Assembly: GCF_001556185.1 (NCBI RefSeq)
Contig: NZ_LSIJ01000057.1
Coordinates: 1-64,000 of the forward strand
Origin: Sphingomonas sp. CCH10-B3
Lineage (GTDB): Bacteria; Pseudomonadota; Alphaproteobacteria; Sphingomonadales; Sphingomonadaceae
Length of the DNA stretch: 64,000 bases
Reading direction: 5' to 3'
Shown: positions 1 through 64,000 of the stretch, piece after piece
How positions within the stretch are numbered: the stretch's first letter is position 1
Layout: every line of letters begins with the position of its first letter
The notes under the pieces: generated by a model
Told to the model about the DNA's origin: nothing
Database searches by the model: none
Seen by the model: only the letters and a program-made list of their open reading frames with translations
Program-made: the position numbers and the translations under genes

Positions 1-68
1 TCTGGCCATATCCCCCCCATCTGCGCTAACCGCACCCCCACACCACAATCCACCCGAAAGTCCCCCTT

Positions 69-1553
69 ATGTCCCGTCCTGTCCGCGTTCGTATCGCGCC
101 CTCCCCAACGGGTGAGCCGCATGTCGGCACGCTCTATACCGCGCTGATCAACGAGGCGTTCGCGCGCCGTCATGGCGGCAAGTTCATCCTGCGGATCGAG
201 GATACCGACCAGAGCCGCTCGACCCCCGATAGCGAAGCCAAGATCATGGAGGCATTCGCCTGGATGGGCCTCGAATGGGATGAAGGCCCCGACAAGGGCG
301 GCCCGCACGCGCCCTATCGCCAGAGCGAGCGCAAGGCGATCTACGGCAAATATGCCGACAAGCTGCTGGCCGACGGCAATGCCTTTCGCTGCTTCTGTTC
401 GGCCGAGCGGCTCGAAAGCGTGCGCGCGGCGCAGCGCAAGGCGAACATCCCGCCGCAGTACGACGGCCACTGCCTTACCCTCCCCCCCGCCGAGGCCGAG
501 CGCCGCGTTGCCGAGGGCGAGCCGCATGTGCTGCGGATGAAAGTCCCGCGCCACGGCAGCTGCGACTTCACCGATGGCGTGTACGGCGCAGTGTCGATGC
601 CCTGGGCGAGCATCGACATGCAGGTGCTCGTCAAGTCGGACGGGATGCCGACCTATCACCTCGCCAATGTCGTCGATGATACCGAAATGCAGATCAGCCA
701 CGTCATCCGCGGTGAGGAATGGATGGCGTCGACCCCCAAGCACATCCTGCTCTACACCTATCTCGGCCTCACCCCGCCCGCGTTTATCCATCTGCCGCTG
801 ATGCGCGCGCTCGATCGATCGAAGCTGTCGAAGCGGCGCAACCCGACCTCGACGTCGTGGTTCCAGGCGCAGGGCTATCTGCCCGAAGCGATGGTCAATT
901 TCCTCGGCCTGCTGTTCGTGCGCCCCGCCGAGGGCGAGGAAGAGATCATGACCAAGGCCGAATTCATCGAGCGCTTCGACATCGGATCGGTGTCGAAGGC
1001 AGGGGCGGTGTTCGATTTGCAGAAGCTCGACTGGCTCAACGGACGCTGGCTACGCGAGCGGCTCGAACCCGCCGATTTCCTGGCGCGGGTGATCGGCTGG
1101 GCGAATGCCGAGGGCAAGTTCGAAGCGGGGCTCGAATCAGCGCGGACGCGGATCGACAAGTTTGCCGATCTGCCGGGGCTGATGGGCTTCCTGTTCACCG
1201 CCGGCGTGTCGGTGACGCGCGAGGACTTCCCGACCGAGAAGCTGACCGAAGCGCAGGTTGCGCAGATATTGGCCGCGACGTTCGCGCTCGTCGAGAAGCT
1301 GCCCGAATGGAGCGAGGCGGCGCTGTTCGACGCGGTGAAGGCGATGTCGGTCGAACTGGGGCTGAAGGCGCGCGACACGACGCCGGTGCTGTTCGTCGCG
1401 ATCACCGGATCGCGCCGCTCGCTGCCGCTGTTCGGGTCGATGGCGCTGCTGGGCCGCTCGGTTTGCCGCGAGCGGCTCCGTGCCGCTGTCCGGCTGTTCG
1501 AAGCGGTCCCTGAGGAGGGCGACGACGATACGGACAACGAGCCGGGCCTCTGA
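69..1553 (+). CDS. gltX: Glutamate--tRNA ligase (GluRS)
   Basis: Class I aminoacyl-tRNA synthetase that charges tRNA-Glu with glutamate in the cytoplasm. The 494-residue product has the usual family length. The HIGH-like signature is PHVGT at residues 17-21, right after IAPSPTGE. The KMSKS-like loop is SKLSKR at about 251-256, with the Rossmann core between them and an all-helical anticodon-binding region in the C-terminal third. The loop continues as RRNPTSTSW, the longer bacterial form. The last 15 residues are acidic and probably disordered. The ATG at 69 is the only start that keeps the N-terminal beta strand; upstream bases are C-rich with no clear Shine-Dalgarno. Alphaproteobacteria can carry two GluRS paralogues, and discriminating versus non-discriminating activity cannot be decided from this sequence alone. 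Confidence 0.96.
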   Translation: MSRPVRVRIAPSPTGEPHVGTLYTALINEAFARRHGGKFILRIEDTDQSRSTPDSEAKIMEAFAWMGLEWDEGPDKGGPHAPYRQSERKAIYGKYADKLLADGNAFRCFCSAERLESVRAAQRKANIPPQYDGHCLTLPPAEAERRVAEGEPHVLRMKVPRHGSCDFTDGVYGAVSMPWASIDMQVLVKSDGMPTYHLANVVDDTEMQISHVIRGEEWMASTPKHILLYTYLGLTPPAFIHLPLMRALDRSKLSKRRNPTSTSWFQAQGYLPEAMVNFLGLLFVRPAEGEEEIMTKAEFIERFDIGSVSKAGAVFDLQKLDWLNGRWLRERLEPADFLARVIGWANAEGKFEAGLESARTRIDKFADLPGLMGFLFTAGVSVTREDFPTEKLTEAQVAQILAATFALVEKLPEWSEAALFDAVKAMSVELGLKARDTTPVLFVAITGSRRSLPLFGSMALLGRSVCRERLRAAVRLFEAVPEEGDDDTDNEPGL

Positions 1554-1580
1554 AGGGATTTTTGGGGGGCTTTCGATCGA

Positions 1581-1671
1581 TCACCCCCACCCCGTTAGTG
1601 TCGAGCGAAGTCGAGACACGGGTGGCGTCGCCTGTGGCCTGTTTCTCGTCTGCGCTCGAAACGAACGGTGG
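1581..1671. repeat. Imperfect palindromic intergenic repeat, family A, copy 1
   Basis: Two arms, tcgagcgaagtcgagacac at about 1601-1619 and a degenerate complement ending in gctcgaaacgaac near 1667, face each other around a short centre. The same unit recurs at 17149-17233. It fills the gap between the convergent gltX and DUF427 genes, so it may also act as a folded 3' end for both transcripts. No run of T follows, so it is not a classical intrinsic terminator. Confidence 0.7.
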
Positions 1672-1691
1672 AGGGTGGACAGGCTGAGGGA

Positions 1692-2063
1692 CTAGGCGGC
1701 AACCGTGATCGCCACCCGATCCTGATAGAAAGCGATATAGCCACCAAGCGCCGCCACCTGCACGAACGGCTGGGCATAGGTCCAGCCGATCGGCGTCGCG
1801 GTCGCATCATCGGCCGCGGCGAAGTACGTCGCCTCACCCTTGAACGGGCAAATGCTGGCCTTACCCGCGATCGCCATCAGCAGGTCGCGCCGCACGTCGT
1901 CGGGGTGGAAATACCATACCAAAGCATGGCCCTGTTCGTCGACCACCACCGCGCGGTCGCTGTCGGCGATCACCCGGTCACCCAACCGCGCGACGACGCG
2001 GTTGGTGCGCGGGAGCAGATCGACCCGGTAATCGGGCCGGTCGATGTAACCTGAAACAAGCAC
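1692..2063 (-). CDS. DUF427 domain-containing protein
   Basis: Small protein of about 123 residues with the DUF427 fold. Visible signatures are a VVVDEQGHALVWYFHPDDVR segment and, further on, CPFKGEATYF followed by a WTYAQPF segment near the end, all typical of this family of small beta-barrel proteins. The molecular function of DUF427 is not established. I place the start at the GTG at 2063 because GAGGAG lies seven bases upstream and the protein then begins at the conserved part; the longer in-frame extension would run through azoR in the wrong frame. It is the last gene of a minus-strand operon, 25 bases behind the azoreductase. Its location next to redox genes is context, not proof of function. 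Confidence 0.85.
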   Translation of the reverse strand: MLVSGYIDRPDYRVDLLPRTNRVVARLGDRVIADSDRAVVVDEQGHALVWYFHPDDVRRDLLMAIAGKASICPFKGEATYFAAADDATATPIGWTYAQPFVQVAALGGYIAFYQDRVAITVAA

Positions 2064-2088
2064 GTCAAAATCTCCTCGGTCGTTTGCG

Positions 2089-2709
2089 TCAAACAGCGAG
2101 AGCCGCAGCGGCGTGCTTGGCGCGCTCGAAAGCGGCCTCGCTGTCGGGATCGAGCAGGGTCGGCTGGTAGCGTACTTCGGCGACGTCGCTGACGCCCGTC
2201 TGGTTGAGCCACGCACGCATATAGGTCGACTGGTGGTCGATGCCGAACGCGGGCGACGGTGCCGCCGGGCTGAACGCGCCGCTGGTATAGACGAGCACCG
2301 CGCGTTTGCCCGTGAGCAAACCAAAATAGCCGGTCGCGGGATCGAGGCCGAACAACAGGCCCGGCTGGTGGATGATGTCGATATATTGCTTCAGGCGATA
2401 GGGAATGCCGCCATTCCACATCGGCACCGCGAACACATAGGTATCGGCAGCGATAAAGCGCTGGGCGATCGACGTGATCTCGTCCCACGCGGTCTTCTGG
2501 CCGTCGCTATGGCTTTGGCCGGTAATCACCGCGAGCTTGGCATTGGCGCGGTCGCCGTCAAACGCCGGGAGCGGTTCGTCCCACAGCTTGATTGTGTCGA
2601 CTTCCAGACCCGGAGCCGCGGCATCCGCGGCATCGATATAGGCCTGGGCAACCGCCGCCGAACGCGATTCCGCGCGCGGCGAGGCATTGATGTAGAGCAG
2701 CTTGGTCAT
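2089..2709 (-). CDS. azoR: FMN-dependent NADH-azoreductase
   Basis: Cytoplasmic flavodoxin-like quinone/azo reductase that uses FMN and NADH to reduce quinones and azo bonds by two electrons. The 206-residue length fits the AzoR family. The N-terminal LLYINASPRAESRSAA is the phosphate loop for FMN, and the central FAVPMWNGGIPYRLKQYID is the family's flavin-contact segment with the MWN motif. A YTSGAFSP loop follows. It is the middle gene of a three-gene operon (alpha/beta hydrolase, azoR, DUF427) divergent from a LysR regulator. That arrangement suggests induction by an electrophile or quinone, which is inference. The start ATG at 2709 is supported by the conserved N-terminal strand. Confidence 0.93.
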   Translation of the reverse strand: MTKLLYINASPRAESRSAAVAQAYIDAADAAAPGLEVDTIKLWDEPLPAFDGDRANAKLAVITGQSHSDGQKTAWDEITSIAQRFIAADTYVFAVPMWNGGIPYRLKQYIDIIHQPGLLFGLDPATGYFGLLTGKRAVLVYTSGAFSPAAPSPAFGIDHQSTYMRAWLNQTGVSDVAEVRYQPTLLDPDSEAAFERAKHAAAALAV

Positions 2710-2787
2710 GGCATCATATCCTTTGGGCGATGTCGGGGAGTCCCCCGGGGCGCGCGCGCGGCACCCCGGGGCAGGTGAGAAGGGCGG

Positions 2788-3645
2788 TCAGCCGAGGTGC
2801 TGGCTCAGGAATTCGCGCATCGCCGCGCCGATTTCCTTGGCGTGGGTTTCGAGCGCGAAATGGCCGGTGTCGAAAAAGCGCACATCGGCATTGGGCAGGT
2901 CGCGCTTGAACGCCTCGGCGCCGGGCGGGATGAAGAACGGGTCGTTCTGGCCCCACACCGCCAGCAGCGGCGGCTGATGTTCGCGGAAGTACGTCTGGAA
3001 GCTGTCGTACGCCGCGACGTTCGAGGCATAATCGAGCAACAGGTCGAGCTGGATGTGGTCGTTACCCGGTCGCGCCAGATAGAAGTCGTCGAGGTTGCGG
3101 CCATCGGGCGATACCAGCGATGCGTCGGCGCCGTGGGTATATTGGAACAGCGTCGTCTCAGGGGCGAGGAAACCGCGCAGGGCGTTGCGGTTTTCGTCGG
3201 TCGGGTTGGCCCAATAGGCCTGCACCGGGTTGAACGCTTCCGACACGCCTTCGAGATAGGCATTGCCATTCTGGGTGATGATCGCGGTGATGCGCTCAGG
3301 GTGCTTGGCGGCAATGCGCAGGCCCACGGGCGCGCCGTAATCGAAGATGTAGATCGCAAACTTGGCAAGGCCGAGCACTTCGGTGAAGCGTTCGATCGTG
3401 TTCGCGATGTTGTCGAACGTGTAAGCGTACTGGTCGCGCGGTGCCATCGCCGACTGGCCGAAGCCTGGCAGATCGGGGGCAACGATGTGATAGCGATCGG
3501 CGAGCTCGGGAATCAGGTCGCGGAACATGTGGCTCGACGTCGGAAAGCCGTGGAGCAGCAGCAGCGTCGGCCGCGCAGCGTCGCCGGCTTCGCGGTAGAA
3601 AATCTCGGTGCCGTCGACAGTGACGGTCTTGAAGCGAATGGTCAT
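2788..3645 (-). CDS. Alpha/beta fold hydrolase, haloalkane dehalogenase/epoxide hydrolase-like
   Basis: About 285 residues with an alpha/beta-hydrolase core. LLLHGFPTSSHMFRDL carries the oxyanion HGFP motif. The nucleophile elbow reads FDYGAPVG, with Asp rather than Ser, as in haloalkane dehalogenases and epoxide hydrolases. The terminal FDTGHFALETH supplies the catalytic His. Substrate cannot be read from sequence. I choose ATG 3645 because GGAGG lies seven bases upstream and the protein then starts MTIRFKTVTVDG, the usual beginning; the longer frame starting 51 bases upstream adds unconserved residues. First gene of the operon with azoR and DUF427, and divergent from the LysR gene, so it is the probable direct target of that regulator. 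Confidence 0.88.
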   Translation of the reverse strand: MTIRFKTVTVDGTEIFYREAGDAARPTLLLLHGFPTSSHMFRDLIPELADRYHIVAPDLPGFGQSAMAPRDQYAYTFDNIANTIERFTEVLGLAKFAIYIFDYGAPVGLRIAAKHPERITAIITQNGNAYLEGVSEAFNPVQAYWANPTDENRNALRGFLAPETTLFQYTHGADASLVSPDGRNLDDFYLARPGNDHIQLDLLLDYASNVAAYDSFQTYFREHQPPLLAVWGQNDPFFIPPGAEAFKRDLPNADVRFFDTGHFALETHAKEIGAAMREFLSQHLG

Positions 3646-3727
3646 GAAAGCCTCCGGGTTGGATTGGCCGGACCGTCCTTGGCCCGTGGCAGCCAATTAG
3701 ATGCTTTCGAAAAGTCGCAGCAGACGC

Positions 3728-3760
3728 TAACACCGGGAGTGTTACTTCCATTTTATGGAA
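3728..3760. promoter_or_regulatory. Two adjacent palindromes, candidate LysR operator
   Basis: In the divergent promoter region the sequence holds TAACAC-N5-GTGTTA (3728-3744) and, one base on, TTCCAT-N3-ATGGAA (3746-3760). The second is a perfect 15-base dyad that fits the T-N11-A LysR box. It ends seven bases before the LysR start codon, so binding there could also repress the regulator's own synthesis. Both palindromes are read directly; their use by this LysR protein is inference. Confidence 0.6.
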
Positions 3761-3767
3761 TATCGGA

Positions 3768-4685
3768 ATGGACCGATTCGACGCGATGCGCACCTTGCTG
3801 GCGGCAATCGACGGCGGCAGCCTGTCGGCGGCGTCACGCACGCTCGGCATGCCACTCCCGACCGTCAGCCGGAAGGTGTCGGAGCTGGAAGCGCATCTCG
3901 GCACGCAATTGCTGATCCGCACCAGCCGCAAGCTCGTGCTGACCGAGGCAGGCGAAGGATTCGTCGCCGCTGCGCGGCGGGTGATGGCCGATCTCGACGA
4001 AGCCGAACGTGCAGCCGCAGGTGAATATCGTACGCCGAGCGGCGATCTGCTCGTCACCGCGTCGCTGCGCTTCGGCAAGGCCTATCTCACGCCGGTGGTG
4101 CTCGACTTTCTTGCCGCATACCCCCGCGTCAATGTGCGGATTATCGCCGCCGATTATGTCGTCGACCTGATCGAAAATCACGTCGATGTCGCGATACGGA
4201 TCGGTCGCCTTCCCGATTCGAGTCTGGTCGCACGGCGGATCGGCGACACCGGCTGGGTGGTGTGCGCCAGCCCCGCCTATCTCGCCGCCCACGGCGTGCC
4301 GCAGACGCCCGAAGATCTGGCCGAGCACGCCTGCATCGCTTTCGAAGGGCTGCAGCCCGCGCGGAGCTGGCCGTTCGGCGTCGATGCGACCGCGCGGTCG
4401 GTCCGCTTCACCCCGCGCTTTGCCGGCAACACCGCCGATGCCGTGATCGCGGCAGCCGAGGCTGGTGTCGGCATCGGCCGGTTGCTGTCCTATCAGGCCG
4501 CCGAAGCGATCGCGGCGGGCACGCTCGTCCCGATCCTGATCGATCACGCTCCGCCGCCGATGCCGGTGCATCTGGTGCATCCCGGCCTGCCGATGGTGCC
4601 GCTGAAGCTGCGCGCCTTCCTCGACTTCGTCGCACCCCGGCTGCGCACCGCACTGGCCGGGGGCGCACCGCCTAAAGTCGCCTGA
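3768..4685 (+). CDS. LysR family transcriptional regulator
   Basis: 305-residue LysR-type regulator. The N-terminal winged helix-turn-helix is clear: residues 1-60 include TLLAAIDGGSLSAASRTLGM, then PTVSRKVSELEAHLG and the LLIRTSRKLVLTEAG wing. The effector domain begins with the GDLLVTASLRFGKAYLTPVV segment and contains VDVAIRIGRLPDSSLVARRI. This subtype (CrgA/DsdC-like, with the RxIG signature) often controls a divergently transcribed reductase or hydrolase. Here the divergent neighbours are an alpha/beta hydrolase, azoR and a DUF427 gene. The two palindromes before the start are candidate binding sites. The inducer is unknown; an aromatic or quinone is a guess from context only. Confidence 0.94.
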   Translation: MDRFDAMRTLLAAIDGGSLSAASRTLGMPLPTVSRKVSELEAHLGTQLLIRTSRKLVLTEAGEGFVAAARRVMADLDEAERAAAGEYRTPSGDLLVTASLRFGKAYLTPVVLDFLAAYPRVNVRIIAADYVVDLIENHVDVAIRIGRLPDSSLVARRIGDTGWVVCASPAYLAAHGVPQTPEDLAEHACIAFEGLQPARSWPFGVDATARSVRFTPRFAGNTADAVIAAAEAGVGIGRLLSYQAAEAIAAGTLVPILIDHAPPPMPVHLVHPGLPMVPLKLRAFLDFVAPRLRTALAGGAPPKVA

Positions 4686-4750
4686 GCGCTGCGCACACCC
4701 TTGCGCTTGTGCAATGCAGCGCGCAAACTCCCCCACAGGGAGACAGGCGT

Positions 4751-6172
4751 TTGGCGGCACCAGCCTTTGATGAAATGCACGGCGACGGATCGGCGATCCG
4801 CGATGCCTATGCGCTCATCGCCCAATGGCTCGACAATGCCCCGCCCGATTTCCTCCAGACGCGCCGCGCGCAGGCCGAGCTGTTCTTCCGCCGCATCGGC
4901 ATCACCTTTGCCGTCTATGGCGATGCCGATGCCAGCGAGCGGCTGATCCCGTTCGACATCGTCCCGCGCATCCTGTCGCGGCGCGAATGGGCGCGGCTGG
5001 AGGCTGGGCTGATCCAGCGCGTCGGCGCGCTCAACGCTTTCCTCAACGACATTTACGGGCCGCGCGAAATCCTGAAGGCGGGGATCATCCCCGAAGCGCT
5101 GATCCTGCAGAACCCGCAATTTTGCTTGACCGCGATGTCGCTGCGGCCCGCGCACGGCGTCTACACCCACATCGCCGGGATCGACATCGTCCGCACCGGG
5201 CCGGACCAATTCTATGTGCTCGAGGATAATGCGCGCACCCCGTCGGGCGTGTCGTACATGCTCGAGAATCGCGAAGTGATGCTGCGGCTGCTGCCCGAAT
5301 TGTTCGACAAGCACCGCGTCGCGCCGGTCGAGGATTATCCCGAAACGCTGCTCGCGACCTTGCGGTCGGTCGCGCCGCCCTATTGCCCCGGGCAGCCGAC
5401 GGTCGCGGTGCTGACGCCGGGTTTCCACAACTCGGCCTATTATGAGCACAGCTTCCTTGCCGACAAGCTGGGCGTCGAACTGGTCGAAGGCAGCGACCTG
5501 ACGGTGCGCGACAACATCCTCTACATGCGCACCACCGAAGGGCCGAAGCGGATCGATGTGATCTATCGCCGCGTCGACGACGATTATCTCGACCCGCTGG
5601 CGTTCCGCGCCGATTCGATGCTGGGCGTGCCGGGGATTGTCGCGGCGCACGCCGCCGGCAATCTGACGATTGCGAACGCGATCGGCACCGGCATTGCCGA
5701 CGACAAGGCGATCTACAGCTACATGCCCGAGATCGTGCGTTTCTACACGGGTCAGGACGCGCTGCTGGAGAATGTGCCGACGTGGCGGTGCCGCGAGGCC
5801 GACGCGCTGGCTTATGTGATTGGCCATCTCGACGAGCTGGTCGTCAAGGAAGTCGACGGATCGGGCGGCTATGGCATGCTGGTCGGCCCGCACGCCTCGA
5901 CCAGCGAGATCGAATCGTTCCGCGCGAAGCTGATCGCCAATCCCGAGAAATTCATCGCCCAGCCGACGCTGGCGCTGTCGACCTGCCCGACGCTCGGCCA
6001 TAGCGGCATCGTGCCGCGCCACGTCGACCTGCGCCCGTTCGTGCTGACCGGGGCCAATGGATCGCGGATCGTCCCCGGCGGGCTGACGCGCGTCGCGCTG
6101 AAGGAGGGGTCGCTGGTCGTCAATTCGAGCCAGGGCGGCGGCACCAAGGACACATGGGTGCTCGATGACTAA
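4751..6172 (+). CDS. Circularly permuted ATP-grasp protein of the Anbu cluster (DUF404/DUF407, COG2308)
   Basis: Peptide-bond-forming type ATP-grasp enzyme with permuted topology. Family traits visible are RVGALNAFLNDIYGPREIL near the N-terminus, HIAGIDIVRTGPDQFYVLED, the NARTPSGVSYMLENR motif, VKEVDGSGGYGMLVGP (glycine-rich ATP loop), and the closing SQGGGTKDTWVL. About 473 residues, normal for the family. I prefer the TTG at 4751 because AGGGAGA lies seven bases upstream; ATG 4709 extends the frame by 14 residues without a ribosome site, and ATG 4775 is a shorter option. First gene of the alpha-E, transglutaminase and Anbu cluster. Members are proposed in the literature to make or modify peptides, but no substrate is known. 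Confidence 0.9.
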   Translation: MAAPAFDEMHGDGSAIRDAYALIAQWLDNAPPDFLQTRRAQAELFFRRIGITFAVYGDADASERLIPFDIVPRILSRREWARLEAGLIQRVGALNAFLNDIYGPREILKAGIIPEALILQNPQFCLTAMSLRPAHGVYTHIAGIDIVRTGPDQFYVLEDNARTPSGVSYMLENREVMLRLLPELFDKHRVAPVEDYPETLLATLRSVAPPYCPGQPTVAVLTPGFHNSAYYEHSFLADKLGVELVEGSDLTVRDNILYMRTTEGPKRIDVIYRRVDDDYLDPLAFRADSMLGVPGIVAAHAAGNLTIANAIGTGIADDKAIYSYMPEIVRFYTGQDALLENVPTWRCREADALAYVIGHLDELVVKEVDGSGGYGMLVGPHASTSEIESFRAKLIANPEKFIAQPTLALSTCPTLGHSGIVPRHVDLRPFVLTGANGSRIVPGGLTRVALKEGSLVVNSSQGGGTKDTWVLDD

Positions 6173-6192
6173 AGTCGAGTGCAAAGCCAGTG

Positions 6193-6270
6193 CGTCATTG
6201 CGAGCGCAGCGAAGCAATCCAGCGTGTGTCGCTGGTGGCGTTGGATTGCTTCGCTGCGCTCGCAATGACG
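6193..6270. repeat. Long palindromic repeat, family B, copy 1, inside the Anbu operon
   Basis: Left arm 6193-6221 (cgtcattgcgagcgcagcga, then agcaatcca) and right arm 6241-6270 are near-perfect reverse complements around a 19-base loop. A second copy of the same family lies at 50189-50257. This one sits between the ATP-grasp and alpha-E genes, within what is otherwise a tight operon, and would form a strong hairpin in the mRNA. Confidence 0.85.
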
Positions 6271-6314
6271 GATGTTTGAATTTGGCTGACCTTCAGACTG
6301 GGGGGCGCCGCTGA

Positions 6315-7256
6315 ATGTTGTCGCGCACCGCCTCCGCGCTGTTCTGGACCGGGCGCTATATCGAGCGCGCCGATTTCGTGTCGCGGTTGATCGACGCGAC
6401 GATCCGCCTCGCGGCGCTGCCATCGAGCTATGGCGGCGACGTCGCGGCATGGACCGGGGCGCTCGCCGCCGCCGGCGCGCGTCAGGGCTTCGAATCGATC
6501 CACCCGACGCTCAGCGAGCGCGCAGCAGTGCAATTCCTATCGCTCGACCCCGCCAATCCCTCGTCGATGCGCAGCTGCATCGAGCGCGCGCGCACCAATG
6601 CCCGCGCCGTGCGCACCGCGCTGACCGCCGAAGGATGGGAAGCGATCAACGCGGCGTGGCTCGACATGCAGCGCTTCGGCGTCCAGCTCGACAGCCGCCC
6701 GACGCTCAACCGCCTGCTCGAATCGGTGCAGTCGGCGGCGCTGTCGTTCGACGGCGCGACGCACCGGACGATGCTGCGCGACGATGCCTATTGGTTCATC
6801 CGCATGGGCGCGACGATCGAACGCGCCGACAACACCGCGCGGCTGCTCGACGTAAAATACCATCTGCTGCTGCCGCGCGACGAGCCGGTCGGCGGCAGTC
6901 TCGATTATTTCCAGTGGACGACGATCCTGCGCACGGTGTCGGCGCTGACGGCGTATCGCCATGTCTATCGCGACAGCGTGAAGCCGTGGCTGGTCGCCGA
7001 TCTGCTGATTCTCAACCGCCGCATGCCGCGCTCGCTGGCGGCGTGCGCGAGCGACATGGTGCGCTATCTCGACCTGCTCGGCGCCGCCAGCGGTCGCCGG
7101 GGCCCCGCGCACCGGCAAGCGGGCGCGCTGGCCACCAAGCTGGGCAATGCGCGGATCGAGACGATCTTCGCCAGCGGCCTGCATGAAGCGATTCAGGACT
7201 TCCTGGCCGAAAACAACAGGCTCGGCATCCTGATCAGCGAGCAATATCTGTTCTGA
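6315..7256 (+). CDS. Alpha-E domain-containing protein (DUF403, COG2307)
   Basis: 313-residue all-helical protein of the alpha-E family. The start MLSRTASALFWTGRYIERAD is the diagnostic N-terminus (family consensus has R-x-A-x-x-L-F/Y-W-x-x-R-Y-x-E-R-A). The MLRDDAYWFIRMGATIERAD segment in the middle repeats the same ERA/D pattern. No catalytic motif is known. It is almost always found beside the permuted ATP-grasp and a transglutaminase, as here, and is believed to act as partner or scaffold of the ATP-grasp. ATG at 6315 follows the palindromic repeat. Its stop overlaps the start of the transglutaminase gene by one base, which implies translational coupling. Confidence 0.93.
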   Translation: MLSRTASALFWTGRYIERADFVSRLIDATIRLAALPSSYGGDVAAWTGALAAAGARQGFESIHPTLSERAAVQFLSLDPANPSSMRSCIERARTNARAVRTALTAEGWEAINAAWLDMQRFGVQLDSRPTLNRLLESVQSAALSFDGATHRTMLRDDAYWFIRMGATIERADNTARLLDVKYHLLLPRDEPVGGSLDYFQWTTILRTVSALTAYRHVYRDSVKPWLVADLLILNRRMPRSLAACASDMVRYLDLLGAASGRRGPAHRQAGALATKLGNARIETIFASGLHEAIQDFLAENNRLGILISEQYLF

Positions 7257-8062
7257 TGCTGCTGACGATCAACCACCGCACGCGCTATCGCTATGATGGC
7301 AGCGCCGCCGACGTCATCCAGGCGCTGCGCCTGACGCCGGGCCCGCACGACGGCCAGCACATCCGCAACTGGCGAATCGATGCCGATATCGACGGCTGTT
7401 TTCGCGACAGCACCGATGCTTTCGGCAACCGGGTGACGATGTTCTACGCCGACCGACCGGTTCGCGAAGTCACGATTATCGTGACCGGCGAAGCCGAGAT
7501 GACCGACACCGTCGGCATGGTCCGCGCGCATGAACCGCTGCCGCCCGCGATTTTTCTGCGATCAACGCCGCTGACCGCGCCCGACCCGGTAATTGCCGCA
7601 CTCGCCGGGCGTTTCGCGGGCGGGACCAAGCTCGCGGCGCTGCACGGGCTGTGCGACGCCCTTTTTGCCGAGATGCGCTTCGAAATCGGCGCGACCGATG
7701 CCCGCACCACTGCCGCCGCTGCGCTGTCGGCGGGGCATGGCGTCTGTCAGGATTTCGCGCACATCTTCATTGCCGCCGCACGACATCTCGGCGTGCCCGC
7801 GCGCTATGTGTCGGGGCATCTGGCGCGCACGCAGCAACAGGAAGCCGCCCATGCCTGGGCCGAGGCATTGGTCCCCGATCTCGGCTGGATCGCTTTTGAT
7901 CCGGCGAATGGCATCTGCGCGACCGATTCCTATTTGCGCGTCGCCGTCGGTCTCGATTACCTTGATGCCGCGCCCATTCGCGGCGCGCGGCGCGGGGGCG
8001 GCGGCGAACATCTTAGCGTCACGGTCGATGCCGAAGCCGCGATGCGCCAATCCCAAAGCTGA
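7256..8062 (+). CDS. Transglutaminase-like cysteine protease family protein
   Basis: 268 residues with the bacterial transglutaminase N-terminal beta domain (LLTINHRTRYRYDGSAADVI) followed by the papain-like core. Catalytic triad is visible: Cys in GHGVCQDFAHIFIAAAR, His in EAAHAWAEALV and Asp in WIAFDPANG. The family can act as peptidase or as acyl transferase; in Anbu clusters it is suspected to cut or form amide bonds in the peptide made by the ATP-grasp. Starts on the ATG that overlaps the alpha-E stop (TGATG). Followed after 23 bases by the Anbu gene, so all four genes look like one unit. Confidence 0.93.
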   Translation: MLLTINHRTRYRYDGSAADVIQALRLTPGPHDGQHIRNWRIDADIDGCFRDSTDAFGNRVTMFYADRPVREVTIIVTGEAEMTDTVGMVRAHEPLPPAIFLRSTPLTAPDPVIAALAGRFAGGTKLAALHGLCDALFAEMRFEIGATDARTTAAAALSAGHGVCQDFAHIFIAAARHLGVPARYVSGHLARTQQQEAAHAWAEALVPDLGWIAFDPANGICATDSYLRVAVGLDYLDAAPIRGARRGGGGEHLSVTVDAEAAMRQSQS

Positions 8063-8085
8063 CCACCGGGGGAACGGGCAGGCGG

Positions 8086-8826
8086 ATGACTTATTGTGTC
8101 GGGATCCTGGTGCGCGACGGCATCGCGATGCTGGCCGACACCCGCACCAATGCGGGCGTCGACAACATCTCCACCTATCGCAAGCTGCGGCTGTTCGGGA
8201 ACGACGGCAAGCGGCTGATCATGATCGCCTCGGCCGGCAGCCTGTCGACCACGCAGGCGGCGCTCCAGCGGCTGACGCGCGGCATCCTGAACCCCGAGAC
8301 CGGCGAGTCCGAGACGCTCGACAATGTCGCCAACATCTTTTCAGCCGCGCTCGCCGCCGGTCGCGCGATTCGGGCATCGCGCGACGCCTTCGAAAGCCTT
8401 GAGCAAGGCGACATCAACTTCAACACGACGTTTCTGGTCGGCGGATCGATCGACGGCGAGCCGACGCGGCTGTTCCTTGTCTATCCGGCGGGCAATGCGA
8501 TCGAATGCCAGCCCGACACGCCCTTTCTCCAGATCGGCGAGAATAAATATGGCAAGCCGATCCTCGACCGCGCGCTGCATTACGACATGCCGATGCGCGA
8601 GGCAGTGAAGGTCGCACTGATCTCGTTCGATTCGTCGATTCGGTCGAATCTGGCCGTCGGCCTGCCGATCGATCTGGCGATTGCCGACACCGGCGCGGGC
8701 AGCACGCGCGTGATGACACGGATCGAAGTCGATGACCCCTATTTCACCGATCTGTCGCAGCGCTGGTCCGACGCGCTGACCGCCGCGCTGACGACGATCC
8801 CGCCGCCGCCCTATGCGGGCGCCTGA
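8086..8826 (+). CDS. Anbu, proteasome-related Ntn hydrolase (COG3484)
   Basis: 246-residue proteasome-beta-like protein of the Anbu (ancestral beta subunit) type. It starts MTYCVGI, so removal of Met1 would expose Thr as N-terminal nucleophile. The Asp of [11 protein letters not shown] and the Lys of TYRKLRLF are placed like D17 and K33 of the proteasome beta subunit. Later [10 protein letters not shown] is the conserved serine/glycine loop. Family members form open ring or lock-washer assemblies with at most weak peptidase activity in published work. Encoded with ATP-grasp, alpha-E and transglutaminase partners, so the complete cluster is present. Its 3' end overlaps the convergent reductase gene by 16 bases. 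Confidence 0.93.
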
Positions 8827-10049
8827 CCGACCAGCGCCTTGAGCGGCACCTGCGGATCGGCGAGCTGGGCGGCATCGGCCCGCACCGCACCCGCCACCAG
8901 CGCGCGGCCCGCGACATAATCCTTGACCGCGTTGACGCAGTCGAGCGCAACCACCGCGCCGTCCTTGAGGTAAATCACCGAAAAGCTGCGCGCCGCCGGA
9001 TCGCCACGGAGCACCGTTGCGTCATGGCCGATCGACAGGCCGACGGTCTGGAGCTTCAGGTCATATTGGTTCGACCAGAACCACGGCACCGCATCATAGG
9101 GTGCCGGCACGCCGAGGATCGCGCGCGCGGCAACGGTCGCCTGATCATTGGCGTTCTGGACGGATTCGAGCCGGATTGCGGCGCCCCCGGCAAAGCGATT
9201 GGCGTGGAGCGCCGCGTCGCCGATTGCGAACACATCGGCCAGGCTGGTGCGGCAATGATCGTCGACGCGCACGCCATTGCCGCCTTCGGCGCCCGCCGCC
9301 AGCAGCGGCGCGACGGCGGGGATGATACCGATGCCGACGATCACCAGCCCGGCACCGATCACCGTTCCATCCGCGAGCCGAACCCCGGTCGCGCGGCCAT
9401 CCACGGTTTCGATCGCCGCGACCGATGCCGACAGATGCAGTTCGACGCCATGCGCGCGGTGTTCGGCCTCGAAGAACTGCGAGAGCTCAGGACCGGCGAC
9501 CCGCGCGAGCACCCGATCGGCGGCTTCGAACAGCGCGACCCGCTTGCCGAGCTTGGTCAGCACAGCGGCTGCCTCCAGCCCGATATACCCGCCACCGACG
9601 ATCGCGACCGTATCAACGGCGGCGAGCTCGGTGAGCAGCCCGTCGATGTCCGCGCGCGTGCGAATGTGGTGGACGCCCGCGGCATCCGCGCCCTCGCACG
9701 CCAGCCGACGCGGTGTGCCGCCTGTCGCCCAGATCAGCTGGCCAAAACCGATCTCAGCCCCGCTTTCGCAGGTAACCCGGTGCGCGGCAGGATCGACGGC
9801 CACGACTCGCTCGCCGAGCAGAAACTCGACCGCGCGCTCGACCCAGAAGTCGGGTTTTCTGATCAGCAGCCGGTCAAAGCTCTTGTCGCCCGCCAGATAG
9901 TCCTTCGACAGCGGCGGGCGTTCATAGGGCAGCTCGGGCTCGTCGCCGATGACCAGCACCGACCCGGCGAATCCGCCCTGCCGCAACGCAATCGCGGCCT
10001 GCGCGCCGCCATGCCCGGCGCCGACAATCACCACATCGCCGTGACGCAT
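8811..10049 (-). CDS. NAD(P)/FAD-dependent ferredoxin reductase
   Basis: About 412 residues, class I two-dinucleotide fold reductase of the kind serving Rieske oxygenases or cytochrome P450. FAD-binding loop [18 protein letters not shown] is at the N-terminus, [13 protein letters not shown] is the conserved FAD-contact block, [17 protein letters not shown] is the NAD-binding loop and VFAIGDAAL the second FAD site. The C-terminal SVQNANDQA and [16 protein letters not shown] are characteristic of rubredoxin/putidaredoxin reductases. Start ATG 10049 begins exactly at the conserved strand. It follows the MurA-like gene with a two-base gap, so the two are co-transcribed. No ferredoxin or oxygenase is nearby, so the electron partner is unknown. 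Confidence 0.92.
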
Positions 10050-10051
10050 GC

Positions 10052-11353
10052 TCAGCTCTGCCACTGCACCTGCGCGCCGAGGCTGACGAGATTGCCGACG
10101 AAATCGGGGTGCGCCCGGCGGATCGGGTCGGCGTCGAGGATCACTGACTCGCCCTCGATGCTGGTCGCGATCATCAGCAGCGCGATAGCGACGCGGATGA
10201 TGTAGGGCGAGGTCACCGTGCCCGGCCGCAATTCCTTGCCGCCAAAGGTGATCAACCGGTGCGGGTCGCACATCAGGGTATGCGCGCCGAACAGCGCCAG
10301 TTCGGTGTGCCAGCCGAGCGCGCCTTCATAGACCTTGTTCCAGAACATCGTCTGGCCCTCGGCCCGCACGCCGAGCGCGATGAAGATCGGCAGCAGGTCG
10401 GCGGGGATATAGGGCCAGGGCGCCGCCTCGACCTTCATGATCAGCGTGTCGGTGAAGGGGCGGCGGACCTTGAGCTGCTGGCCGCCCGCGATGCTCGACA
10501 GGCCGTTCTTGTGCTCGATCTCGGCCCCGAACTTGGCGAAGGTACGGTCGATCAGCGGGAAGAATTCGGGGTGCTGGTTGCGCACCGAAATCGACCCGCC
10601 CGACACTGCGCCGAGCGCGAGGAACGTCGCAATCTCGTGGAAATCTTCCCAAAAGGTGTAATCGATACCGCTCAGCTCGCGCACGCCCTCGATCGTCAGC
10701 GTGGATGTACCCGCGCCGGTGATCCTGGCGCCCATTTCAATCAGGAAGCTGCACAGCTCCTGCACATGCGGCTCGCAGGCGGCGTTGGTGATGCGCGAGA
10801 CGCCATCGGCGACGACCGCGCACAGGACGAAATTCTCGCTCGTCGTGACCGAGGCATATTCGAGCCACATGTCGGCCGCCGGGAAGCGCTTCGGCGCAGC
10901 GAGCGCGATCACCGACGGGTCGTGATCGTCGACCAGCGTGCCGAACGCGCGAAATACTTCGATATGCGGGTCGAGCTCGCGCGCGCCTAGCGTGCAGCCC
11001 TTGGTCGCACCCTGCAACGCCGCGGTGCCGAGCCGGTAGAGGAAGCCGGGCACCAGCAGCACCGCCGCGCGCATCGCCTCGGGTGAGCGGGCCGTGACGC
11101 CGGCGTTAAGCTGGCGATGTTCGATCTGCATCACCTTGGCATCGGTATCCCACTCAACCTTCGAGCCGAGCTCGCGGAAGATGTCGACCAGACGCCGAAC
11201 GTCGGTGATGTCGGGGACGTTGCGCAGCGTAATCGGTGCTTCGGTCAGCAAGGTCGCGCACAAAATCGGCAACACGGCATTCTTGTTGGCGGACGGCGTG
11301 ATATGGCCGTTCAAAGCGCCCCCGCCCCGCACCAAAAGCGACGTCACGCACAT
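10052..11353 (-). CDS. UDP-N-acetylglucosamine 1-carboxyvinyltransferase-like protein (divergent MurA)
   Basis: 433-residue EPSP-synthase-fold protein. MurA transfers enolpyruvate from PEP to UDP-GlcNAc as the first committed step of peptidoglycan synthesis. Shared features are the [11 protein letters not shown] segment with the Lys-Asn pair at residues 24-25, the catalytic Cys at 120 in [10 protein letters not shown], the Asp in IPADLLPI (MurA TDMQ equivalent) and a terminal LVSLGAQV. The usual VRKMRAS and DLRAS motifs are altered ([23 protein letters not shown]). It is therefore probably a paralogue whose substrate may differ. ATG 11353 is used; GTG 11347 has a better-spaced GGAGA and is a real alternative. 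Co-transcribed with the ferredoxin reductase. Confidence 0.8.
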
Positions 11354-11505
11354 TCTCCAGATCGTGGGAAATAAGGCAGAGGGGTTATCGGCAAGCGCGG
11401 TTGCTGTCCATCCCTGCCCCGGCGCGACGGCTGACGCTGCCCCCTTGGCGCGCCCGATTTTGCCGCTAGACCTTGGCATAACAACACGAAAATGGGGATG
11501 TTTGC

Positions 11506-14500
11506 ATGAAACTGCGGGTAATCGCGCTAGGCACAGCTTTGCTGGCCTCAACTTCTTCTTTCGCCCAGAGCGCGCCTGCGATGCCCGACAAGCCGAAACC
11601 GCCCAAATGGGACGTCAATGCGCCCCCCGGCATGACGACGCGGCAAGTGCCGATCGACGTGACCGAAGGCAGCTGGATGAACGTCGACGTGTCGCCCGAC
11701 GGCAAGACGATCGCCTTCGATCTGCTCGGCGATATCTACACCATGCCGATCACCGGCGGCACGCCACGGCGGATCGCCGAGGGCCTCGCTTTCGAGCACC
11801 AGCCGCGCTTTTCGCCCGACGGCAAGCGGATCGCTTTCACCTCGGATCGCGGCGGCGGCGACAACATCTGGATCATGAATGTCGACGGCAGCGACAAGCG
11901 GCAATTGTCAAAAGAAGATTTCCGCCTGCTCAACCAGCCAAGCTGGAGCCCCGACGGCCGCTTCATCATCGCCAAGAAGCATTTCACGACGCAGCGTTCG
12001 CTCGGCACTGGCGAAGTCTGGCTCTATCACGTCTCGGGCGGCGGCGGCGTGCCGCTGGTCAAGCGCGCGAGCGAAGTGCTGCAGAAGGAACTCGGCGAGC
12101 CGATCTTCGCGCCCGACGGCAAGAGCATCTATTTCACCCGCAACGTGACGCCCGGGCCGATCTTCGAATATGCCCAAAATTCGAACACCGACCTGTTCCA
12201 TATCGACCGCTACGACATCGAGACCGGCGAGACCTCGACCGCGGTGTCGGGCGTCGGCGGGTCGGTGCGCCCCTCGCCCTCGCCCGACGGCAAGCTGATC
12301 GCTTTCGTCCGGCGCGAGCGGACCAAGTCGAAGCTTTATGTGAAAGACCTCATCTCGGGCGAGGAGCGCAAAATCTATGACGCGCTCGACCAGGACGTGC
12401 AGGAAACCTGGGCCGTCACCGGTGTCTATCCCAACATGGCGTGGACGCCCGACAGCAAGTCGATCATCTTCTGGGCGGGCGGCAAGATCCACCGCGTCGG
12501 TGCCGACGGATCGGGCGCGTCCGAAATTCCGTTCCGCGTCGCCGACACCCGCGTGGTGATCGACGCGACTCATCCGACGGTCGAGGTCGCGCCGGCGAGC
12601 TTTGCCACGAAGATGCCGCGCTGGGCCGAAGTCTCGCCCGACGGCAAGTCGGTGGTGTTCGAAACGCTCGGCAAGCTGTGGGTGAAGCCGATGGCGGGCG
12701 GTGCCGCGCGCCGCCTGACCAGCGACACGAGCGATGGCTTTGAACTATGGCCGAGCTGGTCGCGCGACGGCAAGTCGATCGTGTTCGTCGGCTGGAGCGA
12801 TGCCAAGCTCGGCGCGATCCGCACCGTGGCCGCAACCGGCGGCGCCGCGCGCGACGTGACCGCCCGGCCCGGCCATTATGCCCGCCCCAAATTCTCGCCC
12901 GACGGCAAGACGATCGTGTTCGAAAGCGGGCGCGGCGGCGGGCTCACGTCCGATCAGTGGAGCGAGAATCCCGGCGTCTATCGCGTCGCTGCGACCGGCG
13001 GCGCCACGACGCGCATCGTCGATAACGGCGCCGTGCCGCAGTTCGGCGCGTCGAACGACCGCGTGTTCATGATCGGCAGCGACAAGGGCAAGCGTCAGCT
13101 GATCTCGACCGACCTGAACGGCGAGGCCAAGCGCGTTCATGCGACCGGCGATCTGGTCAACGATTTCCAGGTCGCGCCCGACGGGCAGTATTTCGCGTTC
13201 CGCCAGAATTACGAAGCGTTCGTGATGCCGCTGCTCCCCGGCACGCAGGACGTGTCGACCGATGCCAAGGGCGGCGCCCTGCCCGTCACGCGGGTCAGCG
13301 GCGAAGGCGCGGACTTCATCCACTGGTCGAACGGCGGCGCGCAAGTCCATTGGAGCCTCGGCCCGATCGTCTACACCGCGCAGACGAGCACGCTGTTCGC
13401 GACCGCGCCCGCCAGCGGCGACACTGCCAAGTTCGATCCACCCAAGACCGGCGTCTCGCTGTCGATGGACGTCGCCGCGGCCAAGCCGACCGGCACCGTC
13501 GCGCTGACCGGCGCGCGGATCGTGACGATGGCCGACAAGGCGGGCGGCATCATCGATGACGGCGTGATCGTCATCAGCGGCGACCGCATCGTCGCAGTCG
13601 GCAAGCGCGGCGCCGTCACCATCCCGGCGGGCGCGAAGATGATCGACGTTACCGGCAAGACGATCATCCCCGGCCTCGTCGATGCGCATGCGCACGGGCC
13701 GCAGGGCGATGACGAGCTGGTGCCGCAGCAGAATTGGTCGGCAATCGCCAATCTCGCCTTCGGCACGACGACGATCCACGATCCCTCGTCGCGCGCCGCC
13801 GAAATCTTCGTCGCGTCGGAAATGCAGCGCGCGGGCAAGATCCTTGCGCCCCGCATCTTTTCGACCGGCGAGATCGTCTATGGCGCCAAGTCGCCCGAGG
13901 TCTATGCCGAGATCAACAGCTATGAAGACGCGCTCGCGCATGTCCGCCGCCTGAAGGCGCAGGGCGGCCATTCGGTGAAGAATTACAACCAGCCGCGCCG
14001 CGAACAGCGCCAGATGGTCGTCAAGGCCGCGCAAGCCGAGGGGATGGAAGTCGTGCCCGAGGGCGGCTCGCTCTACACGATGGACGTCAGCCTCATCCAG
14101 GACGGCAACTCGACCGTCGAGCACAATGTCCCGCTGGCGATCTTCTACGCCGATCTGGTCAGCCTGTGGACGCAGACCAAGACCTATTACACGCCGACTT
14201 TGGTCGTCACCTATGGCGGGCCGGCGGGCGACCCCTATTGGCGCGCGCATACCGAGGTTTGGAAGCATCCGCTGCTGACGAAGCATATTCCGCCCGGCTT
14301 GCTAGCGGCGCAGAATGTCCGCCGCGTGCTCGCACCCGAGGAGGATTATGTCGACGGGTGGAGCGCGCGCGAGGCGAAGAAGCTCGCCGACAAGGGCATC
14401 CAGGTGTCGATCGGCGCGCATGGCCAGCAGGCCGGGCTCGGCTCGCACTGGGAAATGTGGAGCTTCGCGCGCGGCGGCTGGAGCAACATCGAGGCGCTGG

Positions 14501-14787
14501 CGGCGGGCACGATCATGCCTGCGACCTCGCTCGGCTATGCCAAGGACGTCGGCTCGCTCGAAGTCGGCAAGCTCGCCGACCTGGTCGTGCTCGACGCTGA
14601 TCCGACCGTCGACATCCGCAATTCGGACAAGATCAGCCGCGTGATGCTCGGCGGGCGGCTGTACGATGCGGCGACGATGGACGAGGTCGACACGGGCACC
14701 CGCAAGCGCGCGCCCTATTGGTGGCAGGCATCGGGCAAGGCGAGCGCCGGGACGGTGAGCGAAAGCCACAGCGACGGCGACACCTGA
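11506..14787 (+). CDS. Exported tricorn-like beta-propeller/amidohydrolase fusion protein
   Basis: 1093 residues. A signal peptide (residues 1-21, ending SSFAQS) exports it. Residues about 50-640 hold at least nine PD40/TolB-like blades recognisable as SPDGK-x-I-x-F repeats (e.g. FSPDGKRIAFTSDRGG, FAPDGKSIYFTRN, VSPDGKSVVFET). Residues about 665-1075 form an amidohydrolase domain: IIPGLVDAHAHGPQGDD carries the HxH metal site, EHNVPL and SIGAHGQQAGLGSHWEMW later histidines, and GSLEVGKLADLVVLDADP the closing strand. The family is thought to be peptidase/amidohydrolase of the periplasm; the substrate is not known. The canonical Asp ligand of many amidohydrolases is not obvious at the SIGAHGQ strand. 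Starts on its own, divergent from the MurA-like gene. Confidence 0.9.
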   Translation: MKLRVIALGTALLASTSSFAQSAPAMPDKPKPPKWDVNAPPGMTTRQVPIDVTEGSWMNVDVSPDGKTIAFDLLGDIYTMPITGGTPRRIAEGLAFEHQPRFSPDGKRIAFTSDRGGGDNIWIMNVDGSDKRQLSKEDFRLLNQPSWSPDGRFIIAKKHFTTQRSLGTGEVWLYHVSGGGGVPLVKRASEVLQKELGEPIFAPDGKSIYFTRNVTPGPIFEYAQNSNTDLFHIDRYDIETGETSTAVSGVGGSVRPSPSPDGKLIAFVRRERTKSKLYVKDLISGEERKIYDALDQDVQETWAVTGVYPNMAWTPDSKSIIFWAGGKIHRVGADGSGASEIPFRVADTRVVIDATHPTVEVAPASFATKMPRWAEVSPDGKSVVFETLGKLWVKPMAGGAARRLTSDTSDGFELWPSWSRDGKSIVFVGWSDAKLGAIRTVAATGGAARDVTARPGHYARPKFSPDGKTIVFESGRGGGLTSDQWSENPGVYRVAATGGATTRIVDNGAVPQFGASNDRVFMIGSDKGKRQLISTDLNGEAKRVHATGDLVNDFQVAPDGQYFAFRQNYEAFVMPLLPGTQDVSTDAKGGALPVTRVSGEGADFIHWSNGGAQVHWSLGPIVYTAQTSTLFATAPASGDTAKFDPPKTGVSLSMDVAAAKPTGTVALTGARIVTMADKAGGIIDDGVIVISGDRIVAVGKRGAVTIPAGAKMIDVTGKTIIPGLVDAHAHGPQGDDELVPQQNWSAIANLAFGTTTIHDPSSRAAEIFVASEMQRAGKILAPRIFSTGEIVYGAKSPEVYAEINSYEDALAHVRRLKAQGGHSVKNYNQPRREQRQMVVKAAQAEGMEVVPEGGSLYTMDVSLIQDGNSTVEHNVPLAIFYADLVSLWTQTKTYYTPTLVVTYGGPAGDPYWRAHTEVWKHPLLTKHIPPGLLAAQNVRRVLAPEEDYVDGWSAREAKKLADKGIQVSIGAHGQQAGLGSHWEMWSFARGGWSNIEALAAGTIMPATSLGYAKDVGSLEVGKLADLVVLDADPTVDIRNSDKISRVMLGGRLYDAATMDEVDTGTRKRAPYWWQASGKASAGTVSESHSDGDT

Positions 14788-14849
14788 CGCCCATATTGCC
14801 TCCACAGTGCGCGGCTAATCGCCCAACCGATCGATTGGGGGAATATGTC

Positions 14850-16028
14850 ATGCGCGGACGGAGGGCGGCGACCATTGCGGCTGGCATCGGTCTGATGATG
14901 CTGGGCTGGGCGGCTGCGCAATCGCAGACCGGGCAAGGCCCGCCGCCCGGCGGCCCCCCGCCCGAAGCGATCAAGGCCTGCACCAAGCTGGCCGTCGGCG
15001 CCGCGTGCAGCTTCACCGGGCGCGGCGCGCAGAAGCTGAGCGGGAGCTGCTTTGCGCCGCCCGGCCGCGTGCTCGCGTGCCGACCCGCGCGCGGCCCCGG
15101 CGGTGCCCCGCCGCCGCCGGGCGGCCCAAGCGAAGTCGGCCCGCCCGGTGGCGGACCGCCCGATGGCGGCGGCGGCACGGCGATTGCCGCCACGCGGGTC
15201 TCGACCGGCGGCATCGGCTGCGGGCTGCGCCACGATTCCCTCAATGCCGCAATCGGCATCGCCAGTCGCTATGCGTGGACGTGCGACGCGAGCAACCGCA
15301 GGCTGAGCGCGAACGGCATCCCCGATCATGCGCCCGGTGCTTTCCCCAACCCCGGCAATCCCAACCGCATCGCCGCGCAGACCGTCAGCGTCAGCCTGCC
15401 GCTCAACCCGGTCGCCGAGACCAAGGCGTGGTTCGTCAAAATCGCGGGCTATGCACTCAACGGCATCAAGTTCGACCCCGGCACGGCGGAAAGCTGCACC
15501 AGCAATTGCGGCAATGGCGGGCGCGGCCCCGGCGGCGCATGGCGGATCGAGGCACTCGGGCAAAAATTCTTCGATTTCGGCGTCGACCGCAACAATGCCC
15601 ATGTCCAGCCGAACGGCGCCTATCATTATCACGGCATTCCCAATGCGCTGGTCAAGCCGGGCAAGATGACGCTGATCGGCTGGGCGAGCGACGGCTATCC
15701 GATCTATGGCCGCTATGGCCATGCCGTGGCGCTGGACGCCGCCAGCCCGCTGCGGCCGATGCGATCGAGCTATCGGCTGAAATCGGCCCCCGACGCCGGT
15801 CGCCCCGCCGTAAGCATCGCGCCGATGGGCACGTTCGCGCAGGATTATGCCTATGTCGCGGGGTCGGGCGATCTCGACGAGTGCAATGGCCGCCGTGACG
15901 TGACGCCCGAATTTCCCAAGGGCGCCTATCATTATTACGCAACCGACGGATATCCCTATATCCAGCGCTGCACCAGGGGGCGCCCGGTGCCGAGCGCCGA
16001 TGATCGCCCGCGCGGCCTGTTCGGATGA
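14850..16028 (+). CDS. YHYH domain-containing exported protein
   Basis: About 392 residues. Signal peptide MRGRRAATIAAGIGLMMLGW ends near AAAQS. A Pro/Gly-rich linker surrounds a short four-Cys module (ACTKL, GAACSFTGRG, SGSCFAPP, VLACRP; residues about 48-75). The rest is a YHYH domain with YHYHGIPNALV at 258-268 and a second YHYY at 360-363 close to YPYIQRC. His/Tyr clusters of this kind suggest metal binding, but the function of the family is not established. I start at ATG 14850 because the signal peptide then is N-terminal and TGGGGGAA precedes it; the longer frame adds charged residues before it. Its stop overlaps the HupE-like gene by four bases (ATGA), so they are coupled. Confidence 0.88.
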   Translation: MRGRRAATIAAGIGLMMLGWAAAQSQTGQGPPPGGPPPEAIKACTKLAVGAACSFTGRGAQKLSGSCFAPPGRVLACRPARGPGGAPPPPGGPSEVGPPGGGPPDGGGGTAIAATRVSTGGIGCGLRHDSLNAAIGIASRYAWTCDASNRRLSANGIPDHAPGAFPNPGNPNRIAAQTVSVSLPLNPVAETKAWFVKIAGYALNGIKFDPGTAESCTSNCGNGGRGPGGAWRIEALGQKFFDFGVDRNNAHVQPNGAYHYHGIPNALVKPGKMTLIGWASDGYPIYGRYGHAVALDAASPLRPMRSSYRLKSAPDAGRPAVSIAPMGTFAQDYAYVAGSGDLDECNGRRDVTPEFPKGAYHYYATDGYPYIQRCTRGRPVPSADDRPRGLFG

Positions 16029-17131
16029 TGCGCGTGCTGGTGGCGCTGCTGCTGCTGGCAGCGCTTGCCTGGGCCGCGGCGGCGAATGCGCATCTGCTGC
16101 CGAAGCAGAATGCGACGCTCCATGTGATCGGCGACAAGGGCTATCTGGTGGTGTCGGTCCCGGTCGGCGCGCTGACGCGAGTCGATGACGATCGCGACGG
16201 GCTGCTCGATACAGGCGAACTCGGCCGCCACAGCGCCGACATCGGGCGACAGTTCCAAGCGCGCTTTCGCGTCGCTTCGCCCGACGGGCCGGCGCCGACC
16301 GAGCTGGCGCTGGTCGCCCACCCCGGCAGCGATACCGGCGTGTCCGACCCGACCCGCTATGTCGTCGTGCTGGCAAGCGCGCGGTTCGCCAAGCCGCCCG
16401 CCAGCGTCGCGATCGAAACTGACCTGTTCGGCTCCGCCGCCGACGAGCGCCAGATCACGCTGCGCGCGCGGCGCGATTCGACCGCGCCGGGGGGTGACGC
16501 CGAAATCGGCGTGCTCGACGCCAGCAACCCGCAGCATCAGTTCTTCCGCGGCGGGTGGGCGATATTTGGCGATTTCGTCCGGCTCGGCATCGAGCATATC
16601 CTGCTCGGCTATGACCATCTGCTGTTCCTGCTGACAGTCATCATCGGCGCGAGCGGCTGGCGCTATTGGCTGGGGGTCGTGACCGGTTTCACGGTCGCGC
16701 ACAGCATTACGCTGACGCTCGCCGCGCTGGGGATCGTCCAAGTACCGGCGGAAATCGTCGAGCCGCTGATCGCGCTCAGCATCGTCGGGATGGGCGCGTT
16801 CAACCTGCTCCGGCCCGGCGGCGACGCGCGCTGGCGGGTGGCGCTGGTGATGGCCTGCGGCCTGTTGCACGGATTGGGCTTTGCGTCGGCGCTCGGGGAC
16901 ATGGGCCTCGGCACCGGCAACCGGATCGCGACGCTGGCGGGGTTCAACATCGGCGTAGAGATTGGACAGTTCGCGTTTCTGGCAGCCGTGCTCGGGCTCG
17001 GCTGGGTGGCGAGCAAGATGCTGCGGCGGCGGACGCGAGCGAGCCTGCCGCGCCTTGCGTCCGCGCTCGCGTGCGTGCTGGCAGCGGTGATGCTCGTCCT
17101 GCGCGTCATCCCCTCGCTTCCGAGCGTCTAG
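16025..17131 (+). CDS. HupE/UreJ family membrane protein with EF-hand loop
   Basis: 368 residues. The N-terminus is a signal peptide or first membrane segment (MMRVLVALLLLAALAWAAAA). The extracytoplasmic domain (about 20-180) holds a perfect 12-position EF-hand loop at 54-65: Asp at 1, 3, 5 and 9, Gly at 6, Glu at 12. From about 185 there are six hydrophobic segments of the HupE/UreJ_2 type, with the diagnostic GYDHLLFLLTVII, GFTVAHSITLTLAALG and ACGLLHGLGFASAL motifs rich in His. HupE proteins are implicated in nickel or cobalt transport; this subfamily with a large N-domain is uncharacterised. Translationally coupled to the YHYH protein, which supports a joint metal-related role (inference). 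Confidence 0.88.
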   Translation: MMRVLVALLLLAALAWAAAANAHLLPKQNATLHVIGDKGYLVVSVPVGALTRVDDDRDGLLDTGELGRHSADIGRQFQARFRVASPDGPAPTELALVAHPGSDTGVSDPTRYVVVLASARFAKPPASVAIETDLFGSAADERQITLRARRDSTAPGGDAEIGVLDASNPQHQFFRGGWAIFGDFVRLGIEHILLGYDHLLFLLTVIIGASGWRYWLGVVTGFTVAHSITLTLAALGIVQVPAEIVEPLIALSIVGMGAFNLLRPGGDARWRVALVMACGLLHGLGFASALGDMGLGTGNRIATLAGFNIGVEIGQFAFLAAVLGLGWVASKMLRRRTRASLPRLASALACVLAAVMLVLRVIPSLPSV

Positions 17132-17148
17132 GATGAAATAATCTAGCC

Positions 17149-17233
17149 CACCCCCGCTCGTTTCGAGCGAAGTCGAGAAACGCTGCGCATCGCTTTTGGG
17201 CCTGTTTCTCGACTTCGCTCGAAACAAACGGGT
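17149..17233. repeat. Palindromic intergenic repeat, family A, copy 2
   Basis: Arms cgtttcgagcgaagtcgaga (from about 17158) and gtttctcgacttcgctcgaa (from about 17203) are near-perfect reverse complements with a loop of about 20 bases. Same family as 1581-1671. It lies between the convergent HupE-like and response-regulator genes. Confidence 0.85.
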
Positions 17234-17254
17234 CAATTCGCCGGATGACCCGCG

Positions 17255-17932
17255 TCAGGGCTCGAACCGGTACCCCGCGCCATAGACCGACGCGATGCAC
17301 GCCGCGCCCGGATCGACGCTCGCGAATTTCTTGCGGATGTTCTTGACGTGGCTGTCGATCGCGCGGTCGGAACTGCTGTCGGCGCGCTCGCCGAGGCGGT
17401 CGAGCAGCTGGTCGCGCGTGAACACCCGCCCCGGCTGCTGCATCAGCGCCGCCGTGATCGCATATTCGGCCGGGCTGAGCGCAAGCCACTTGCCGCGCCA
17501 GGCAATCCGCCGTCCGGCCTCGTCAATCGCATAGGGCTTGGCCTCCGCAACCGCACTCGTCACGCGTCCCTCGGCGCGGCGGATCAGCGCAGCGACACGC
17601 GCCATCACTTCGCGCGCCGAAAAGGGCTTCGACACATAATCGTCGGCGCCGATACCGAGCCCCTTCAGCCGGTCGATCTCGTCGACCCGCGCGGTCAGCA
17701 TCAGGATCGGCACCGCGCTGAACGCCCGCGCGCGCTCGCAGATCGCAAAGCCGCTCATCCCCGGCAGCATCAGGTCGAGGATCATCGCCGCCGGGGGCGC
17801 CGCCTCCAGCGCCGCGAGCACGCCGCTGCCGTCGGCGAACAGGCGCGGCGTGTAACCCTCCGCCACCAGATAATCGCGCAGCACTTCGGCGATCTTGCGG
17901 TCGTCCTCGACCACGAACACGACGCGGCTCAT
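17255..17932 (-). CDS. OmpR-family response regulator
   Basis: 225-residue two-component regulator. The receiver has acidic pocket VVEDD (residues 8-11), phospho-acceptor Asp53 in MILDLMLPGMSGF, and the switch Lys in DDYVSKPFSAREV. The C-terminal winged helix begins at about 125 (AIDEAGRRIAWRGKWLALS) and has the EYAITAALMQQPGRVFTRDQLL recognition region split over turn and helix, and ends IASVYGAGYRFEP. Its start overlaps the stop of the sensor kinase gene by four bases. It resembles BaeR/CpxR-like regulators of envelope stress; the target genes are not identifiable here. Confidence 0.95.
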   Translation of the reverse strand: MSRVVFVVEDDRKIAEVLRDYLVAEGYTPRLFADGSGVLAALEAAPPAAMILDLMLPGMSGFAICERARAFSAVPILMLTARVDEIDRLKGLGIGADDYVSKPFSAREVMARVAALIRRAEGRVTSAVAEAKPYAIDEAGRRIAWRGKWLALSPAEYAITAALMQQPGRVFTRDQLLDRLGERADSSSDRAIDSHVKNIRKKFASVDPGAACIASVYGAGYRFEP

Positions 17933-19368
17933 GCCCGTGCCTCGATCGGCAGCTTGATCCGCAGCCGCAAGCCCCCGAGCGGCGAGGCTTCGGCGGCGAT
18001 GCTTCCGCCATGCGCGCGCACGATCGCGTCGCTGACGGCGAGCCCCAGCCCCGATCCGCCGCGCGCCCGGTCGCGGGCTTCATCGAGCCGGTAGAGCGGC
18101 TCGAAAAGCTGCGCGAGTGCCTCGGCAGGCACCCCCGGCGGGCTGTCGTCGATCAGCAGTTGCACATGCGCCCCTTCGACCGAGAGTGTCAGCGCCACTC
18201 GCCCCGGTACATCGGTGTAGCGCAGCGAATTGGTGAGCGCATTCGCCAGCAGTTGCTCGATCCGCGCGCCGTCCCACAGCACCGGGAAGGCCGCACGCCC
18301 CTCGGTGTCGACCGACACCTCGATCCCGCGCGCTGCCGCCTGCACGGCGAAGCGCGCTGCGGCGTCGCGGCACAGCGCCACAGCATCGCAGCTTTCGAAG
18401 CGGCACGGCGGGCGTGCGAGATCGGCCATCGCCAGGAAATGCAGATCCTCGACCAGCCGCCCGAGGCTGAGCGCTTCTTCCTGGACCGAGGCGATCGCGG
18501 CCATGCTCAGCGGTCGCACGCCATCGACCAGCGCATCGAGCTCGCCACGGATCGCCGCCAGCGGCGTGCGCAGTTCGTGCGAGACTTCGGCGAGCCAGCG
18601 CCGCCGCGCCGTCTCCAGCCGCCCCAGCGTCTCCGCCATCCGGTTGATGTTCTGGGCGACGGCAGTGACTTCGCCAATCGCCGCTTCGGAGGCGCGCGCC
18701 GCAAAGTCGCCAGCCGCGATCGCGTCGGTCGCGCGCACCATCTCGCGCGCGGTCCGTTCGCCCCAGCGTGCGATCAGCCATGCGGGCAACAGGCTGACCG
18801 CGAGCAGCAGCAGCGCGAGCAGCGCCGCGCCCTGGTACTGGCTGGTCAGGAAGCGCGCATCGACGCCCCCGGCGGGCCGCCCGCGCGGCACCATCGCCAC
18901 CGAGCCGATCACTTCGCCGCCCAGCACAACGTCGCGCCGCACAATCTGCGCCAGCTTGTCGCGACGGCGCGGCAGCGGCGGCCCTTCGAGGATGCGGTCG
19001 GTGGCGTCGCGGATGATCAGTCGCCGCTCGATCGCTTCGGGCGGCGGCCCACGCCGTGGCGGTGGCGGCAAGTCATCGGGCGGCGGTGGTCGACCGCGCC
19101 GGCCACGCGGCGGCCCCGGGCGAACGGCATGGATGAGCTGCGGCAAAGTGAAATCCCCGCGCCGGAATGCCGCCAGCCCGCCGCGCCGCTCGCCTTCATC
19201 GCGCGCCATGCCAATCAGCGCGTTGAAGCGCTCGCGATCATTGGCCGCGAGATAGTCGGTGAAGCCGCGCTGCAGGTTGATTGCCATCACCCCGGCCATC
19301 GTCAGCTCGCCGAGCAGCGCCGTTCCCGCGATCAACAGGAACGTCAGGGTGAACAGGCGGATCTTCAT
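17929..19368 (-). CDS. HAMP-domain sensor histidine kinase
   Basis: 479 residues. An N-terminal membrane helix (residues about 4-30) and a second one (about 182-204, ALLALLLLAVSLLPAWLIA) frame a periplasmic sensor region that contains a striking Arg/Pro-rich stretch at about 85-112. HAMP follows, then the H-box VSHELRTPLAAIRGEL with His264, the N-box ANALTNSLRY and the G-box GGSGLGLAVSDAIV. All ATPase boxes are intact. Transcribed before, and overlapping, its cognate regulator. The Pro/Arg segment has the character of LTXXQ/Spy-like or BaeS-like periplasmic binders, though the signal is unknown. Confidence 0.94.
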   Translation of the reverse strand: MKIRLFTLTFLLIAGTALLGELTMAGVMAINLQRGFTDYLAANDRERFNALIGMARDEGERRGGLAAFRRGDFTLPQLIHAVRPGPPRGRRGRPPPPDDLPPPPRRGPPPEAIERRLIIRDATDRILEGPPLPRRRDKLAQIVRRDVVLGGEVIGSVAMVPRGRPAGGVDARFLTSQYQGAALLALLLLAVSLLPAWLIARWGERTAREMVRATDAIAAGDFAARASEAAIGEVTAVAQNINRMAETLGRLETARRRWLAEVSHELRTPLAAIRGELDALVDGVRPLSMAAIASVQEEALSLGRLVEDLHFLAMADLARPPCRFESCDAVALCRDAAARFAVQAAARGIEVSVDTEGRAAFPVLWDGARIEQLLANALTNSLRYTDVPGRVALTLSVEGAHVQLLIDDSPPGVPAEALAQLFEPLYRLDEARDRARGGSGLGLAVSDAIVRAHGGSIAAEASPLGGLRLRIKLPIEARA

Positions 19369-19483
19369 CGCGGCAGGCTGCGCCCCCTCCCGGCTCTTGT
19401 CGAGGCTCTGGCGATCACGCCAGCACCACGATTGTGGAGCAAGAATGGAGGCGGGCGCCGCCTGCCGCCTTTATTTACCGTCG

Positions 19484-20323
19484 TTACTCGTTGCCGCCGA
19501 TGAAGTGGCCGAGCCCGCCGAGCACGCCGCCTTCGCCGCGATTCTGGCCGCCGGTCGGCCCCGCGACTGCGATCACGCGCCCGGCGAGCCGCGAGAAGGG
19601 CAGCGACTGGATCCACACCTTGCCCGGCCCGCGCAGCCGCGCGAAGAACAGGCCTTCGCCGCCGAACACGATGCTTTTCACCCCGCGCACCATTTCGAGG
19701 TCGAACTCAATGCTGGGCGTGTAAGCGGCAAGGCAGCCGGTATCGACGTGCAGCACTTCGCCCGGCCCCAGCGTGCGTTCGGTGACGGTACCGCCCATCT
19801 GGACGAACACCCAGCCATCGCCTTCGAGCTTCTGCATGATGAAGCCTTCACCGCCGAACAGCCCGGTCATCACCCGGCGCTGAAACGCGATGCCGATCGA
19901 CACGCCCTTGGCGGCGGCGAGGAAAGCGTCCTTCTGGCAGATCAGCGTGCCACCGTAATCCGACAGCTTGAGCGGCAGAATCGCCCCGGGCGTGGGCGCG
20001 GCAAAGGCGACGCGCGCCTTGCCGCTGCCATGATGCGTGAACACCGTCGTGAACAGGCTCTCACCGGTCAGCAGCCGTTTCCCTGCGCCGACCAGCGCGC
20101 CCATGAAACCGCCACCGCCCGACTGCGCCCCCGATCCGTCGCCGAACACCGTCGACATTTCGATGCTCGCATCCTTCCAGATGAAGGCGCCGGCTTCGGC
20201 GACCGCGCTTTCGCCGGGATCGAGCTCGATCTCGACGAATTGCAGTTCCTGACCCTTGATTTCGAAGTCGATATCGTCGGCGACACCGGCGGCGCGGCTG
20301 TGTGACCATGGGCTTTGCGGCAT
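19484..20323 (-). CDS. AIM24 / TIGR00266 family protein
   Basis: About 279 residues of the AIM24 fold (tandem beta-barrel related to the TRAP-like fold). Features are ELQFVEIELDPGESAVAEAG at the start, FIWKDASIEMSTVFGDG, a glycine-rich FMGALVGAGKRLLTGESLF in which the typical GExxF lies, and GEGFIMQKLEGDGWVFVQMGG. Ends in a Gly/His segment (GGLGHFIGGNE). Bacterial members have no proven function; the eukaryotic relative is a mitochondrial protein. Start ATG 20323 is chosen from AGAGGAG seven to eight bases upstream; the frame extends further only through the divergent promoter. Confidence 0.9.
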   Translation of the reverse strand: MPQSPWSHSRAAGVADDIDFEIKGQELQFVEIELDPGESAVAEAGAFIWKDASIEMSTVFGDGSGAQSGGGGFMGALVGAGKRLLTGESLFTTVFTHHGSGKARVAFAAPTPGAILPLKLSDYGGTLICQKDAFLAAAKGVSIGIAFQRRVMTGLFGGEGFIMQKLEGDGWVFVQMGGTVTERTLGPGEVLHVDTGCLAAYTPSIEFDLEMVRGVKSIVFGGEGLFFARLRGPGKVWIQSLPFSRLAGRVIAVAGPTGGQNRGEGGVLGGLGHFIGGNE

Positions 20324-20426
20324 GGGAAAGGCTCCTCTTTTGGTGATGCGCACTGATAACACGCGGCGTACCGAGGCGCGAGCGCAACTGTTGCGGCGAA
20401 AGCGGCAAAGTCCGATAGCGCGGGCG

Positions 20427-22400
20427 ATGCGTGTCGCTTGCCTCCTGCTCGCCTTGCCCTGCCCGGCGCTCGCGCAGGAGGCGCCCGAAGTCGTCGTGCT
20501 CGGCACCCCGCTCAAGGCACCACCGGGGACGCCCGCCTATGGATCGGTGGTGATCGATCGCGAACGGCTGACCGGCGATGCTTCGGGCCGGGTCGAGGAT
20601 GTGCTGCTCGACGTCGCCGGCTTCCAGCAGTTCCGCCGCAGCGACAGCCGCTCGGCCAATCCGTCGGCGCAAGGCGTCACCCTGCGCGCGCTCGGCGGCA
20701 ATGCGACGAGCCGCGCGCTGGTGCTGCTCGACGGCGTACCGATCGCCGATCCCTTCTTCGGCTACATCCCCTTCAACGCGCTGGTGCCGGGCCAGCTCGG
20801 CGCGGTGCGGGTGACGCGCGGCGGTGGCGCGGGCGCGTTCGGCGCGGGTGCCGTGGCGGGGACGATCGAACTCGAAAGCGCCACGCGCGCCAATCTGCCG
20901 GCGCTGGCCGCCAGTGCCGACTATGGCAGCTTCAACTCGGTTCGGGCGGAAGCGAGCGCGGCCCCGCGGCTGGGCGCGGGCTTCATCGCGCTCGGCGGGC
21001 GGTGGGAACGCAGCGACGGCTTCTTCACAACGCCGCTCGACCAGCGCGTGCCCGCGAGTGCGCGGGCGCGCTTCGCCGATTGGTCGGCGAGTGCGCGCGC
21101 AGTCGTGCCGATCGACGCACAGACCGAGGTGCAGGCGCGGCTGAGCTTTTTCCGCGACGACCGCACACTGCGCTTCACCGGCGCCGACAGCTTCGCCGAG
21201 GGGCAGGACGCGAGCGTCCGGCTGATCCACCGCGGGCGCTGGCAGGTCGAGGCGCTCGGCTATCTCCAGGCGCGCGATTTCGGCAACAAGGTGGTCAGCG
21301 CGACCAGCTTCCGGCTGACGCTCGACCAACGAAAAACCCCGTCGACGGGCTATGGCGGCAAGATCGAGCTGCGCCCGCCGGTCGGCCCCGACCATGTGCT
21401 GCGGATCGGCGCCGATGTCCGCGTCGCCGACGGCAGGCTGTTCGAGGATGCCTATTCGGCGGCGGGCTCTGTCACCGCGCGGCGCACGGCAGGCGGGCGG
21501 ATCACGACCGCGGGCGCCTATGCCGAGGATGACTGGACGCTCGGGCGACTGGTGCTGACGGGCGGCGTTAGGGTCGATCGCTGGACGATTGCGGGCGGCT
21601 TCTTTCGCGAGCTTGCCGGATCGGGCGCGGTCAACGCCGACCGCCGCTTTGCCGATCGCAGCGGGACCGAAGTGACCGGGCGTGCGGGGCTTGCGTGGCG
21701 GGCGGCAGGTGGCGTCACGCTGCGCGCGGCGGGCTACACCGGCTTTCGTGTGCCGACGCTCAACGAACTCTACCGCCCGTTCGTGGTGTTTCCGGTGACG
21801 ACACAGGCGAACGAAGCGCTGGCGCCCGAACGGTTGCGCGGCGGCGAGATCGGCATCGATCTGGTGCCCGCACGCGGCATGACGATAGGCCTCACGGCGT
21901 TCCACAACCGGCTGGAGGGAGCAATCGGCAACGTCACGCTCGCGCCCAATCTGCGCCAGCGCCAGAACCTGCACGCGATCACCGCGCAGGGGATTGAGGT
22001 TACCGCCAACGTGCATCGCGGGCCGTGGTCGCTCACCGCCAGCTATGCCTATAGCGACAGCCGGGTGCGCCAGCCCGGACCGCTCGACGGCCTGCGTCCG
22101 GCGCAGTCGCCCCAGCACAGCGCAAGCGCGACGCTCGGCTGGACTCCGCGCCGTGGGCCTGCACTATCGGCGACGCTGCGCCACGTCGGTGCGCAATTCG
22201 AAGACGACCTTCAGATCGACCGGCTGCCCCCGGCGACCACGCTCGACGCCACCGCGCGGCTGCCGATCGGGCGCCACATCGCGATCAGCCTGCGCGCCGA
22301 AAATGTCACCGACAGCCGCGTGGTGACGCGCAACGCCGCCGGGTCGATCGACCTCGGCACGCCGCGCACGCTCTGGATCGGCGTTCGTCTCACGCCGTAA
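20427..22400 (+). CDS. TonB-dependent receptor
   Basis: About 657-residue outer-membrane receptor. Signal peptide is MRVACLLLALPCPALAQ. PEVVVLG just after it is a candidate TonB box. The plug (about 35-150) has VLLDVAGFQQFRR, GVTLRALGGNATSRALVLLDG and VRVTRGGGAGAFGAGAVAG. The remainder is a 22-strand barrel with aromatic turns, and the last strand ends TLWIGVRLTP, unusual in lacking a terminal Phe. Ligand is not deducible; the short size and plug resemble BtuB/CirA-like or siderophore receptors. Start ATG 20427 places the signal peptide at the N-terminus. Divergent from the AIM24 gene; no cobalamin riboswitch could fit in the roughly 100-base gap. Confidence 0.92.
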   Translation: MRVACLLLALPCPALAQEAPEVVVLGTPLKAPPGTPAYGSVVIDRERLTGDASGRVEDVLLDVAGFQQFRRSDSRSANPSAQGVTLRALGGNATSRALVLLDGVPIADPFFGYIPFNALVPGQLGAVRVTRGGGAGAFGAGAVAGTIELESATRANLPALAASADYGSFNSVRAEASAAPRLGAGFIALGGRWERSDGFFTTPLDQRVPASARARFADWSASARAVVPIDAQTEVQARLSFFRDDRTLRFTGADSFAEGQDASVRLIHRGRWQVEALGYLQARDFGNKVVSATSFRLTLDQRKTPSTGYGGKIELRPPVGPDHVLRIGADVRVADGRLFEDAYSAAGSVTARRTAGGRITTAGAYAEDDWTLGRLVLTGGVRVDRWTIAGGFFRELAGSGAVNADRRFADRSGTEVTGRAGLAWRAAGGVTLRAAGYTGFRVPTLNELYRPFVVFPVTTQANEALAPERLRGGEIGIDLVPARGMTIGLTAFHNRLEGAIGNVTLAPNLRQRQNLHAITAQGIEVTANVHRGPWSLTASYAYSDSRVRQPGPLDGLRPAQSPQHSASATLGWTPRRGPALSATLRHVGAQFEDDLQIDRLPPATTLDATARLPIGRHIAISLRAENVTDSRVVTRNAAGSIDLGTPRTLWIGVRLTP

Positions 22401-22512
22401 ACGGCTTACACTTTGTTACCAATATTTGCTGGTCGAAACGTTCATTTTTTGGTTCCTAATGGGGTTGTGACCTCCCAACATAGGGGCGGCGCGCGAGTGG
22501 AAGGGGGGACCC

Positions 22513-24255
22513 ATGACCGATCACGTCGATGCGCTTGAATTGCCGATCGAAGTTGCCGACGAACCCGCGCCGTCCGAGGCTGCGCGATCGAGACTCGCCC
22601 AGAGCGCAGCACCGATCGCGCTTGCAGCCACCACGGCACTGGCAGCGTGCAGTGGTGGTGGCAGCGGTGGATCATCGCCCGTCGCTGTCGCGCCAACCCC
22701 TACCCCGTCACCGACCCCGACGCCCGCTCCGATCGGCGCTGCACAGGCCAGTCGCTTCCTGCAGCAGGCGACTTTCGGCGCAACGAAGACCGATATCGAG
22801 CAGGTTCAGTCGCTCGGTTTCGACGGCTGGATCACCGATCAGGTCAACAAGCCCCGCACCGCGCATTGGGACTGGATGGTGACGAGCGGCTACAGCGTTT
22901 CGGGCAACATCAACAATACCACTGGTTTCGACAACAGCGTCTGGCGTCAGATCATCAGCGAACCCGGCCAACTGCGCCAACGCGTCGGCATGGCGCTGTC
23001 CGAAATGATGGTCGTCGGCATCGACGGAATCAACCTGAACTGGAAACAGTTCGCCGCCGCTGCTTGGCTCGATGTGCTGCTCGACAATGCGCTGGGCAAT
23101 TTCCGCACGCTGATGGAGCGCATCACCTACAATGCGGCGATGGGGTCGTTCCTGACCTATCTGAACAATCGCAAGGCCAACCCCGCCACGGGTTCGGTTC
23201 CCGACGAAAACTACGCGCGCGAGCTGATGCAACTGTTCACGCTCGGGCTTTACCGGCTGAATATGGACGGCACGCTCCAGCTATCGGGCGGTCAGCCGAT
23301 CGAAACCTACACTCAGACCGATGTGTCGCAGCTTGCGCGGGTCTTCACCGGCCTGACGCTGGACTCGACCGACAGCACGACACCCGATCGCTATCGCCGC
23401 AGTCTGGTGTTCAACCCCGCCAACCACGAAACCGGCGCATCGACGTTCCTCGGCGCGACGGTGCCGGCCGGGGCCGATGGCGCGAGCGCGGTCAGGATCG
23501 CGCTCGACACGATCTTCGCGCACCCCAATGTCCCGCCGTTCGTGTCGAAGCAGTTGATCCAGCGGCTGGTGAGCAGCAATCCCAGCCCCGCCTATGTCGG
23601 CCGCGTGGCGGCAGTCTTTGCCGACAATGGCAGCGGCACTCGGGGCGATCTGCGCGCGGTGGTGCGCGCGATTCTGCTCGACAATGAGGCTCGCGCCGAC
23701 ACCGGCACCAGCAGCACCACCGGCGGCAAGCTGCGCGAGCCGGTGATCCGACTGACCAACTGGGCGCGCGCTTTCGGGGCGACGTCAGCCGGGGGACTTT
23801 GGCCGATCGGCGACACCTCGAGTTCGAGCACCCGGCTGGCGCAGTCGCTCGGCCGCGCGACGTCGGTGTTCAACTTCTTCCGACCCGGCTACACGCCGCC
23901 CAACACCGCGATTGCCAATGCATCGCTGGTGGCGCCGGAATTCCAGATCACCCATGAATTGTCGGTCGTCGCTTATATCAACTATCTCCAGACCGCGATT
24001 CAGAACGGGCTCGGCACCGGCAACGACGTCAGGGCGAACTACGCCGCCATGCTGGCTTTGGCGAGCGACAGCGCGGCGCTGGTCGGCGAAGTCAATCTGC
24101 TGCTCGCCGCCAATCAGCTGAGCGCTGCTACGGTCGCGGCAATCCGCGCGGCGGTCGACAGCATTTCGGCAACGACGACCGCCGGCCAGACCAACCGCGT
24201 CTACACCGCCATCCTGCTGACGATGGCGTCACCTGAATATATCACGCAGCGCTGA
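22513..24255 (+). CDS. DUF1800 domain-containing protein
   Basis: 580 residues. The N-terminal region has a hydrophobic stretch with AATTALAACSGGGSGG that could be a lipoprotein-type or TM anchor, then a Pro/Thr-rich linker. The DUF1800 domain starts at about 76 (AQASRFLQQATFGAT) and shows the expected DENYARELMQLFTLGLY motif, plus FNPANHETGASTFLGA and FVSKQLIQRLVSSNPSP. Function is unproven; genes of this family nearly always precede a DUF1501 gene, as here, and are believed to be surface or exported. AAGGGGGG lies directly upstream of the ATG. Confidence 0.93.
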   Translation: MTDHVDALELPIEVADEPAPSEAARSRLAQSAAPIALAATTALAACSGGGSGGSSPVAVAPTPTPSPTPTPAPIGAAQASRFLQQATFGATKTDIEQVQSLGFDGWITDQVNKPRTAHWDWMVTSGYSVSGNINNTTGFDNSVWRQIISEPGQLRQRVGMALSEMMVVGIDGINLNWKQFAAAAWLDVLLDNALGNFRTLMERITYNAAMGSFLTYLNNRKANPATGSVPDENYARELMQLFTLGLYRLNMDGTLQLSGGQPIETYTQTDVSQLARVFTGLTLDSTDSTTPDRYRRSLVFNPANHETGASTFLGATVPAGADGASAVRIALDTIFAHPNVPPFVSKQLIQRLVSSNPSPAYVGRVAAVFADNGSGTRGDLRAVVRAILLDNEARADTGTSSTTGGKLREPVIRLTNWARAFGATSAGGLWPIGDTSSSSTRLAQSLGRATSVFNFFRPGYTPPNTAIANASLVAPEFQITHELSVVAYINYLQTAIQNGLGTGNDVRANYAAMLALASDSAALVGEVNLLLAANQLSAATVAAIRAAVDSISATTTAGQTNRVYTAILLTMASPEYITQR

Positions 24256-24268
24256 GGGGGACGGCATC

Positions 24269-25651
24269 ATGTTTACATCCGATCAATCGCGCCGCGCCTT
24301 TCTGAAGCGCTCCGCCGCGCTCGGCATCGCCGGGAGCGCTGCGCCTTTCGTTACCAACCTCGCGGCAATCGGCGAAGCAGCGGCCGCAACCGCCAGCGAT
24401 TACAAAGCGCTGGTCTGTGTGTTCCTGTACGGCGGCAATGATTACGCCAACACCCTGCCGCCCTATGATCAGGCGAGCTACAATCTGTACGCGGCTGCAC
24501 GCACCAACCTGGCGCATGCGCGCGCGACGCTCGCGGCGACGGTGCTCAACCCCAGCACCGCGCTGCCCGGTGGGCGGCAATATGCGCTTGCGCCCACGAT
24601 GTCGGGGCTGTTGCCGATTTTTGACGCAGGCCGGCTGGCGGTGGTGCTCAACGTCGGCACGCTCGTCCAGCCGACGACCAAGGCGCAATATACCGCCAAT
24701 TCGGTCCGCCTGCCGCCGAAGCTGTTCAGCCATAACGACCAGCAAAGCTATTGGCAGGCCAGCAATCCGGAAGGTGCGACGTCGGGCTGGGGCGGCCGCA
24801 TCGGCGATCTGCTGCAAAGCGGCAACGGCACTTCGACGGTGACCTGCATCAACGCCAGCGGCAATGCGGTGTTCCTGACCGGTCGCACTGCGATTCAATA
24901 TTCGGTCGGCACCACCGGGCCGATTGCACTGCTCAACAATGGATCGACGCTGTTCGGATCGACCGCTGCGGCGAGCACGCTACGCACTTTGATGACCAGC
25001 ACCAATGCCAATTTGCTGGCCAACGAACATGCCACGATCAGCAAGCGCGCGCTCGACACCTATGCCCAGGTCAATAGCGCACTCGCCAGCGCGCCGGCGG
25101 CGAATTTCCCGCTTTTTCCGACCGGCAACAACCTTGCAAGCCAGCTCCAGATCGTCGCGCGGCTGATTTCGGTCAGCCAGGAACTTGGCGCCAAGCGACA
25201 GGTTTTCTTCGTGTCGCAGGGCGGGTTCGACTTGCACGACAATCTGCTCGCGCAGCATCCGGGCCTCGTCAGCAATGTCGCCAACGCAATGCGCGCCTTC
25301 TACGACACTACGGTCGCGCTTGGCGTGGCGGACCGGGTGACGACCTTCACGGGATCCGATTTCGGCCGCACGCTGCAATCGAACGATGACGGCTCCGACC
25401 ATGGCTGGGGCAGCATGCACTTCGTCATGGGCGGCGCGGTCAACGGTCGCCGCTTCTACGGGACGCCGCCGGCAATCGGCAACAACACTCCCGACGACGT
25501 CGGCCAGGGGCGCTTGCTGCCAACGATTTCGGTCGATCAATATGCCTCGACACTCGCGAGCTGGTTCGGCGTAAGCGCGGGCAATATGTCGACGGTGCTG
25601 CCCAATATCGGCAATTACAATCCGTCGACGTGGAACCTGGGGTTCGTCTGA
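24269..25651 (+). CDS. DUF1501 domain-containing Tat-exported protein
   Basis: 460 residues. A twin-arginine signal (SRRAFLKRSAALG, Arg8-Arg9, then a hydrophobic run and ATNL/AAA-rich cleavage region) sends the folded protein across the inner membrane. The DUF1501 core (sulfatase/alkaline-phosphatase-like superfamily) has VCVFLYGGNDYANTL near the start and VFFVSQGGFDLHDNLLAQH, VTTFTGSDFGRTLQSN, and DHGWGSMHFVMGG, which resemble the metal-binding loops of that superfamily. Starts 13 bases after the DUF1800 gene, which implies a common transcript. A perfect terminator follows at 25676. Confidence 0.94.
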   Translation: MFTSDQSRRAFLKRSAALGIAGSAAPFVTNLAAIGEAAAATASDYKALVCVFLYGGNDYANTLPPYDQASYNLYAAARTNLAHARATLAATVLNPSTALPGGRQYALAPTMSGLLPIFDAGRLAVVLNVGTLVQPTTKAQYTANSVRLPPKLFSHNDQQSYWQASNPEGATSGWGGRIGDLLQSGNGTSTVTCINASGNAVFLTGRTAIQYSVGTTGPIALLNNGSTLFGSTAAASTLRTLMTSTNANLLANEHATISKRALDTYAQVNSALASAPAANFPLFPTGNNLASQLQIVARLISVSQELGAKRQVFFVSQGGFDLHDNLLAQHPGLVSNVANAMRAFYDTTVALGVADRVTTFTGSDFGRTLQSNDDGSDHGWGSMHFVMGGAVNGRRFYGTPPAIGNNTPDDVGQGRLLPTISVDQYASTLASWFGVSAGNMSTVLPNIGNYNPSTWNLGFV

Positions 25652-25675
25652 ACGAGTGGCATAGCCCCAAATCAA

Positions 25676-25706
25676 AAAGGGCCCGGTTTCCCGGGCCCTT
25701 TCTTTT
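25676..25706. terminator. Bidirectional intrinsic terminator
   Basis: AAAGGGCCCGG and CCGGGCCCTTT form a perfect 11-bp stem with a 4-base loop (25676-25701). A-rich bases lie to the left and TCTTTT to the right, so it can end both the DUF1501 transcript and the convergent pnp transcript. Confidence 0.93.
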
Positions 25707-25724
25707 GGGTTGCCTTGGCAAGGC

Positions 25725-28070
25725 TTAGTCGCGGTCGCCCGTCAGGAAAGCGGGAGCAAATTCGGGCGCGGGGCCGTCATCGCCGCCACCCGAGCGTTCC
25801 GGACGCGGGCCGCGATCACCACCGCGGCGCGGACCGCGATCGCCACGGCCTTCGCCGCGACCTTCGCCGCGCGGACCGCGACCACCGTCGCCGTCACGCC
25901 GCGGGCCGCGGCCTTCGCCACGCGGGCCACGATCGCCACCCTCACGCGGCTCGCGAGCCGGGCGCGAGTCTTCAAGCTCGGCACCGGTTTCCTGATCGAC
26001 GACGCGCATCGACAGGCGCACCTTGCCGCGCGGGTCGATCTCGAGGACCTTGACCTTGACTTCCTGACCTTCGCTCAGGACGTCCGCCACCTTCTCGACG
26101 CGCTCGTTCTTGATTTCGGAGACGTGGACGAGGCCGTCCTTGCCGCCCATGAAGTTCACAAACGCGCCGAAATCAACGAGATTGACCACCTTGCCATTGT
26201 AGATCTTGCCGACCTCAGGCTCCTCGACGATGCCCTTGATCCAGTTGATCGCGGCTTCGATCTGGCTGTGATCCGACGACGACACCTTGATCACGCCTTC
26301 GTCGTCGATGTCGACCTTGGCGCCGGTGGTGGCGACGATCTCGCGGATCACCTTGCCGCCCGTGCCGATGACGTCACGAATCTTCGACTTGTCGATCGTG
26401 ATCGTTTCGATCCGCGGCGCGTGCGCCGACAGCTCGGTACGGGTCGACGACAGCGCCTTGGCCATTTCGCCCAGGATGTGCGCGCGGCCTTCATGCGCCT
26501 GTGCCAGCGCGACCTTCATGATCTCTTCGGTGATCCCGGCGATCTTGATGTCCATCTGGAGCGAGGTGATGCCTTCGCTGGTCCCGGCGACCTTGAAGTC
26601 CATGTCGCCGAGGTGATCTTCGTCACCCAGAATGTCCGACAGGACCGCAAAGTCCTTGCCTTCGAGGATCAGACCCATCGCGATGCCGCTGACCGGGCGC
26701 TTGATCGGCACACCGGCGTCCATCAGCGACAGCGACCCGCCACACACCGTCGCCATCGACGACGATCCGTTCGACTCGGTGATGTCCGACGTGACGCGGA
26801 TCGTGTAGGGGAACTCTTCCTTCGACGGCAGCACGGCGTGCAGCGCGCGCCAGGCCAGCTTGCCATGGCCGATGTCGCGACGGCTCGGCGCGCCGAAGCG
26901 GCCGACTTCGCCGACCGAATAGGGCGGGAAGTTATAGTGCAGCATGAAATGCTCGTAATGGAGCCCGTTGAGCCCATCGATCATCTGCTCGGCATCCTTC
27001 GTGCCGAGCGTCGTGGTCGCGATGGTCTGGGTCTCGCCGCGCGTGAACAGCGCCGAACCATGCGCGCGGGGCAGGAAATGCACCTCGGCTTCGATCGGGC
27101 GGATCTGCGTGGTGGTGCGACCGTCGATGCGCTTGCCGTCCTTCAGGATGGCAGTGCGGACGATCTCCGCCTCGAGCTTCTTGACGAGCTTCTGTGCGGC
27201 CATCTGCTCCTGCGGACTGCGGTCGGCCATTGCCTCCTTCGCCTTCGCGCGCGCGGCATTGAGCATATCGGCGCGGTCCGACTTCAGCGTGGTCTTGTAG
27301 GCAGCGGCAATGTCATCGCCGATCAGCGCCTTCAGCTCAGCCTTCACCGCGGCGGTATCGTCGGCAACCTTGAGTTCCCACGGATCCTTGGCCGCCTGTT
27401 CGGCGAGATCGATGATCGCGTCGATCACCTGCTGCGACGCCCGGTGCGCGAACATCACGGCGCCGAGCATGACTTCTTCCGACAGCTCCTTCGCTTCGGA
27501 TTCGACCATCATCACCGCGTCATGCGTTGCCGCCACGACGAGGTCGAGCAGGCCGGCTTCGACCTGCGCATCCGACGGATTGAGCTGATAATCGGTGCCG
27601 TCATAGCCGACGCGCGCGGCGCCGATCGGGCCCATGAACGGCACGCCCGACAGCGTCAGCGCTGCCGAGGCGGCGATCATCGCCAGAATGTCGGGCTCAT
27701 TCTCGCCATCATAGCTCAGCACCTGAGCAATGACGTTGATTTCGTTGTAGAAACCTTCGGGAAACAGTGGACGCAGCGGGCGATCGGTCAGACGGCTGAT
27801 CAGCGTCTCGCGCTCGGTCGCGCCACGTTCGCGCTTGAAGAAGCCGCCCGGGATGCGCCCGGCGGCCGAGTATTTTTCCTGATAATGGACGGTGAGCGGG
27901 AAGAAGTCCTGCCCTTCCTTGACCGACTTGGCGGCGGTGACGGCGCAGAGCACCACGGTTTCGCCGAGCGTCGCGATCACCGCGCCGTCGGCCTGGCGGG
28001 CAACCTTGCCCGTTTCGAGGGTGAGGGTCTTGCCTCCCCACTCGATTGAAACTTTCTTGATATCGAACAT
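25725..28070 (-). CDS. pnp: Polyribonucleotide nucleotidyltransferase (PNPase)
   Basis: 781 residues. 3'-to-5' phosphorolytic exoribonuclease of the degradosome. Two RNase PH domains ([21 protein letters not shown] in the first; [19 protein letters not shown] with the active-site Asp in the second), then KH ([15 protein letters not shown]) and S1 ([18 protein letters not shown]). The final 80 residues are an RGG/GRG-rich low-complexity tail that is unusual in composition and length and may bind RNA. It ends the minus-strand translation operon after rpsO. The 200-base leader between rpsO and pnp has three stem-loops, in line with the RNase III-dependent autoregulation known in E. coli. Confidence 0.97.
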
Positions 28071-28086
28071 CTGATTTCCTTCAACA

Positions 28087-28198
28087 CCACGCGCCCTATG
28101 CGCGTGGGGCCTGTAGCGAGCGCCTGCGGAACGGATTCCCGCAGGGTCTCTGGTCGAGCCACTTGCGGCTCTGCGCGATCGCCTTCAGCGGCGATCGC
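28087..28198 (-). promoter_or_regulatory. Structured pnp mRNA leader (three stem-loops)
   Basis: Stems at 28087-28093/28101-28107 (7 bp), 28124-28129/28139-28144 (6 bp) and 28175-28183/28190-28198 (9 bp, perfect) precede the pnp start at 28070. In enterobacteria a comparable leader hairpin is cut by RNase III and then read by PNPase to repress its own synthesis. The stems are read directly; the regulatory role here is inferred. Confidence 0.5.
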
Positions 28199-28242
28199 GG
28201 TGCGGTCATCGTGCCGGATTGCGCGACGATCCGCAAACGAAA

Positions 28243-28264
28243 CGGCCCCCGAAACCGGGGGCCG
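28243..28264 (-). terminator. Intrinsic terminator after rpsO
   Basis: cggccccc-gaaacc-ggggccg-type hairpin; on the minus strand it is followed by a T-rich TTTCGTTTG. It lies six bases beyond the rpsO stop and may be leaky, letting some transcription reach pnp. Confidence 0.8.
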
Positions 28265-28270
28265 CGACGG

Positions 28271-28540
28271 TTATTTGCGAAGCCCGAGCTTCGCGATCAG
28301 GTCGGTGTAGCGCTGCCCGTCCTTGAGACGGAGATAATCGAGCAGCGTGCGACGCTTGTTCACGAGCATCAGCAGACCGCGGCGCGAGTGATTGTCCTTC
28401 GCATGGGTCTTGAAATGCTCGGTCAGATTCTTGATCCGCTCGGTCAGGATCGCGACCTGAACCTCGGGGCTGCCGGTGTCGCCTTCGACACGGCCATGTT
28501 CCTTGACGAGCGCGTCCTTGCGCTCCTGCGTGATCGACAT
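28271..28540 (-). CDS. rpsO: 30S ribosomal protein S15
   Basis: 89 residues, the exact size of bacterial S15, a primary 16S rRNA binding protein of the small subunit platform. Sequence begins [16 protein letters not shown] and contains [36 protein letters not shown] and the closing [11 protein letters not shown] start at ATG 28540; the open frame runs 40 residues further upstream into truB, but those residues are unconserved. Lies 25 bases after truB and is followed by a strong hairpin before the pnp leader. The classical rpsO-pnp order is kept. Confidence 0.97.
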
Positions 28541-28565
28541 GTACTTTTCATCCTTCGACATCGCG

Positions 28566-29459
28566 TTACAGATTGAACCCGCGCACGACCCGGACCTGTC
28601 GATCCGAAACCTCGACCAGCGCGACCGGCACATCGTGCAGAACCGCGAAATACTGGCCATCGTGAACGGCGATCCCGGCCAGCTTGCGCCCCTCGCGGAG
28701 TGCCCCTGCCTGGTCGGGTGTGAGGGGTAGAGCCGGGATGTCGTCCAGCCCCGCCCTCATCGGCAGGAGAATTACTTCAAGGTCGCGCGCCATAGCGGCC
28801 TCAGCCAGATTGTCCAGCGAAATCGCCTGCGCGAGCGTGAACGGCCCGGCCTTGGTCCGGCGCAGCATCGTGACATGCCCGACAGTGCCGAGCGCGCGGG
28901 CAATGTCGCGCGCGAGACTGCGAATATAGGTACCTTTCGAGACGTGCGCGGTGAGGGTGACCTCTGCGAGCCCCTCCCCTTCAGACGAGGGGTTGGCTAC
29001 CGCAATTGCGTGGATCACCACCAGCACGACTTCCTCCCCCGCCCGCGCGAGATCATAGGCGCGTTCGCCATCGACCTTCAGCGCGGAGTAAGCCGGCGGC
29101 ACTTGTTCGATCGGTCCGGTGAAGCGCGGCAGCACGGCCTCCACCTGCGCAAGCGTCGGGCGGACATCGCTTTCCATGATCACCCTGCCCTCAAGATCGA
29201 GCGTATCGGTCTCCACCCCGAACTTCACCGTGAACTCATAGAGTTTGTCGCTGTCGAGCATCCGCCCGGCCAGCTTGGTCGCCTCGCCCAGCGCCACCGG
29301 CAGCACGCCGGTCGCCAGCGGATCGAGCGTGCCGCCATGCCCGACCTTGACCTTCGCATAGCCGCCTGTCCGCAGCGCCCGCTTGACCGCGCTCACGCCC
29401 TGCGTCGAGCCGAGGCCGAGCGGCTTGTCGAGGATGATCCAGCCGTGCACCGCTGTCAT
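28566..29459 (-). CDS. truB: tRNA pseudouridine(55) synthase TruB
   Basis: 297 residues. Converts U55 to pseudouridine in the T-loop of elongator tRNAs. N-terminal [21 protein letters not shown] is the family opening; the catalytic Asp lies in [41 protein letters not shown] and [14 protein letters not shown] are the KDG and RNA-contact motifs. The C-terminal PUA-like region is short. Starts inside the stop of tdk (four-base ATGA overlap), so it is translated after tdk. Confidence 0.97.
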
Positions 29460-30043
29460 GCCTCGGCAGCGGCGAGGCGCTCATGGAAATGTTTGCGGCA
29501 CAAGGCGATATAGCGGTCATTGCCGCCGATCTCGGTCTGTGCGCCCGCCGCGACCGCGCGGCCTTCACCATCGACGCGCAAGTTCATCGTTGCCTTGGCG
29601 CCGCAATCACACACCGATTTGATCTCGACCATCTCGTCGGCGAGCGCGAGCAGCGCCGCGCTGCCGGGAAACAGATCGCCACGAAAATCGGTCCGCAGTC
29701 CATAGCAGAGCACCGGAATGCCGCGCTGGTCGGCCAGCCAGGCGAGTTGATGGACTTGCCGCGGCGACAGGAACTGGGCCTCGTCGACCAGCACGCACGC
29801 GACCGGCGCTGCCTGATGCGCAGCACCGACAATCGCAGCAAGATCGGTATCGGCATCGAACGGCATCGCCGCGCGCTCTAGCCCAATCCGCGAGGTGATG
29901 ACGCCGGGCGCAAATCGCGTGTCGATCGCGGCGGTGAACAGCACCGTGCGCATGCCGCGCTCGCGATAGTTGAAATCGGCCTGCAGCAAATTGGTCGATT
30001 TGCCAGCGTTCATCGACGCATAGTAGAAATAGAGCTTGGCCAT
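29456..30043 (-). CDS. tdk: Thymidine kinase
   Basis: 195 residues, TK1-type enzyme phosphorylating thymidine (and deoxyuridine) with ATP. P-loop YASMNAGKSTNLLQ (residues 9-22), lasso FNYRERGM, Walker B CVLVDEAQFLSP, and a zinc-type pair of cysteines around KSVCDCGAKATMNLR plus YIALCRKHF near the end. Substrate-binding loop is GNDRYIALC. It sits between rbfA and truB, overlapping both by 1 and 4 bases, which is a salvage enzyme embedded in the translation operon. Confidence 0.96.
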   Translation of the reverse strand: MAKLYFYYASMNAGKSTNLLQADFNYRERGMRTVLFTAAIDTRFAPGVITSRIGLERAAMPFDADTDLAAIVGAAHQAAPVACVLVDEAQFLSPRQVHQLAWLADQRGIPVLCYGLRTDFRGDLFPGSAALLALADEMVEIKSVCDCGAKATMNLRVDGEGRAVAAGAQTEIGGNDRYIALCRKHFHERLAAAEA

Positions 30044-30453
30044 CAGCCGTGCGGATCGCGCTCACTGTCCAGATCACGCGCGACTTTCGGATCGCGGAGC
30101 AGTGCGTCGATATGGCTGCCTTCGTCGAAGCTTTCGTCGGCGACGAACTTCAGCTTGGCGGCATATTTGGTGTTCACGCGCCGCGCGACCTCGCTCTGGA
30201 GATAAGCGGTGTTGGTGCGCAAGGCCTTGAGTACCGCGTCCTCGTCCTTGCCGAGCAGCGGCTTCACGAACGCGGTCGCGTGGCGCAGATCGGGCGACAT
30301 GCGGACTTCGGTGACGGAGACGAGATGCTTCGCCAGCGTCTCGTCATGCACGTCGCCACGCGCAAGAATGTCAGACAGTGCATGCCGCACCTGCTCGCCG
30401 ACACGCAGCACGCGGACGGAACGGTCCTGAGGAGTTTCGGTGGGTTTCAACAT
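30043..30453 (-). CDS. rbfA: 30S ribosome-binding factor RbfA
   Basis: 136 residues, KH-fold protein that binds the 30S subunit during 16S 5'-end maturation and cold adaptation. Recognisable pieces are [39 protein letters not shown] and [20 protein letters not shown]. Start ATG 30453; the open frame continues 17 codons into the palindromic repeat upstream and is not coding there. Overlaps tdk by one base. Lies 114 bases after infB, with the repeat in between. Confidence 0.95.
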
Positions 30454-30459
30454 GCGCCT

Positions 30460-30562
30460 CCCCTCCCGCTTGCGGGAGGGGCCGGGGGTGGGCGCTCCGG
30501 CCAAGTTGACATTAGCCGGGGCAAGCCCACCCCCCAGCCCCCTCCCGCAAGCGGGAGGGGGA
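30460..30562. repeat. GC-rich palindromic repeat, family C, copy 1, inside the infB-rbfA gap
   Basis: Left unit 30460-30481 (cctcccgcttgcgggagg, itself a hairpin) and right unit 30539-30561 (cctcccgcaagcgggagg) face each other. The two arms can also pair with each other over the whole element. A second copy is at 52931-53026. It sits within the translation operon. Confidence 0.85.
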
Positions 30563-30567
30563 GTTGA

Positions 30568-33240
30568 TCACAACGTCCGTTCGCGCAATTCGACTTCGAA
30601 GGTTTCGAGGAAGTCGCCTGGCTTGATGTCGGTGTGGCTGAGGAACGTCACACCGCATTCCAGCCCTGCGCGCACTTCCGCCACATCGTCCTTGAAGCGG
30701 CGCAGCGACGCGATCTCGCCATTGTAGATGATGACATCGTTGCGCGTGATGCGGGCCTTCAAAGCCTTGCGGATGAAGCCTTCGACGACCAGCAGACCGG
30801 CCGCGCGGCCATGCTTGCCCGCCGGGAAGACCTCGCGGATTTCGGCGCGGCCGACCACGGTTTCGAACGCTTCCGGCCCGAGTTCGCCGGCCATCCCGGC
30901 GCGGATTTCGTCGATCAGGTCATAGATCACGTCATAATATTTGAACGCGACCTTCTGGCGTTCGGCGATTTCGCGCGCCTTGGCGTTGGGGCGGACGTTG
31001 AAGCCGATGATCGGCGCGCCGCTCGCCCCCGCCAAAGTCACATCGCTTTCGGTGATGCCGCCAACGCCCGAATGCAGCACGCGCGCGCGGATGTCGGCGG
31101 TGCTGATCTTGTTGATCGACGCGACGATCGCCTCGACCGATCCTTGCGTATCGGCCTTGACCACCAGCGGATATTCGATCGCCTGCTTCTCCTTGAGCGC
31201 CGAGAACATGCTCTCGAGGCTGGCGGGCGCCGCTGTCGTGCGCTTTTGGGTGATGACCGACTGGCGATAGGCCGCGACTTCGCGCGCCTTGGCCTCGTTC
31301 TCGACGACCTGCAGCGGATCGCCCGCCATCGGCACGCCCGACAGACCGAGTACTTCGACTGGCATTGCCGGACCGGCTTCCTTCAGTTGGCGCCCCTTGT
31401 CGTCGATCAGCGCGCGGACCTTGCCGCTTTCGGCACCGACCACGAACACATCGCCGACCTTCAGCGTACCGCGATTGACGAGGATCGTCGCGACCGGCCC
31501 GCGCCCCTTGTCGAGCTTGGCCTCGATCACGCTGCCTTCGGCCATCCGGTCGGGATTGGCCTTCAGCTCCATCAGTTCCGCCTGAAGCTGGACCTTCTCG
31601 ACCAGCTCGTCGAGCCCGGTCTTCTTCAGCGCGGAGACTTCGACATCCTGCACGTCGCCCGACAGCTCTTCGACGATCACGTCATACTGGAGCAGCGCTT
31701 CGCGCACCTTCTGCGGGTTGGCCTCGGGCTTGTCGACCTTGTTGATCGCGACGATCATCGGCACGTTGGCGGCCTTGGTGTGGTTGATCGCCTCCACCGT
31801 CTGCGGCTTCAGCCCGTCGTCGGCGGCGACCACCAGGATCACGATATCGGTAACATTGGCGCCGCGCGCGCGCATTTCGGTGAACGCCTCGTGGCCGGGG
31901 GTGTCGAGGAAAGTGATCTTGGACTTGTCCTTCAGCGTCACCTGATAGGCGCCGATATGCTGGGTAATGCCGCCGGCTTCGCCGCGCACCACATCAGTGC
32001 CACGCAGCGCATCGAGCAGCGACGTCTTGCCGTGATCGACATGGCCCATGATCGTCACGACCGGCGGACGCGGCAGCAGCGCATCCTCGGGATCGTCGCC
32101 GGTCTGAAGCGCGAGTTCGGCATCGGCATCGGTCACGCGCGTGATGTTGTGGCCGAATTCGGTCACCAGCAGTTCGGCGGTGTCCTGATCGATCGTTGCG
32201 TTGATCGTGACGGGCATGCCCATCTTGAACAGCGCCTTGACCAGATCGGCGCCCTTTTCGGCCATGCGGTTGGCGAGTTCCTGCACGGTGATCGCCTCGG
32301 GCACGACAACGTCGCGAACCTGCTTCGGCTGCGCCTCGCGCGGGCCGAAGTGGCGCTTTTCCTTTTCACGGGCACGCTTGAGCGCGGCGAGCGAACGCGC
32401 ACGCGCGCCATCGCCGTCGTTGAGCGCGCGGTTGACGGTCAGCTTGCCTGACTGGCGACGGTCGTCCACCCCCTTGCGGTCGCGGGTCGGGCGCGCGGGC
32501 GGCTCCGACGAGGCCGGGCGCTTGTTCGGACCGAGATTGCCCCCGGCATTGGCCCCGGCATTGCCGCTGCCCGCCGGGCTTGCCTGAGGGGCGGCGGCAG
32601 GAGCGGCGGCGGCTGCCGGCGCAGGCTCCGGCGCCCGCACCGGCTGCGGTCGCTCAGGGCGCGGCACCGGCGTAAAGCGGCGCGGCGCGGGCAGATTGAC
32701 GTCGGGCGCAAGCACCAGCGGCTCGGGCGCCGCCGGCTCGGGCGCGGCTTCGACGGGCGCCGGGGCAGGCGCAGGAGGCGCTTCCTCGACCACTGACGGC
32801 GGCGACGCTTGCTCGGCCTTGCGCGCTTCCTCGGCGCGGCGGCGTTCTTCCTCGATCGCTTCCTGACGCTCGCGCTCCTCGCGGCGGCGCGATTCTTCGG
32901 CGGCCTGCAGGCGTGCTTCTTCGGCTTCGCGCAACAGCTTCGCCTGCAACTCCTGGCGCGACAACAGGCTGTCGGCGGGCTTGCGCGCCGGTGGCGGCGG
33001 CGCAGGCTGCTGCGGCGCCGGCGCGCGGGCGGCAGGTTCAGGGGCGGCAACCTGTTCCTCGACCATCGCCTCGCCCTCGCCGGGGCGGCCGAGGACACGG
33101 CGGCGCTTCACTTCGACCACGACGGTGTTCGACCGGCCGTGGCTGAAGCTCTGCTTCACCTTGCCGGTTTCGACCGTGCGCTTCAGGCCCAGCGGCGCGC
33201 GCATGCCCAGTTTCGGCTTTTCGTTGTCGGTATCGCTCAT
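30568..33240 (-). CDS. infB: Translation initiation factor IF-2
   Basis: 890-residue GTPase that places initiator tRNA on the 30S subunit. The N-terminal third is a long Ala/Pro/Glu/Arg-rich low-complexity region with a charged helix ([20 protein letters not shown], residues about 110-130) and RTP/AP repeats. The G domain has [22 protein letters not shown] and [10 protein letters not shown] in order, then the beta-barrel and C2 domain ending VELRERTL. Canonical start [16 protein letters not shown] at ATG 33240; an in-frame TTG at 33252 with GAGGAC just before it would add four residues. Follows the YlxR-like gene by 17 bases. Confidence 0.97.
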
Positions 33241-33257
33241 CAGGTCGCTCAAAGTCC

Positions 33258-34001
33258 TCAGATATTCTCAGTCGTATCGCACGGCGCATCGCCACGCCGG
33301 TCCGTGGTCGACGCCGTTGCGCCTTGCGAAGACGTTTCGCAAGCCGCGCTCACCAGCTCAGGTCCGATGTAATGCAGCCAGCGGTCGAGCGCGGAGCGCA
33401 ACCGCCCAGCGGCGCCGGGGTCGGTAATTCCGATATGTACCACGTTCTCGCGGCCCAGCGCCATCGACAATATAGCGCGCGCCAGCGGGACCGCTACCCC
33501 ACGCTGGCCGGAGCCTTCGGCATCGTTGCCGACTCGCCATGCCTGGTCGAGCTTGCGCGAGCCATCGGCGCCTGCGTCGGAAGCGTGGAGCAGCAAATGG
33601 AGCAGACCGCTGCGCGCTGCCTTGTCGATCCGCTCATGGCCGATCACGACATGGCCGGCCTTGGCTTCCAGTCCCAGCCGGTCGAGCAGCTGGCGCTCGA
33701 GCTGCGCTGCAATCATCGCGGGCAGATCGGGCGGCAGGGTGAAAGCGCCCGTCTTGAACGCCCGCGTCAACACGCCATTCAGCTTGCCCTTGGCGAGCGC
33801 CTTTTCGAGTTCGGCGCGCGGCACGCCGATCCACGCGCCACGCCCCGGCGCCTTGGCGCGGACGTCGGGCAGCACTTGCCCCTCCGGCCCCAAAGCGAGG
33901 CGGATCAGAATGTCGCGTGCCGCGCGGTCACCCGACAGGATGCACTTGCGGACCGGGCCGTCGATGTCGGACGTCAGCGGCTCATTGTGAGGATTCCGCA
34001 T
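33258..34001 (-). CDS. YlxR (DUF448) RNA-binding protein with L7Ae-like tail
   Basis: About 247 residues. The N-terminal 90 hold the YlxR fold with PVRKCILSGDRAARDILIRLA and AKAPGRGAWIGVPRAEL, the GRGA motif being typical. Residues about 120-210 (KAGHVVIGHERIDKAARSGLLHLLLHASDAG) resemble the ribosomal L7Ae/NHP2 domain that alphaproteobacterial members carry. Function in RNA binding is expected from the fold; B. subtilis YlxR has been tied to RNase P and transcription. The ATG at 34001 lies inside nusA, a 20-base overlap, because the frame upstream is nusA antisense-free DNA. Encoded between nusA and infB as in most bacteria. Confidence 0.92.
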   Translation of the reverse strand: MRNPHNEPLTSDIDGPVRKCILSGDRAARDILIRLALGPEGQVLPDVRAKAPGRGAWIGVPRAELEKALAKGKLNGVLTRAFKTGAFTLPPDLPAMIAAQLERQLLDRLGLEAKAGHVVIGHERIDKAARSGLLHLLLHASDAGADGSRKLDQAWRVGNDAEGSGQRGVAVPLARAILSMALGRENVVHIGITDPGAAGRLRSALDRWLHYIGPELVSAACETSSQGATASTTDRRGDAPCDTTENI

Positions 34002-35601
34002 GCGCGTCCTCCTCGGGCTCGGCGCCCGCTTCGTCGGCAAACCAGTGCGCACGCGCGGCCATGATGATCTCGTTGCCCTGGTCTTCGCTGAGGTTGTACT
34101 CGGCAAGCACGCCGCCCTTGTCCTCGCTGCGCTTGGTGTCGGCGTCGTTGCGGCGGCGCGGCTCCTGGCGCTTCTTCTGGACGAGTTCGTCGGTCGCGAG
34201 ATCGGCGAGATCGTCGAGCGTCTTGATCCCCGCCTTGCCAAGCGTGACGAGCATCGCTTCGGTCAGATAGGGCATCGTCGCGAGCTCATCCTCGACGCCG
34301 AGTTCGCGACGCAGATTGCGATTGGCTTCCTCGCGCCGGTCGAGCGCTTCGGTCGCGCGGTTCTGCAGCTCGGCGGCGATCTCGTCGTCGAGCCCCTCGA
34401 TCGAGGCGATTTCGTCGAGCTCGACATAAGCGACCTCCTCGAGGCTGCCGAAGCCTTCGGCGACCAGCAGCTGCGACAGCGTTTCGTCGACGTCGAGTTC
34501 GTTCTGGAACATTTCCGACCGCTCGACGAATTCGCGCTGGCGCTTCTCGCTCGCATCGGCCTCGGTCAGGATATCGATCGCCTTGCCGGTCAACTGCGAC
34601 GCGAGTCGTACATTCTGGCCGCGCCGACCGATCGCGAGGCTCAACTGATCGTCGGGCACCACCACTTCGATACGGTCTTCTTCCTCGTCGATCACGACGC
34701 GGCTGACGTTGGCAGGCTGGAGCGCGTTGACGACGAAGGTCGCGGTGTCGGGCGACCAGGGGATGATGTCGATCTTCTCGCCCTGCATTTCCTGCACCAC
34801 CGCCTGCACGCGGCTGCCCTTCATGCCGACGCAGGCACCGACGGGATCGATCGAGCTGTCATGGCTGATCACGCCGATCTTGGCGCGGCTGCCCGGGTCG
34901 CGCGCGGCCGCCTTGATCTCGATGATGCCGTCGTAGATCTCGGGCACTTCCTGCGCGAACAGCTTCTTCATGAAATCGGGGTGCGCGCGCGACAGGAAGA
35001 TCTGCGGCCCGCGGTTCTCGCGCCGCACCGACAGGATCAGGCTGCGGACGCGGTCGTTGACGCGCACGACTTCGCGCGGGATCTGCTGGTCGCGGCGGAT
35101 GACGCCTTCGGCGCGGCCGAGATCGACGACGACATGGCCGAATTCGACGCGCTTGACGACGCCGGTGATGATCTCACCCATCCGGTCCTTGAATTCTTCG
35201 AACTGGCGCTCGCGTTCGGCATCGCGGACCTTCTGGAAGATCACTTGCTTGGCTGCCTGCGCGGCGATGCGGCCGAATTCGATCGGCGGCAGCGGATCGA
35301 CGATGAAGTCGCCGACGACCGAGCCGGGCTGAAGCTTCTGCGCTTCCTTCAGGTTTACCTGCTTGAAATAGTCGTCGACGGCCTCGACCACTTCGACGAC
35401 GCGCCACAGCCGCAAGTCGCCGGTCTGCGGGTCGAGCTTGGCGCGAATGTCGTTCTCGGCGCCATAGCGGGCGCGCGCGGCGCGCTGGATCGCGTCTTCC
35501 ATCGCCTCGATCACGATCATGCGATCGATCAGCTTTTCCTTCGCAACCGCATCGGCGATCGCGATCAGTTCGGCCTTGTTGGCGGAAATGGCAGTGGCCA
35601 T
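33982..35601 (-). CDS. nusA: Transcription termination/antitermination protein NusA
   Basis: 539 residues. N-terminal domain begins MATAISANKAELIAIADAVA, S1 domain about 130-200 (GVVKRVEFGHVVVDLG), then KH1 (GVISHDSSIDPVGACVGMKG) and KH2 (SLAIGRRGQNVRLASQL). The C-terminal part has two helix-hairpin-helix-type acidic repeats ending in an acidic tail, as in the alphaproteobacterial subtype. Binds RNA polymerase to control pausing. First ATG overlaps the rimP stop (TGATG). Operon order rimP-nusA-ylxR-infB. Confidence 0.97.
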   Translation of the reverse strand: MATAISANKAELIAIADAVAKEKLIDRMIVIEAMEDAIQRAARARYGAENDIRAKLDPQTGDLRLWRVVEVVEAVDDYFKQVNLKEAQKLQPGSVVGDFIVDPLPPIEFGRIAAQAAKQVIFQKVRDAERERQFEEFKDRMGEIITGVVKRVEFGHVVVDLGRAEGVIRRDQQIPREVVRVNDRVRSLILSVRRENRGPQIFLSRAHPDFMKKLFAQEVPEIYDGIIEIKAAARDPGSRAKIGVISHDSSIDPVGACVGMKGSRVQAVVQEMQGEKIDIIPWSPDTATFVVNALQPANVSRVVIDEEEDRIEVVVPDDQLSLAIGRRGQNVRLASQLTGKAIDILTEADASEKRQREFVERSEMFQNELDVDETLSQLLVAEGFGSLEEVAYVELDEIASIEGLDDEIAAELQNRATEALDRREEANRNLRRELGVEDELATMPYLTEAMLVTLGKAGIKTLDDLADLATDELVQKKRQEPRRRNDADTKRSEDKGGVLAEYNLSEDQGNEIIMAARAHWFADEAGAEPEEDAHAESSQ

Positions 35602-36179
35602 CAGTCTTTTTCCTCGGTCAGTTCGGCGCCTTCGGGCGCATCGTTTTCGGGTTCGAATTCATCGGCGCCTTCGGCGGAAAGCGGCCGGGTGGCGGCAAGC
35701 AATTTGTCGGTGAACAGCAACTTCGCGTCGGCGACCTGATCAAAGCCGATCGTCATCACCGCATGCTTCTTCACGTCGATCGAAATCCGGCCATCGGTCA
35801 CGCCAAGCAGCACGCCGGTCAGCTGCTTGCGGTTGTCGATCGGCGCGGCCAGGTGGATGCGGGCCTCGTGCCCCTTCCAGTCCTCGAAATCCTTGAGCCG
35901 GGTCAGCGGACGGTCGATGCCGGGCGAGCTGACCTCGAGCCGGTAAGCCTCCTCGATCGGGTCGCGGCCCTCGGCTTCGAGCGCGTCGAACACGTCCGAA
36001 ATCCGCCGCGACAGATCGGCGCAATCGTCAATCGTCAACTGGCGCGTCGTCGGGCGCTCGGCCATCACCTGCAACGTCAGGTCGCCTGCACCGCCGAACA
36101 TCTTGACGCGCACCAGATCGAAGCCCAGCGCTTTCGCCTCGGGTTCGATGAGTGCCGTCAGTCGGGCGATATCCGCCAA
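35601..36179 (-). CDS. rimP: Ribosome maturation factor RimP
   Basis: About 192 residues. Needed for 30S assembly. The N-terminal alpha/beta domain starts ARLTALIEPEAKALGFDLVRV and has RRISDVFDALE, then AYRLEVSSPGIDRPLTRLKDF, the signature of the family. The acidic tail (SAEGADEFEPENDAPEGAEL) is longer than in enterobacteria. I place the start at TTG 36179 because GGAGAG lies six bases upstream and RimP starts there in relatives; ATG codons further up would add an unconserved N-terminus. First gene of the translation operon. Confidence 0.93.
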   Translation of the reverse strand: MADIARLTALIEPEAKALGFDLVRVKMFGGAGDLTLQVMAERPTTRQLTIDDCADLSRRISDVFDALEAEGRDPIEEAYRLEVSSPGIDRPLTRLKDFEDWKGHEARIHLAAPIDNRKQLTGVLLGVTDGRISIDVKKHAVMTIGFDQVADAKLLFTDKLLAATRPLSAEGADEFEPENDAPEGAELTEEKD

Positions 36180-36270
36180 GCCAGTCTCTCCACACGCACA
36201 AGCCAACCGCGCCGCCGACCCTATGGGGCCGACCTCCGCAGCGTTACCGATGTAGAGAAAGCGCATTGCC

Positions 36271-36299
36271 TCTATAGGCGTAGCGCGCGATGCTGGCAA
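36271..36299 (-). promoter_or_regulatory. Sigma70-type promoter of the rimP-nusA-infB operon
   Basis: On the minus strand TTGCCA (36294-36299), a 17-base spacer and TATAGA (36271-36276) match the -35 and -10 consensus closely. The transcript would start near 36264, giving a leader of about 85 bases before the rimP TTG. Confidence 0.75.
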
Positions 36300-36362
36300 G
36301 CATCCACTCGGGCAGCGATGCGTTGTTGCCCGGTCACGCCATTAGCCGGAGCCGTCACGCCC

Positions 36363-37493
36363 ATGCGTTCTGCCCTTCTCCCCCTCGCCCTGATCGCCTG
36401 TGCTGGCAACAGCGCCGAACCCGCCGCCAGCGCTGATCGCCCCTTCACCACCACCGTTATTGCCGATTTCGACGCGCCCTGGGCGATGACGTTCCTGCCC
36501 GATGGGCGGATGCTGGTGACCGAGAAGAAGGGGCAGCTCTTGCTCGTCTCCGCCGACGGCAAGGACCGGCAGGTGGTGAGCGGCACGCTGCCGGTCGACA
36601 GCGTCGGGCAAGGCGGGCTGATGGATGTCGTGCTCGCACCGGGATTCGCGAAGAACCGCCTCGTCTATTTCAGCTTTTCCGAAAGCGGCGCGGGCGGCAA
36701 GGGCGTCGCGCTCGCGCGCGGCAAGCTGGTCGAACAGCCTACGCTCGCGCTTGAGGGCGTCGAGGTGCTTCACCGCGCGACGCCCTATCTCTCCGGCAAC
36801 GGCCATTATTCGGGCCGCATCGCCTTTTCGCCCGACGGCAAATATCTGTTCTACGCCAATGGCGAGCGTCAGAAATTCACCCCGGCGCAAGACCCCAAAA
36901 TGTCACTCGGCAAGGTGCTGCGGCTGACGTTCGACGGCAAACCCGCCCCCGGCAATCCGCTCGCGGCGCAGGGTTTTGATCCCGCGATCTGGAGCTATGG
37001 CCACCGCAACATCCTCGGCCTCGCCTTCGATGCGCAGGGGCGGCTGTGGGAGCAGGAAATGGGCCCCGAAGGCGGCGACGAAGTCAATCTGATCGAGCCG
37101 GGCAAGAATTACGGCTGGCCGCGCGTCTCCTATGGCCGCAATTACGGCGCGCCCACTGACGACATTCCCGACCACGCACCGGGCGACGGCTTTGAACCGC
37201 CCAAGGTCTGGTGGAACCCGGTGATCTCGCCGGGCGGGCTGATGATCTATTCGGGCAAAATGTTCCCGCAGTGGCGCGGCGACGCCTTCATCGGCGGGCT
37301 GTCGAGCAAGGCGCTGGTCCGCGTGGACCTCAACGGCGCGACTGCCGCCAAGGGCGACCAATGGGACATGGGCGCACGCATCCGCGAAGTCGAACAAGGC
37401 CCCGACGGCGCGATCTGGCTGCTGGAGGATGGCGGCCGCGGGTCGACGGGGCGGCTGCTGAAGCTGACGGCAGTGCGAAGCGCCCGTAACTGA
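36363..37493 (+). CDS. PQQ-dependent sugar dehydrogenase-like lipoprotein
   Basis: About 376 residues, six-bladed beta-propeller of the soluble aldose dehydrogenase (YliI/GdhB-like) family. Signature pieces are LPDGRMLVTEKKGQLLLVSADGK, NGHYSGRIAFSPDGKYLFY, WSYGHRNILGLAFDAQGRLWE, QEMGPEGGDEVNLIEPGKNYGWP and WNPVISPGGLMIYSG. The start MRSALLPLALIAC places Cys13 in an LIAC lipobox, so it is probably lipid-anchored. PQQ and calcium ligands are likely but not traced residue by residue. ATG 36363 is the only start that makes a signal sequence; the longer frame overlaps the divergent rimP leader. Confidence 0.92.
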   Translation: MRSALLPLALIACAGNSAEPAASADRPFTTTVIADFDAPWAMTFLPDGRMLVTEKKGQLLLVSADGKDRQVVSGTLPVDSVGQGGLMDVVLAPGFAKNRLVYFSFSESGAGGKGVALARGKLVEQPTLALEGVEVLHRATPYLSGNGHYSGRIAFSPDGKYLFYANGERQKFTPAQDPKMSLGKVLRLTFDGKPAPGNPLAAQGFDPAIWSYGHRNILGLAFDAQGRLWEQEMGPEGGDEVNLIEPGKNYGWPRVSYGRNYGAPTDDIPDHAPGDGFEPPKVWWNPVISPGGLMIYSGKMFPQWRGDAFIGGLSSKALVRVDLNGATAAKGDQWDMGARIREVEQGPDGAIWLLEDGGRGSTGRLLKLTAVRSARN

Positions 37494-37545
37494 GCGGGCG
37501 CGGCATCGGCGACTTCGGTGTCAGCCGATTTCGCCCGAATGTTTG

Positions 37546-37575
37546 TTGACCCCGCAAATCGAGATTCGTTAGGCT
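37546..37575 (+). promoter_or_regulatory. Sigma70-like promoter of the small peptide gene
   Basis: TTGACC (37546-37551), 18-base spacer, TAGGCT (37570-37575) lie about 30 bases before the start codon of the 49-residue gene. A strong match for the -35, moderate for the -10. Confidence 0.5.
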
Positions 37576-37603
37576 CGTGGCACCAAACAGCGAGGGGGTA
37601 AAG

Positions 37604-37753
37604 ATGACCGGCGAGATACCCGACGGGGCGATTAGCATGGCTCCAAGCGCGCGACCCGAGTGGATCAAGCCCGAAATCGATGTCCTCGAAGCAAGCGTGG
37701 CCGAGTTCGGTTTTCCCAACCGACCGGAAGGGGCGTTTGCCGAGGGCAGTTAA
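37604..37753 (+). CDS. Small peptide, candidate RiPP (lasso-like) precursor
   Basis: 49-residue ORF with GAGGGGG six bases before the ATG and a promoter-like pair upstream. The middle reads RPEWIKPEIDVLEASVAEFG, which matches the Y/W-x-x-P-x-I/L pattern of leaders bound by RRE domains, found in lasso-peptide and related precursors. The tail after a Gly is FPNRPEGAFAEGS: counting that Gly as residue 1, Glu is residue 7, a spacing that lasso rings of 7-9 residues use. The expected Thr two residues before the core is absent, and no cyclase, protease or transporter lies within the window. Not a known gene. Could also be an unrelated small protein. Confidence 0.55.
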   Translation: MTGEIPDGAISMAPSARPEWIKPEIDVLEASVAEFGFPNRPEGAFAEGS

Positions 37754-37759
37754 GTGCTC

Positions 37760-37782
37760 GACCGCAGCACATTGCGGCGGTC
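37760..37782. terminator. Weak hairpin after the small peptide gene
   Basis: GACCGC (37760-37765) pairs with GCGGTC (37777-37782) over an 11-base loop just before the convergent gor stop. There is no T run, so termination is uncertain. Confidence 0.3.
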
Positions 37783-37783
37783 G

Positions 37784-39127
37784 TTACTTCATCAGCACTA
37801 GCTCTTCGGCCATCGTCGGGTGCAGCGCGACCGTCTGGTCGAAGGCGTCTTTGGTCAGCCGGGCCTTCACAGCCACCGCCGCCGCCTGGATGATCTCGCC
37901 CGACTCTGGCCCGATCATGTGCAGGCCCACGACGCGGTTCGACGCGGCGTCGCAGACCATCTTGTAGAGCGCACGCTCATTGCGACCCGCGAGCACATTC
38001 TTCATCGGGCGGAAGTCCGAGGTGTAGACGCGCACCGATCCATATTTCTGCTTTGCCTGGCTCTCGGTGAGCCCCACTGCGCCGATCGGGGGGTGGCTGA
38101 ACACCGCGCTCGGGATACAACCATAGTCGACGCGGGTCGGCTTGCCGCCGAACACGGTGTCGGCAAAGGCCTGCCCCTCGCGGATCGCGACGGGGGTGAG
38201 CTGGACGCGATTGGTCACGTCGCCAACCGCGAAAATGCTCGGCACGCTCGATTGATTGTCCTCGTCAACCTTGACCGCGCCCTTGTCGAGCACGACGCCC
38301 GCTTCCTCAAGCCCCAAGCCTTCGGTGTTCGGCACGCGGCCCGTGGCGAACATCACGCAATCGACCGTCATCGGCTCGCCGCTGGTAAATTCGACGTGGA
38401 GGCAGCCGTCCGGCTGCTTCTCGATCGACTTGAACTGGGTGTTGAAGCGGAACTGGATGCCCTTGCCCATCGAGATTTGCAGCAGCCGGTCGCGGATCTG
38501 CTCGTCATAGCCGCGCAGGATCGCGTCGCTGCGGTTGACGAGGGTCACCGCGCTGCCGAATTCGTGAAAGATGCCTGCGAATTCATTGGCGATATAGCCC
38601 GCGCCCGCAATCAGCACGCGCTTTGGGAGCGTCGGCAGGTGGAAGACTTCGTTCGACGTGATCGCATGCTCGCTGCCCGGAAAATCGAGCAGTTGCGGCC
38701 GCGCCCCGGTCGCGATCAGGATGCGGCCTGCCGTAACCGTCTTGCCGCTCGCGAGCCGCACTTCGTTGGGCCCCGCGACTTCGGCGCGGTCGAGGATCAC
38801 TTCGACCTTATGGCTGTTGAGCGTGGTCGTGTAGGCGGCATTGAGCCGGTCGACTTCCGACAGAACATTGTCGCGCAGCCGGGGCCAGTCGAACGCGCAA
38901 TCGGGCACGTCCCAGCCGAACCGCCGGGCATCCGCCAGATCTTCGGCGAAATGCGCGCCATAGACGAGCAGCTTCTTCGGCACGCAGCCGCGGATCACGC
39001 AGGTACCGCCGACGCGGAATTCCTCGGCAACAGCGACCTTGGCGCCATGCGCGGCCGACACGCGCGCCGCGCGTACCCCGCCCGAACCGGCGCCGATGAC
39101 GAAAAGGTCGTAGTCGTAATTGGCCAT
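37784..39127 (-). CDS. gor: Glutathione-disulfide reductase
   Basis: 447 residues, FAD/NADPH oxidoreductase keeping glutathione reduced. FAD loop FVIGAGSGGVRAARVSAAHG, redox-active disulfide GGTCVIRGCVPKK, NADP loop VLIAGAGYIANEFAGIFHEF, and FAD site IFAVGDVTNRVQLTPVA; the C-terminal LHMIGPESGEIIQ and LHPTMAEELV carry the His-Pro-Thr dimer-face proton donor. All are intact. ATG 39127 is preceded by GAGGA at seven bases; a TTG two codons upstream is possible. Converges with the small peptide gene and shares the short gap. Confidence 0.95.
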   Translation of the reverse strand: MANYDYDLFVIGAGSGGVRAARVSAAHGAKVAVAEEFRVGGTCVIRGCVPKKLLVYGAHFAEDLADARRFGWDVPDCAFDWPRLRDNVLSEVDRLNAAYTTTLNSHKVEVILDRAEVAGPNEVRLASGKTVTAGRILIATGARPQLLDFPGSEHAITSNEVFHLPTLPKRVLIAGAGYIANEFAGIFHEFGSAVTLVNRSDAILRGYDEQIRDRLLQISMGKGIQFRFNTQFKSIEKQPDGCLHVEFTSGEPMTVDCVMFATGRVPNTEGLGLEEAGVVLDKGAVKVDEDNQSSVPSIFAVGDVTNRVQLTPVAIREGQAFADTVFGGKPTRVDYGCIPSAVFSHPPIGAVGLTESQAKQKYGSVRVYTSDFRPMKNVLAGRNERALYKMVCDAASNRVVGLHMIGPESGEIIQAAAVAVKARLTKDAFDQTVALHPTMAEELVLMK

Positions 39128-39140
39128 GTTCAATTCCTCA

Positions 39141-39233
39141 TCGTCACCCTGAACTTGTTTCAGGGTCCAGCGCGCAATTTGCCCGGCGCTATGTGTTGCA
39201 CGGTGGATGCTGAAACAAGTTCAGCATGACGCC
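39141..39233. repeat. Palindromic intergenic repeat, family D
   Basis: Left arm 39141-39169 (cctgaacttgtttcaggg within it) and right arm 39204-39233 (ctgaaacaagttcagcat) are imperfect complements. Sits between pgi and gor, both on the minus strand, just upstream of gor. The 63046-63074 element with cccttcgacaagctcagggc has a similar core style. Confidence 0.7.
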
Positions 39234-39240
39234 GGGTGGG

Positions 39241-40734
39241 TTATCCCAGCGCGCGCCGGATCAAGTCGGTGGTCGAGGGATCAAAGTCCAGCCCCCCGGC
39301 CCCCGCTGCCTTGGCCATTTCCTTGCCGAGCTCGACCCCGAACTGGTCGAACGGATTGATCCCGAGCAGCGCTGCGCTCACGAACACGCGCGCTTCGTAG
39401 AAGGCAATCAGCGCACCCAGGCTGTGCGGGTCGAGGCTTTCGATCAGGATCGTCGCGCTCGGCCGGTCGCCGGGATAGGCGCGCGCCGGGTCGGCATCAT
39501 TGGCGCGCCCCTTCATCAGCGCCGCGCCTTGCGCGAAGCAGTTGAGCAGCAATTGCCGGTGATGCTCTTCGTCGAGCGCATCGCCGGCTTCCGCCACCGC
39601 GACGAATTCAACCGGCACCAGATGCGTCCCCTGATGCAGCAACTGGAACACCGCATGCTGCGCATCGGTGCCGACGCCGCCCCAGGTGATCGGCGCGGTG
39701 TGGCGCCCGACCGGCAGGCCGTCGAGCCCGACCGCCTTGCCGTTCGATTCCATCTCAAGCTGCTGGAGATAGCTCGGCAACAGCCGCAGCCGCTCGTCAT
39801 AAGCAAACACTGCCCGGGTCTCGGCGTGCTTCACCTGCGTGTAGAACAGGTCGGCGAAGGCGGCGAGCATCGGCGCATTCTCATGCGCCGCCGCCAGCCG
39901 GAAATGCCGATCCAACTCGCCCGCGCCGTCGAGCAGATCCTGAAACGCATCCCACCCCAGCGCGAGCGCTGCCGGAAAGCCGATCGACGACCAGAGCGAA
40001 TAGCGCCCGCCGACCGACTCGGCGAAGGGCAGAACGCGGGTCTCGTCGACGCCCCATTCGACCGCCTTGTCGGGCGCCGCCGTCAGCGCGATCACCCGGC
40101 CATAGGGATCATCAACGCCGCCTTCGCGCAGCCATTGCAGCGCGCTCGTTGCGTTGAGCAAGGTCTCGGTCGTGGTGAAGGTTTTGGACGCGACCACGAC
40201 CAGGGTCGCATCGGGCTCGAACTGCGAAAACGCTGCTTCGAGCGCGCAACCGTCGATGTTCGAGACGATCGCAACGTCGTAGCGCGCGCCGTCGCGGCCG
40301 AGCGCGTCGATCAGCAGATCAGGGCCGAGCGCCGACCCGCCGATGCCGATGTGGAGGATGTGCTGGATCGGCCCGAGCGCGCCCGCCTCGATCGCGTCGA
40401 TCAGCGCGCGCATGCGGGCATGGAGCTGCGCTGCCCGCGCGACCGCTTCCTCGCTGCCCTCGCCGCGTTCGGCGCTATGCTCGGCGGCGCGGCCTTCGGT
40501 GGCGTTGACCGGCTCGCCCGCGAACAGCGCTTCGCGCTTGGCGGCAAACCCTTGCGCCTTGGCAAGCGCTTCGAATGCGGCGACGGCATCGGCGGTCAGA
40601 TGCGTCTTCGACCAGTCGAAATGCAGCCCTGCGACATCGATCGAGAAGCGCGCCAGCCGGTCGGGATCGTCGGCAAACAGCGCCTCCAGCCGGGGCGGGT
40701 CGAGCGCTTCGATCGCGTGCCAGTCGGCGGTCAT
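39241..40734 (-). CDS. pgi: Glucose-6-phosphate isomerase
   Basis: 497 residues. Interconverts glucose-6-P and fructose-6-P. Core motifs visible are HIGIGGSALGPDLLIDAL, VASKTFTTTETLLNA (the catalytic SKTFTT block), GGRYSLWSSIGFPAALALG, SVGGR and, near the end, GALIAFYEARVFVSAALLGINPFDQFGVELGK. Ends FDPSTTDLIRRALG. Length and motif order are normal. Only the minor context oddity is the neighbour gor and the repeat between them. Confidence 0.97.
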   Translation of the reverse strand: MTADWHAIEALDPPRLEALFADDPDRLARFSIDVAGLHFDWSKTHLTADAVAAFEALAKAQGFAAKREALFAGEPVNATEGRAAEHSAERGEGSEEAVARAAQLHARMRALIDAIEAGALGPIQHILHIGIGGSALGPDLLIDALGRDGARYDVAIVSNIDGCALEAAFSQFEPDATLVVVASKTFTTTETLLNATSALQWLREGGVDDPYGRVIALTAAPDKAVEWGVDETRVLPFAESVGGRYSLWSSIGFPAALALGWDAFQDLLDGAGELDRHFRLAAAHENAPMLAAFADLFYTQVKHAETRAVFAYDERLRLLPSYLQQLEMESNGKAVGLDGLPVGRHTAPITWGGVGTDAQHAVFQLLHQGTHLVPVEFVAVAEAGDALDEEHHRQLLLNCFAQGAALMKGRANDADPARAYPGDRPSATILIESLDPHSLGALIAFYEARVFVSAALLGINPFDQFGVELGKEMAKAAGAGGLDFDPSTTDLIRRALG

Positions 40735-40847
40735 GGCATGGGCTCCTGCTGCTGCATCGGGGACGCCCCGCGCGCTAGCACTGCGCCCGCGCCGCCGCCA
40801 CCCCCGGCTTGACGACTTGCCCGCACCCGCCGCAAAGCGCGCGCACG

Positions 40848-41681
40848 ATGGAAGATGTCACCGCCAATCCGATTGCTGCCGCCCCTACGCGACCCGCGCG
40901 CGCGGAATGGCGCGAGACCGTGTGGTTTCTCGTGCGGCTGGCGATCCTGTTCACGCTGATCCGCAGCTTCATTTTCTCGCCCTTCGTGATCCCGTCGGAA
41001 TCGATGCTGCCGCGGCTCTACATCGGCGATTATCTGGTGGTGTCGAAATTCTCCTACGGCTTTTCGCGCCACAGCCTGCCGTTCGGGGCGCCGCTGATTC
41101 CTGGACGCCTGCTCACCCGGCTGCCGGCACGCGGCGATGTCGCGGTGTTCAAAGCGCCGCCGCTCGACCGCGAGGATTATATCAAGCGTGTTATCGGCCT
41201 GCCCGGCGACACCATCCAGCTGCGGCGCGGCCAGATCATCCTGAACGGGGTTGCGGTGCCGCAGGTGCCGGTCGAGGATTTCGTGATTCCGATCACGCCC
41301 AATTATCCGAGCGAGAAATGTGGCCCGGCCTTTGCTGAAATCAGCTTCGGCAAACCTTATTGCCGCTACCGCCAATATCGCGAAACGCTACCCGGCGGTG
41401 CAAGCTACACGGTGATCGATCGCGGCGAGACCGCCGCCGATGATACCGAGTTGTTCACGGTGCCCGCTGGCCATGTCTTCATGATGGGTGACAATCGCGA
41501 CGACAGCCTCGACAGTCGTTTCCCGCAGATACCGGGTCAGGGCATCGGCTTTGTGCCGGTCGAAAATCTGGTCGGGCGCGCGCAATTCACTTTCTTCTCG
41601 ACCGACGGCAGCGCGTCGTGGTTGCTGCCGTGGACCTGGTTCACGGCGGCGCGCTGGGACCGGATGGGCAAGGGCTTTTGA
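40848..41681 (+). CDS. lepB: Signal peptidase I
   Basis: About 277 residues. Type I leader peptidase that cleaves secreted preproteins at the outer face of the inner membrane. One N-terminal membrane helix (residues about 23-46), then the active-site Ser52 in VIPSESMLPRL, the general-base Lys113 in YIKRVIGLPGD, and the later MGDNRDDSLDSR block. A 40-residue insert with paired cysteines (CGPAF, YCRY) sits between the boxes. I start at ATG 40848 rather than the in-frame TTG 39 bases upstream because the latter overlaps poor context. Its TGA overlaps the rnc TTG start by three bases. Confidence 0.95.
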   Translation: MEDVTANPIAAAPTRPARAEWRETVWFLVRLAILFTLIRSFIFSPFVIPSESMLPRLYIGDYLVVSKFSYGFSRHSLPFGAPLIPGRLLTRLPARGDVAVFKAPPLDREDYIKRVIGLPGDTIQLRRGQIILNGVAVPQVPVEDFVIPITPNYPSEKCGPAFAEISFGKPYCRYRQYRETLPGGASYTVIDRGETAADDTELFTVPAGHVFMMGDNRDDSLDSRFPQIPGQGIGFVPVENLVGRAQFTFFSTDGSASWLLPWTWFTAARWDRMGKGF

Positions 41682-42346
41682 GCAGCGATCTCGCCAAATG
41701 GGTCGAGCGCGCGCTGGGCGCCGCGCCGCGCGATCTGGCACTGTACGAGCGTGCGGTGACTCACGGCAGCCAGGCTGCGGCGAATTATGAGCGGCTTGAG
41801 TTTCTGGGCGACCGCGTGCTCGGGCTGACGATCGCCGAATGGCTGTTCGCGCGCTTCCCGACCGAGGCCGAAGGTGCGCTGTCGAAGCGATTGAATGCGC
41901 TGGTGACCGGCCCGGTCTGCGCCGAAATCGCGCGTGAATTGGCGCTGCCCGCGCAGCTTAAGCTCGGCAAACAGGCGCGCGACGACGGCGCGTTCGACAG
42001 CGACAATGTGCTCGGCGATGCGCTCGAAGCGCTGATTGGCGCGCTCTATCTCGACCACGGGCTGGACGCGGCGCGCGCGGCGGTGCGCACGCTCTGGGCA
42101 ACCCGCATCGAACGCGACCTCCGCGCGCCGCAGCACCCCAAGTCCGCGCTGCAGGAATGGGCCGCCGCCCACAACCGCCGCCCGCCCGAATATGCAATCG
42201 TCGAACGCTCGGGCCCGCACCACGCCCCGCGCTTCACCGTGAAGGTAACGCTGGGCAAGCTCGCCGAGGCGACCGCCACCGGATCGTCGAAACAGGAAGC
42301 GGAAACGGCAGCGGCGCTGGCACTGTTGGGGCAGTTGGAGGCATAG
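41678..42346 (+). CDS. rnc: Ribonuclease III
   Basis: 222 residues. Double-strand-specific endoribonuclease for rRNA and mRNA processing. Catalytic domain with ERLEFLGDRVLGLTIAEWLF (signature) and the second acidic cluster DALEALIGALYLDHG; the dsRBD follows (SALQEWAAAHNRRPPEY and GSSKQEAETAAALALLG). I start at TTG 41678, which reuses the lepB stop (TTGA) and gives the standard N-terminus MSSDLAKWVERALG; AAGGGC precedes it. Alternative longer starts lie inside lepB. Downstream is a GNAT gene and then era; rnc-era linkage is widespread. Confidence 0.95.
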   Translation: MSSDLAKWVERALGAAPRDLALYERAVTHGSQAAANYERLEFLGDRVLGLTIAEWLFARFPTEAEGALSKRLNALVTGPVCAEIARELALPAQLKLGKQARDDGAFDSDNVLGDALEALIGALYLDHGLDAARAAVRTLWATRIERDLRAPQHPKSALQEWAAAHNRRPPEYAIVERSGPHHAPRFTVKVTLGKLAEATATGSSKQEAETAAALALLGQLEA

Positions 42347-42354
42347 CCACTGCG

Positions 42355-42849
42355 ATGCGCATCAGAGATGAGCGTCCTGAGGACGTACGGACAATCTACG
42401 AAATCACCAGGGCGGCCTTCAAACCGATGCCGTACAGCCAAGGGGATGAGCAGGACCTGATCAACGCGCTCCGCGCAAATGGCGCACTGGCAGTTTCGCT
42501 CGTCGCGGAGCGTGGCACGGAAATCATTGGCCACATCGCCTTCTCCCGCGTGATGATCGACAATCAGGCCGGCGACTGGTTCGATCTCGGCCCGGTGTCG
42601 GTGAAGCCGGGATTGCAATTGCTCGGCATAGGCAGCGCCCTGATCCGCGAAGGGATTGAACGGATCAAGGCGATGGGGGCCCATGGTTGCGTGTTGCTCG
42701 GCTATCCCGCCTATTATGGCCGCTTCGGGTTCGCGCATACGCCCCAACTGACGTTTAGTGGCGAAGTACATCCCAATTTCCAGCAACTGACGCTTAGAGG
42801 CGCAACGCCCAGCGGCGACGTGCGCTATCATCCCGCCTTTTATGCATAA
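42355..42849 (+). CDS. GNAT family N-acetyltransferase
   Basis: 164 residues of the YhbS-like GNAT type. Motif A is GLQLLGIGSALIREGIERIKAM, with the acetyl-CoA pyrophosphate loop, and GCVLLGYPAYYGRFGF is the second conserved block. The N-terminal MRIRDERPEDVRTIYEI is the usual start. Substrate unknown. Begins eight bases after rnc and lies in front of era, so it interrupts the rnc-era pair. ATG 42355 is the start because the preceding reading frame is only the rnc antiframe. Confidence 0.9.
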   Translation: MRIRDERPEDVRTIYEITRAAFKPMPYSQGDEQDLINALRANGALAVSLVAERGTEIIGHIAFSRVMIDNQAGDWFDLGPVSVKPGLQLLGIGSALIREGIERIKAMGAHGCVLLGYPAYYGRFGFAHTPQLTFSGEVHPNFQQLTLRGATPSGDVRYHPAFYA

Positions 42850-42998
42850 CCACATCGGTCACTGTGGTGATCGCGGTTAGCGCTCCTGCATTGTTGATAA
42901 TGGATTGTCGGGGCACCCATGCTGGCGCAAGGTCAACACATTTGATGCCAGAGTCCCAGTGGACCCCGGACCAAGTCCGGAGGTGACGGAACAAGTTG

Positions 42999-43898
42999 AT
43001 GACTGAAAACCAAAAATGCGGCCTCGTCGCGGTCGTCGGTGCCCCCAACGCGGGCAAGTCGACGCTCGTCAATGCGCTCGTCGGGCAGAAAGTCGCGATC
43101 GTCAGCCCCAAGGCGCAGACGACGCGCGTCCGGCTGATGGGCGTGGCACTCGAAGGCGAAACGCAGATCCTGCTCGTCGACACTCCCGGCATCTTCGAGC
43201 CGAAACGCCGCCTGGATCGCGCGATGGTCGCCGCTGCCTGGGGCGGCGCGGAAGGCGCTGATCTGATCGCGATGGTGGTCGATGCCAAGGGCGGGCTCGG
43301 CCCCAAGGTGCTGCCGATCGCCGAAGGGCTCGCCGGGCGGCGCGAGAAGAAGTTCCTGATCCTCAACAAGGTCGACCTTGCCGACAAGGCGCGGCTGCTG
43401 GTGCATGCCGAAACGCTCAACGCCAAGGTGCCGTTCGCCGAGACGTTTTTCGTGAGCGCGACGACCGGCGACGGCTTGCCTGAACTAAAAACTGCACTCG
43501 CCGCCGAAATGCCCGCGGGGCCGTGGCATTTCCCCGAGGATCAGGTGTCCGACGCGACCGAGCGGATGCTCGCCGCCGAAGTGACGCGCGAGCAGCTGTA
43601 TCTCCAGCTCCACGCCGAGCTTCCCTATGACAGCGCGGTCGAAACCGAGGCGTATAAGGAACGCGAGGACGGATCGGTCGAGATTCACCAGCAGATCCTC
43701 GTCGCGCGCACCACCCAGCGCGCGATCGTGCTCGGCAAGGGCGGCGCGCGGATAAAGGAAATCGGCGCCCGCGCCCGCGCCGAATTATCAGCCCTGATGG
43801 AGCGGAAAGTGCACCTCTATCTGCATGTCAAAGTGAAGGAAAACTGGGACGAGGATCGCGGCGTCTATCGCGACATGGGGCTGGATTGGGTCGAATGA
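42999..43898 (+). CDS. era: GTPase Era
   Basis: 299 residues. GTPase needed for 16S rRNA 3'-end maturation. G1 VVGAPNAGKSTLVNAL, G2/TTR with QTTRVRLMG, G3 LLVDTPGIFEP, G4 LNKVDLAD, G5 FVSATTGDGL, then the KH RNA-binding domain (ILVARTTQRAIVLGKGGARI) and the ending VYRDMGLDWVE. Start ATG 42999; the in-frame TTG one codon before it has the GGAGG region at a slightly better distance. Stop overlaps the next gene by four bases. Confidence 0.96.
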   Translation: MTENQKCGLVAVVGAPNAGKSTLVNALVGQKVAIVSPKAQTTRVRLMGVALEGETQILLVDTPGIFEPKRRLDRAMVAAAWGGAEGADLIAMVVDAKGGLGPKVLPIAEGLAGRREKKFLILNKVDLADKARLLVHAETLNAKVPFAETFFVSATTGDGLPELKTALAAEMPAGPWHFPEDQVSDATERMLAAEVTREQLYLQLHAELPYDSAVETEAYKEREDGSVEIHQQILVARTTQRAIVLGKGGARIKEIGARARAELSALMERKVHLYLHVKVKENWDEDRGVYRDMGLDWVE

Positions 43899-44845
43899 AG
43901 CACGTCAACGCAGCGATCGTTCAGGCGGCACCAATCCCGCTGGCGATCTCGGACGGGATCACCGCGCTGGTCGAGCATGTCGCGCGCGCGGTCGATGAAG
44001 GCGCCGAAGTCATCGCGTTCGGCGAGACCTTCCTCGGCGGCTATCCGCTGTGGCTCGACGAAGCGGCGGGCGCGGCGCTCTGGGATCATCCGGGCGCGAA
44101 GGCGCTTCACGCGCTCATGCTCGAGCAGGCGGTGCGCGACGACGATCCGCGCTTCGAGCCGCTGCAGGCGCTGGTCGATGCGGCCGGGGTGTGCGTGTCG
44201 GTCGGCGCGCATGCGCGGGTGCGCTCCAGCATCACCAACACGCAATATATCTTCCGCCCCGGCCAGCCGCCGCTGCCGCACCGCAAGCTGGTGCCGACCC
44301 ATGGCGAGCGGCTGATCTGGGCGCGTGGCGACGGCTCGACCTTGGGCGTCCACGACGCACCCTGGGGGCGGCTCGGCAATCTCATCTGCTGGGAGCATTG
44401 GATGCCGCTCGCGCGCGCGACGATGCATCATGCGGGCGAGCACATCCATGTCGCCGCCTGGCCGAGCGCGCGCGACATGTATGCGGTCGCCGCGCGGCAC
44501 TATGCGTTCGAGGGGCGGTGCTTCGTGCTGTCGGCAGCGACGATCCAGCATCGCGACGACCTGCTCGACGGACTCGCGCGCGTCGGCGGCGATGCCGAGG
44601 CCGAAGCGCTGATCCGCCAGATTCCCGACGAGCAGCTGCAAAATGGCGGCAGCGCGATCTACGCCCCCGATGGCGCGGTGCTGGCCGAGGCTGGATCGCA
44701 GGCGGAGATTATTGCAGTCACGCTCGACTTAGGGATGATTGGCCGCGAACTGGCGGCGCTCGACACCGACGGGCATTATAGTCGACCCGATGTGTTCGAA
44801 CTGCGGGTCAATCGCCGCGCGACGCCGGGGGTGGTCGAAACCTAG
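43895..44845 (+). CDS. Carbon-nitrogen hydrolase (nitrilase/amidase superfamily)
   Basis: 316 residues. Nitrilase-fold protein with Glu in AFGETFLGGYPLWLDEAA, Lys in LPHRKLVPTHGERLIW and nucleophilic Cys in LGNLICWEHWMPLAR, so the Glu-Lys-Cys triad is complete. The local sequence (GGYPLW, ICWEHWMP) is of the aliphatic/aryl-nitrilase and cyanide-hydrolase type. It hydrolyses a nitrile or amide, exact substrate unknown. The ATG at 43895 overlaps the era stop, and the shorter start is preferred over a TTG three codons earlier. Last gene of a plus-strand run. Confidence 0.92.
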   Translation: MKHVNAAIVQAAPIPLAISDGITALVEHVARAVDEGAEVIAFGETFLGGYPLWLDEAAGAALWDHPGAKALHALMLEQAVRDDDPRFEPLQALVDAAGVCVSVGAHARVRSSITNTQYIFRPGQPPLPHRKLVPTHGERLIWARGDGSTLGVHDAPWGRLGNLICWEHWMPLARATMHHAGEHIHVAAWPSARDMYAVAARHYAFEGRCFVLSAATIQHRDDLLDGLARVGGDAEAEALIRQIPDEQLQNGGSAIYAPDGAVLAEAGSQAEIIAVTLDLGMIGRELAALDTDGHYSRPDVFELRVNRRATPGVVET

Positions 44846-45030
44846 TTTCCGGCCGCGTCTCGACGCCGGAAGCATCCGCCCTTCGTCCGGCTGGTCAGAT
44901 GAAACCGGCGGCATCGGTCGCAGCTATAGGGGCGCAGGACAACCGGCGCCGTCCTTGCGACGGCCATTGCATCCGCCTCGCTCGCGAACCGCGCCTTGCG
45001 GGCACAAACGCTTGCCCGCGTGCGCTTCAC
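44842..45030 (-). CDS. Small conserved four-Cys protein (unknown function)
   Basis: 62 residues, beginning GTG at 45030, whose bases overlap the stop of the thioesterase gene (GTGA). Arg/Cys-rich: Cys9 in SVCARKARFAS, then YSCDRCRRFHLTSR with Cys37 and Cys40, and Cys53 in GGCFRR. The C-x-x-C-x-x-F-H-L-T pattern is what I have seen in short sphingomonad proteins of unknown role; a small zinc-binding fold is plausible. The 4-base overlap and composition make it likely a real gene. Its 3' end overlaps the nitrilase gene's end by four bases. Confidence 0.75.
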   Translation of the reverse strand: MKRTRASVCARKARFASEADAMAVARTAPVVLRPYSCDRCRRFHLTSRTKGGCFRRRDAAGN

Positions 45031-45416
45031 CCGCGCACGATCAGGTAATTCATCCGCGCCGACGCGATCGGGCGGTCGCGATTGTCCTGCCACGCATGCG
45101 CCTCGACATTGGCGACGCGGTTGCCGAGCCGGGTGACGATGCCGAGCGCGCGCGTTTCTTTCTCGCGCCCGCCGCGCATAAAATCGACCGTGACGTTGAT
45201 CGGCTTGATCCGGCTGTCGCCCGCTTCGTCCAGTTCAAGCGCATGGCGGAGCGCCACAATCGCCGCGACCTCGAGCAGCCCGCCCAGCGCGCCGCCGTGC
45301 AGAAAGCCGGGACGGCCCATCACATCGGTCGAATAGGGCATCATCAGCACCGGCGGGCCGATGTCGCCTGCCTCGACCGTCAGCCCGAGCAGATCGGCAT
45401 AGGGCGGCAGCGTCAT
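45027..45416 (-). CDS. PaaI family (hotdog) thioesterase
   Basis: 129 residues with the hotdog fold of acyl-CoA thioesterases: GFLHGGALGGLLEVAAIVAL carries the HGG motif of the active helix, and later KPINVTVDFMRGG is the beta-strand dimer edge. Closes NRDRPIASARMNYLIV. Downstream partner of the next thioesterase gene, with which it overlaps by four bases. The small four-Cys gene follows in turn. Substrate unknown; PaaI-type enzymes act on aromatic or short acyl-CoA. Confidence 0.9.
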   Translation of the reverse strand: MTLPPYADLLGLTVEAGDIGPPVLMMPYSTDVMGRPGFLHGGALGGLLEVAAIVALRHALELDEAGDSRIKPINVTVDFMRGGREKETRALGIVTRLGNRVANVEAHAWQDNRDRPIASARMNYLIVRG

Positions 45417-45844
45417 GGCTGCACCTCGGTAAACATGAACGTGCCCGCGACATGCGCGAGCGGATCGCCGGGGTCGCCATCATGCGCGGTCCCCCGCACG
45501 AACGAAATCGCGCGGGTAATGCGGTAACATTCGCCGCGCCCGTAAACCGTCTTGCCGGGGGTTGCCGGGCGCAGATAATCGATCCGCAGATCGAGCGTCG
45601 CGTGCGCGCGGAATTCGCCGAGCTTCAGCCAGACGCCGAGGCTGGTCGCCATATCCATCATCGACAGGATCGGGCCCGAAGCGAGCACGCCGCTTCCTTC
45701 ATCGCCGATCAGCGCGGGATTATAGGGCAGCGCGAGTTCGGCCCAATCGGGGCCATGCGCGTGATATTCAATCCCCAGCCGCCCGGCATGCGCGCGCTTG
45801 CCGAAACTCATGAAGATGCGGGGATCGAAGGCGGGCTGGGTCAT
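45413..45844 (-). CDS. PaaI family (hotdog) thioesterase, second copy
   Basis: 143 residues, same fold as the neighbouring protein but more divergent: the active helix is GSGVLASGPILSMMDMATSLGVWL, which lacks the usual HGG and has DM in place of the acid, so its activity may be altered or different. DLRIDYLRPATPGKTVYGRGE is the strand equivalent of FMRGG. First gene of the minus-strand trio; divergent from the 51-residue peptide gene across 135 bases. The paralogue overlap is likely coupled. Confidence 0.88.
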   Translation of the reverse strand: MTQPAFDPRIFMSFGKRAHAGRLGIEYHAHGPDWAELALPYNPALIGDEGSGVLASGPILSMMDMATSLGVWLKLGEFRAHATLDLRIDYLRPATPGKTVYGRGECYRITRAISFVRGTAHDGDPGDPLAHVAGTFMFTEVQP

Positions 45845-45979
45845 CGCGTCGGCGCTCTACACGCAGCATCCCGCCGCTGCCAAGTGCGGCCAGCAAAAGC
45901 AGACCTTTCAGCGATTTAACTCTAACGCGCGAGCGCCATCGCTTAGCTGTTTCCGGGCCACGACGAAGGGGAAGCGGCG

Positions 45980-46135
45980 ATGAACATCATCGACATCGAT
46001 CAGATCGTCGACTTGAGCACGCAAGTGGCCATCAGCGGCGCGATCCGCATGGGCGAGATCGTCGGCGACGACATCTTCGAATATATCGTCGCGATCGCGG
46101 TGATCGTCTACGAAATGGATCCGCGAACACTCTGA
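45980..46135 (+). CDS. 51-residue peptide, candidate substrate of the following unknown cluster
   Basis: ATG 45980, GAAGGGGAAG upstream, stop shared with the next ATG (TGATG). The peptide is acidic in its first half (IIDIDQIVDLST, MGEIVGDDIF) and hydrophobic in the C-terminal third (EYIVAIAVIVYEMD). No Cys, no Gly-rich core, no recognised leader. It is translationally coupled to a 314-residue protein of unknown function. Two readings are possible: a precursor modified by the neighbours, or a small membrane-interacting partner. The overlap and ribosome site argue that it is translated. Confidence 0.65.
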   Translation: MNIIDIDQIVDLSTQVAISGAIRMGEIVGDDIFEYIVAIAVIVYEMDPRTL

Positions 46136-47079
46136 TGGGCCAGGCGCAGCCGCCCGCGCACAGCCGGCTGGCGGCGGCAGAAGCTGCCTCCGCATTCGCG
46201 CAGAACTGGCGGCAAAGCGCGCCTTATCGTCATGCGATGGCGCTGTTCGCCCATTGCGACGAGACAACCTCCGTTGAAGCGGTCGCCGATCGCGCCACGA
46301 GCTTGCTCGCCGATGCCGGCTGGGCGAACGACCTGATCGCACCGATGATCGACGCGCTCGCGCTCGATCCCTGGTTCGATCCGCCGCTTCGCTTCAGTCG
46401 CGATTCGCTGCGGACCGGGGGAATCCTGATCGACCATCCGGCCGTTACGATCACTGCCGCCGTACTGTCGGCAGCGACGCTGGCGACGGCGCCGCGACCG
46501 GCGACCGTGGTCGTCCCTGGCAGACTTTCCGTGGTCCGATACGAACGCGCCGGCGGGGCAACGCTGAACCTGTGGCGTGCCGAGCCAGCCGGTGCCGACT
46601 TCAGCGCGGCTGGCGCTCCGCCCTGCCGCCCGGCCGGCGCGGTGCGGCTGGTCGACGGGCTCGTCCGCCGCATCGACGGGCGTACGCATGCCCAATTGAT
46701 CGAGCATGCAACCAGCGACGTCGTCACGCTGACTGCGACGATACGGACCGACAGCGCCGCGGTGATGCGCGAATATGCCCGCAGCGACGGCGCGCTGGTC
46801 CGGGTCGCGGCGCTCGACGATGCCGCGTCGCGCACGCAGATGCTCGCCGCGCTGCTGCGTCACGCCGGTCGCATCGACGCAGCCGAAGCGTTCGACCAGG
46901 CCAGCCGCGATCCGGCCCATTTCGTACGCTGGGCGGTAATGCGCGAGTGGTTGGCGCTCGATGCCGCGACCGCACTGCCACGACTGCGAGCGATGCTGCA
47001 TGATCCGCACGCCGAGGTCCGCGACGCGGCAGCGCAGATGGTCCCGCTGGTCGAGGCCAGGCTGCAATGCCGCGAATGA
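46135..47079 (+). CDS. Unknown protein, cupin-like core with helical repeat tail (paralogue 1)
   Basis: 314 residues, not recognised as a named family. Middle region has VVVPGRLSVVRYERAGGATLNL and RIDGRTHAQLIEHATSD, with beta-strand pattern resembling a cupin; the His-x-His first motif of the next protein is absent, which suggests loss of metal binding. The C-terminal third (ALLRHAGRIDAAEAFDQASRD, FVRWAVMREWLALDAATALP, LHDPHAEVRDAAAQMVPLVE) reads as HEAT-type helical repeats. It aligns by eye along its last ~140 residues with the following 270-residue protein. Starts on the stop of the 51-residue gene. Activity unknown. Confidence 0.75.
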   Translation: MGQAQPPAHSRLAAAEAASAFAQNWRQSAPYRHAMALFAHCDETTSVEAVADRATSLLADAGWANDLIAPMIDALALDPWFDPPLRFSRDSLRTGGILIDHPAVTITAAVLSAATLATAPRPATVVVPGRLSVVRYERAGGATLNLWRAEPAGADFSAAGAPPCRPAGAVRLVDGLVRRIDGRTHAQLIEHATSDVVTLTATIRTDSAAVMREYARSDGALVRVAALDDAASRTQMLAALLRHAGRIDAAEAFDQASRDPAHFVRWAVMREWLALDAATALPRLRAMLHDPHAEVRDAAAQMVPLVEARLQCRE

Positions 47080-47879
47080 TCGACCCGGGCGATGCGCCCG
47101 CCATATCGCTTGACCAATTGACCGACACACTAGCCGCCGCGCGCGTCGATGCCCGCGACGAAGATGGCTTCGCCAGCCTTGGCCCCGTGCTCGCAGGGCT
47201 GGGGCGCAATCGCTCATTCCTTGCCGATCTCGCGATTGCCGAGCTCAAGGACCGCCACCAGCGCCAGACCGTGAGCAGCTATGGCCCGCAAGTGATGCTG
47301 CTCGCTGCCGACGCGCGTTTCGTGGTGCGCGCCAATTTCTGGCCGGCGGCGGGCGACGCCGTGATGCGCGCCAGCGGCTCTGCCGCCTTCTTCTACGGGT
47401 TCGCGCACGACCATAATTTCCCGTTCCTGACCTGCGGCTATGCCGGGCCGGGCTATCTCAGCGACGATTATGTCGTTGCTGATGACCCGGGCGAGCGACG
47501 GCCGGGTGACGCGGTCGCGCTGACGTCCGCAGGTCGCACCCGGCTCGATACGGGTCGGCTGATGCTCTACCGCGCGCACCGCGACGTGCATGTCCAGCAT
47601 CCGCCCGAGGCGCTCTCGATCTCGCTCAACATCCTGGCGCGCGATCCCGCCCAGCCGTGGCGCGATCAATATGAATATGACATCGCGTGCGGCCGGATCG
47701 TGCGCGGCATGACCACGACGGCGTCCGAAGCACTCGTCGCGCTGGCCGTGCATTTCGGCGGCGGCAACGGCATCGACCTCGCCAGCGACTTTGCCGCGCG
47801 GCATCCTTCGCCACGCATGCGTCGCACCGCTGCTGCGGCGCTTGCCTCGGTCGACACCGTCCGCGCGCACGCAGCATGA
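47067..47879 (+). CDS. Unknown protein, His-rich cupin-like core with helical tail (paralogue 2)
   Basis: 270 residues, no named family recognised. Residues about 100-190 have beta strands and a likely metal site: HDHNF at 114-118, then YRAHRDVHVQHPPEALSISL with His171, His175 and His178. H-x-H followed by a later His is what a cupin metal centre uses. The last 70 residues (ALVALAVHFGGGNGIDLASD, HPSPRMRRTAAAALASVD) repeat the HEAT-like pattern of the preceding protein, so the two are tandem paralogues. The gene overlaps its neighbour by 13 bases (or four if ATG 47076 is used). A metal-dependent oxygenase or peptide-modifying role is inference. Confidence 0.75.
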   Translation: MPRMIDPGDAPAISLDQLTDTLAAARVDARDEDGFASLGPVLAGLGRNRSFLADLAIAELKDRHQRQTVSSYGPQVMLLAADARFVVRANFWPAAGDAVMRASGSAAFFYGFAHDHNFPFLTCGYAGPGYLSDDYVVADDPGERRPGDAVALTSAGRTRLDTGRLMLYRAHRDVHVQHPPEALSISLNILARDPAQPWRDQYEYDIACGRIVRGMTTTASEALVALAVHFGGGNGIDLASDFAARHPSPRMRRTAAAALASVDTVRAHAA

Positions 47880-47936
47880 TCCGAAACGGAGCCAGTCGCG
47901 CCACGGTCGCGCGGCGGGCGCGCTAGACCGGTTGCC

Positions 47937-48587
47937 ATGACGCGGGCGTGGCTCTCGATCGATCGTCCCGGGCTTGCCGCAGCGCTGGCTGATCGTGGGA
48001 TTGCGACTGACGCAGCACCGGCCACAGCTGCGCTGCTGATCGCCGCGCAGGGCGAACGCCCCGTCAAGGCAACGCTGGCGTCGCTCCGGGTGCGGTCTCC
48101 GGCACCGGTGATGCTGATCGTTGCCGATGACGAGCTTGCCGTCATCGGCGCAATCGATTCGGGCGCCGACGATGCGGTGCCGCTGACCGCGAGCGACCGG
48201 CTGATCGCGGTGCGCGCCGCCGCGCTTGTCCGCCGTGCAAAGCAAAGCCTGATCACGCTCGGCGACCTGACGATCGATACGATCGAGCGACGTGTATGGC
48301 GCGGCGGCCGCCCGATCGAGCTGTTGCCGCGCGAATATCGGCTGCTGCTCGAACTCGCGCTGCATCCGGGCGAGCCGATCAGCCGCGCGGTGCTGCTCGA
48401 GCGGGTTTGCGGGGTCGGCTTCGATCCCGGCACCAATGTGCTCGACGTCCATGTCTCGCGGCTGCGTGCCAAGCTCGATCGCGGCTTTGCGGTGCCGTTG
48501 CTGCGCACCGAAAAGCGGATCGGCTACCGGCTCGCCGTGCCGCCGTTCGACCAGTTCGCGATTGAAGCCGCCTCCGCAGCCGGTTAG
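47937..48587 (+). CDS. Winged-helix response-regulator-like protein with degenerate receiver
   Basis: 216 residues. The C-terminal 95 residues are an intact OmpR-type winged helix (GDLTIDTIERRVWRGGRPIE, LLPREYRLLLELALHPGEPI, VLDVHVSRLRAKLDRG, RTEKRIGYRLAVPP). The first 110 residues have receiver length but no acidic triad: the strand that should carry the phospho-acceptor Asp reads AALLIAAQGERP, and DSGADDAVPLTASDR replaces the switch-Lys region. It is probably not phosphorylated and may respond by protein contact or expression level. Lies 57 bases after the tandem unknown proteins and is the likely regulator of that cluster. Confidence 0.85.
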   Translation: MTRAWLSIDRPGLAAALADRGIATDAAPATAALLIAAQGERPVKATLASLRVRSPAPVMLIVADDELAVIGAIDSGADDAVPLTASDRLIAVRAAALVRRAKQSLITLGDLTIDTIERRVWRGGRPIELLPREYRLLLELALHPGEPISRAVLLERVCGVGFDPGTNVLDVHVSRLRAKLDRGFAVPLLRTEKRIGYRLAVPPFDQFAIEAASAAG

Positions 48588-48619
48588 CCTTCCCCGTATA
48601 AGATTGAGGGAGAGGAACA

Positions 48620-50161
48620 ATGCACCCCAGCGTGCACGCGGTGGCATCACCCGCCAAGGCCGCGCTGATCGTCGCCGAAACGGGCGAAACGATCAGCTAT
48701 GCGCAGCTCGATGCGGCATCGAACCGCGCCGCGCAGCTTTTCCGCGCCAGCGGGCTCGGTATCGGCGACACGGTCGCGCTGTTCCTCGACAACATTCCCG
48801 AATTTTTCGGGCTGGTGTGGGGCGCGCAGCGCGCGGGGCTGTTCTACGTCTGCATCCCGGCCAAGCTGACCGCGCCCGAAGTCGACTACATCGTCCGCGA
48901 CAGCGGTGCGCGGCTGATCATTGCCTCCGTCGCGACGCACGGCGTGGCGGCCGCGCTCGCAGAGGCGCTGCCCGATCATGCGCGCTTCATGATCGGCGGC
49001 ACCGCCCCCGGCTGGGCGAGCTGGGAAGCGGCAGCGGCGGCTATGCCCGCAACGCCGATCGCCGACGAGCGTGCGGGCGTCGACATGCTCTATTCCTCCG
49101 GCACCACCGGGCGGCCCAAGGGCGTGCGAGTGGCGCTGCCCGAGGACCCCGGCATTGCCGCTGCCAATGTGCTGGTGATGCTCGCGCAGGCGCTCTACCG
49201 GTTCGGCCCCGAGAGCATCTACCTGTCGCCCGCGCCGCTTTATCACGCCGCGCCGCTGCGCTGGTCGATGACGGTGATGCGACTCGGCGGCACCGTCGTG
49301 ATGATGCAGCATTTCGATCCCGAGGCGGCGCTGGCGGCGATCGAGCGCTACCGTGTCAACGCCAGCCAATGGGTGCCGACGCATTTCGTGCGGATGCTGA
49401 AGCTCGATGACGCCACTCGCGCCCGCTACGACCTTTCGAGCCTGAAAGTCGCGATCCACGCTGCCGCGCCCTGCCCGATCCCGGTCAAGGAAGCGATGAT
49501 CGCGTGGTGGGGGCCGGTGCTGTACGAATATTATGCCGGTTCCGAAGGCAACGGCCTGACCACGATCGATTCGGCGCAGTGGCTCAGCCACAAGGGATCG
49601 GTCGGCAAGGCCGCCTATGGCCAGCTCCACATCTGTGACGAGGCGGGCAACGAGCTCGCCGTGGGCGAGGAAGGGCTGGTCTATTTCGGCGGCGGCGGCG
49701 TGTTCGAATATCACAACGACCCCGAAAAGACCGCCGAGGCGAAGAACGCGCATGGCTGGACGACGCTCGGCGACATCGGGCGGATCGACGACGAGGGCTA
49801 TCTCTATCTCACCGACCGCAAGAGCTTCATGATCATCTCGGGCGGGGTGAACATCTATCCGCAGGAAATCGAGAACCGGCTGATCACCCATCCGCGCGTT
49901 GCCGATGTCGCCGTCATCGGCGGCCCCTGCCCCGACATGGGCGAGCGCGTGATCGCGGTGGTGCAGCCGGTCGACATGGCAGAGGCAGGCGAGGCGCTCG
50001 CCGCCGAACTCACCGCGTGGTGCCGCGCCGAATTGTCGGGCGTAAAGACCCCACGCCAGATCGATTTCGCCGCCGAATTGCCGCGCGCGCCGACGGGCAA
50101 GCTCTACAAGCGATTGTTGCGCGATCGATACTGGGGCAATAGCGAAAGCCGGATCGTTTGA
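48620..50161 (+). CDS. Acyl-CoA synthetase (AMP-binding protein)
   Basis: 513 residues, ANL superfamily. Activates a carboxylic acid through an acyl-adenylate to the CoA thioester. P-loop-like MLYSSGTTGRPKGVRV, the A5 block LYEYYAGSEGNGLTTID, A7/A8 TLGDIGRIDDEGYLYLTDRKSFMIISGG, and A10 PRAPTGKLYKRLL with the catalytic Lys are all in place. Fits the fatty/aromatic acyl-CoA ligase (Fad/Caiz) group. Strong GGGAGAGGA before the ATG. It is the first gene of a run of acyl-CoA functions (hydratase, thioesterase, SDR, thiolase). Confidence 0.94.
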   Translation: MHPSVHAVASPAKAALIVAETGETISYAQLDAASNRAAQLFRASGLGIGDTVALFLDNIPEFFGLVWGAQRAGLFYVCIPAKLTAPEVDYIVRDSGARLIIASVATHGVAAALAEALPDHARFMIGGTAPGWASWEAAAAAMPATPIADERAGVDMLYSSGTTGRPKGVRVALPEDPGIAAANVLVMLAQALYRFGPESIYLSPAPLYHAAPLRWSMTVMRLGGTVVMMQHFDPEAALAAIERYRVNASQWVPTHFVRMLKLDDATRARYDLSSLKVAIHAAAPCPIPVKEAMIAWWGPVLYEYYAGSEGNGLTTIDSAQWLSHKGSVGKAAYGQLHICDEAGNELAVGEEGLVYFGGGGVFEYHNDPEKTAEAKNAHGWTTLGDIGRIDDEGYLYLTDRKSFMIISGGVNIYPQEIENRLITHPRVADVAVIGGPCPDMGERVIAVVQPVDMAEAGEALAAELTAWCRAELSGVKTPRQIDFAAELPRAPTGKLYKRLLRDRYWGNSESRIV

Positions 50162-50188
50162 TACCGCTGACAATGCATTCGCACCGTT

Positions 50189-50257
50189 CGTCCTTGCGAG
50201 CGTAGCGAAGCAATCCAGAGCGGCGGACTGGATTGCTTCGCTGCGCTCGCAAGGACG
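50189..50257. repeat. Long palindromic repeat, family B, copy 2
   Basis: Left arm 50189-50218 (gcgagcgtagcgaagcaatc inside) and right arm 50228-50257 are near-perfect complements over a 9-base loop. Same family as 6193-6270. Fills the gap between the ligase and the hydratase. Confidence 0.85.
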
Positions 50258-50281
50258 GCATGCTCAATCGAAAGGCACCTG

Positions 50282-51064
50282 ATGGAAAACCGCATCCGCA
50301 TTACCGTTTCGGATCATGTCGCCGATGTGAAGCTGACCCGCGGCGACAAGATGAATGCGCTCGACCCCGAGATGTTCAACCAGATCGCCAATGCGATCGA
50401 CCAGATCGCGCATATGCCGCACGTCCGCTGCGTCGTGCTGTCGGGCGAGGGCCGCGCCTTCTGTGCCGGGCTCGACATGGCGAGCATGGCGTCGGGCGGC
50501 TCGGGCACCTCGCTGGCCGAGCGCACCCACGGCCTCGCCAACCTGCCGCAACATGCCGCCTGGGGCTGGCGCACGCTGGCGGTGCCGGTGATCGCCGCCG
50601 TCCACGGCGTCGCCTTTGGCGGTGGTTTCCAGATCATGTCGGGCGCCGACATCCGCATCGCCGCCCCGCACACCCGCTTTTCGATCCGCGAAGTCCATTG
50701 GGGCCTCGTCCCCGACATGGCGGGGATTGCGCTGTGGCGCGGCCTCGCGCGCGACGATGTGCTCCGCGAGCTGACCTATACCGCGCGCGAATTCGACGCC
50801 GACGAAGCGCTCGGCTTCGGCTTCGTCACCCGCATCGCCGCCGATCCCTATACCGAGGCGCATGCGCTCGCGACGCAGATCGCGGCGCGCAATCCGCAGG
50901 CCGTGCAGGGATCGAAGAAGCTGTTCAATCTCCAGCCCGACGGTGACAGCGCGTCGATCCTGCAGGCCGAAAGCGACGTGCAGCTCGGCGTCATCCGCCA
51001 GCCCAATCAGGTCGAGGCGGTGATGGCCAACATGCAGAAGCGCGCGGCGGTGTTCGTCGACTGA
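50282..51064 (+). CDS. Crotonase/enoyl-CoA hydratase family protein
   Basis: 260 residues. Crotonase fold, hydrating 2-enoyl-CoA or a relative. The oxyanion hole is formed by CAGLDMASM and VAFGGGFQIMSGADIRIAAP; the Glu of the second block is replaced by Gln/Met surroundings, but the acidic residue in REVHWGLVPDMAGIALWRGL is present. Directly follows the AMP ligase and the palindromic repeat. Ends with a helix MANMQKRAAVFVD that is usual for the trimer. No frame problem. Confidence 0.93.
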   Translation: MENRIRITVSDHVADVKLTRGDKMNALDPEMFNQIANAIDQIAHMPHVRCVVLSGEGRAFCAGLDMASMASGGSGTSLAERTHGLANLPQHAAWGWRTLAVPVIAAVHGVAFGGGFQIMSGADIRIAAPHTRFSIREVHWGLVPDMAGIALWRGLARDDVLRELTYTAREFDADEALGFGFVTRIAADPYTEAHALATQIAARNPQAVQGSKKLFNLQPDGDSASILQAESDVQLGVIRQPNQVEAVMANMQKRAAVFVD

Positions 51065-51074
51065 TCGCGCGCGA

Positions 51075-51494
51075 TCAGGGCTGCACGAGCATCCAGCGTT
51101 CGAGCATCGCGCGGAATTCGGGCTCCATCGCCGCGCCGCCCGCGACCACGGTGACGTCGCAGGTCGCGAGCGGCACGTCGTTCTGCAGCGCGAGGCCCAG
51201 CACCTGCCAGCTGCGCGTGCCGAGCCTCCCGACGCCGTGCGCCATCAGCACATCAGCGGGGAAATGCCCTTCGCCGAGATAGTTGATCTCGACATTGGCG
51301 ACGAGCCCGCGCGCCCGCCCCGGCGCACTGCCCAGCATATGCCCCAGAAACCGCACCCGCGCGCTTTCGAACAGCGCCGCCCAGGCGACGTTATTGATAT
51401 GCCCGAGTACGTCGAGGTCCTGAAACCGCGTCTGGATCGTCTCGCGGTGCGGATAGGCGTCGGGGGACAACCGCCAGGGGTCGGGGCGCGGCAT
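51075..51494 (-). CDS. Acyl-CoA thioesterase, 4-hydroxybenzoyl-CoA thioesterase-like hotdog
   Basis: 139 residues. Hotdog fold of the YbgC/FadM type: IQTRFQDLDVLGHINNVAWAALFE contains the catalytic Asp of D-x-x-G-H-x-N, a strong match. VEINYLGEGHFPADVLMAHG is the strand pair. Hydrolyses an acyl-CoA, substrate undetermined. Convergent with the hydratase (10-base gap) and divergent in orientation from the acyl genes, so co-regulation is not obvious. Precedes the DUF1993 gene on the same strand by seven bases. Confidence 0.91.
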   Translation of the reverse strand: MPRPDPWRLSPDAYPHRETIQTRFQDLDVLGHINNVAWAALFESARVRFLGHMLGSAPGRARGLVANVEINYLGEGHFPADVLMAHGVGRLGTRSWQVLGLALQNDVPLATCDVTVVAGGAAMEPEFRAMLERWMLVQP

Positions 51495-51501
51495 CGCTGC
51501 C

Positions 51502-52011
51502 TCAGAGCCCCGCCGCGAACAGGTCGAGCTTGCCGAGCGGCACGCCCTTCATCCGCAGGATACCGTAGGCGGTCGACAGGTGGAAGGCGATGTTGGTCGT
51601 CGCGAACACGCTGAGCCAATGGCCGGCGGGGAGCGACGGCGTGATCGTGTCGGTGAGCTGGACGGTGAGCGGCACATCGTCGCGGCCGGCAAATTGCTCG
51701 GGCGTCAGCGTTGCGAGAAAGGCGAGCGCATCGGCAAAGGCCGTATGGAAGCCCGCCGCGTCGCGATCGGCGGTGATCGCTTCCGGCACCGGCACATCGG
51801 CGACGCGCGCGGGCCAGCTACGCGCAAAATTGGCGACGACCATCAGCTGGAAGCCGAGCGGATGCATGTCGTCGTGCAGCCGCCAGCCGAGCATCTCAGC
51901 CTCGCCGATGCCACTGGCGGCGGCAAAGGCGCTGCCCTTGGTCAGCAGATGGTCGGCGGTCACGACATGGCGCCGGTAGAGATCGACGAAAGTGAAGAGC
52001 GAGACGGTCAT
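51502..52011 (-). CDS. DUF1993 domain-containing protein
   Basis: 169 residues, DUF1993 (DinB-like helical bundle). MTVSLFTFVDLYRRHVVTAD and, further on, RLHDDMHPLGFQLMVVANFA, with the conserved D-x-H, are characteristic; NIAFHLSTAYGILRMKGVPL is the final family motif with its His. The trio of His/Asp could bind a metal as in the DinB superfamily, but no function is established. Transcribed before the small thioesterase. Start ATG 52011 is the first residue of the first helix. Confidence 0.92.
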   Translation of the reverse strand: MTVSLFTFVDLYRRHVVTADHLLTKGSAFAAASGIGEAEMLGWRLHDDMHPLGFQLMVVANFARSWPARVADVPVPEAITADRDAAGFHTAFADALAFLATLTPEQFAGRDDVPLTVQLTDTITPSLPAGHWLSVFATTNIAFHLSTAYGILRMKGVPLGKLDLFAAGL

Positions 52012-52038
52012 GGGAAGGTCCTGCGATGAAGGAAGCGC

Positions 52039-52061
52039 GACCCGGGAACGAATCCCGGGTC
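52039..52061. other. GC-rich hairpin in the SDR-DUF1993 gap
   Basis: gacccggga at 52039-52047 pairs with tcccgggtc near 52053-52061 to give a 9-bp stem with a short loop. It lies in a 117-base non-coding gap between the SDR stop (52129) and the DUF1993 start. A terminator role is possible but there is no T run. Confidence 0.4.
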
Positions 52062-52128
52062 GTCAGACGGCGCGGACGCCGCTGGCCGCGCTGGCGCGAG
52101 TCCGGACGCGGGACGCGCCCGACCGCGC

Positions 52129-52911
52129 TCAGCGTGGCGCCATCCGGATCGCTCCGTCCAGTCGCACATCCTCGCCGTTGAAATAGCTGTTCTCGACCAT
52201 CGTCAGCGCGAGATGGGCATATTCGGGCGGATTGCCGAGCCGCTTGGGGAATGGCACCGATGCCGCCAGCGCGTCCTTCACATTCTGCGGGGCGCCGCGC
52301 ATCAGCGGGGTTTCGAAAATGCCCGGCAGGATCGTGTTGATGCGAATGCCCTCGCCCATCAGGTCGCGCGCGATCGGGAGGGTCATGCCGACCACACCAC
52401 CCTTCGATGCCGAATAGGCCGCCTGGCCGATCTGGCCGTCTTCGGCGGCGACCGACGCAGTCATCACCATCGCGCCGCGCTCGCCATCTTCCATCGGCTC
52501 GAGCGTCAGCATCCCCGCCGCCGATTTGGCGACGCAGCGGAAAGTGCCGACCAGGTTGATCTGGATGAGCCAGTCGAACGCGGCGAGCGGGAAATGCTTG
52601 ATGCTGCCATCTTCCTTCGACCGGCTGGCGGTCTTGACCGCATTGCCCGTGCCCGCGCAGCAGATCAGCACGCGCTCCTGCCCATGCGCCGCGCGCGCCT
52701 TGGCAAAGCCGGCATCGACGCTTTCGTCGCTGGTGACGTTCACTTCGCAGAAGATGCCGCCGATGTCGGCGGCGACCGCTTCGCCTTTTTCCGCCTGCAA
52801 GTCGAAGATCGCGACCTTGACGCCCTTCGCCGCGAGCGCGCGCGCGGTGGCTTCGCCGAGGCCGGATGCGCCGCCGGTCACGACAGCGGCAACGGTTGAG
52901 TCGAGTTTCAT
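52129..52911 (-). CDS. SDR family NAD-dependent oxidoreductase, 3-hydroxyacyl-CoA dehydrogenase type
   Basis: 260 residues. NAD-binding TGGASGLGEATARAL, NNAG-equivalent CCAGTGNAV, catalytic Ser followed by the Tyr-x-x-x-Lys in AAYSASKGG, and PFPKRLGNPPEYAHLALTMV near the end, which is the HSD17B10/type-2 3-hydroxyacyl-CoA dehydrogenase arrangement. Oxidises a 3-hydroxyacyl-CoA in beta-oxidation; substrate preference not known. Precedes DUF1993 by a 117-base gap. Together with the thiolase upstream it gives the last two steps of the cycle. Confidence 0.93.
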   Translation of the reverse strand: MKLDSTVAAVVTGGASGLGEATARALAAKGVKVAIFDLQAEKGEAVAADIGGIFCEVNVTSDESVDAGFAKARAAHGQERVLICCAGTGNAVKTASRSKEDGSIKHFPLAAFDWLIQINLVGTFRCVAKSAAGMLTLEPMEDGERGAMVMTASVAAEDGQIGQAAYSASKGGVVGMTLPIARDLMGEGIRINTILPGIFETPLMRGAPQNVKDALAASVPFPKRLGNPPEYAHLALTMVENSYFNGEDVRLDGAIRMAPR

Positions 52912-52930
52912 TGGAGCATCTCCAGCAAGT

Positions 52931-53026
52931 CCCCCTCCCGCTTGCGGGAGGGGTTAGGGGTGGGGAAGTCGGAGGCAGCGCTCGATATCGCGCCCACCCC
53001 GGCCCCTCCCGCAAGCGGGAGGGGAG
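52931..53026. repeat. GC-rich palindromic repeat, family C, copy 2
   Basis: Same unit as 30460-30562: left hairpin cctcccgcttgcgggagg at about 52933-52950 and right hairpin cctcccgcaagcgggagg at about 53005-53022. It occupies the gap between the thiolase stop and the SDR start. Confidence 0.85.
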
Positions 53027-53033
53027 AAAGCGG

Positions 53034-54206
<1,173 letters not shown>

Positions 54207-54305
54207 CTGTCCTCTCCCATGCTTGGATTTGGCGGCACCATTGCCTAATCGGCGCGGCTGGGCAAGGCTTGCACCGCATACCCGATCATCGAAAGAGGCT
54301 GATCA

Positions 54306-54971
54306 ATGGACGTTTCGGATGCCGTAGCGGCAAGGCGGTCGGTGCGCGGGTTCAAGGCCGATCCGGTGCCGCCCGCGCTGATCGAGCGACTCGCGCTGGC
54401 GGCGGCACGGGCGCCGTCGGGCGGCAATCTACAGCCTTGGCACATCGACATCGTTACCGGTGACGCGATGGCGCGGCTGAAGGCGCTGATGGCCGAAAAG
54501 CTCGCGGCGGGGACGCTCGAGGCGGCGCAGTACGACATCTATCCGCGCGCGCTGTCGGGCGCGTACAAGGATCGGCGCTTTCAGGTGGGCATGGCGCTTT
54601 ACGGCGCAATGGGAATCGAGCGCGGCGATACCGAGGCCCGCCAGCGCGAGTTCCGGCGCAATTTCGACTTCTTTGGCGCGCCCGCCGCGCTCTTTTGCAC
54701 CGTCGATAGGATGATGGGGCCGCCGCAATGGAGCGACCTCGGCATGTATCTGCAGAGCTTCATGCTGCTGGCGGTCGAAGCGGGCCTCGCCACCTGCGCG
54801 CAGGAATGCTGGGCGATCTATCCCGAGACGGTCGATGCCTTCCTCGGCACCCCGCCCGAGCGGATGCTCTTCTGCGGGATGGCCGTTGGATATGAAGACG
54901 AAACCGCCGCCGCCAACTCGCTGCGCACCATCCGGGCGGACGGGGCCGAGTGGCTGCGGCGGCTCGACTAG
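54306..54971 (+). CDS. Nitroreductase family protein
   Basis: 221 residues. FMN-dependent NAD(P)H nitroreductase fold: RRSVRGFKADPVPPALIERLALAAARAP is a match for the RRSVR-x-F phosphate loop, SGGNLQPWHIDIV the second, and GMYLQSFMLLAVEAGLATCAQ the helix packed on FMN. PERMLFCGMAVGYEDE near the end is the conserved loop. Acts on a nitroaromatic, quinone or similar substrate. Stands alone between two minus-strand genes; the end is close to the convergent helicase (3-base gap). Confidence 0.93.
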   Translation: MDVSDAVAARRSVRGFKADPVPPALIERLALAAARAPSGGNLQPWHIDIVTGDAMARLKALMAEKLAAGTLEAAQYDIYPRALSGAYKDRRFQVGMALYGAMGIERGDTEARQREFRRNFDFFGAPAALFCTVDRMMGPPQWSDLGMYLQSFMLLAVEAGLATCAQECWAIYPETVDAFLGTPPERMLFCGMAVGYEDETAAANSLRTIRADGAEWLRRLD

Positions 54972-54974
54972 GCT

Positions 54975-56438
54975 TTAACCCGCGGCAGCGCGCGGACCGC
55001 CGGGACGACCGCCACGACCGCGACCGCCACGACGGTTGTTGCCGCCGGGGCGAGCGCCCTCGGGCCGTGGGCCGGCCGGCCGAGCACCTTCGGGACGAGC
55101 CGCCTGCGGGCGAGCCGCCTGTGGCCGCGCCGCACCTTCAGGACGCGGCCCTGCCGAACGTCCAGCGCCTTCGGGACGCGCGCCGGTCGGGCGTGCATGA
55201 TGCGTCGCGCGCGGGCGCGCTGGACCGCGCTGCTGGCGTTCCTCGCGCGGGGCGGGATCGGCGCCGATCACCTTCGCCCGCTGCGCCTTCAGCGCATTCG
55301 CCTGCGCCAGGAAATTCTCGGGCAGCGGCTGCACGGTGATCTTCTGGCGCGTCAGCTTCTCGATGTCGCGCAGATAGGGCCGCTCATCCTCGGCGCAGAA
55401 GCTGATCGCGACGCCGCTCGCCCCGGCACGCGCGGTGCGGCCGATGCGGTGGACATATTGCTCGGGGACATTGGGCAGCTCGAAATTGACGACATGGCTG
55501 ACGCCCGACACGTCGATGCCGCGCGCGGCGATGTCGGTCGCGACGAGGATTTTGACCCGGCCCGACTTGAACTCGCCGAGCGCGCGTTCGCGCTGGCCCT
55601 GGCTCTTGTTGCCGTGGATCGCATTGGCGGCGACGCCATTCGCGCCGAGCAGCTTCACGACGCGGTCGGCGCCGTGCTTGGTGCGCGTGAAGACGATCAC
55701 CCGCTCCATCGTCGGGTCCTGCAACGTCAGCGTCAGCAGTGCCTGCTTCTCCGCCTGCTGGACGAAGGTGACGAACTGGTCGACGCGCTCGGCGGTGGTC
55801 GCGACCGGCGTCACCGATACCGTCACCGGATCGGTCAGGAACTGGTCGGCGAGCTCGCGGATCGCCTTGGGCATCGTTGCCGAGAAGAACAGTGTCTGGC
55901 GGCTCTTGGGCACCAGCTTCACGATCTTGCGCAGCGCGTGAATGAAGCCGAGGTCGAGCATCTGGTCGGCCTCATCGAGGACGAGGATCTCGATGTCGCC
56001 GAGCGTCAGGTAACGCTGCTCGATCAGGTCGAGCAGGCGGCCGGGCGTCGCAACCAGGATGTCGACGCCATTGACGAGCGTCGCACGATCCTTGCCGACC
56101 GAGGTGCCGCCGAACACGGTTGCGACCGACAGCTTGGTGAAGCGGCCATAGTCGCGCGCGCTGACCGCAATCTGGCTGGCGAGTTCGCGCGTCGGCGCGA
56201 GCACCAGCATCCGGCAGGCGCGCGGGCGGACATGTTCGTTGGCGGCGCGCAGCCGCTGGATGGACGGCAGCATGAACGCCGCCGTCTTGCCAGTGCCGGT
56301 CTGAGCGATGCCGAGCAGGTCGTTGCCCTCGAGCAGCGGCGGGATCGACTGGCGCTGAATGGGCGTGGCTTCGGTGTAGTTTTTGGCCGCGAGCGCGCGC
56401 ACCAAGGGCTCGGCAAGGCCGAGATTGTCGAAGGACAT
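54975..56438 (-). CDS. DEAD-box RNA helicase
   Basis: 487 residues. Q motif (FDNLGLAEPLVRAL, ATPIQRQSIP), Walker A AQTGTGKTAAFMLP, the PTRELASQ motif, DEAD in VLDEADQMLDLG, SAT, and the C-terminal VATDIAARGIDVSGV and HRIGRTARAG blocks are complete. From about 395 to the end there is a Pro/Gly/Arg/Ala-rich repeat tail (PRPEGARP-type units) that resembles the RhlE/RhlB-like and CsdA tails and could bind RNA. Preceded by a leader of about 150 bases with two stable hairpins, as for helicases that respond to cold or RNA damage. Confidence 0.95.
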   Translation of the reverse strand: MSFDNLGLAEPLVRALAAKNYTEATPIQRQSIPPLLEGNDLLGIAQTGTGKTAAFMLPSIQRLRAANEHVRPRACRMLVLAPTRELASQIAVSARDYGRFTKLSVATVFGGTSVGKDRATLVNGVDILVATPGRLLDLIEQRYLTLGDIEILVLDEADQMLDLGFIHALRKIVKLVPKSRQTLFFSATMPKAIRELADQFLTDPVTVSVTPVATTAERVDQFVTFVQQAEKQALLTLTLQDPTMERVIVFTRTKHGADRVVKLLGANGVAANAIHGNKSQGQRERALGEFKSGRVKILVATDIAARGIDVSGVSHVVNFELPNVPEQYVHRIGRTARAGASGVAISFCAEDERPYLRDIEKLTRQKITVQPLPENFLAQANALKAQRAKVIGADPAPREERQQRGPARPRATHHARPTGARPEGAGRSAGPRPEGAARPQAARPQAARPEGARPAGPRPEGARPGGNNRRGGRGRGGRPGGPRAAAG

Positions 56439-56463
56439 GGATATACTTTCAATATGCCAGCGG

Positions 56464-56507
56464 GCCCGGACGGAATCCGGGCGCGGCGGCGGGGTTTAAC
56501 CCCCCGC
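56464..56507 (-). promoter_or_regulatory. Two stem-loops in the helicase mRNA leader
   Basis: gcccgga/tccgggc (56464-56482, loop of five) and gcgggg/ccccgc (56489-56507) sit between the predicted start of transcription and the helicase ATG at 56438. They lack U tracts, so they are leader structures rather than terminators. Confidence 0.5.
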
Positions 56508-56592
56508 GTGATTTGGGAAGCTTGAGACTTGAACCGAAGCAGAGCCGGGGCACGAATGCCCGATCACGCTGCATGATGCCTCGGTAAAAACG

Positions 56593-56621
56593 CAGCTACA
56601 TTGTGCGCTGCAAAAAGTCAA
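56593..56621 (-). promoter_or_regulatory. Candidate promoter of the helicase gene
   Basis: On the minus strand TTGACT (56616-56621), 17-base spacer, TAGCTG (56593-56598). A perfect -35 head with a weak -10. This would give a leader of about 150 bases. Confidence 0.45.
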
Positions 56622-56631
56622 GGCGGCGGGC

Positions 56632-58095
56632 TCAGAATGCGCCCGGCACCTGACGCTGCATCGCATCGGGCTGCGCGGGACTCAACAATTGCTGGTCGCG
56701 GATCAGCTTTGCCGATCCGCTCTGGGCGCTGGGTCCAACGCTTGCGGTTACCGGCGTACAGCTCTGCCCGGCCAGATAATTGAGCGCGGCGCGCGTCGAC
56801 GCTTCCTGCGGATCACCCAATTGCCGTGTGAAATCGTCGGGCGCCTGACAGCTCGCTTCGACCACGCTGGCGAGCCCGGTGTAATAATTGCCCTGGCGAT
56901 TGGCGTTCTGCGTTGCAAAGGCGACCACGCGCAGCCGATCGTCGCACGCCGCCTGGTCGAGCGCAATCTGCCCGACCGGCTTGCCGAACGTATTGGTGCC
57001 GATCAGCGCGACATTGCTGCGCAAATAGGGGATCATCGAATTGATCACCAACTCGCTCGCCGATGCCGTGCTGCTGGTCCCGATGAAGGCGATCCGGGTC
57101 GGCGCGATCGACTGCGTGGTCGGGGCGAAGTTGCGGGTCGAATTGTTCGATGATTTTTCCGGCCGGAAGGCAGTGATGCTGAACACATCCGATGTCGTCC
57201 GGTTGCGGCCCAGCAAATCGCCGATCAGCTCCGCGGTCGAAACCAGCCCGCCGCCATTGTAGCGGAAGTCGATGATGATGTCGGTGATGCCCTGGCTGCG
57301 AAAATTGGCAAAGGCGTCGCGCAATTGCTGGTCGGCCGTCGAAATGAACGTCCGCAAGTTGATGTAGCCGACGCGCCGCCCGCCATCGGTGATGATCTGC
57401 GCCCCGTAACGCGACGACACCGGCGTCAGGCTGAAATCGGCTTTGGTCACCGTTACCGTGCGGGTGCCGCCAGCGTCGGTGACCTGCAGCACGCGCGACG
57501 TGCCTGCGGTGTTCGGCCCCAGCGCATTGCTGACGGCGCTGCTGCCGCCGCTGGCGATCAACGACGCGACCGTCTGGAGATTGCTTGTCGTGGTCCCGAT
57601 CGCCACGATCTGGGTGCCGCGATCGATCCCGGCGGCGAGCGCCGGCGCCCCTTCGAAGCTTTCGACAACGAACAGCCGGTTTGACGGGTCATAGGCCAGG
57701 CGAACCCCGAATCCCGCGCTCGACCCCGAATTGAAGAAGGCATTCTCGCCCGCGATCGAGGTGATGTAAGTGAAGAAGCGGTCACGGCTCTGGGACCGCG
57801 CCGTCGCGGTCAGCGCATCGATGTATTCGCCGACCGTTGAAAATGGCGTCGGATCGAGGCTCGCCGGCAGCGTTTCAGGAAAGAGATACCATTCCCTCAG
57901 CTGGGCAAAGGCCCAATCCTGCCGCGCGCGCAAGGTGCACGTGCCGCTGGTGGGGCTGGGAGTCGGCGCCGCAGCCGCCGCGGCGCTGCCCGATCCACTG
58001 CTGCTGGTGGTGCCCCCACCCCCGCTCCCGCTGCAGCCCGCGAGCAATGCGGCGATACTGAGGGCAGTTGCGAACCGACGCTTCCGAAAGGACAT
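56632..58095 (-). CDS. S41 family C-terminal processing peptidase, lipoprotein
   Basis: About 487 residues. N-terminal signal with lipobox AALLAGC (Cys21-22) and a Ser/Gly linker, so it is lipid-anchored at the membrane. A tail-specific protease domain follows: a PDZ-like segment (GAPALAAGIDRGTQIVAIG), then IDFRYNGGGLVSTAELIGDL, the catalytic Ser in FIGTSSTASASELVINSMIP, and the Lys in GTNTFGKPVGQIALD. Ends with a VTASVGPSAQSG tail. Start ATG 58095 lies one codon after an in-frame GTG. Independent of neighbours; upstream is the amidohydrolase pair on the same strand. Confidence 0.92.
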   Translation of the reverse strand: MSFRKRRFATALSIAALLAGCSGSGGGGTTSSSGSGSAAAAAAPTPSPTSGTCTLRARQDWAFAQLREWYLFPETLPASLDPTPFSTVGEYIDALTATARSQSRDRFFTYITSIAGENAFFNSGSSAGFGVRLAYDPSNRLFVVESFEGAPALAAGIDRGTQIVAIGTTTSNLQTVASLIASGGSSAVSNALGPNTAGTSRVLQVTDAGGTRTVTVTKADFSLTPVSSRYGAQIITDGGRRVGYINLRTFISTADQQLRDAFANFRSQGITDIIIDFRYNGGGLVSTAELIGDLLGRNRTTSDVFSITAFRPEKSSNNSTRNFAPTTQSIAPTRIAFIGTSSTASASELVINSMIPYLRSNVALIGTNTFGKPVGQIALDQAACDDRLRVVAFATQNANRQGNYYTGLASVVEASCQAPDDFTRQLGDPQEASTRAALNYLAGQSCTPVTASVGPSAQSGSAKLIRDQQLLSPAQPDAMQRQVPGAF

Positions 58096-58137
58096 CACGC
58101 TCTACTCCACACGCGTGCGCGAAGCAGCTTTTACGCC

Positions 58138-59436
58138 TCAGCGCTCATAGGCCTTAGGTAGCGCACCCTCTTGCGGCTGGCGATAGCGTTTGAGCAATTC
58201 GCTCTGCCGCGTACCCAGCGGCTGCTTGACCCCGTCGATATAGACGCTTGCCACCGCGCTGCTGAGTTCGAGCGGATCGCCGTCCCAGATCACGACGTCG
58301 CCACGCCGCCCGGGGCGCAGCGAGCCGATCTCGCCGCCCAGCCCGACGGCATCGGCAGGCGCCGAGGTGATGGCGGCGAAGGCCGCGTCCCAGCTCAGCC
58401 CCGTCGCACCGGGCACGCGGCCGAGCGCGACCAGATTGCCGGCGTACTGCTTTTCCAGCCGCGCCTGACGCGCTTCATTGTCGTTGATCGTGCCGATCGA
58501 GACCTGCACCCCGGCCGCCTTCATCCGCCCGACGTTGGACTGAGTCGCAGCGAGCGTTTCGAACGCTTCGGGCAGGTCGTTGAGCGCCGAGGCGATCACC
58601 GGCACCTTGGCGGCGGCGAGGTCGCTCGCGACCATCCAGCCTTCGGACGCGCCGACGAACACCATCCGCAGCGCCGGGAAGTCCTGCTTGAGTGCGATCA
58701 GCGCGCGCATGTCCGACGCGCGCTCGACATGGATCAGCAGCGGCACCCGCCCCGTCACGACGGCACCGAGCGCGGCGGCATCGACGCGATTGACGAGCAC
58801 GTCGCGCCCCTGGTCGAGATAGGCACCGGGCGCGCGCGCATAGGCCTGGGCTGATTTGAGCGCGTCGCGGAAGGCGGTCAGCGCCGCCGGACGGCTGCCG
58901 CCTGCGGCCCCCGCGCCCGACTCGCCATATTCCATGAACTGGAAGGCGCGCGGCGTGCTGACGGTGTTGTTGTCGGCACCGAGATCGATAATCGCCCCCT
59001 GCCCCGCGAAGATCGAACCGCGCGTGGTCGGGGCGACCACTGCCCGCGTGATCCCTTCGGCGCGGTTGAGCGCGATCGAGCTGGTCCGCGGATTGACGGC
59101 GGGCGCGATGTCGATCCCGGCGTGGAACGGCGAATTGTTGGCGCCCGCGTCATTGGTTTCGTCGACGCCGTCGACTTCGATGATGCCCATGCGCGTGAAG
59201 CCCGCAACGATGCCCGGCGTGACATAGCGTCCGCCGGCGTCGACCGTCTCGACCCCGGCAGGCACGGCGACATTCTTGCCCGCCGCGACGACCTTGCCGT
59301 CGCGGACGACGACAGTGCCGCCGTCGATCGGCGCCGAGCCGTCGCCGATGACGAGGCGGGCGTTGGTGATCGCCACCGACTGGGCAGCGGCAGGGCTGGC
59401 GAGAAACGCCGCGGTGAGCAGGAGCAGGCGCTTCAC
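58138..59436 (-). CDS. Exported amidohydrolase-like protein lacking the metal ligands
   Basis: 432 residues. Signal peptide MKRLLLLTAAFLASPAAAQ. The beta-sandwich VVVRDGKVVAAGKNVAVPAG and closing GSLRPGRRGDVVIWDGDPLE are amidohydrolase hallmarks. The PG-[IL]-[VI]-D-x-H-x-H metal motif is replaced by TPGIVAGFTRMGIIEVD, so both His ligands are missing, and the later strand reads SIGTINDNEARQ where an Asp ligand would be. It is therefore probably non-catalytic. Overlaps the second, intact amidohydrolase by four bases; a heteromer of active and inactive subunits is a reasonable inference. Confidence 0.88.
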   Translation of the reverse strand: MKRLLLLTAAFLASPAAAQSVAITNARLVIGDGSAPIDGGTVVVRDGKVVAAGKNVAVPAGVETVDAGGRYVTPGIVAGFTRMGIIEVDGVDETNDAGANNSPFHAGIDIAPAVNPRTSSIALNRAEGITRAVVAPTTRGSIFAGQGAIIDLGADNNTVSTPRAFQFMEYGESGAGAAGGSRPAALTAFRDALKSAQAYARAPGAYLDQGRDVLVNRVDAAALGAVVTGRVPLLIHVERASDMRALIALKQDFPALRMVFVGASEGWMVASDLAAAKVPVIASALNDLPEAFETLAATQSNVGRMKAAGVQVSIGTINDNEARQARLEKQYAGNLVALGRVPGATGLSWDAAFAAITSAPADAVGLGGEIGSLRPGRRGDVVIWDGDPLELSSAVASVYIDGVKQPLGTRQSELLKRYRQPQEGALPKAYER

Positions 59437-60875
59437 TTCACATCTCCCGAGCCGGGCTGACCAAGTTCGAAATCGGATACCGGCCGCCGTCGCGGATCAT
59501 TGGCGTCATAGAGCAGCGCGCCGTCGATCCACACCTTTTCGGGTCGTGCGTAGACGCTGAACGGATTGCCGTTCCACAGCACGACATCGGCCATCTTGCC
59601 GGGCTTCAGGCTGCCGGTCTTGTCGGCGATGCCGAGCGCCTTGGCGGGGTTGATCGTCAGCCAGGTCCAGGCCTGCGCATCGCTGATCTGCATCCCCGCC
59701 CGGCGCCCCGCAGCGAGCGCCTTGGCGACTTCCTGATTGAGCCGCTGGATGCCGTTGGCGTCGTCCGAATGGATCATCGCGCAGGCACCGGCATTTTCGA
59801 GCAGCGGCAGATTTTCGCTGATCGCGTCATAGGATTCCATCTTGAAACCCCACCAGTCGGCCCAGACCGCCGCGCAAGTGCCATTGGCCTTGAGCAGGTC
59901 GCCGATCTTGTACGCCTCGACCGCGTGGTGGAACGCCGTGACCTTGTAGCCGAACTCCTTGGCCATATCCATGACGATGGCCATTTCGTCGGCGCGGTAG
60001 CAGTGGTTCTGGACGAGGATGTCGCCCGCCAGCACACCGCGCAAGGTATCCATCCCGATGTCACGCGCGGGGATGTCACCGCCGTCCCTTTCATATTTGT
60101 CCCAGCGGCGCTTATATTCGACCGCGCGCGCCCAGGTCTGGCGATTGACCGCGACATTGCCCATCCGGGTCGACGGCTGGCGGCCCTTGGCGCCATAGAC
60201 GCGCTTGGGATTCTCGCCGCACGCCATCTTCAGGCCATAGGGCGCGCCGGGGAATTTCATGCCCTGTTCGGTGCGCGCATAGACGTTCTTGAGCACCACC
60301 GATCGCCCGCCGAACAGATTGGCCGAGCCGGGCAGGATTTGCAGCGTCGTCACGCCGCCATTGGCAAGCGCGCGGCTGAAGCCGGGATCCTGCGGCCAGA
60401 CGCTGTGTTCGGCCCAGACGTCGGCGGTGACGGGGCCGGTCGCTTCGTTACCGTCCGAATGCGCCTGCACGCCGGGTGAGGGATAGTCGCCCAAGTGGCT
60501 GTGGATGTCGATGATGCCGGGGGTGAGGTACTTACCGGTCCCGTCGATCGTCGTCACGCCGGCGGGGGCCTGCACCGTTTCGCCGACCGCGACGATCTTG
60601 CCGTCCGCGAACAACGCCTGCCCGCGCTCGATCTTGCCACCCTCGCCGTCGTAGATGGTGACGTTGGTGACCAACGTCGGCACGCCGGGATAGGGCTTGT
60701 AGGTCGAGGGGAAGGGATCGCGGTTATAGGTCTTGCCGGGCGACGGCTTGGGCGCAGGGGCGGATGCAGCCTCGGCCTTGGGTTTGGCGACTCCGTCGGT
60801 GGCGCAACTGGCGAGCGCCAGCGCAGCCGACAGCGCACCGAGCATGGGAAGGCCGCTCGGCAAGTTCGTTCGCAT
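59433..60875 (-). CDS. Exported amidohydrolase family lipoprotein
   Basis: 480 residues. Lipobox ALASC at Cys24 with a Lys/Ala/Pro linker. The metal-binding HxH is intact in YLTPGIIDIHSHLGDYPSP, further ligands are likely the His of VQNHCYRADE and TAFHHAVEAY, and the Asp of MIHSDDANGIQRLNQEV. GSLKPGKMADVVLWNGNPF ends it. It should be a metal-dependent peptidase or amidase of the periplasm with unknown substrate. I start at ATG 60875 because AGGGGA lies upstream and the lipoprotein signal starts there. Overlaps the degenerate paralogue and is followed upstream by the DUF4239 gene. Confidence 0.92.
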   Translation of the reverse strand: MRTNLPSGLPMLGALSAALALASCATDGVAKPKAEAASAPAPKPSPGKTYNRDPFPSTYKPYPGVPTLVTNVTIYDGEGGKIERGQALFADGKIVAVGETVQAPAGVTTIDGTGKYLTPGIIDIHSHLGDYPSPGVQAHSDGNEATGPVTADVWAEHSVWPQDPGFSRALANGGVTTLQILPGSANLFGGRSVVLKNVYARTEQGMKFPGAPYGLKMACGENPKRVYGAKGRQPSTRMGNVAVNRQTWARAVEYKRRWDKYERDGGDIPARDIGMDTLRGVLAGDILVQNHCYRADEMAIVMDMAKEFGYKVTAFHHAVEAYKIGDLLKANGTCAAVWADWWGFKMESYDAISENLPLLENAGACAMIHSDDANGIQRLNQEVAKALAAGRRAGMQISDAQAWTWLTINPAKALGIADKTGSLKPGKMADVVLWNGNPFSVYARPEKVWIDGALLYDANDPRRRPVSDFELGQPGSGDVK

Positions 60876-60955
60876 TTCGTTGGTTCCCCTTTGCCTGATC
60901 CGGCCTGTTTCGACCGCAACATTCCGCCAATACCGGCGGCTGTCAATCACACCGA

Positions 60956-61720
60956 TCAGCGGGGTAGCGCGGCGACCGCGGCGATCATCGGCGTCTGCGG
61001 AATCTGGATCGCGCCGCTGCGCGGACGGTCGAGATCGAGGATCGTCGCGAACGCCAGCGCCAGCAGCACGAACAAGGCGCCGCCGGCGATCCGGTGTCGC
61101 CCGCCGCTGGCCGCCACGGCATGGCCGAGCATCGCCGCCGCGAAGACGCAGTAGAGCGTCAGCAGTCCGATGACGCTTTCGGGCAAGACCGCGTCGATTG
61201 TCGCGCGGCGCTCGGTCGCGACGTCGCCCATCGTGTCGAGCGCCTGCATCACCAGCGATGTGACTGCCGGTTTCGATTCGATTCGAGCCGCCGCGATCGT
61301 CTGCGCATTCAGCGCAGCACCCAGCCGGTCGCTCTCCGCCCGCGCGGTGGTGCGCGCGGCGCTCGCAGGCAGATTGCCGACGCGTACGCGCGCTTCGGCA
61401 TAGGCCAACAAACGCCGATGGATTGCCGCCCGCATCGGCGCGTCGAGCAATTCCACCCGATGCGCAAAGGTGCTGATCGCATTCGCTTCGGCAACGACCA
61501 GCGCACGGCGATGTTCGTGCCGCTCGAGTGCCAGCGAAAAGGAAAAGCCGAGCAGCAGCGCCAGCAGGCCAAGCACGCCCGACAGGATAAAGCCTTCGTC
61601 GGTGCTGCCCGTGCCCCCGCGATTGAAGCGGCGCTGCGCCGCCAGCCCGAACTCGTGCGCCACCAGCATCGCGACCAGCAACCCGATCGCGAGCACGGCG
61701 AGTGGCCAGTCGGTCAGCAC
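60956..61720 (-). CDS. DUF4239 (bestrophin-like) membrane protein
   Basis: 254 residues, GTG start with GAGGGG before it. Four hydrophobic segments are visible: at the N-terminus (LAVLAIGLLVAMLVAHEFG), around 45-62 (GVLGLLALLLGFSFSLAL), and two near the C-terminus (GLLTLYCVFAAAMLGHAV and GALFVLLALAFATILDL). The loop between pairs is helical and charged. The pattern is the DUF4239 type, related to bestrophin channels; function not known. Follows the acyl-CoA dehydrogenase by 16 bases and precedes the amidohydrolase pair. Confidence 0.85.
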   Translation of the reverse strand: MLTDWPLAVLAIGLLVAMLVAHEFGLAAQRRFNRGGTGSTDEGFILSGVLGLLALLLGFSFSLALERHEHRRALVVAEANAISTFAHRVELLDAPMRAAIHRRLLAYAEARVRVGNLPASAARTTARAESDRLGAALNAQTIAAARIESKPAVTSLVMQALDTMGDVATERRATIDAVLPESVIGLLTLYCVFAAAMLGHAVAASGGRHRIAGGALFVLLALAFATILDLDRPRSGAIQIPQTPMIAAVAALPR

Positions 61721-61736
61721 CTTCCCCTCGACCGCG

Positions 61737-62888
61737 TTACAGCGAGCGGCCGATCAGTTCCTTCATGATCTCGTTCGTCCCGCCGTAAATCCGGCTCACC
61801 CGTGCGGCGCGCCACATCCGTGCGATCGGATATTCGTTCATATAGCCAGCACCGCCGTGGAGCTGGAGGCACTTGTCCATCACTTCCCATTGCAGCTCGG
61901 TGTGCCAAAGCTTGGCCGCGGCGCCTTCGGTCGGGGTGAGTTCGCCAGCAAGATGGCGCTTGATCGCCCAGTCGAGATGCGCCCAGCCGACCTGCAGCTT
62001 GGCCTTCAGGTCCGCCAGCACGAAGCGCGTGTTCTGGAAATCGAAGACCATGCCCGCGAACGCCTTGCGCGTCTTGGTGAACTCGACCGTCTCGTCGAAC
62101 GCCTTTTGCGCCGATGCCTGCGTGCCGACCGCGATCGACAGCCGTTCCTGCGGCAACTGGCTCATCAGGTAGATAAAGCCCTTGCCTTCCTCGCCAAGGC
62201 AATTGGTCATCGGCACGCGCACGTCTTCGAAGAACAGCTCCGACGTGTCGGCAGCGTCCTGACCGATCTTGTCGAGCTTGCGGCCGCGCTGAAACCCTTC
62301 GCGGTCGGCCTCGACGAGGATGATCGACATGCCCTTGTACGCGGGCTTGGCGTCGGGATCGGTCTTGGCGACGACAAGGATCAGATCGGCGTTCTGGCCA
62401 TTGGTGATATAGGTCTTGCTGCCATTGACGACATAGTGATTGCCGTCCTTGACTGCGCTGGTGCGGATCGCCTGAAGGTCGCTGCCGGTGCCGGGCTCGG
62501 TCATCGCAATCGCGGTGATCGTCTCGCCGCTGACGAGGCGCGGCAGCCACTGCTTCTTCTGTTCCTCGCTACCGTAAGCGACGATGTAATCGCAGACGAT
62601 GTCCGACTGGAGCGAGAAGCCGGCGGGCACGCCGAGATAGCTCATTTCCTCATCGACGATCGCGTTATAGCCGAAATCGAGGCCCAGGCCGCCGTAGGCC
62701 TCGGGTACGGTCGGGCACAGCATCCCGACCTCGCCGGCCTTGCGCCAGAATTCCTTGGGAACAAGCCGGTTCTTCTCCCATTCGCCGACATTCGGGACGC
62801 CTTCCTTCTGCAGAAAGCTGCGCACCGTCTGGCGGAACGCCTCGTGATCCTCGTTATAGGCAAAGCGGCCGGGGAGCGTGTCGAGCAT
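61737..62888 (-). CDS. Acyl-CoA dehydrogenase
   Basis: 383 residues. FAD-dependent, catalyses the first oxidation of beta-oxidation. Motifs: GGLGLDFGYNAIVDEEMSY at the N-terminal helical domain, AMTEPGTGSDLQAIRTSAVK (first signature), and LAGELTPTEGAAAKLWHTELQWEVMDKCLQLHGGAGYMNEYPIARMWR in the C-terminal part, split across the second signature and the Arg that contacts FAD. Ending YGGTNEIMKELIGRSL is standard. Substrate class unresolved. Start ATG 62888 is the conserved N-terminus. Confidence 0.95.
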   Translation of the reverse strand: MLDTLPGRFAYNEDHEAFRQTVRSFLQKEGVPNVGEWEKNRLVPKEFWRKAGEVGMLCPTVPEAYGGLGLDFGYNAIVDEEMSYLGVPAGFSLQSDIVCDYIVAYGSEEQKKQWLPRLVSGETITAIAMTEPGTGSDLQAIRTSAVKDGNHYVVNGSKTYITNGQNADLILVVAKTDPDAKPAYKGMSIILVEADREGFQRGRKLDKIGQDAADTSELFFEDVRVPMTNCLGEEGKGFIYLMSQLPQERLSIAVGTQASAQKAFDETVEFTKTRKAFAGMVFDFQNTRFVLADLKAKLQVGWAHLDWAIKRHLAGELTPTEGAAAKLWHTELQWEVMDKCLQLHGGAGYMNEYPIARMWRAARVSRIYGGTNEIMKELIGRSL

Positions 62889-63045
62889 GTCAGTCCTCTC
62901 GTGGTTCTTTTGCCGACAGGTTGCGTGTCGAAACCGACCGGGTCAATCCCTCCGTGCGGCCCCCTTTGACCGTCGATGACATTTCCGATGGCGCCTACCT
63001 TGTCGAAGCACCGCTCTTCCTTCTAAGCCGGGGGTAGATAGAACA

Positions 63046-63074
63046 GCCCTTCGACAAGCTCAGGGCGAACGGCG
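63046..63074. repeat. Short palindromic repeat of the cccttcgacaagctcaggg type
   Basis: agcccttcgacaagctcagg lies in the gap before the fumarylacetoacetase-family gene, and its centre forms a small hairpin (ccctt/aaggg-like with mismatches). It is a very common element of sphingomonad genomes. Confidence 0.5.
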
Positions 63075-63086
63075 AGAGGATCCTTC

Positions 63087-64000
63087 GATGAAATTGGCCA
63101 GCCTCAAGCACGGGCGAGACGGGAAGCTCGTCGTGGTGTCGAACGATCTCGCCTGGTGCGCCGATGCCACGCATATCGCGCCGACCCTGCAGGCAGCACT
63201 CGACGACTGGGACCGGCTGCTGCCCGATCTGCGCAACCTGCACACCGACCTGCAGCATGAAATGATCCCGATGCGGCGCTTCCACGAGCATGCCGCCGCA
63301 GCCCCGCTGCCCCGCGCGTACCAATGGGCGGACGGCTCGGCCTATGTGAACCATGTCGCGCTGGTGCGGCAGGCGCGCGGCGCCGAAATGCCCGAGACCT
63401 TCTGGCACGATCCGTTGATGTACCAGGGCGGCAGCGACGGCTTCCTCGGCCCGCGCGATCCGATTCCGCTGAAGGACGAAAGCTGGGGCTGCGATCTCGA
63501 GGCCGAAGTCGTCGTCGTCACCGGCGACGTGCCCATGGGCGCGACCCGCGATGAGGCACTGGCGGCGGTGCGGCTGGTCGGCCTCACCAACGACGTGTCG
63601 TTGCGCAATCTCATCCCCGGCGAGCTCGCCAAGGGCTTCGGCTTCTTCCAGTCGAAGCCCGCGAGCGCTTTCTCGCCCGTCTTCGTCACCCCCGACGCGC
63701 TCGGTGATTGGTGGCAGGACGGCAAGCTGCACCGCAAGCTGATGGTCGACCTCAACGGCCAGCCCTTCGGCCGCGCAGAGGCGGGCGTCGACATGACTTT
63801 CGACTTCGGCACGCTGATCGCGCACGCCGCAAAGACGCGCACGCTGGGTGCGGGCACGATCATCGGCTCGGGCACCGTCAGCAACCGCGATGCCGATGGC
63901 GGCCCCGGCAAGCCGATCAGCGAAGGCGGCGTCGGCTATAGCTGCCTCGCCGAAATCCGCACCGTCGAGACGATCCGGAGCGGCACCGCGACGACGCCGT
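63087..64000 (+). CDS. Fumarylacetoacetate hydrolase family protein (partial at window end)
   Basis: The first 304 residues are visible; the gene runs off the window edge, so its 3' end and last residues are unknown. GAGAGGA precedes ATG 63087. The FAH domain is recognised by SWGCDLEAEVVVVTGDVPMG with acidic metal ligands, VGLTNDVSLRNLIPGELAKGFGFFQSKPASAF, and VDLNGQPFGRAEAGVDMTFDFG. The family acts on fumarylacetoacetate and other beta-keto acid-type carbon-carbon bonds; substrate unresolved. Sits alone on the plus strand, divergent from the acyl-CoA dehydrogenase. Confidence 0.92.

Follow-up and report, generated by a model that had tools for sequence, protein, structure and literature searches.

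A 51-residue peptide gene, two overlapping genes for larger proteins (B and C) and a regulator gene (D) lie together in the 64,000-nucleotide stretch of Sphingomonas DNA analysed here (the window), and we give about an even chance to their forming a RiPP-like peptide-modifying operon, with a catalytically dead B, an intact C and D as regulator (Table 1). This reading explains the locus best because the peptide is conserved, an intact and a dead paralogue occur together, the genes overlap, and exporters stand beside them in some other lineages. As in RiPP loci, a short precursor-like gene is kept with the candidate modifying enzymes. The gene set is conserved and uncharacterised, which suggests that any peptide-modifying chemistry it carries out is new.

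Table 1. Features of the peptide-B-C-D locus, in positions of the window
Feature	Coordinates	Strand	Basis
Putative precursor peptide gene, 51 residues	45980..46135	+	ORF call and conserved small-ORF family
B, 314 residues, thiol-dioxygenase-fold with HEAT-like tail, putative pseudo-enzyme partner	46135..47079	+	No conserved barrel His
C, 270 residues, thiol-dioxygenase-fold with HEAT-like tail	47067..47879	+	Putative three-His metal site (H114, H116, H175)
D, OmpR-type winged-helix regulator, degenerate receiver	47937..48587	+	Trans_reg_C 6.7e-19
TTAC-N6-(T/G)TAA-type element TTTCAGCGATTTAAC, with one mismatch; may serve the peptide operon as operator or promoter element	45906..45920	+	
4HBT thioesterase, neighbour outside the claimed system	45413..45844	-	4HBT 3e-11

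The first-pass annotation described four tightly packed plus-strand genes, and the coordinates of the peptide, B, C and D proved correct on re-check. One base is common to the peptide stop and the B start (TGATG). For the overlap of B and C, which had been given as 13 bases or 4, we favour 13, with C starting at 47067, because most C homologues begin MPRLIDPG; the start at 47076 (ATGA) is less likely. The 4HBT thioesterase gene is divergent to the peptide gene and the upstream region is common to both. An ORF similar to this thioesterase is found in 60 of 80 other loci.

Protein searches returned at least 1294 homologues of C and at least 122 of B. The loci used for comparison were picked by C as the best 80 of 208 confirmed stretches, and all are titled Sphingomonadales except one (L025, titled Bacillus). 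Each of these best 80 of 208 has B immediately 5' of C, counting a B split over frames in L022, a B cut by the contig end in L068 and a C with an in-frame stop in L079. Within the family of Sphingomonas echinoides, to which the genome of L011 belongs, 88 of 249 sampled genomes carry C, a few of these being fragments; in the phylum of the L011 genome C was found in 15 of 398, the identical 15 with two profiles. Two other origins were considered and rejected. At E 1e-5, matches came from 2 of 72,556 plasmid records and from none of 50,697 phage records, which does not suit a plasmid or phage gene, and PADLOC gave no match for B, C, D or a related pair from Alteromonas that would point to a defence system.

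The proposal had been made to depend on conservation of the 51-residue ORF, and this ORF is conserved above chance. With a peptide profile built from 14 seeds, a small ORF ahead of B is matched in 85 of 97 B rows, or 71 of 83 non-seed rows, with one locus (L029) counted twice among the B rows. The 12 B rows that gave no profile match include a duplicate fragment (L022) and a contig end (L068). Inspection by eye found a candidate ORF, outside the limits or threshold of the script, in L023, L076, L077, L107, L108, L109 and the second copies of L060 and L072; before B in L045 and L058 no candidate peptide ORF was seen by eye either. Pairwise dN/dS for the peptide ranged from 0.03 to 0.32 in 11 chosen pairs, indicating purifying selection. 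Taking one peptide per locus, T-x-[VIAL]-x3-[GST] occurs in 76 of 82 and L-x-T-x-[VIL] in 72 of 82, and the hydrophobic stretch that follows this motif region is kept within clades and variable between them. Near the C-terminus, 60 of the 82 carry [ILVA]-[YF]-[ED]. No modifiable residue is universal among the 82: Cys is present in 18 (19 when 85 rows are counted) and absent from 64, and Tyr occurs within the last 25 residues in 65.

Peptide distances correlated with those of C across 59 loci when the flanking thioesterase was controlled for (partial r 0.60, 0 of 500 shuffles), and more weakly with those of B under the same control (partial r 0.31, 1 of 500 shuffles); shared descent is not fully removed from these values, because thioesterase distances also follow those of C once the peptide is controlled for (partial r 0.42). 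That the peptide evolves slowly is a hint of a house-keeping product, not of a weapon.

In Pfam and NCBIfam, B and C had no more than weak HEAT-type or chance-level matches, and the peptide had no match above the cut-off. With PADLOC included, no characterised family emerged, in agreement with the earlier statement that no named family matched. The predicted models of B and C match thiol dioxygenases best, which sharpens the earlier description of the pair from cupin-like to thiol-dioxygenase-like and supports B and C as cupin-fold paralogues. The paralogy, already proposed from the window, was borne out by larger profiles, giving 79.9 across the final 147 columns and, once 12 diverse C rows were used, 86.7 across 255; it was not visible by BLASTP (E 0.27) or in a comparison of narrow profiles (probability 1.2).

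Five histidines of C had been named as a cluster suited to a cupin metal centre. Three of them, H114, H116 and H175, are invariant in 52 of 52 C rows each and are also present in 12 of 12 diverse rows, while H171 is His in 24 of 52 and H178 in 8 of 52. We consider the invariant three to be putative metal ligands, as assigned by weak profile alignment to thiol dioxygenases. The contrast drawn in the first-pass annotation between an inactive-looking B and an intact C holds: the complete three-His set is present in C and not in B, where no barrel column has His in more than 15 of 53 rows.

The HxH, H and Ser-His(-Tyr) motif of thiol dioxygenases, and the Gln63 that marks their 'Gln-type' members, are set out in PMC8050391. 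A weak profile alignment places HDH, DxH and S-x-N of C opposite HxH, H and Ser-His. The outer-sphere Ser-His-Tyr motif is incomplete in C by a weak colinear alignment, in which S186 is kept (50 of 52), Asn188 (52 of 52) replaces His and Leu/Met/Val190 replaces Tyr. Gln75 is found in 52 of 52 C rows and missing in 3 of 12 diverse members, and it falls within one residue of the Gln63 position as read from the weak profile alignment. Because the C profile matches thiol dioxygenases weakly (probability 3.8) and PF05995 (CDO_I) matches 0 of 52 C-family members up to E 1, in a search whose filters drop most weak matches, the link to thiol dioxygenases rests on the predicted folds.

The regulator was correctly described as having a receiver that lacks a phospho-acceptor. 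Asp is present in 0 of 65 D relatives at the acceptor column, which is a gap in 46 of 65; the alignment is gappy and includes one canonical reference. By this residue D does not qualify as a canonical OmpR-type response regulator. Conserved co-occurrence of all four genes had been named as support; D lies directly 3' of C in 65 of 81 loci and does not adjoin in the other 16. Upstream of the peptide gene, TTTCAGCGATTTAAC is the sole match with at most one mismatch in the 64-kb window, where 0.07 is expected. Of 60 loci with D, 57 have an element of this type before the peptide, as do 11 of 22 loci lacking D. Scores of at least 7 of 8 were reached in 57 of 60 rows with D, 4 of 17 rows without D (loci up to L080) and 7 of 7 rows from further loci, and in 67 of 1680 controls shuffled in two-base blocks. 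The bare pattern is not specific genome-wide, because a reversed control is as frequent; a stricter pattern was found 4 times, in 3 of 7 genomes, against 6 times for the reversed control, and in a second genome-wide scan pattern and control were similarly frequent.

Binding of the element by D is plausible and confounded, since D, the thioesterase neighbours and the element follow identical lineages. A palindromic version, TTACATCAGTGTAA (or its complement), precedes a thiolase-like gene in 3 of 5 chosen regions. The palindromes lie in three Sphingomonas genomes, at 2306 in L142, 2308 in L143 and 2276 in L145, with the thiolase-like gene Pfam-checked in L143. This palindrome is perhaps the site of a fatty-acid-degradation regulator that resembles the pre-peptide element, and its place before a thiolase-like gene may point to another regulator, one linked to fatty acids. 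In L060, L061, L064, L065, L067, L069, L072, L075 and L078 the peptide operon has a homologue of the L065 sigma-factor gene upstream. As these nine loci have no adjoining D, the regulator type may have been exchanged.

No exporter was found among the 12 neighbours of the window operon that were run through Pfam. These comprise three thioesterases, an AMP-ligase, an enoyl-CoA hydratase, a short-chain dehydrogenase, a thiolase, a DUF1993 protein, a nitrilase-type hydrolase, an Era-like GTPase, RNase III and a signal peptidase I, the last being the only peptidase and a housekeeping enzyme to judge from its place beside RNase III and the Era-like GTPase. Dedicated leader-removal and export genes of a RiPP locus are not among these 12; exporters do occur in L107, in L060, L065, L067 and L072, and in L140. 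Acyl-CoA genes (4HBT thioesterases, AMP-ligase, enoyl-CoA hydratase, short-chain dehydrogenase and thiolase) surround the window operon at 45027-45844 and 48620-53996, and a similar order of acyl-CoA genes was seen by eye in Sphingomonas cavernae (L066).

L060, L065, L067 and L072 each carry two peptide-B-C sets, the second peptides of L060 and L072 being seen by eye, together with an ABC exporter, HlyD, a MacB-type ATPase and the upstream sigma-factor gene; these genes were assigned by Pfam in L065 and by BLASTP in the rest. L065 has an additional small gene that gave no Pfam match. In L107 B and C are preceded by a 52-residue ORF, and a C39-peptidase ABC exporter and HlyD are divergent from this ORF. 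A plasmid of Alteromonas (L140) encodes HlyD, a MacB ATPase and permease, two small ORFs, B, C and an ABC-2 pair, with B and C scoring 92 and 376 bits against the profiles. The second small ORF of L140 resembles the peptide family (0 of 200 shuffles); the first one and the peptides of L107 and L108 were assigned by position only, their family likeness not being significant (17, 18 and 21 of 200 shuffles, respectively, reach the score). Shorter B-C pairs occur on a Vibrio plasmid (L141) and in genome G133 (L106), where C matches its profile at 75 and 137 bits; the B-like protein of L106 matches weakly (12.0 bits) and that of Vibrio not significantly (2.1 bits). Genes for a Tn3 transposase, a recombinase and restriction-modification lie near the Vibrio pair, and after the pair comes an annotated ORF of 59 residues. 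As for C39 export, no support was found for a general partnership with C: a C39 peptidase is encoded in 33 of 88 C-bearing family genomes versus 44 of 161 without C (one-sided p 0.065), and 55 of the 88 C-bearing genomes have no C39 match at all.

These data can be combined in a mechanism. The 51-residue peptide would be made just before B and C from the overlapping genes, and its conserved N-terminal half (IDI..IV.L.TQVA..GA) would be the recognition part. The catalytically dead B and its intact paralogue C, with an Fe(II)/three-His site, would act as a heterodimer in which C would activate O2 for the oxidation of a residue in the hydrophobic C-terminal half of the peptide (FEYIVAIAVIVYE..). 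D would control the operon, possibly via the TTAC-N6-(T/G)TAA element. Iron, the O2 chemistry, the heterodimer, translational coupling, the peptide as substrate and the binding of the element by D are all steps that we infer. The exporters beside the genes in some other lineages agree with a peptide-modifying locus. Several observations count against it: the lack of an exporter among the 12 tested window neighbours, the weak C39 association, the weak profile likeness of C to thiol dioxygenases, the small ORFs of L107, L108 and L140 (its first) that are not significantly like the family, the want of a universal modifiable residue, the loci in which D does not adjoin, the presence of the element in half of the loci without D, and low dN/dS along the whole peptide, which is unlike a fast-evolving bacteriocin. 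We hold with considerable reserve the wider idea that the locus represents a new RiPP class fixed in many Sphingomonadaceae chromosomes. In this class an iron-dependent thiol-dioxygenase-fold heterodimer of one active and one dead subunit would turn a slowly evolving peptide into a conserved signal or cofactor by oxidising a residue other than cysteine, and other Proteobacteria would have related versions that are mobile and bear exporters.

The purifying selection on the peptide could also be that of a small structural or regulatory subunit of the B-C enzyme, acting as activator, inhibitor or membrane-facing anchor while a small molecule is the true substrate. The gene overlap would suit a stoichiometric subunit, as would the finding of neither exporter nor dedicated protease among the tested neighbours. 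The recurrence of exporters beside the genes in some other lineages and the strong differences between clades in the peptide C-termini are harder to reconcile with a subunit, and we rate this account as rather improbable.

It is more improbable still that C is an ordinary Gln-type thiol dioxygenase acting on a small, mercaptopropionate-like thiol, with B as its dead paralogue and the peptide as an accessory. A thiol dioxygenase is the best structural match of the C model and the position of Gln75 is suggestive, but this Gln is missing from some diverse members and both the His and the Tyr of Ser-His-Tyr appear to be replaced. To our knowledge, moreover, ordinary thiol dioxygenases have neither an obligate dead paralogue nor a HEAT tail. 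The frequent position of a dead-receiver D directly 3' of C would also suit an oxygen or redox sensing module, in which C reports O2 through the peptide and the non-phosphorylatable D reads the result and sets transcription. There is a precedent in the thiol dioxygenase ADO, described in PMC8503633 as acting on the N-terminal Cys of proteins in oxygen homeostasis. The 16 loci in which D is not adjoining and the 64 peptides that lack Cys speak against such a module, to which we assign the smallest likelihood of the accounts considered. The scarcity of Cys likewise argues against plain thiol oxidation of the peptide in the RiPP-like reading.

Compared with known systems, the locus is closest in predicted fold to thiol dioxygenases (PF05995 cysteine dioxygenase, 3-mercaptopropionate dioxygenase, mercaptosuccinate dioxygenase, ADO/PCO), with which C shares the three aligned His, the Ser of Ser-His-Tyr and a Gln close to the 'Gln-type' position. 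It differs from them in the replaced motif His and Tyr, the failure of CDO_I to match, the HEAT-like tail, the adjoining dead paralogue and the peptide gene in front. In gene content it resembles MNIO RiPP clusters such as pbs (PMC12257519), which combine a small precursor-like gene with a catalytic and a non-catalytic protein in one operon. The same paper describes a cupin-like hydroxylase, and an enzyme with a partner protein, acting on a RiPP, and PMC9426513 places cupin-4 genes beside NHLP-type precursors. Transporters in some lineages of the present gene set are a further likeness to iron-oxygenase RiPP clusters; unlike them, B and C are thiol-dioxygenase-like cupins paralogous to each other, and no radical SAM enzyme or dedicated protease was found among the tested window neighbours. 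In methanobactin biosynthesis, the RiPP iron oxygenase MbnB works with a partner protein, MbnC.

The C39-peptidase ABC exporter and HlyD near the 52-residue ORF of L107 recall class II microcins and other C39-exported peptides, and the leader of that ORF presumably looks microcin-like. The window operon differs in having no such exporter nearby and a peptide with no canonical double-glycine leader; we rejected LSTQVAISGA of the window peptide as such a leader, which would be speculation at most. PqqA and MftA are conserved cofactor precursor peptides, and the present peptide is likewise short, slowly evolving and inherited with its enzymes, with [ILVA]-[YF]-[ED] near the C-terminus of most members, but no radical SAM enzyme was found among the tested neighbours of its operon. 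The idea of a lasso peptide was dropped as no lasso cyclase was found among the Pfam-run neighbours. The accessible part of a Sphingomonas cluster survey (PMC9716278) lists lasso, RRE, PKS and terpene clusters; neither cupin nor dioxygenase occurs there as a word. We found no account of the peptide-B-C-D gene set in open-licence papers.

If the peptide is the substrate, the locus adds a fold, a three-His thiol-dioxygenase-like cupin with an adjoining dead paralogue, to the chemistry of ribosomal-peptide modification, and this chemistry would be other than thiol oxidation, since most peptides lack Cys. Peptide, B and C form a small three-gene unit that is readily tested in E. coli. C occurs in 88 of the 249 sampled family genomes, yet many public records say 'transposase', the NCBI product name of many Sphingomonadales C homologues; we reject this name, as no transposase family matched and the predicted fold is thiol-dioxygenase-like. 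The locus titled Bacillus sp. 2B10 (L025) is of typical Sphingomonas type, and probably comes from a mislabelled or contaminated assembly.
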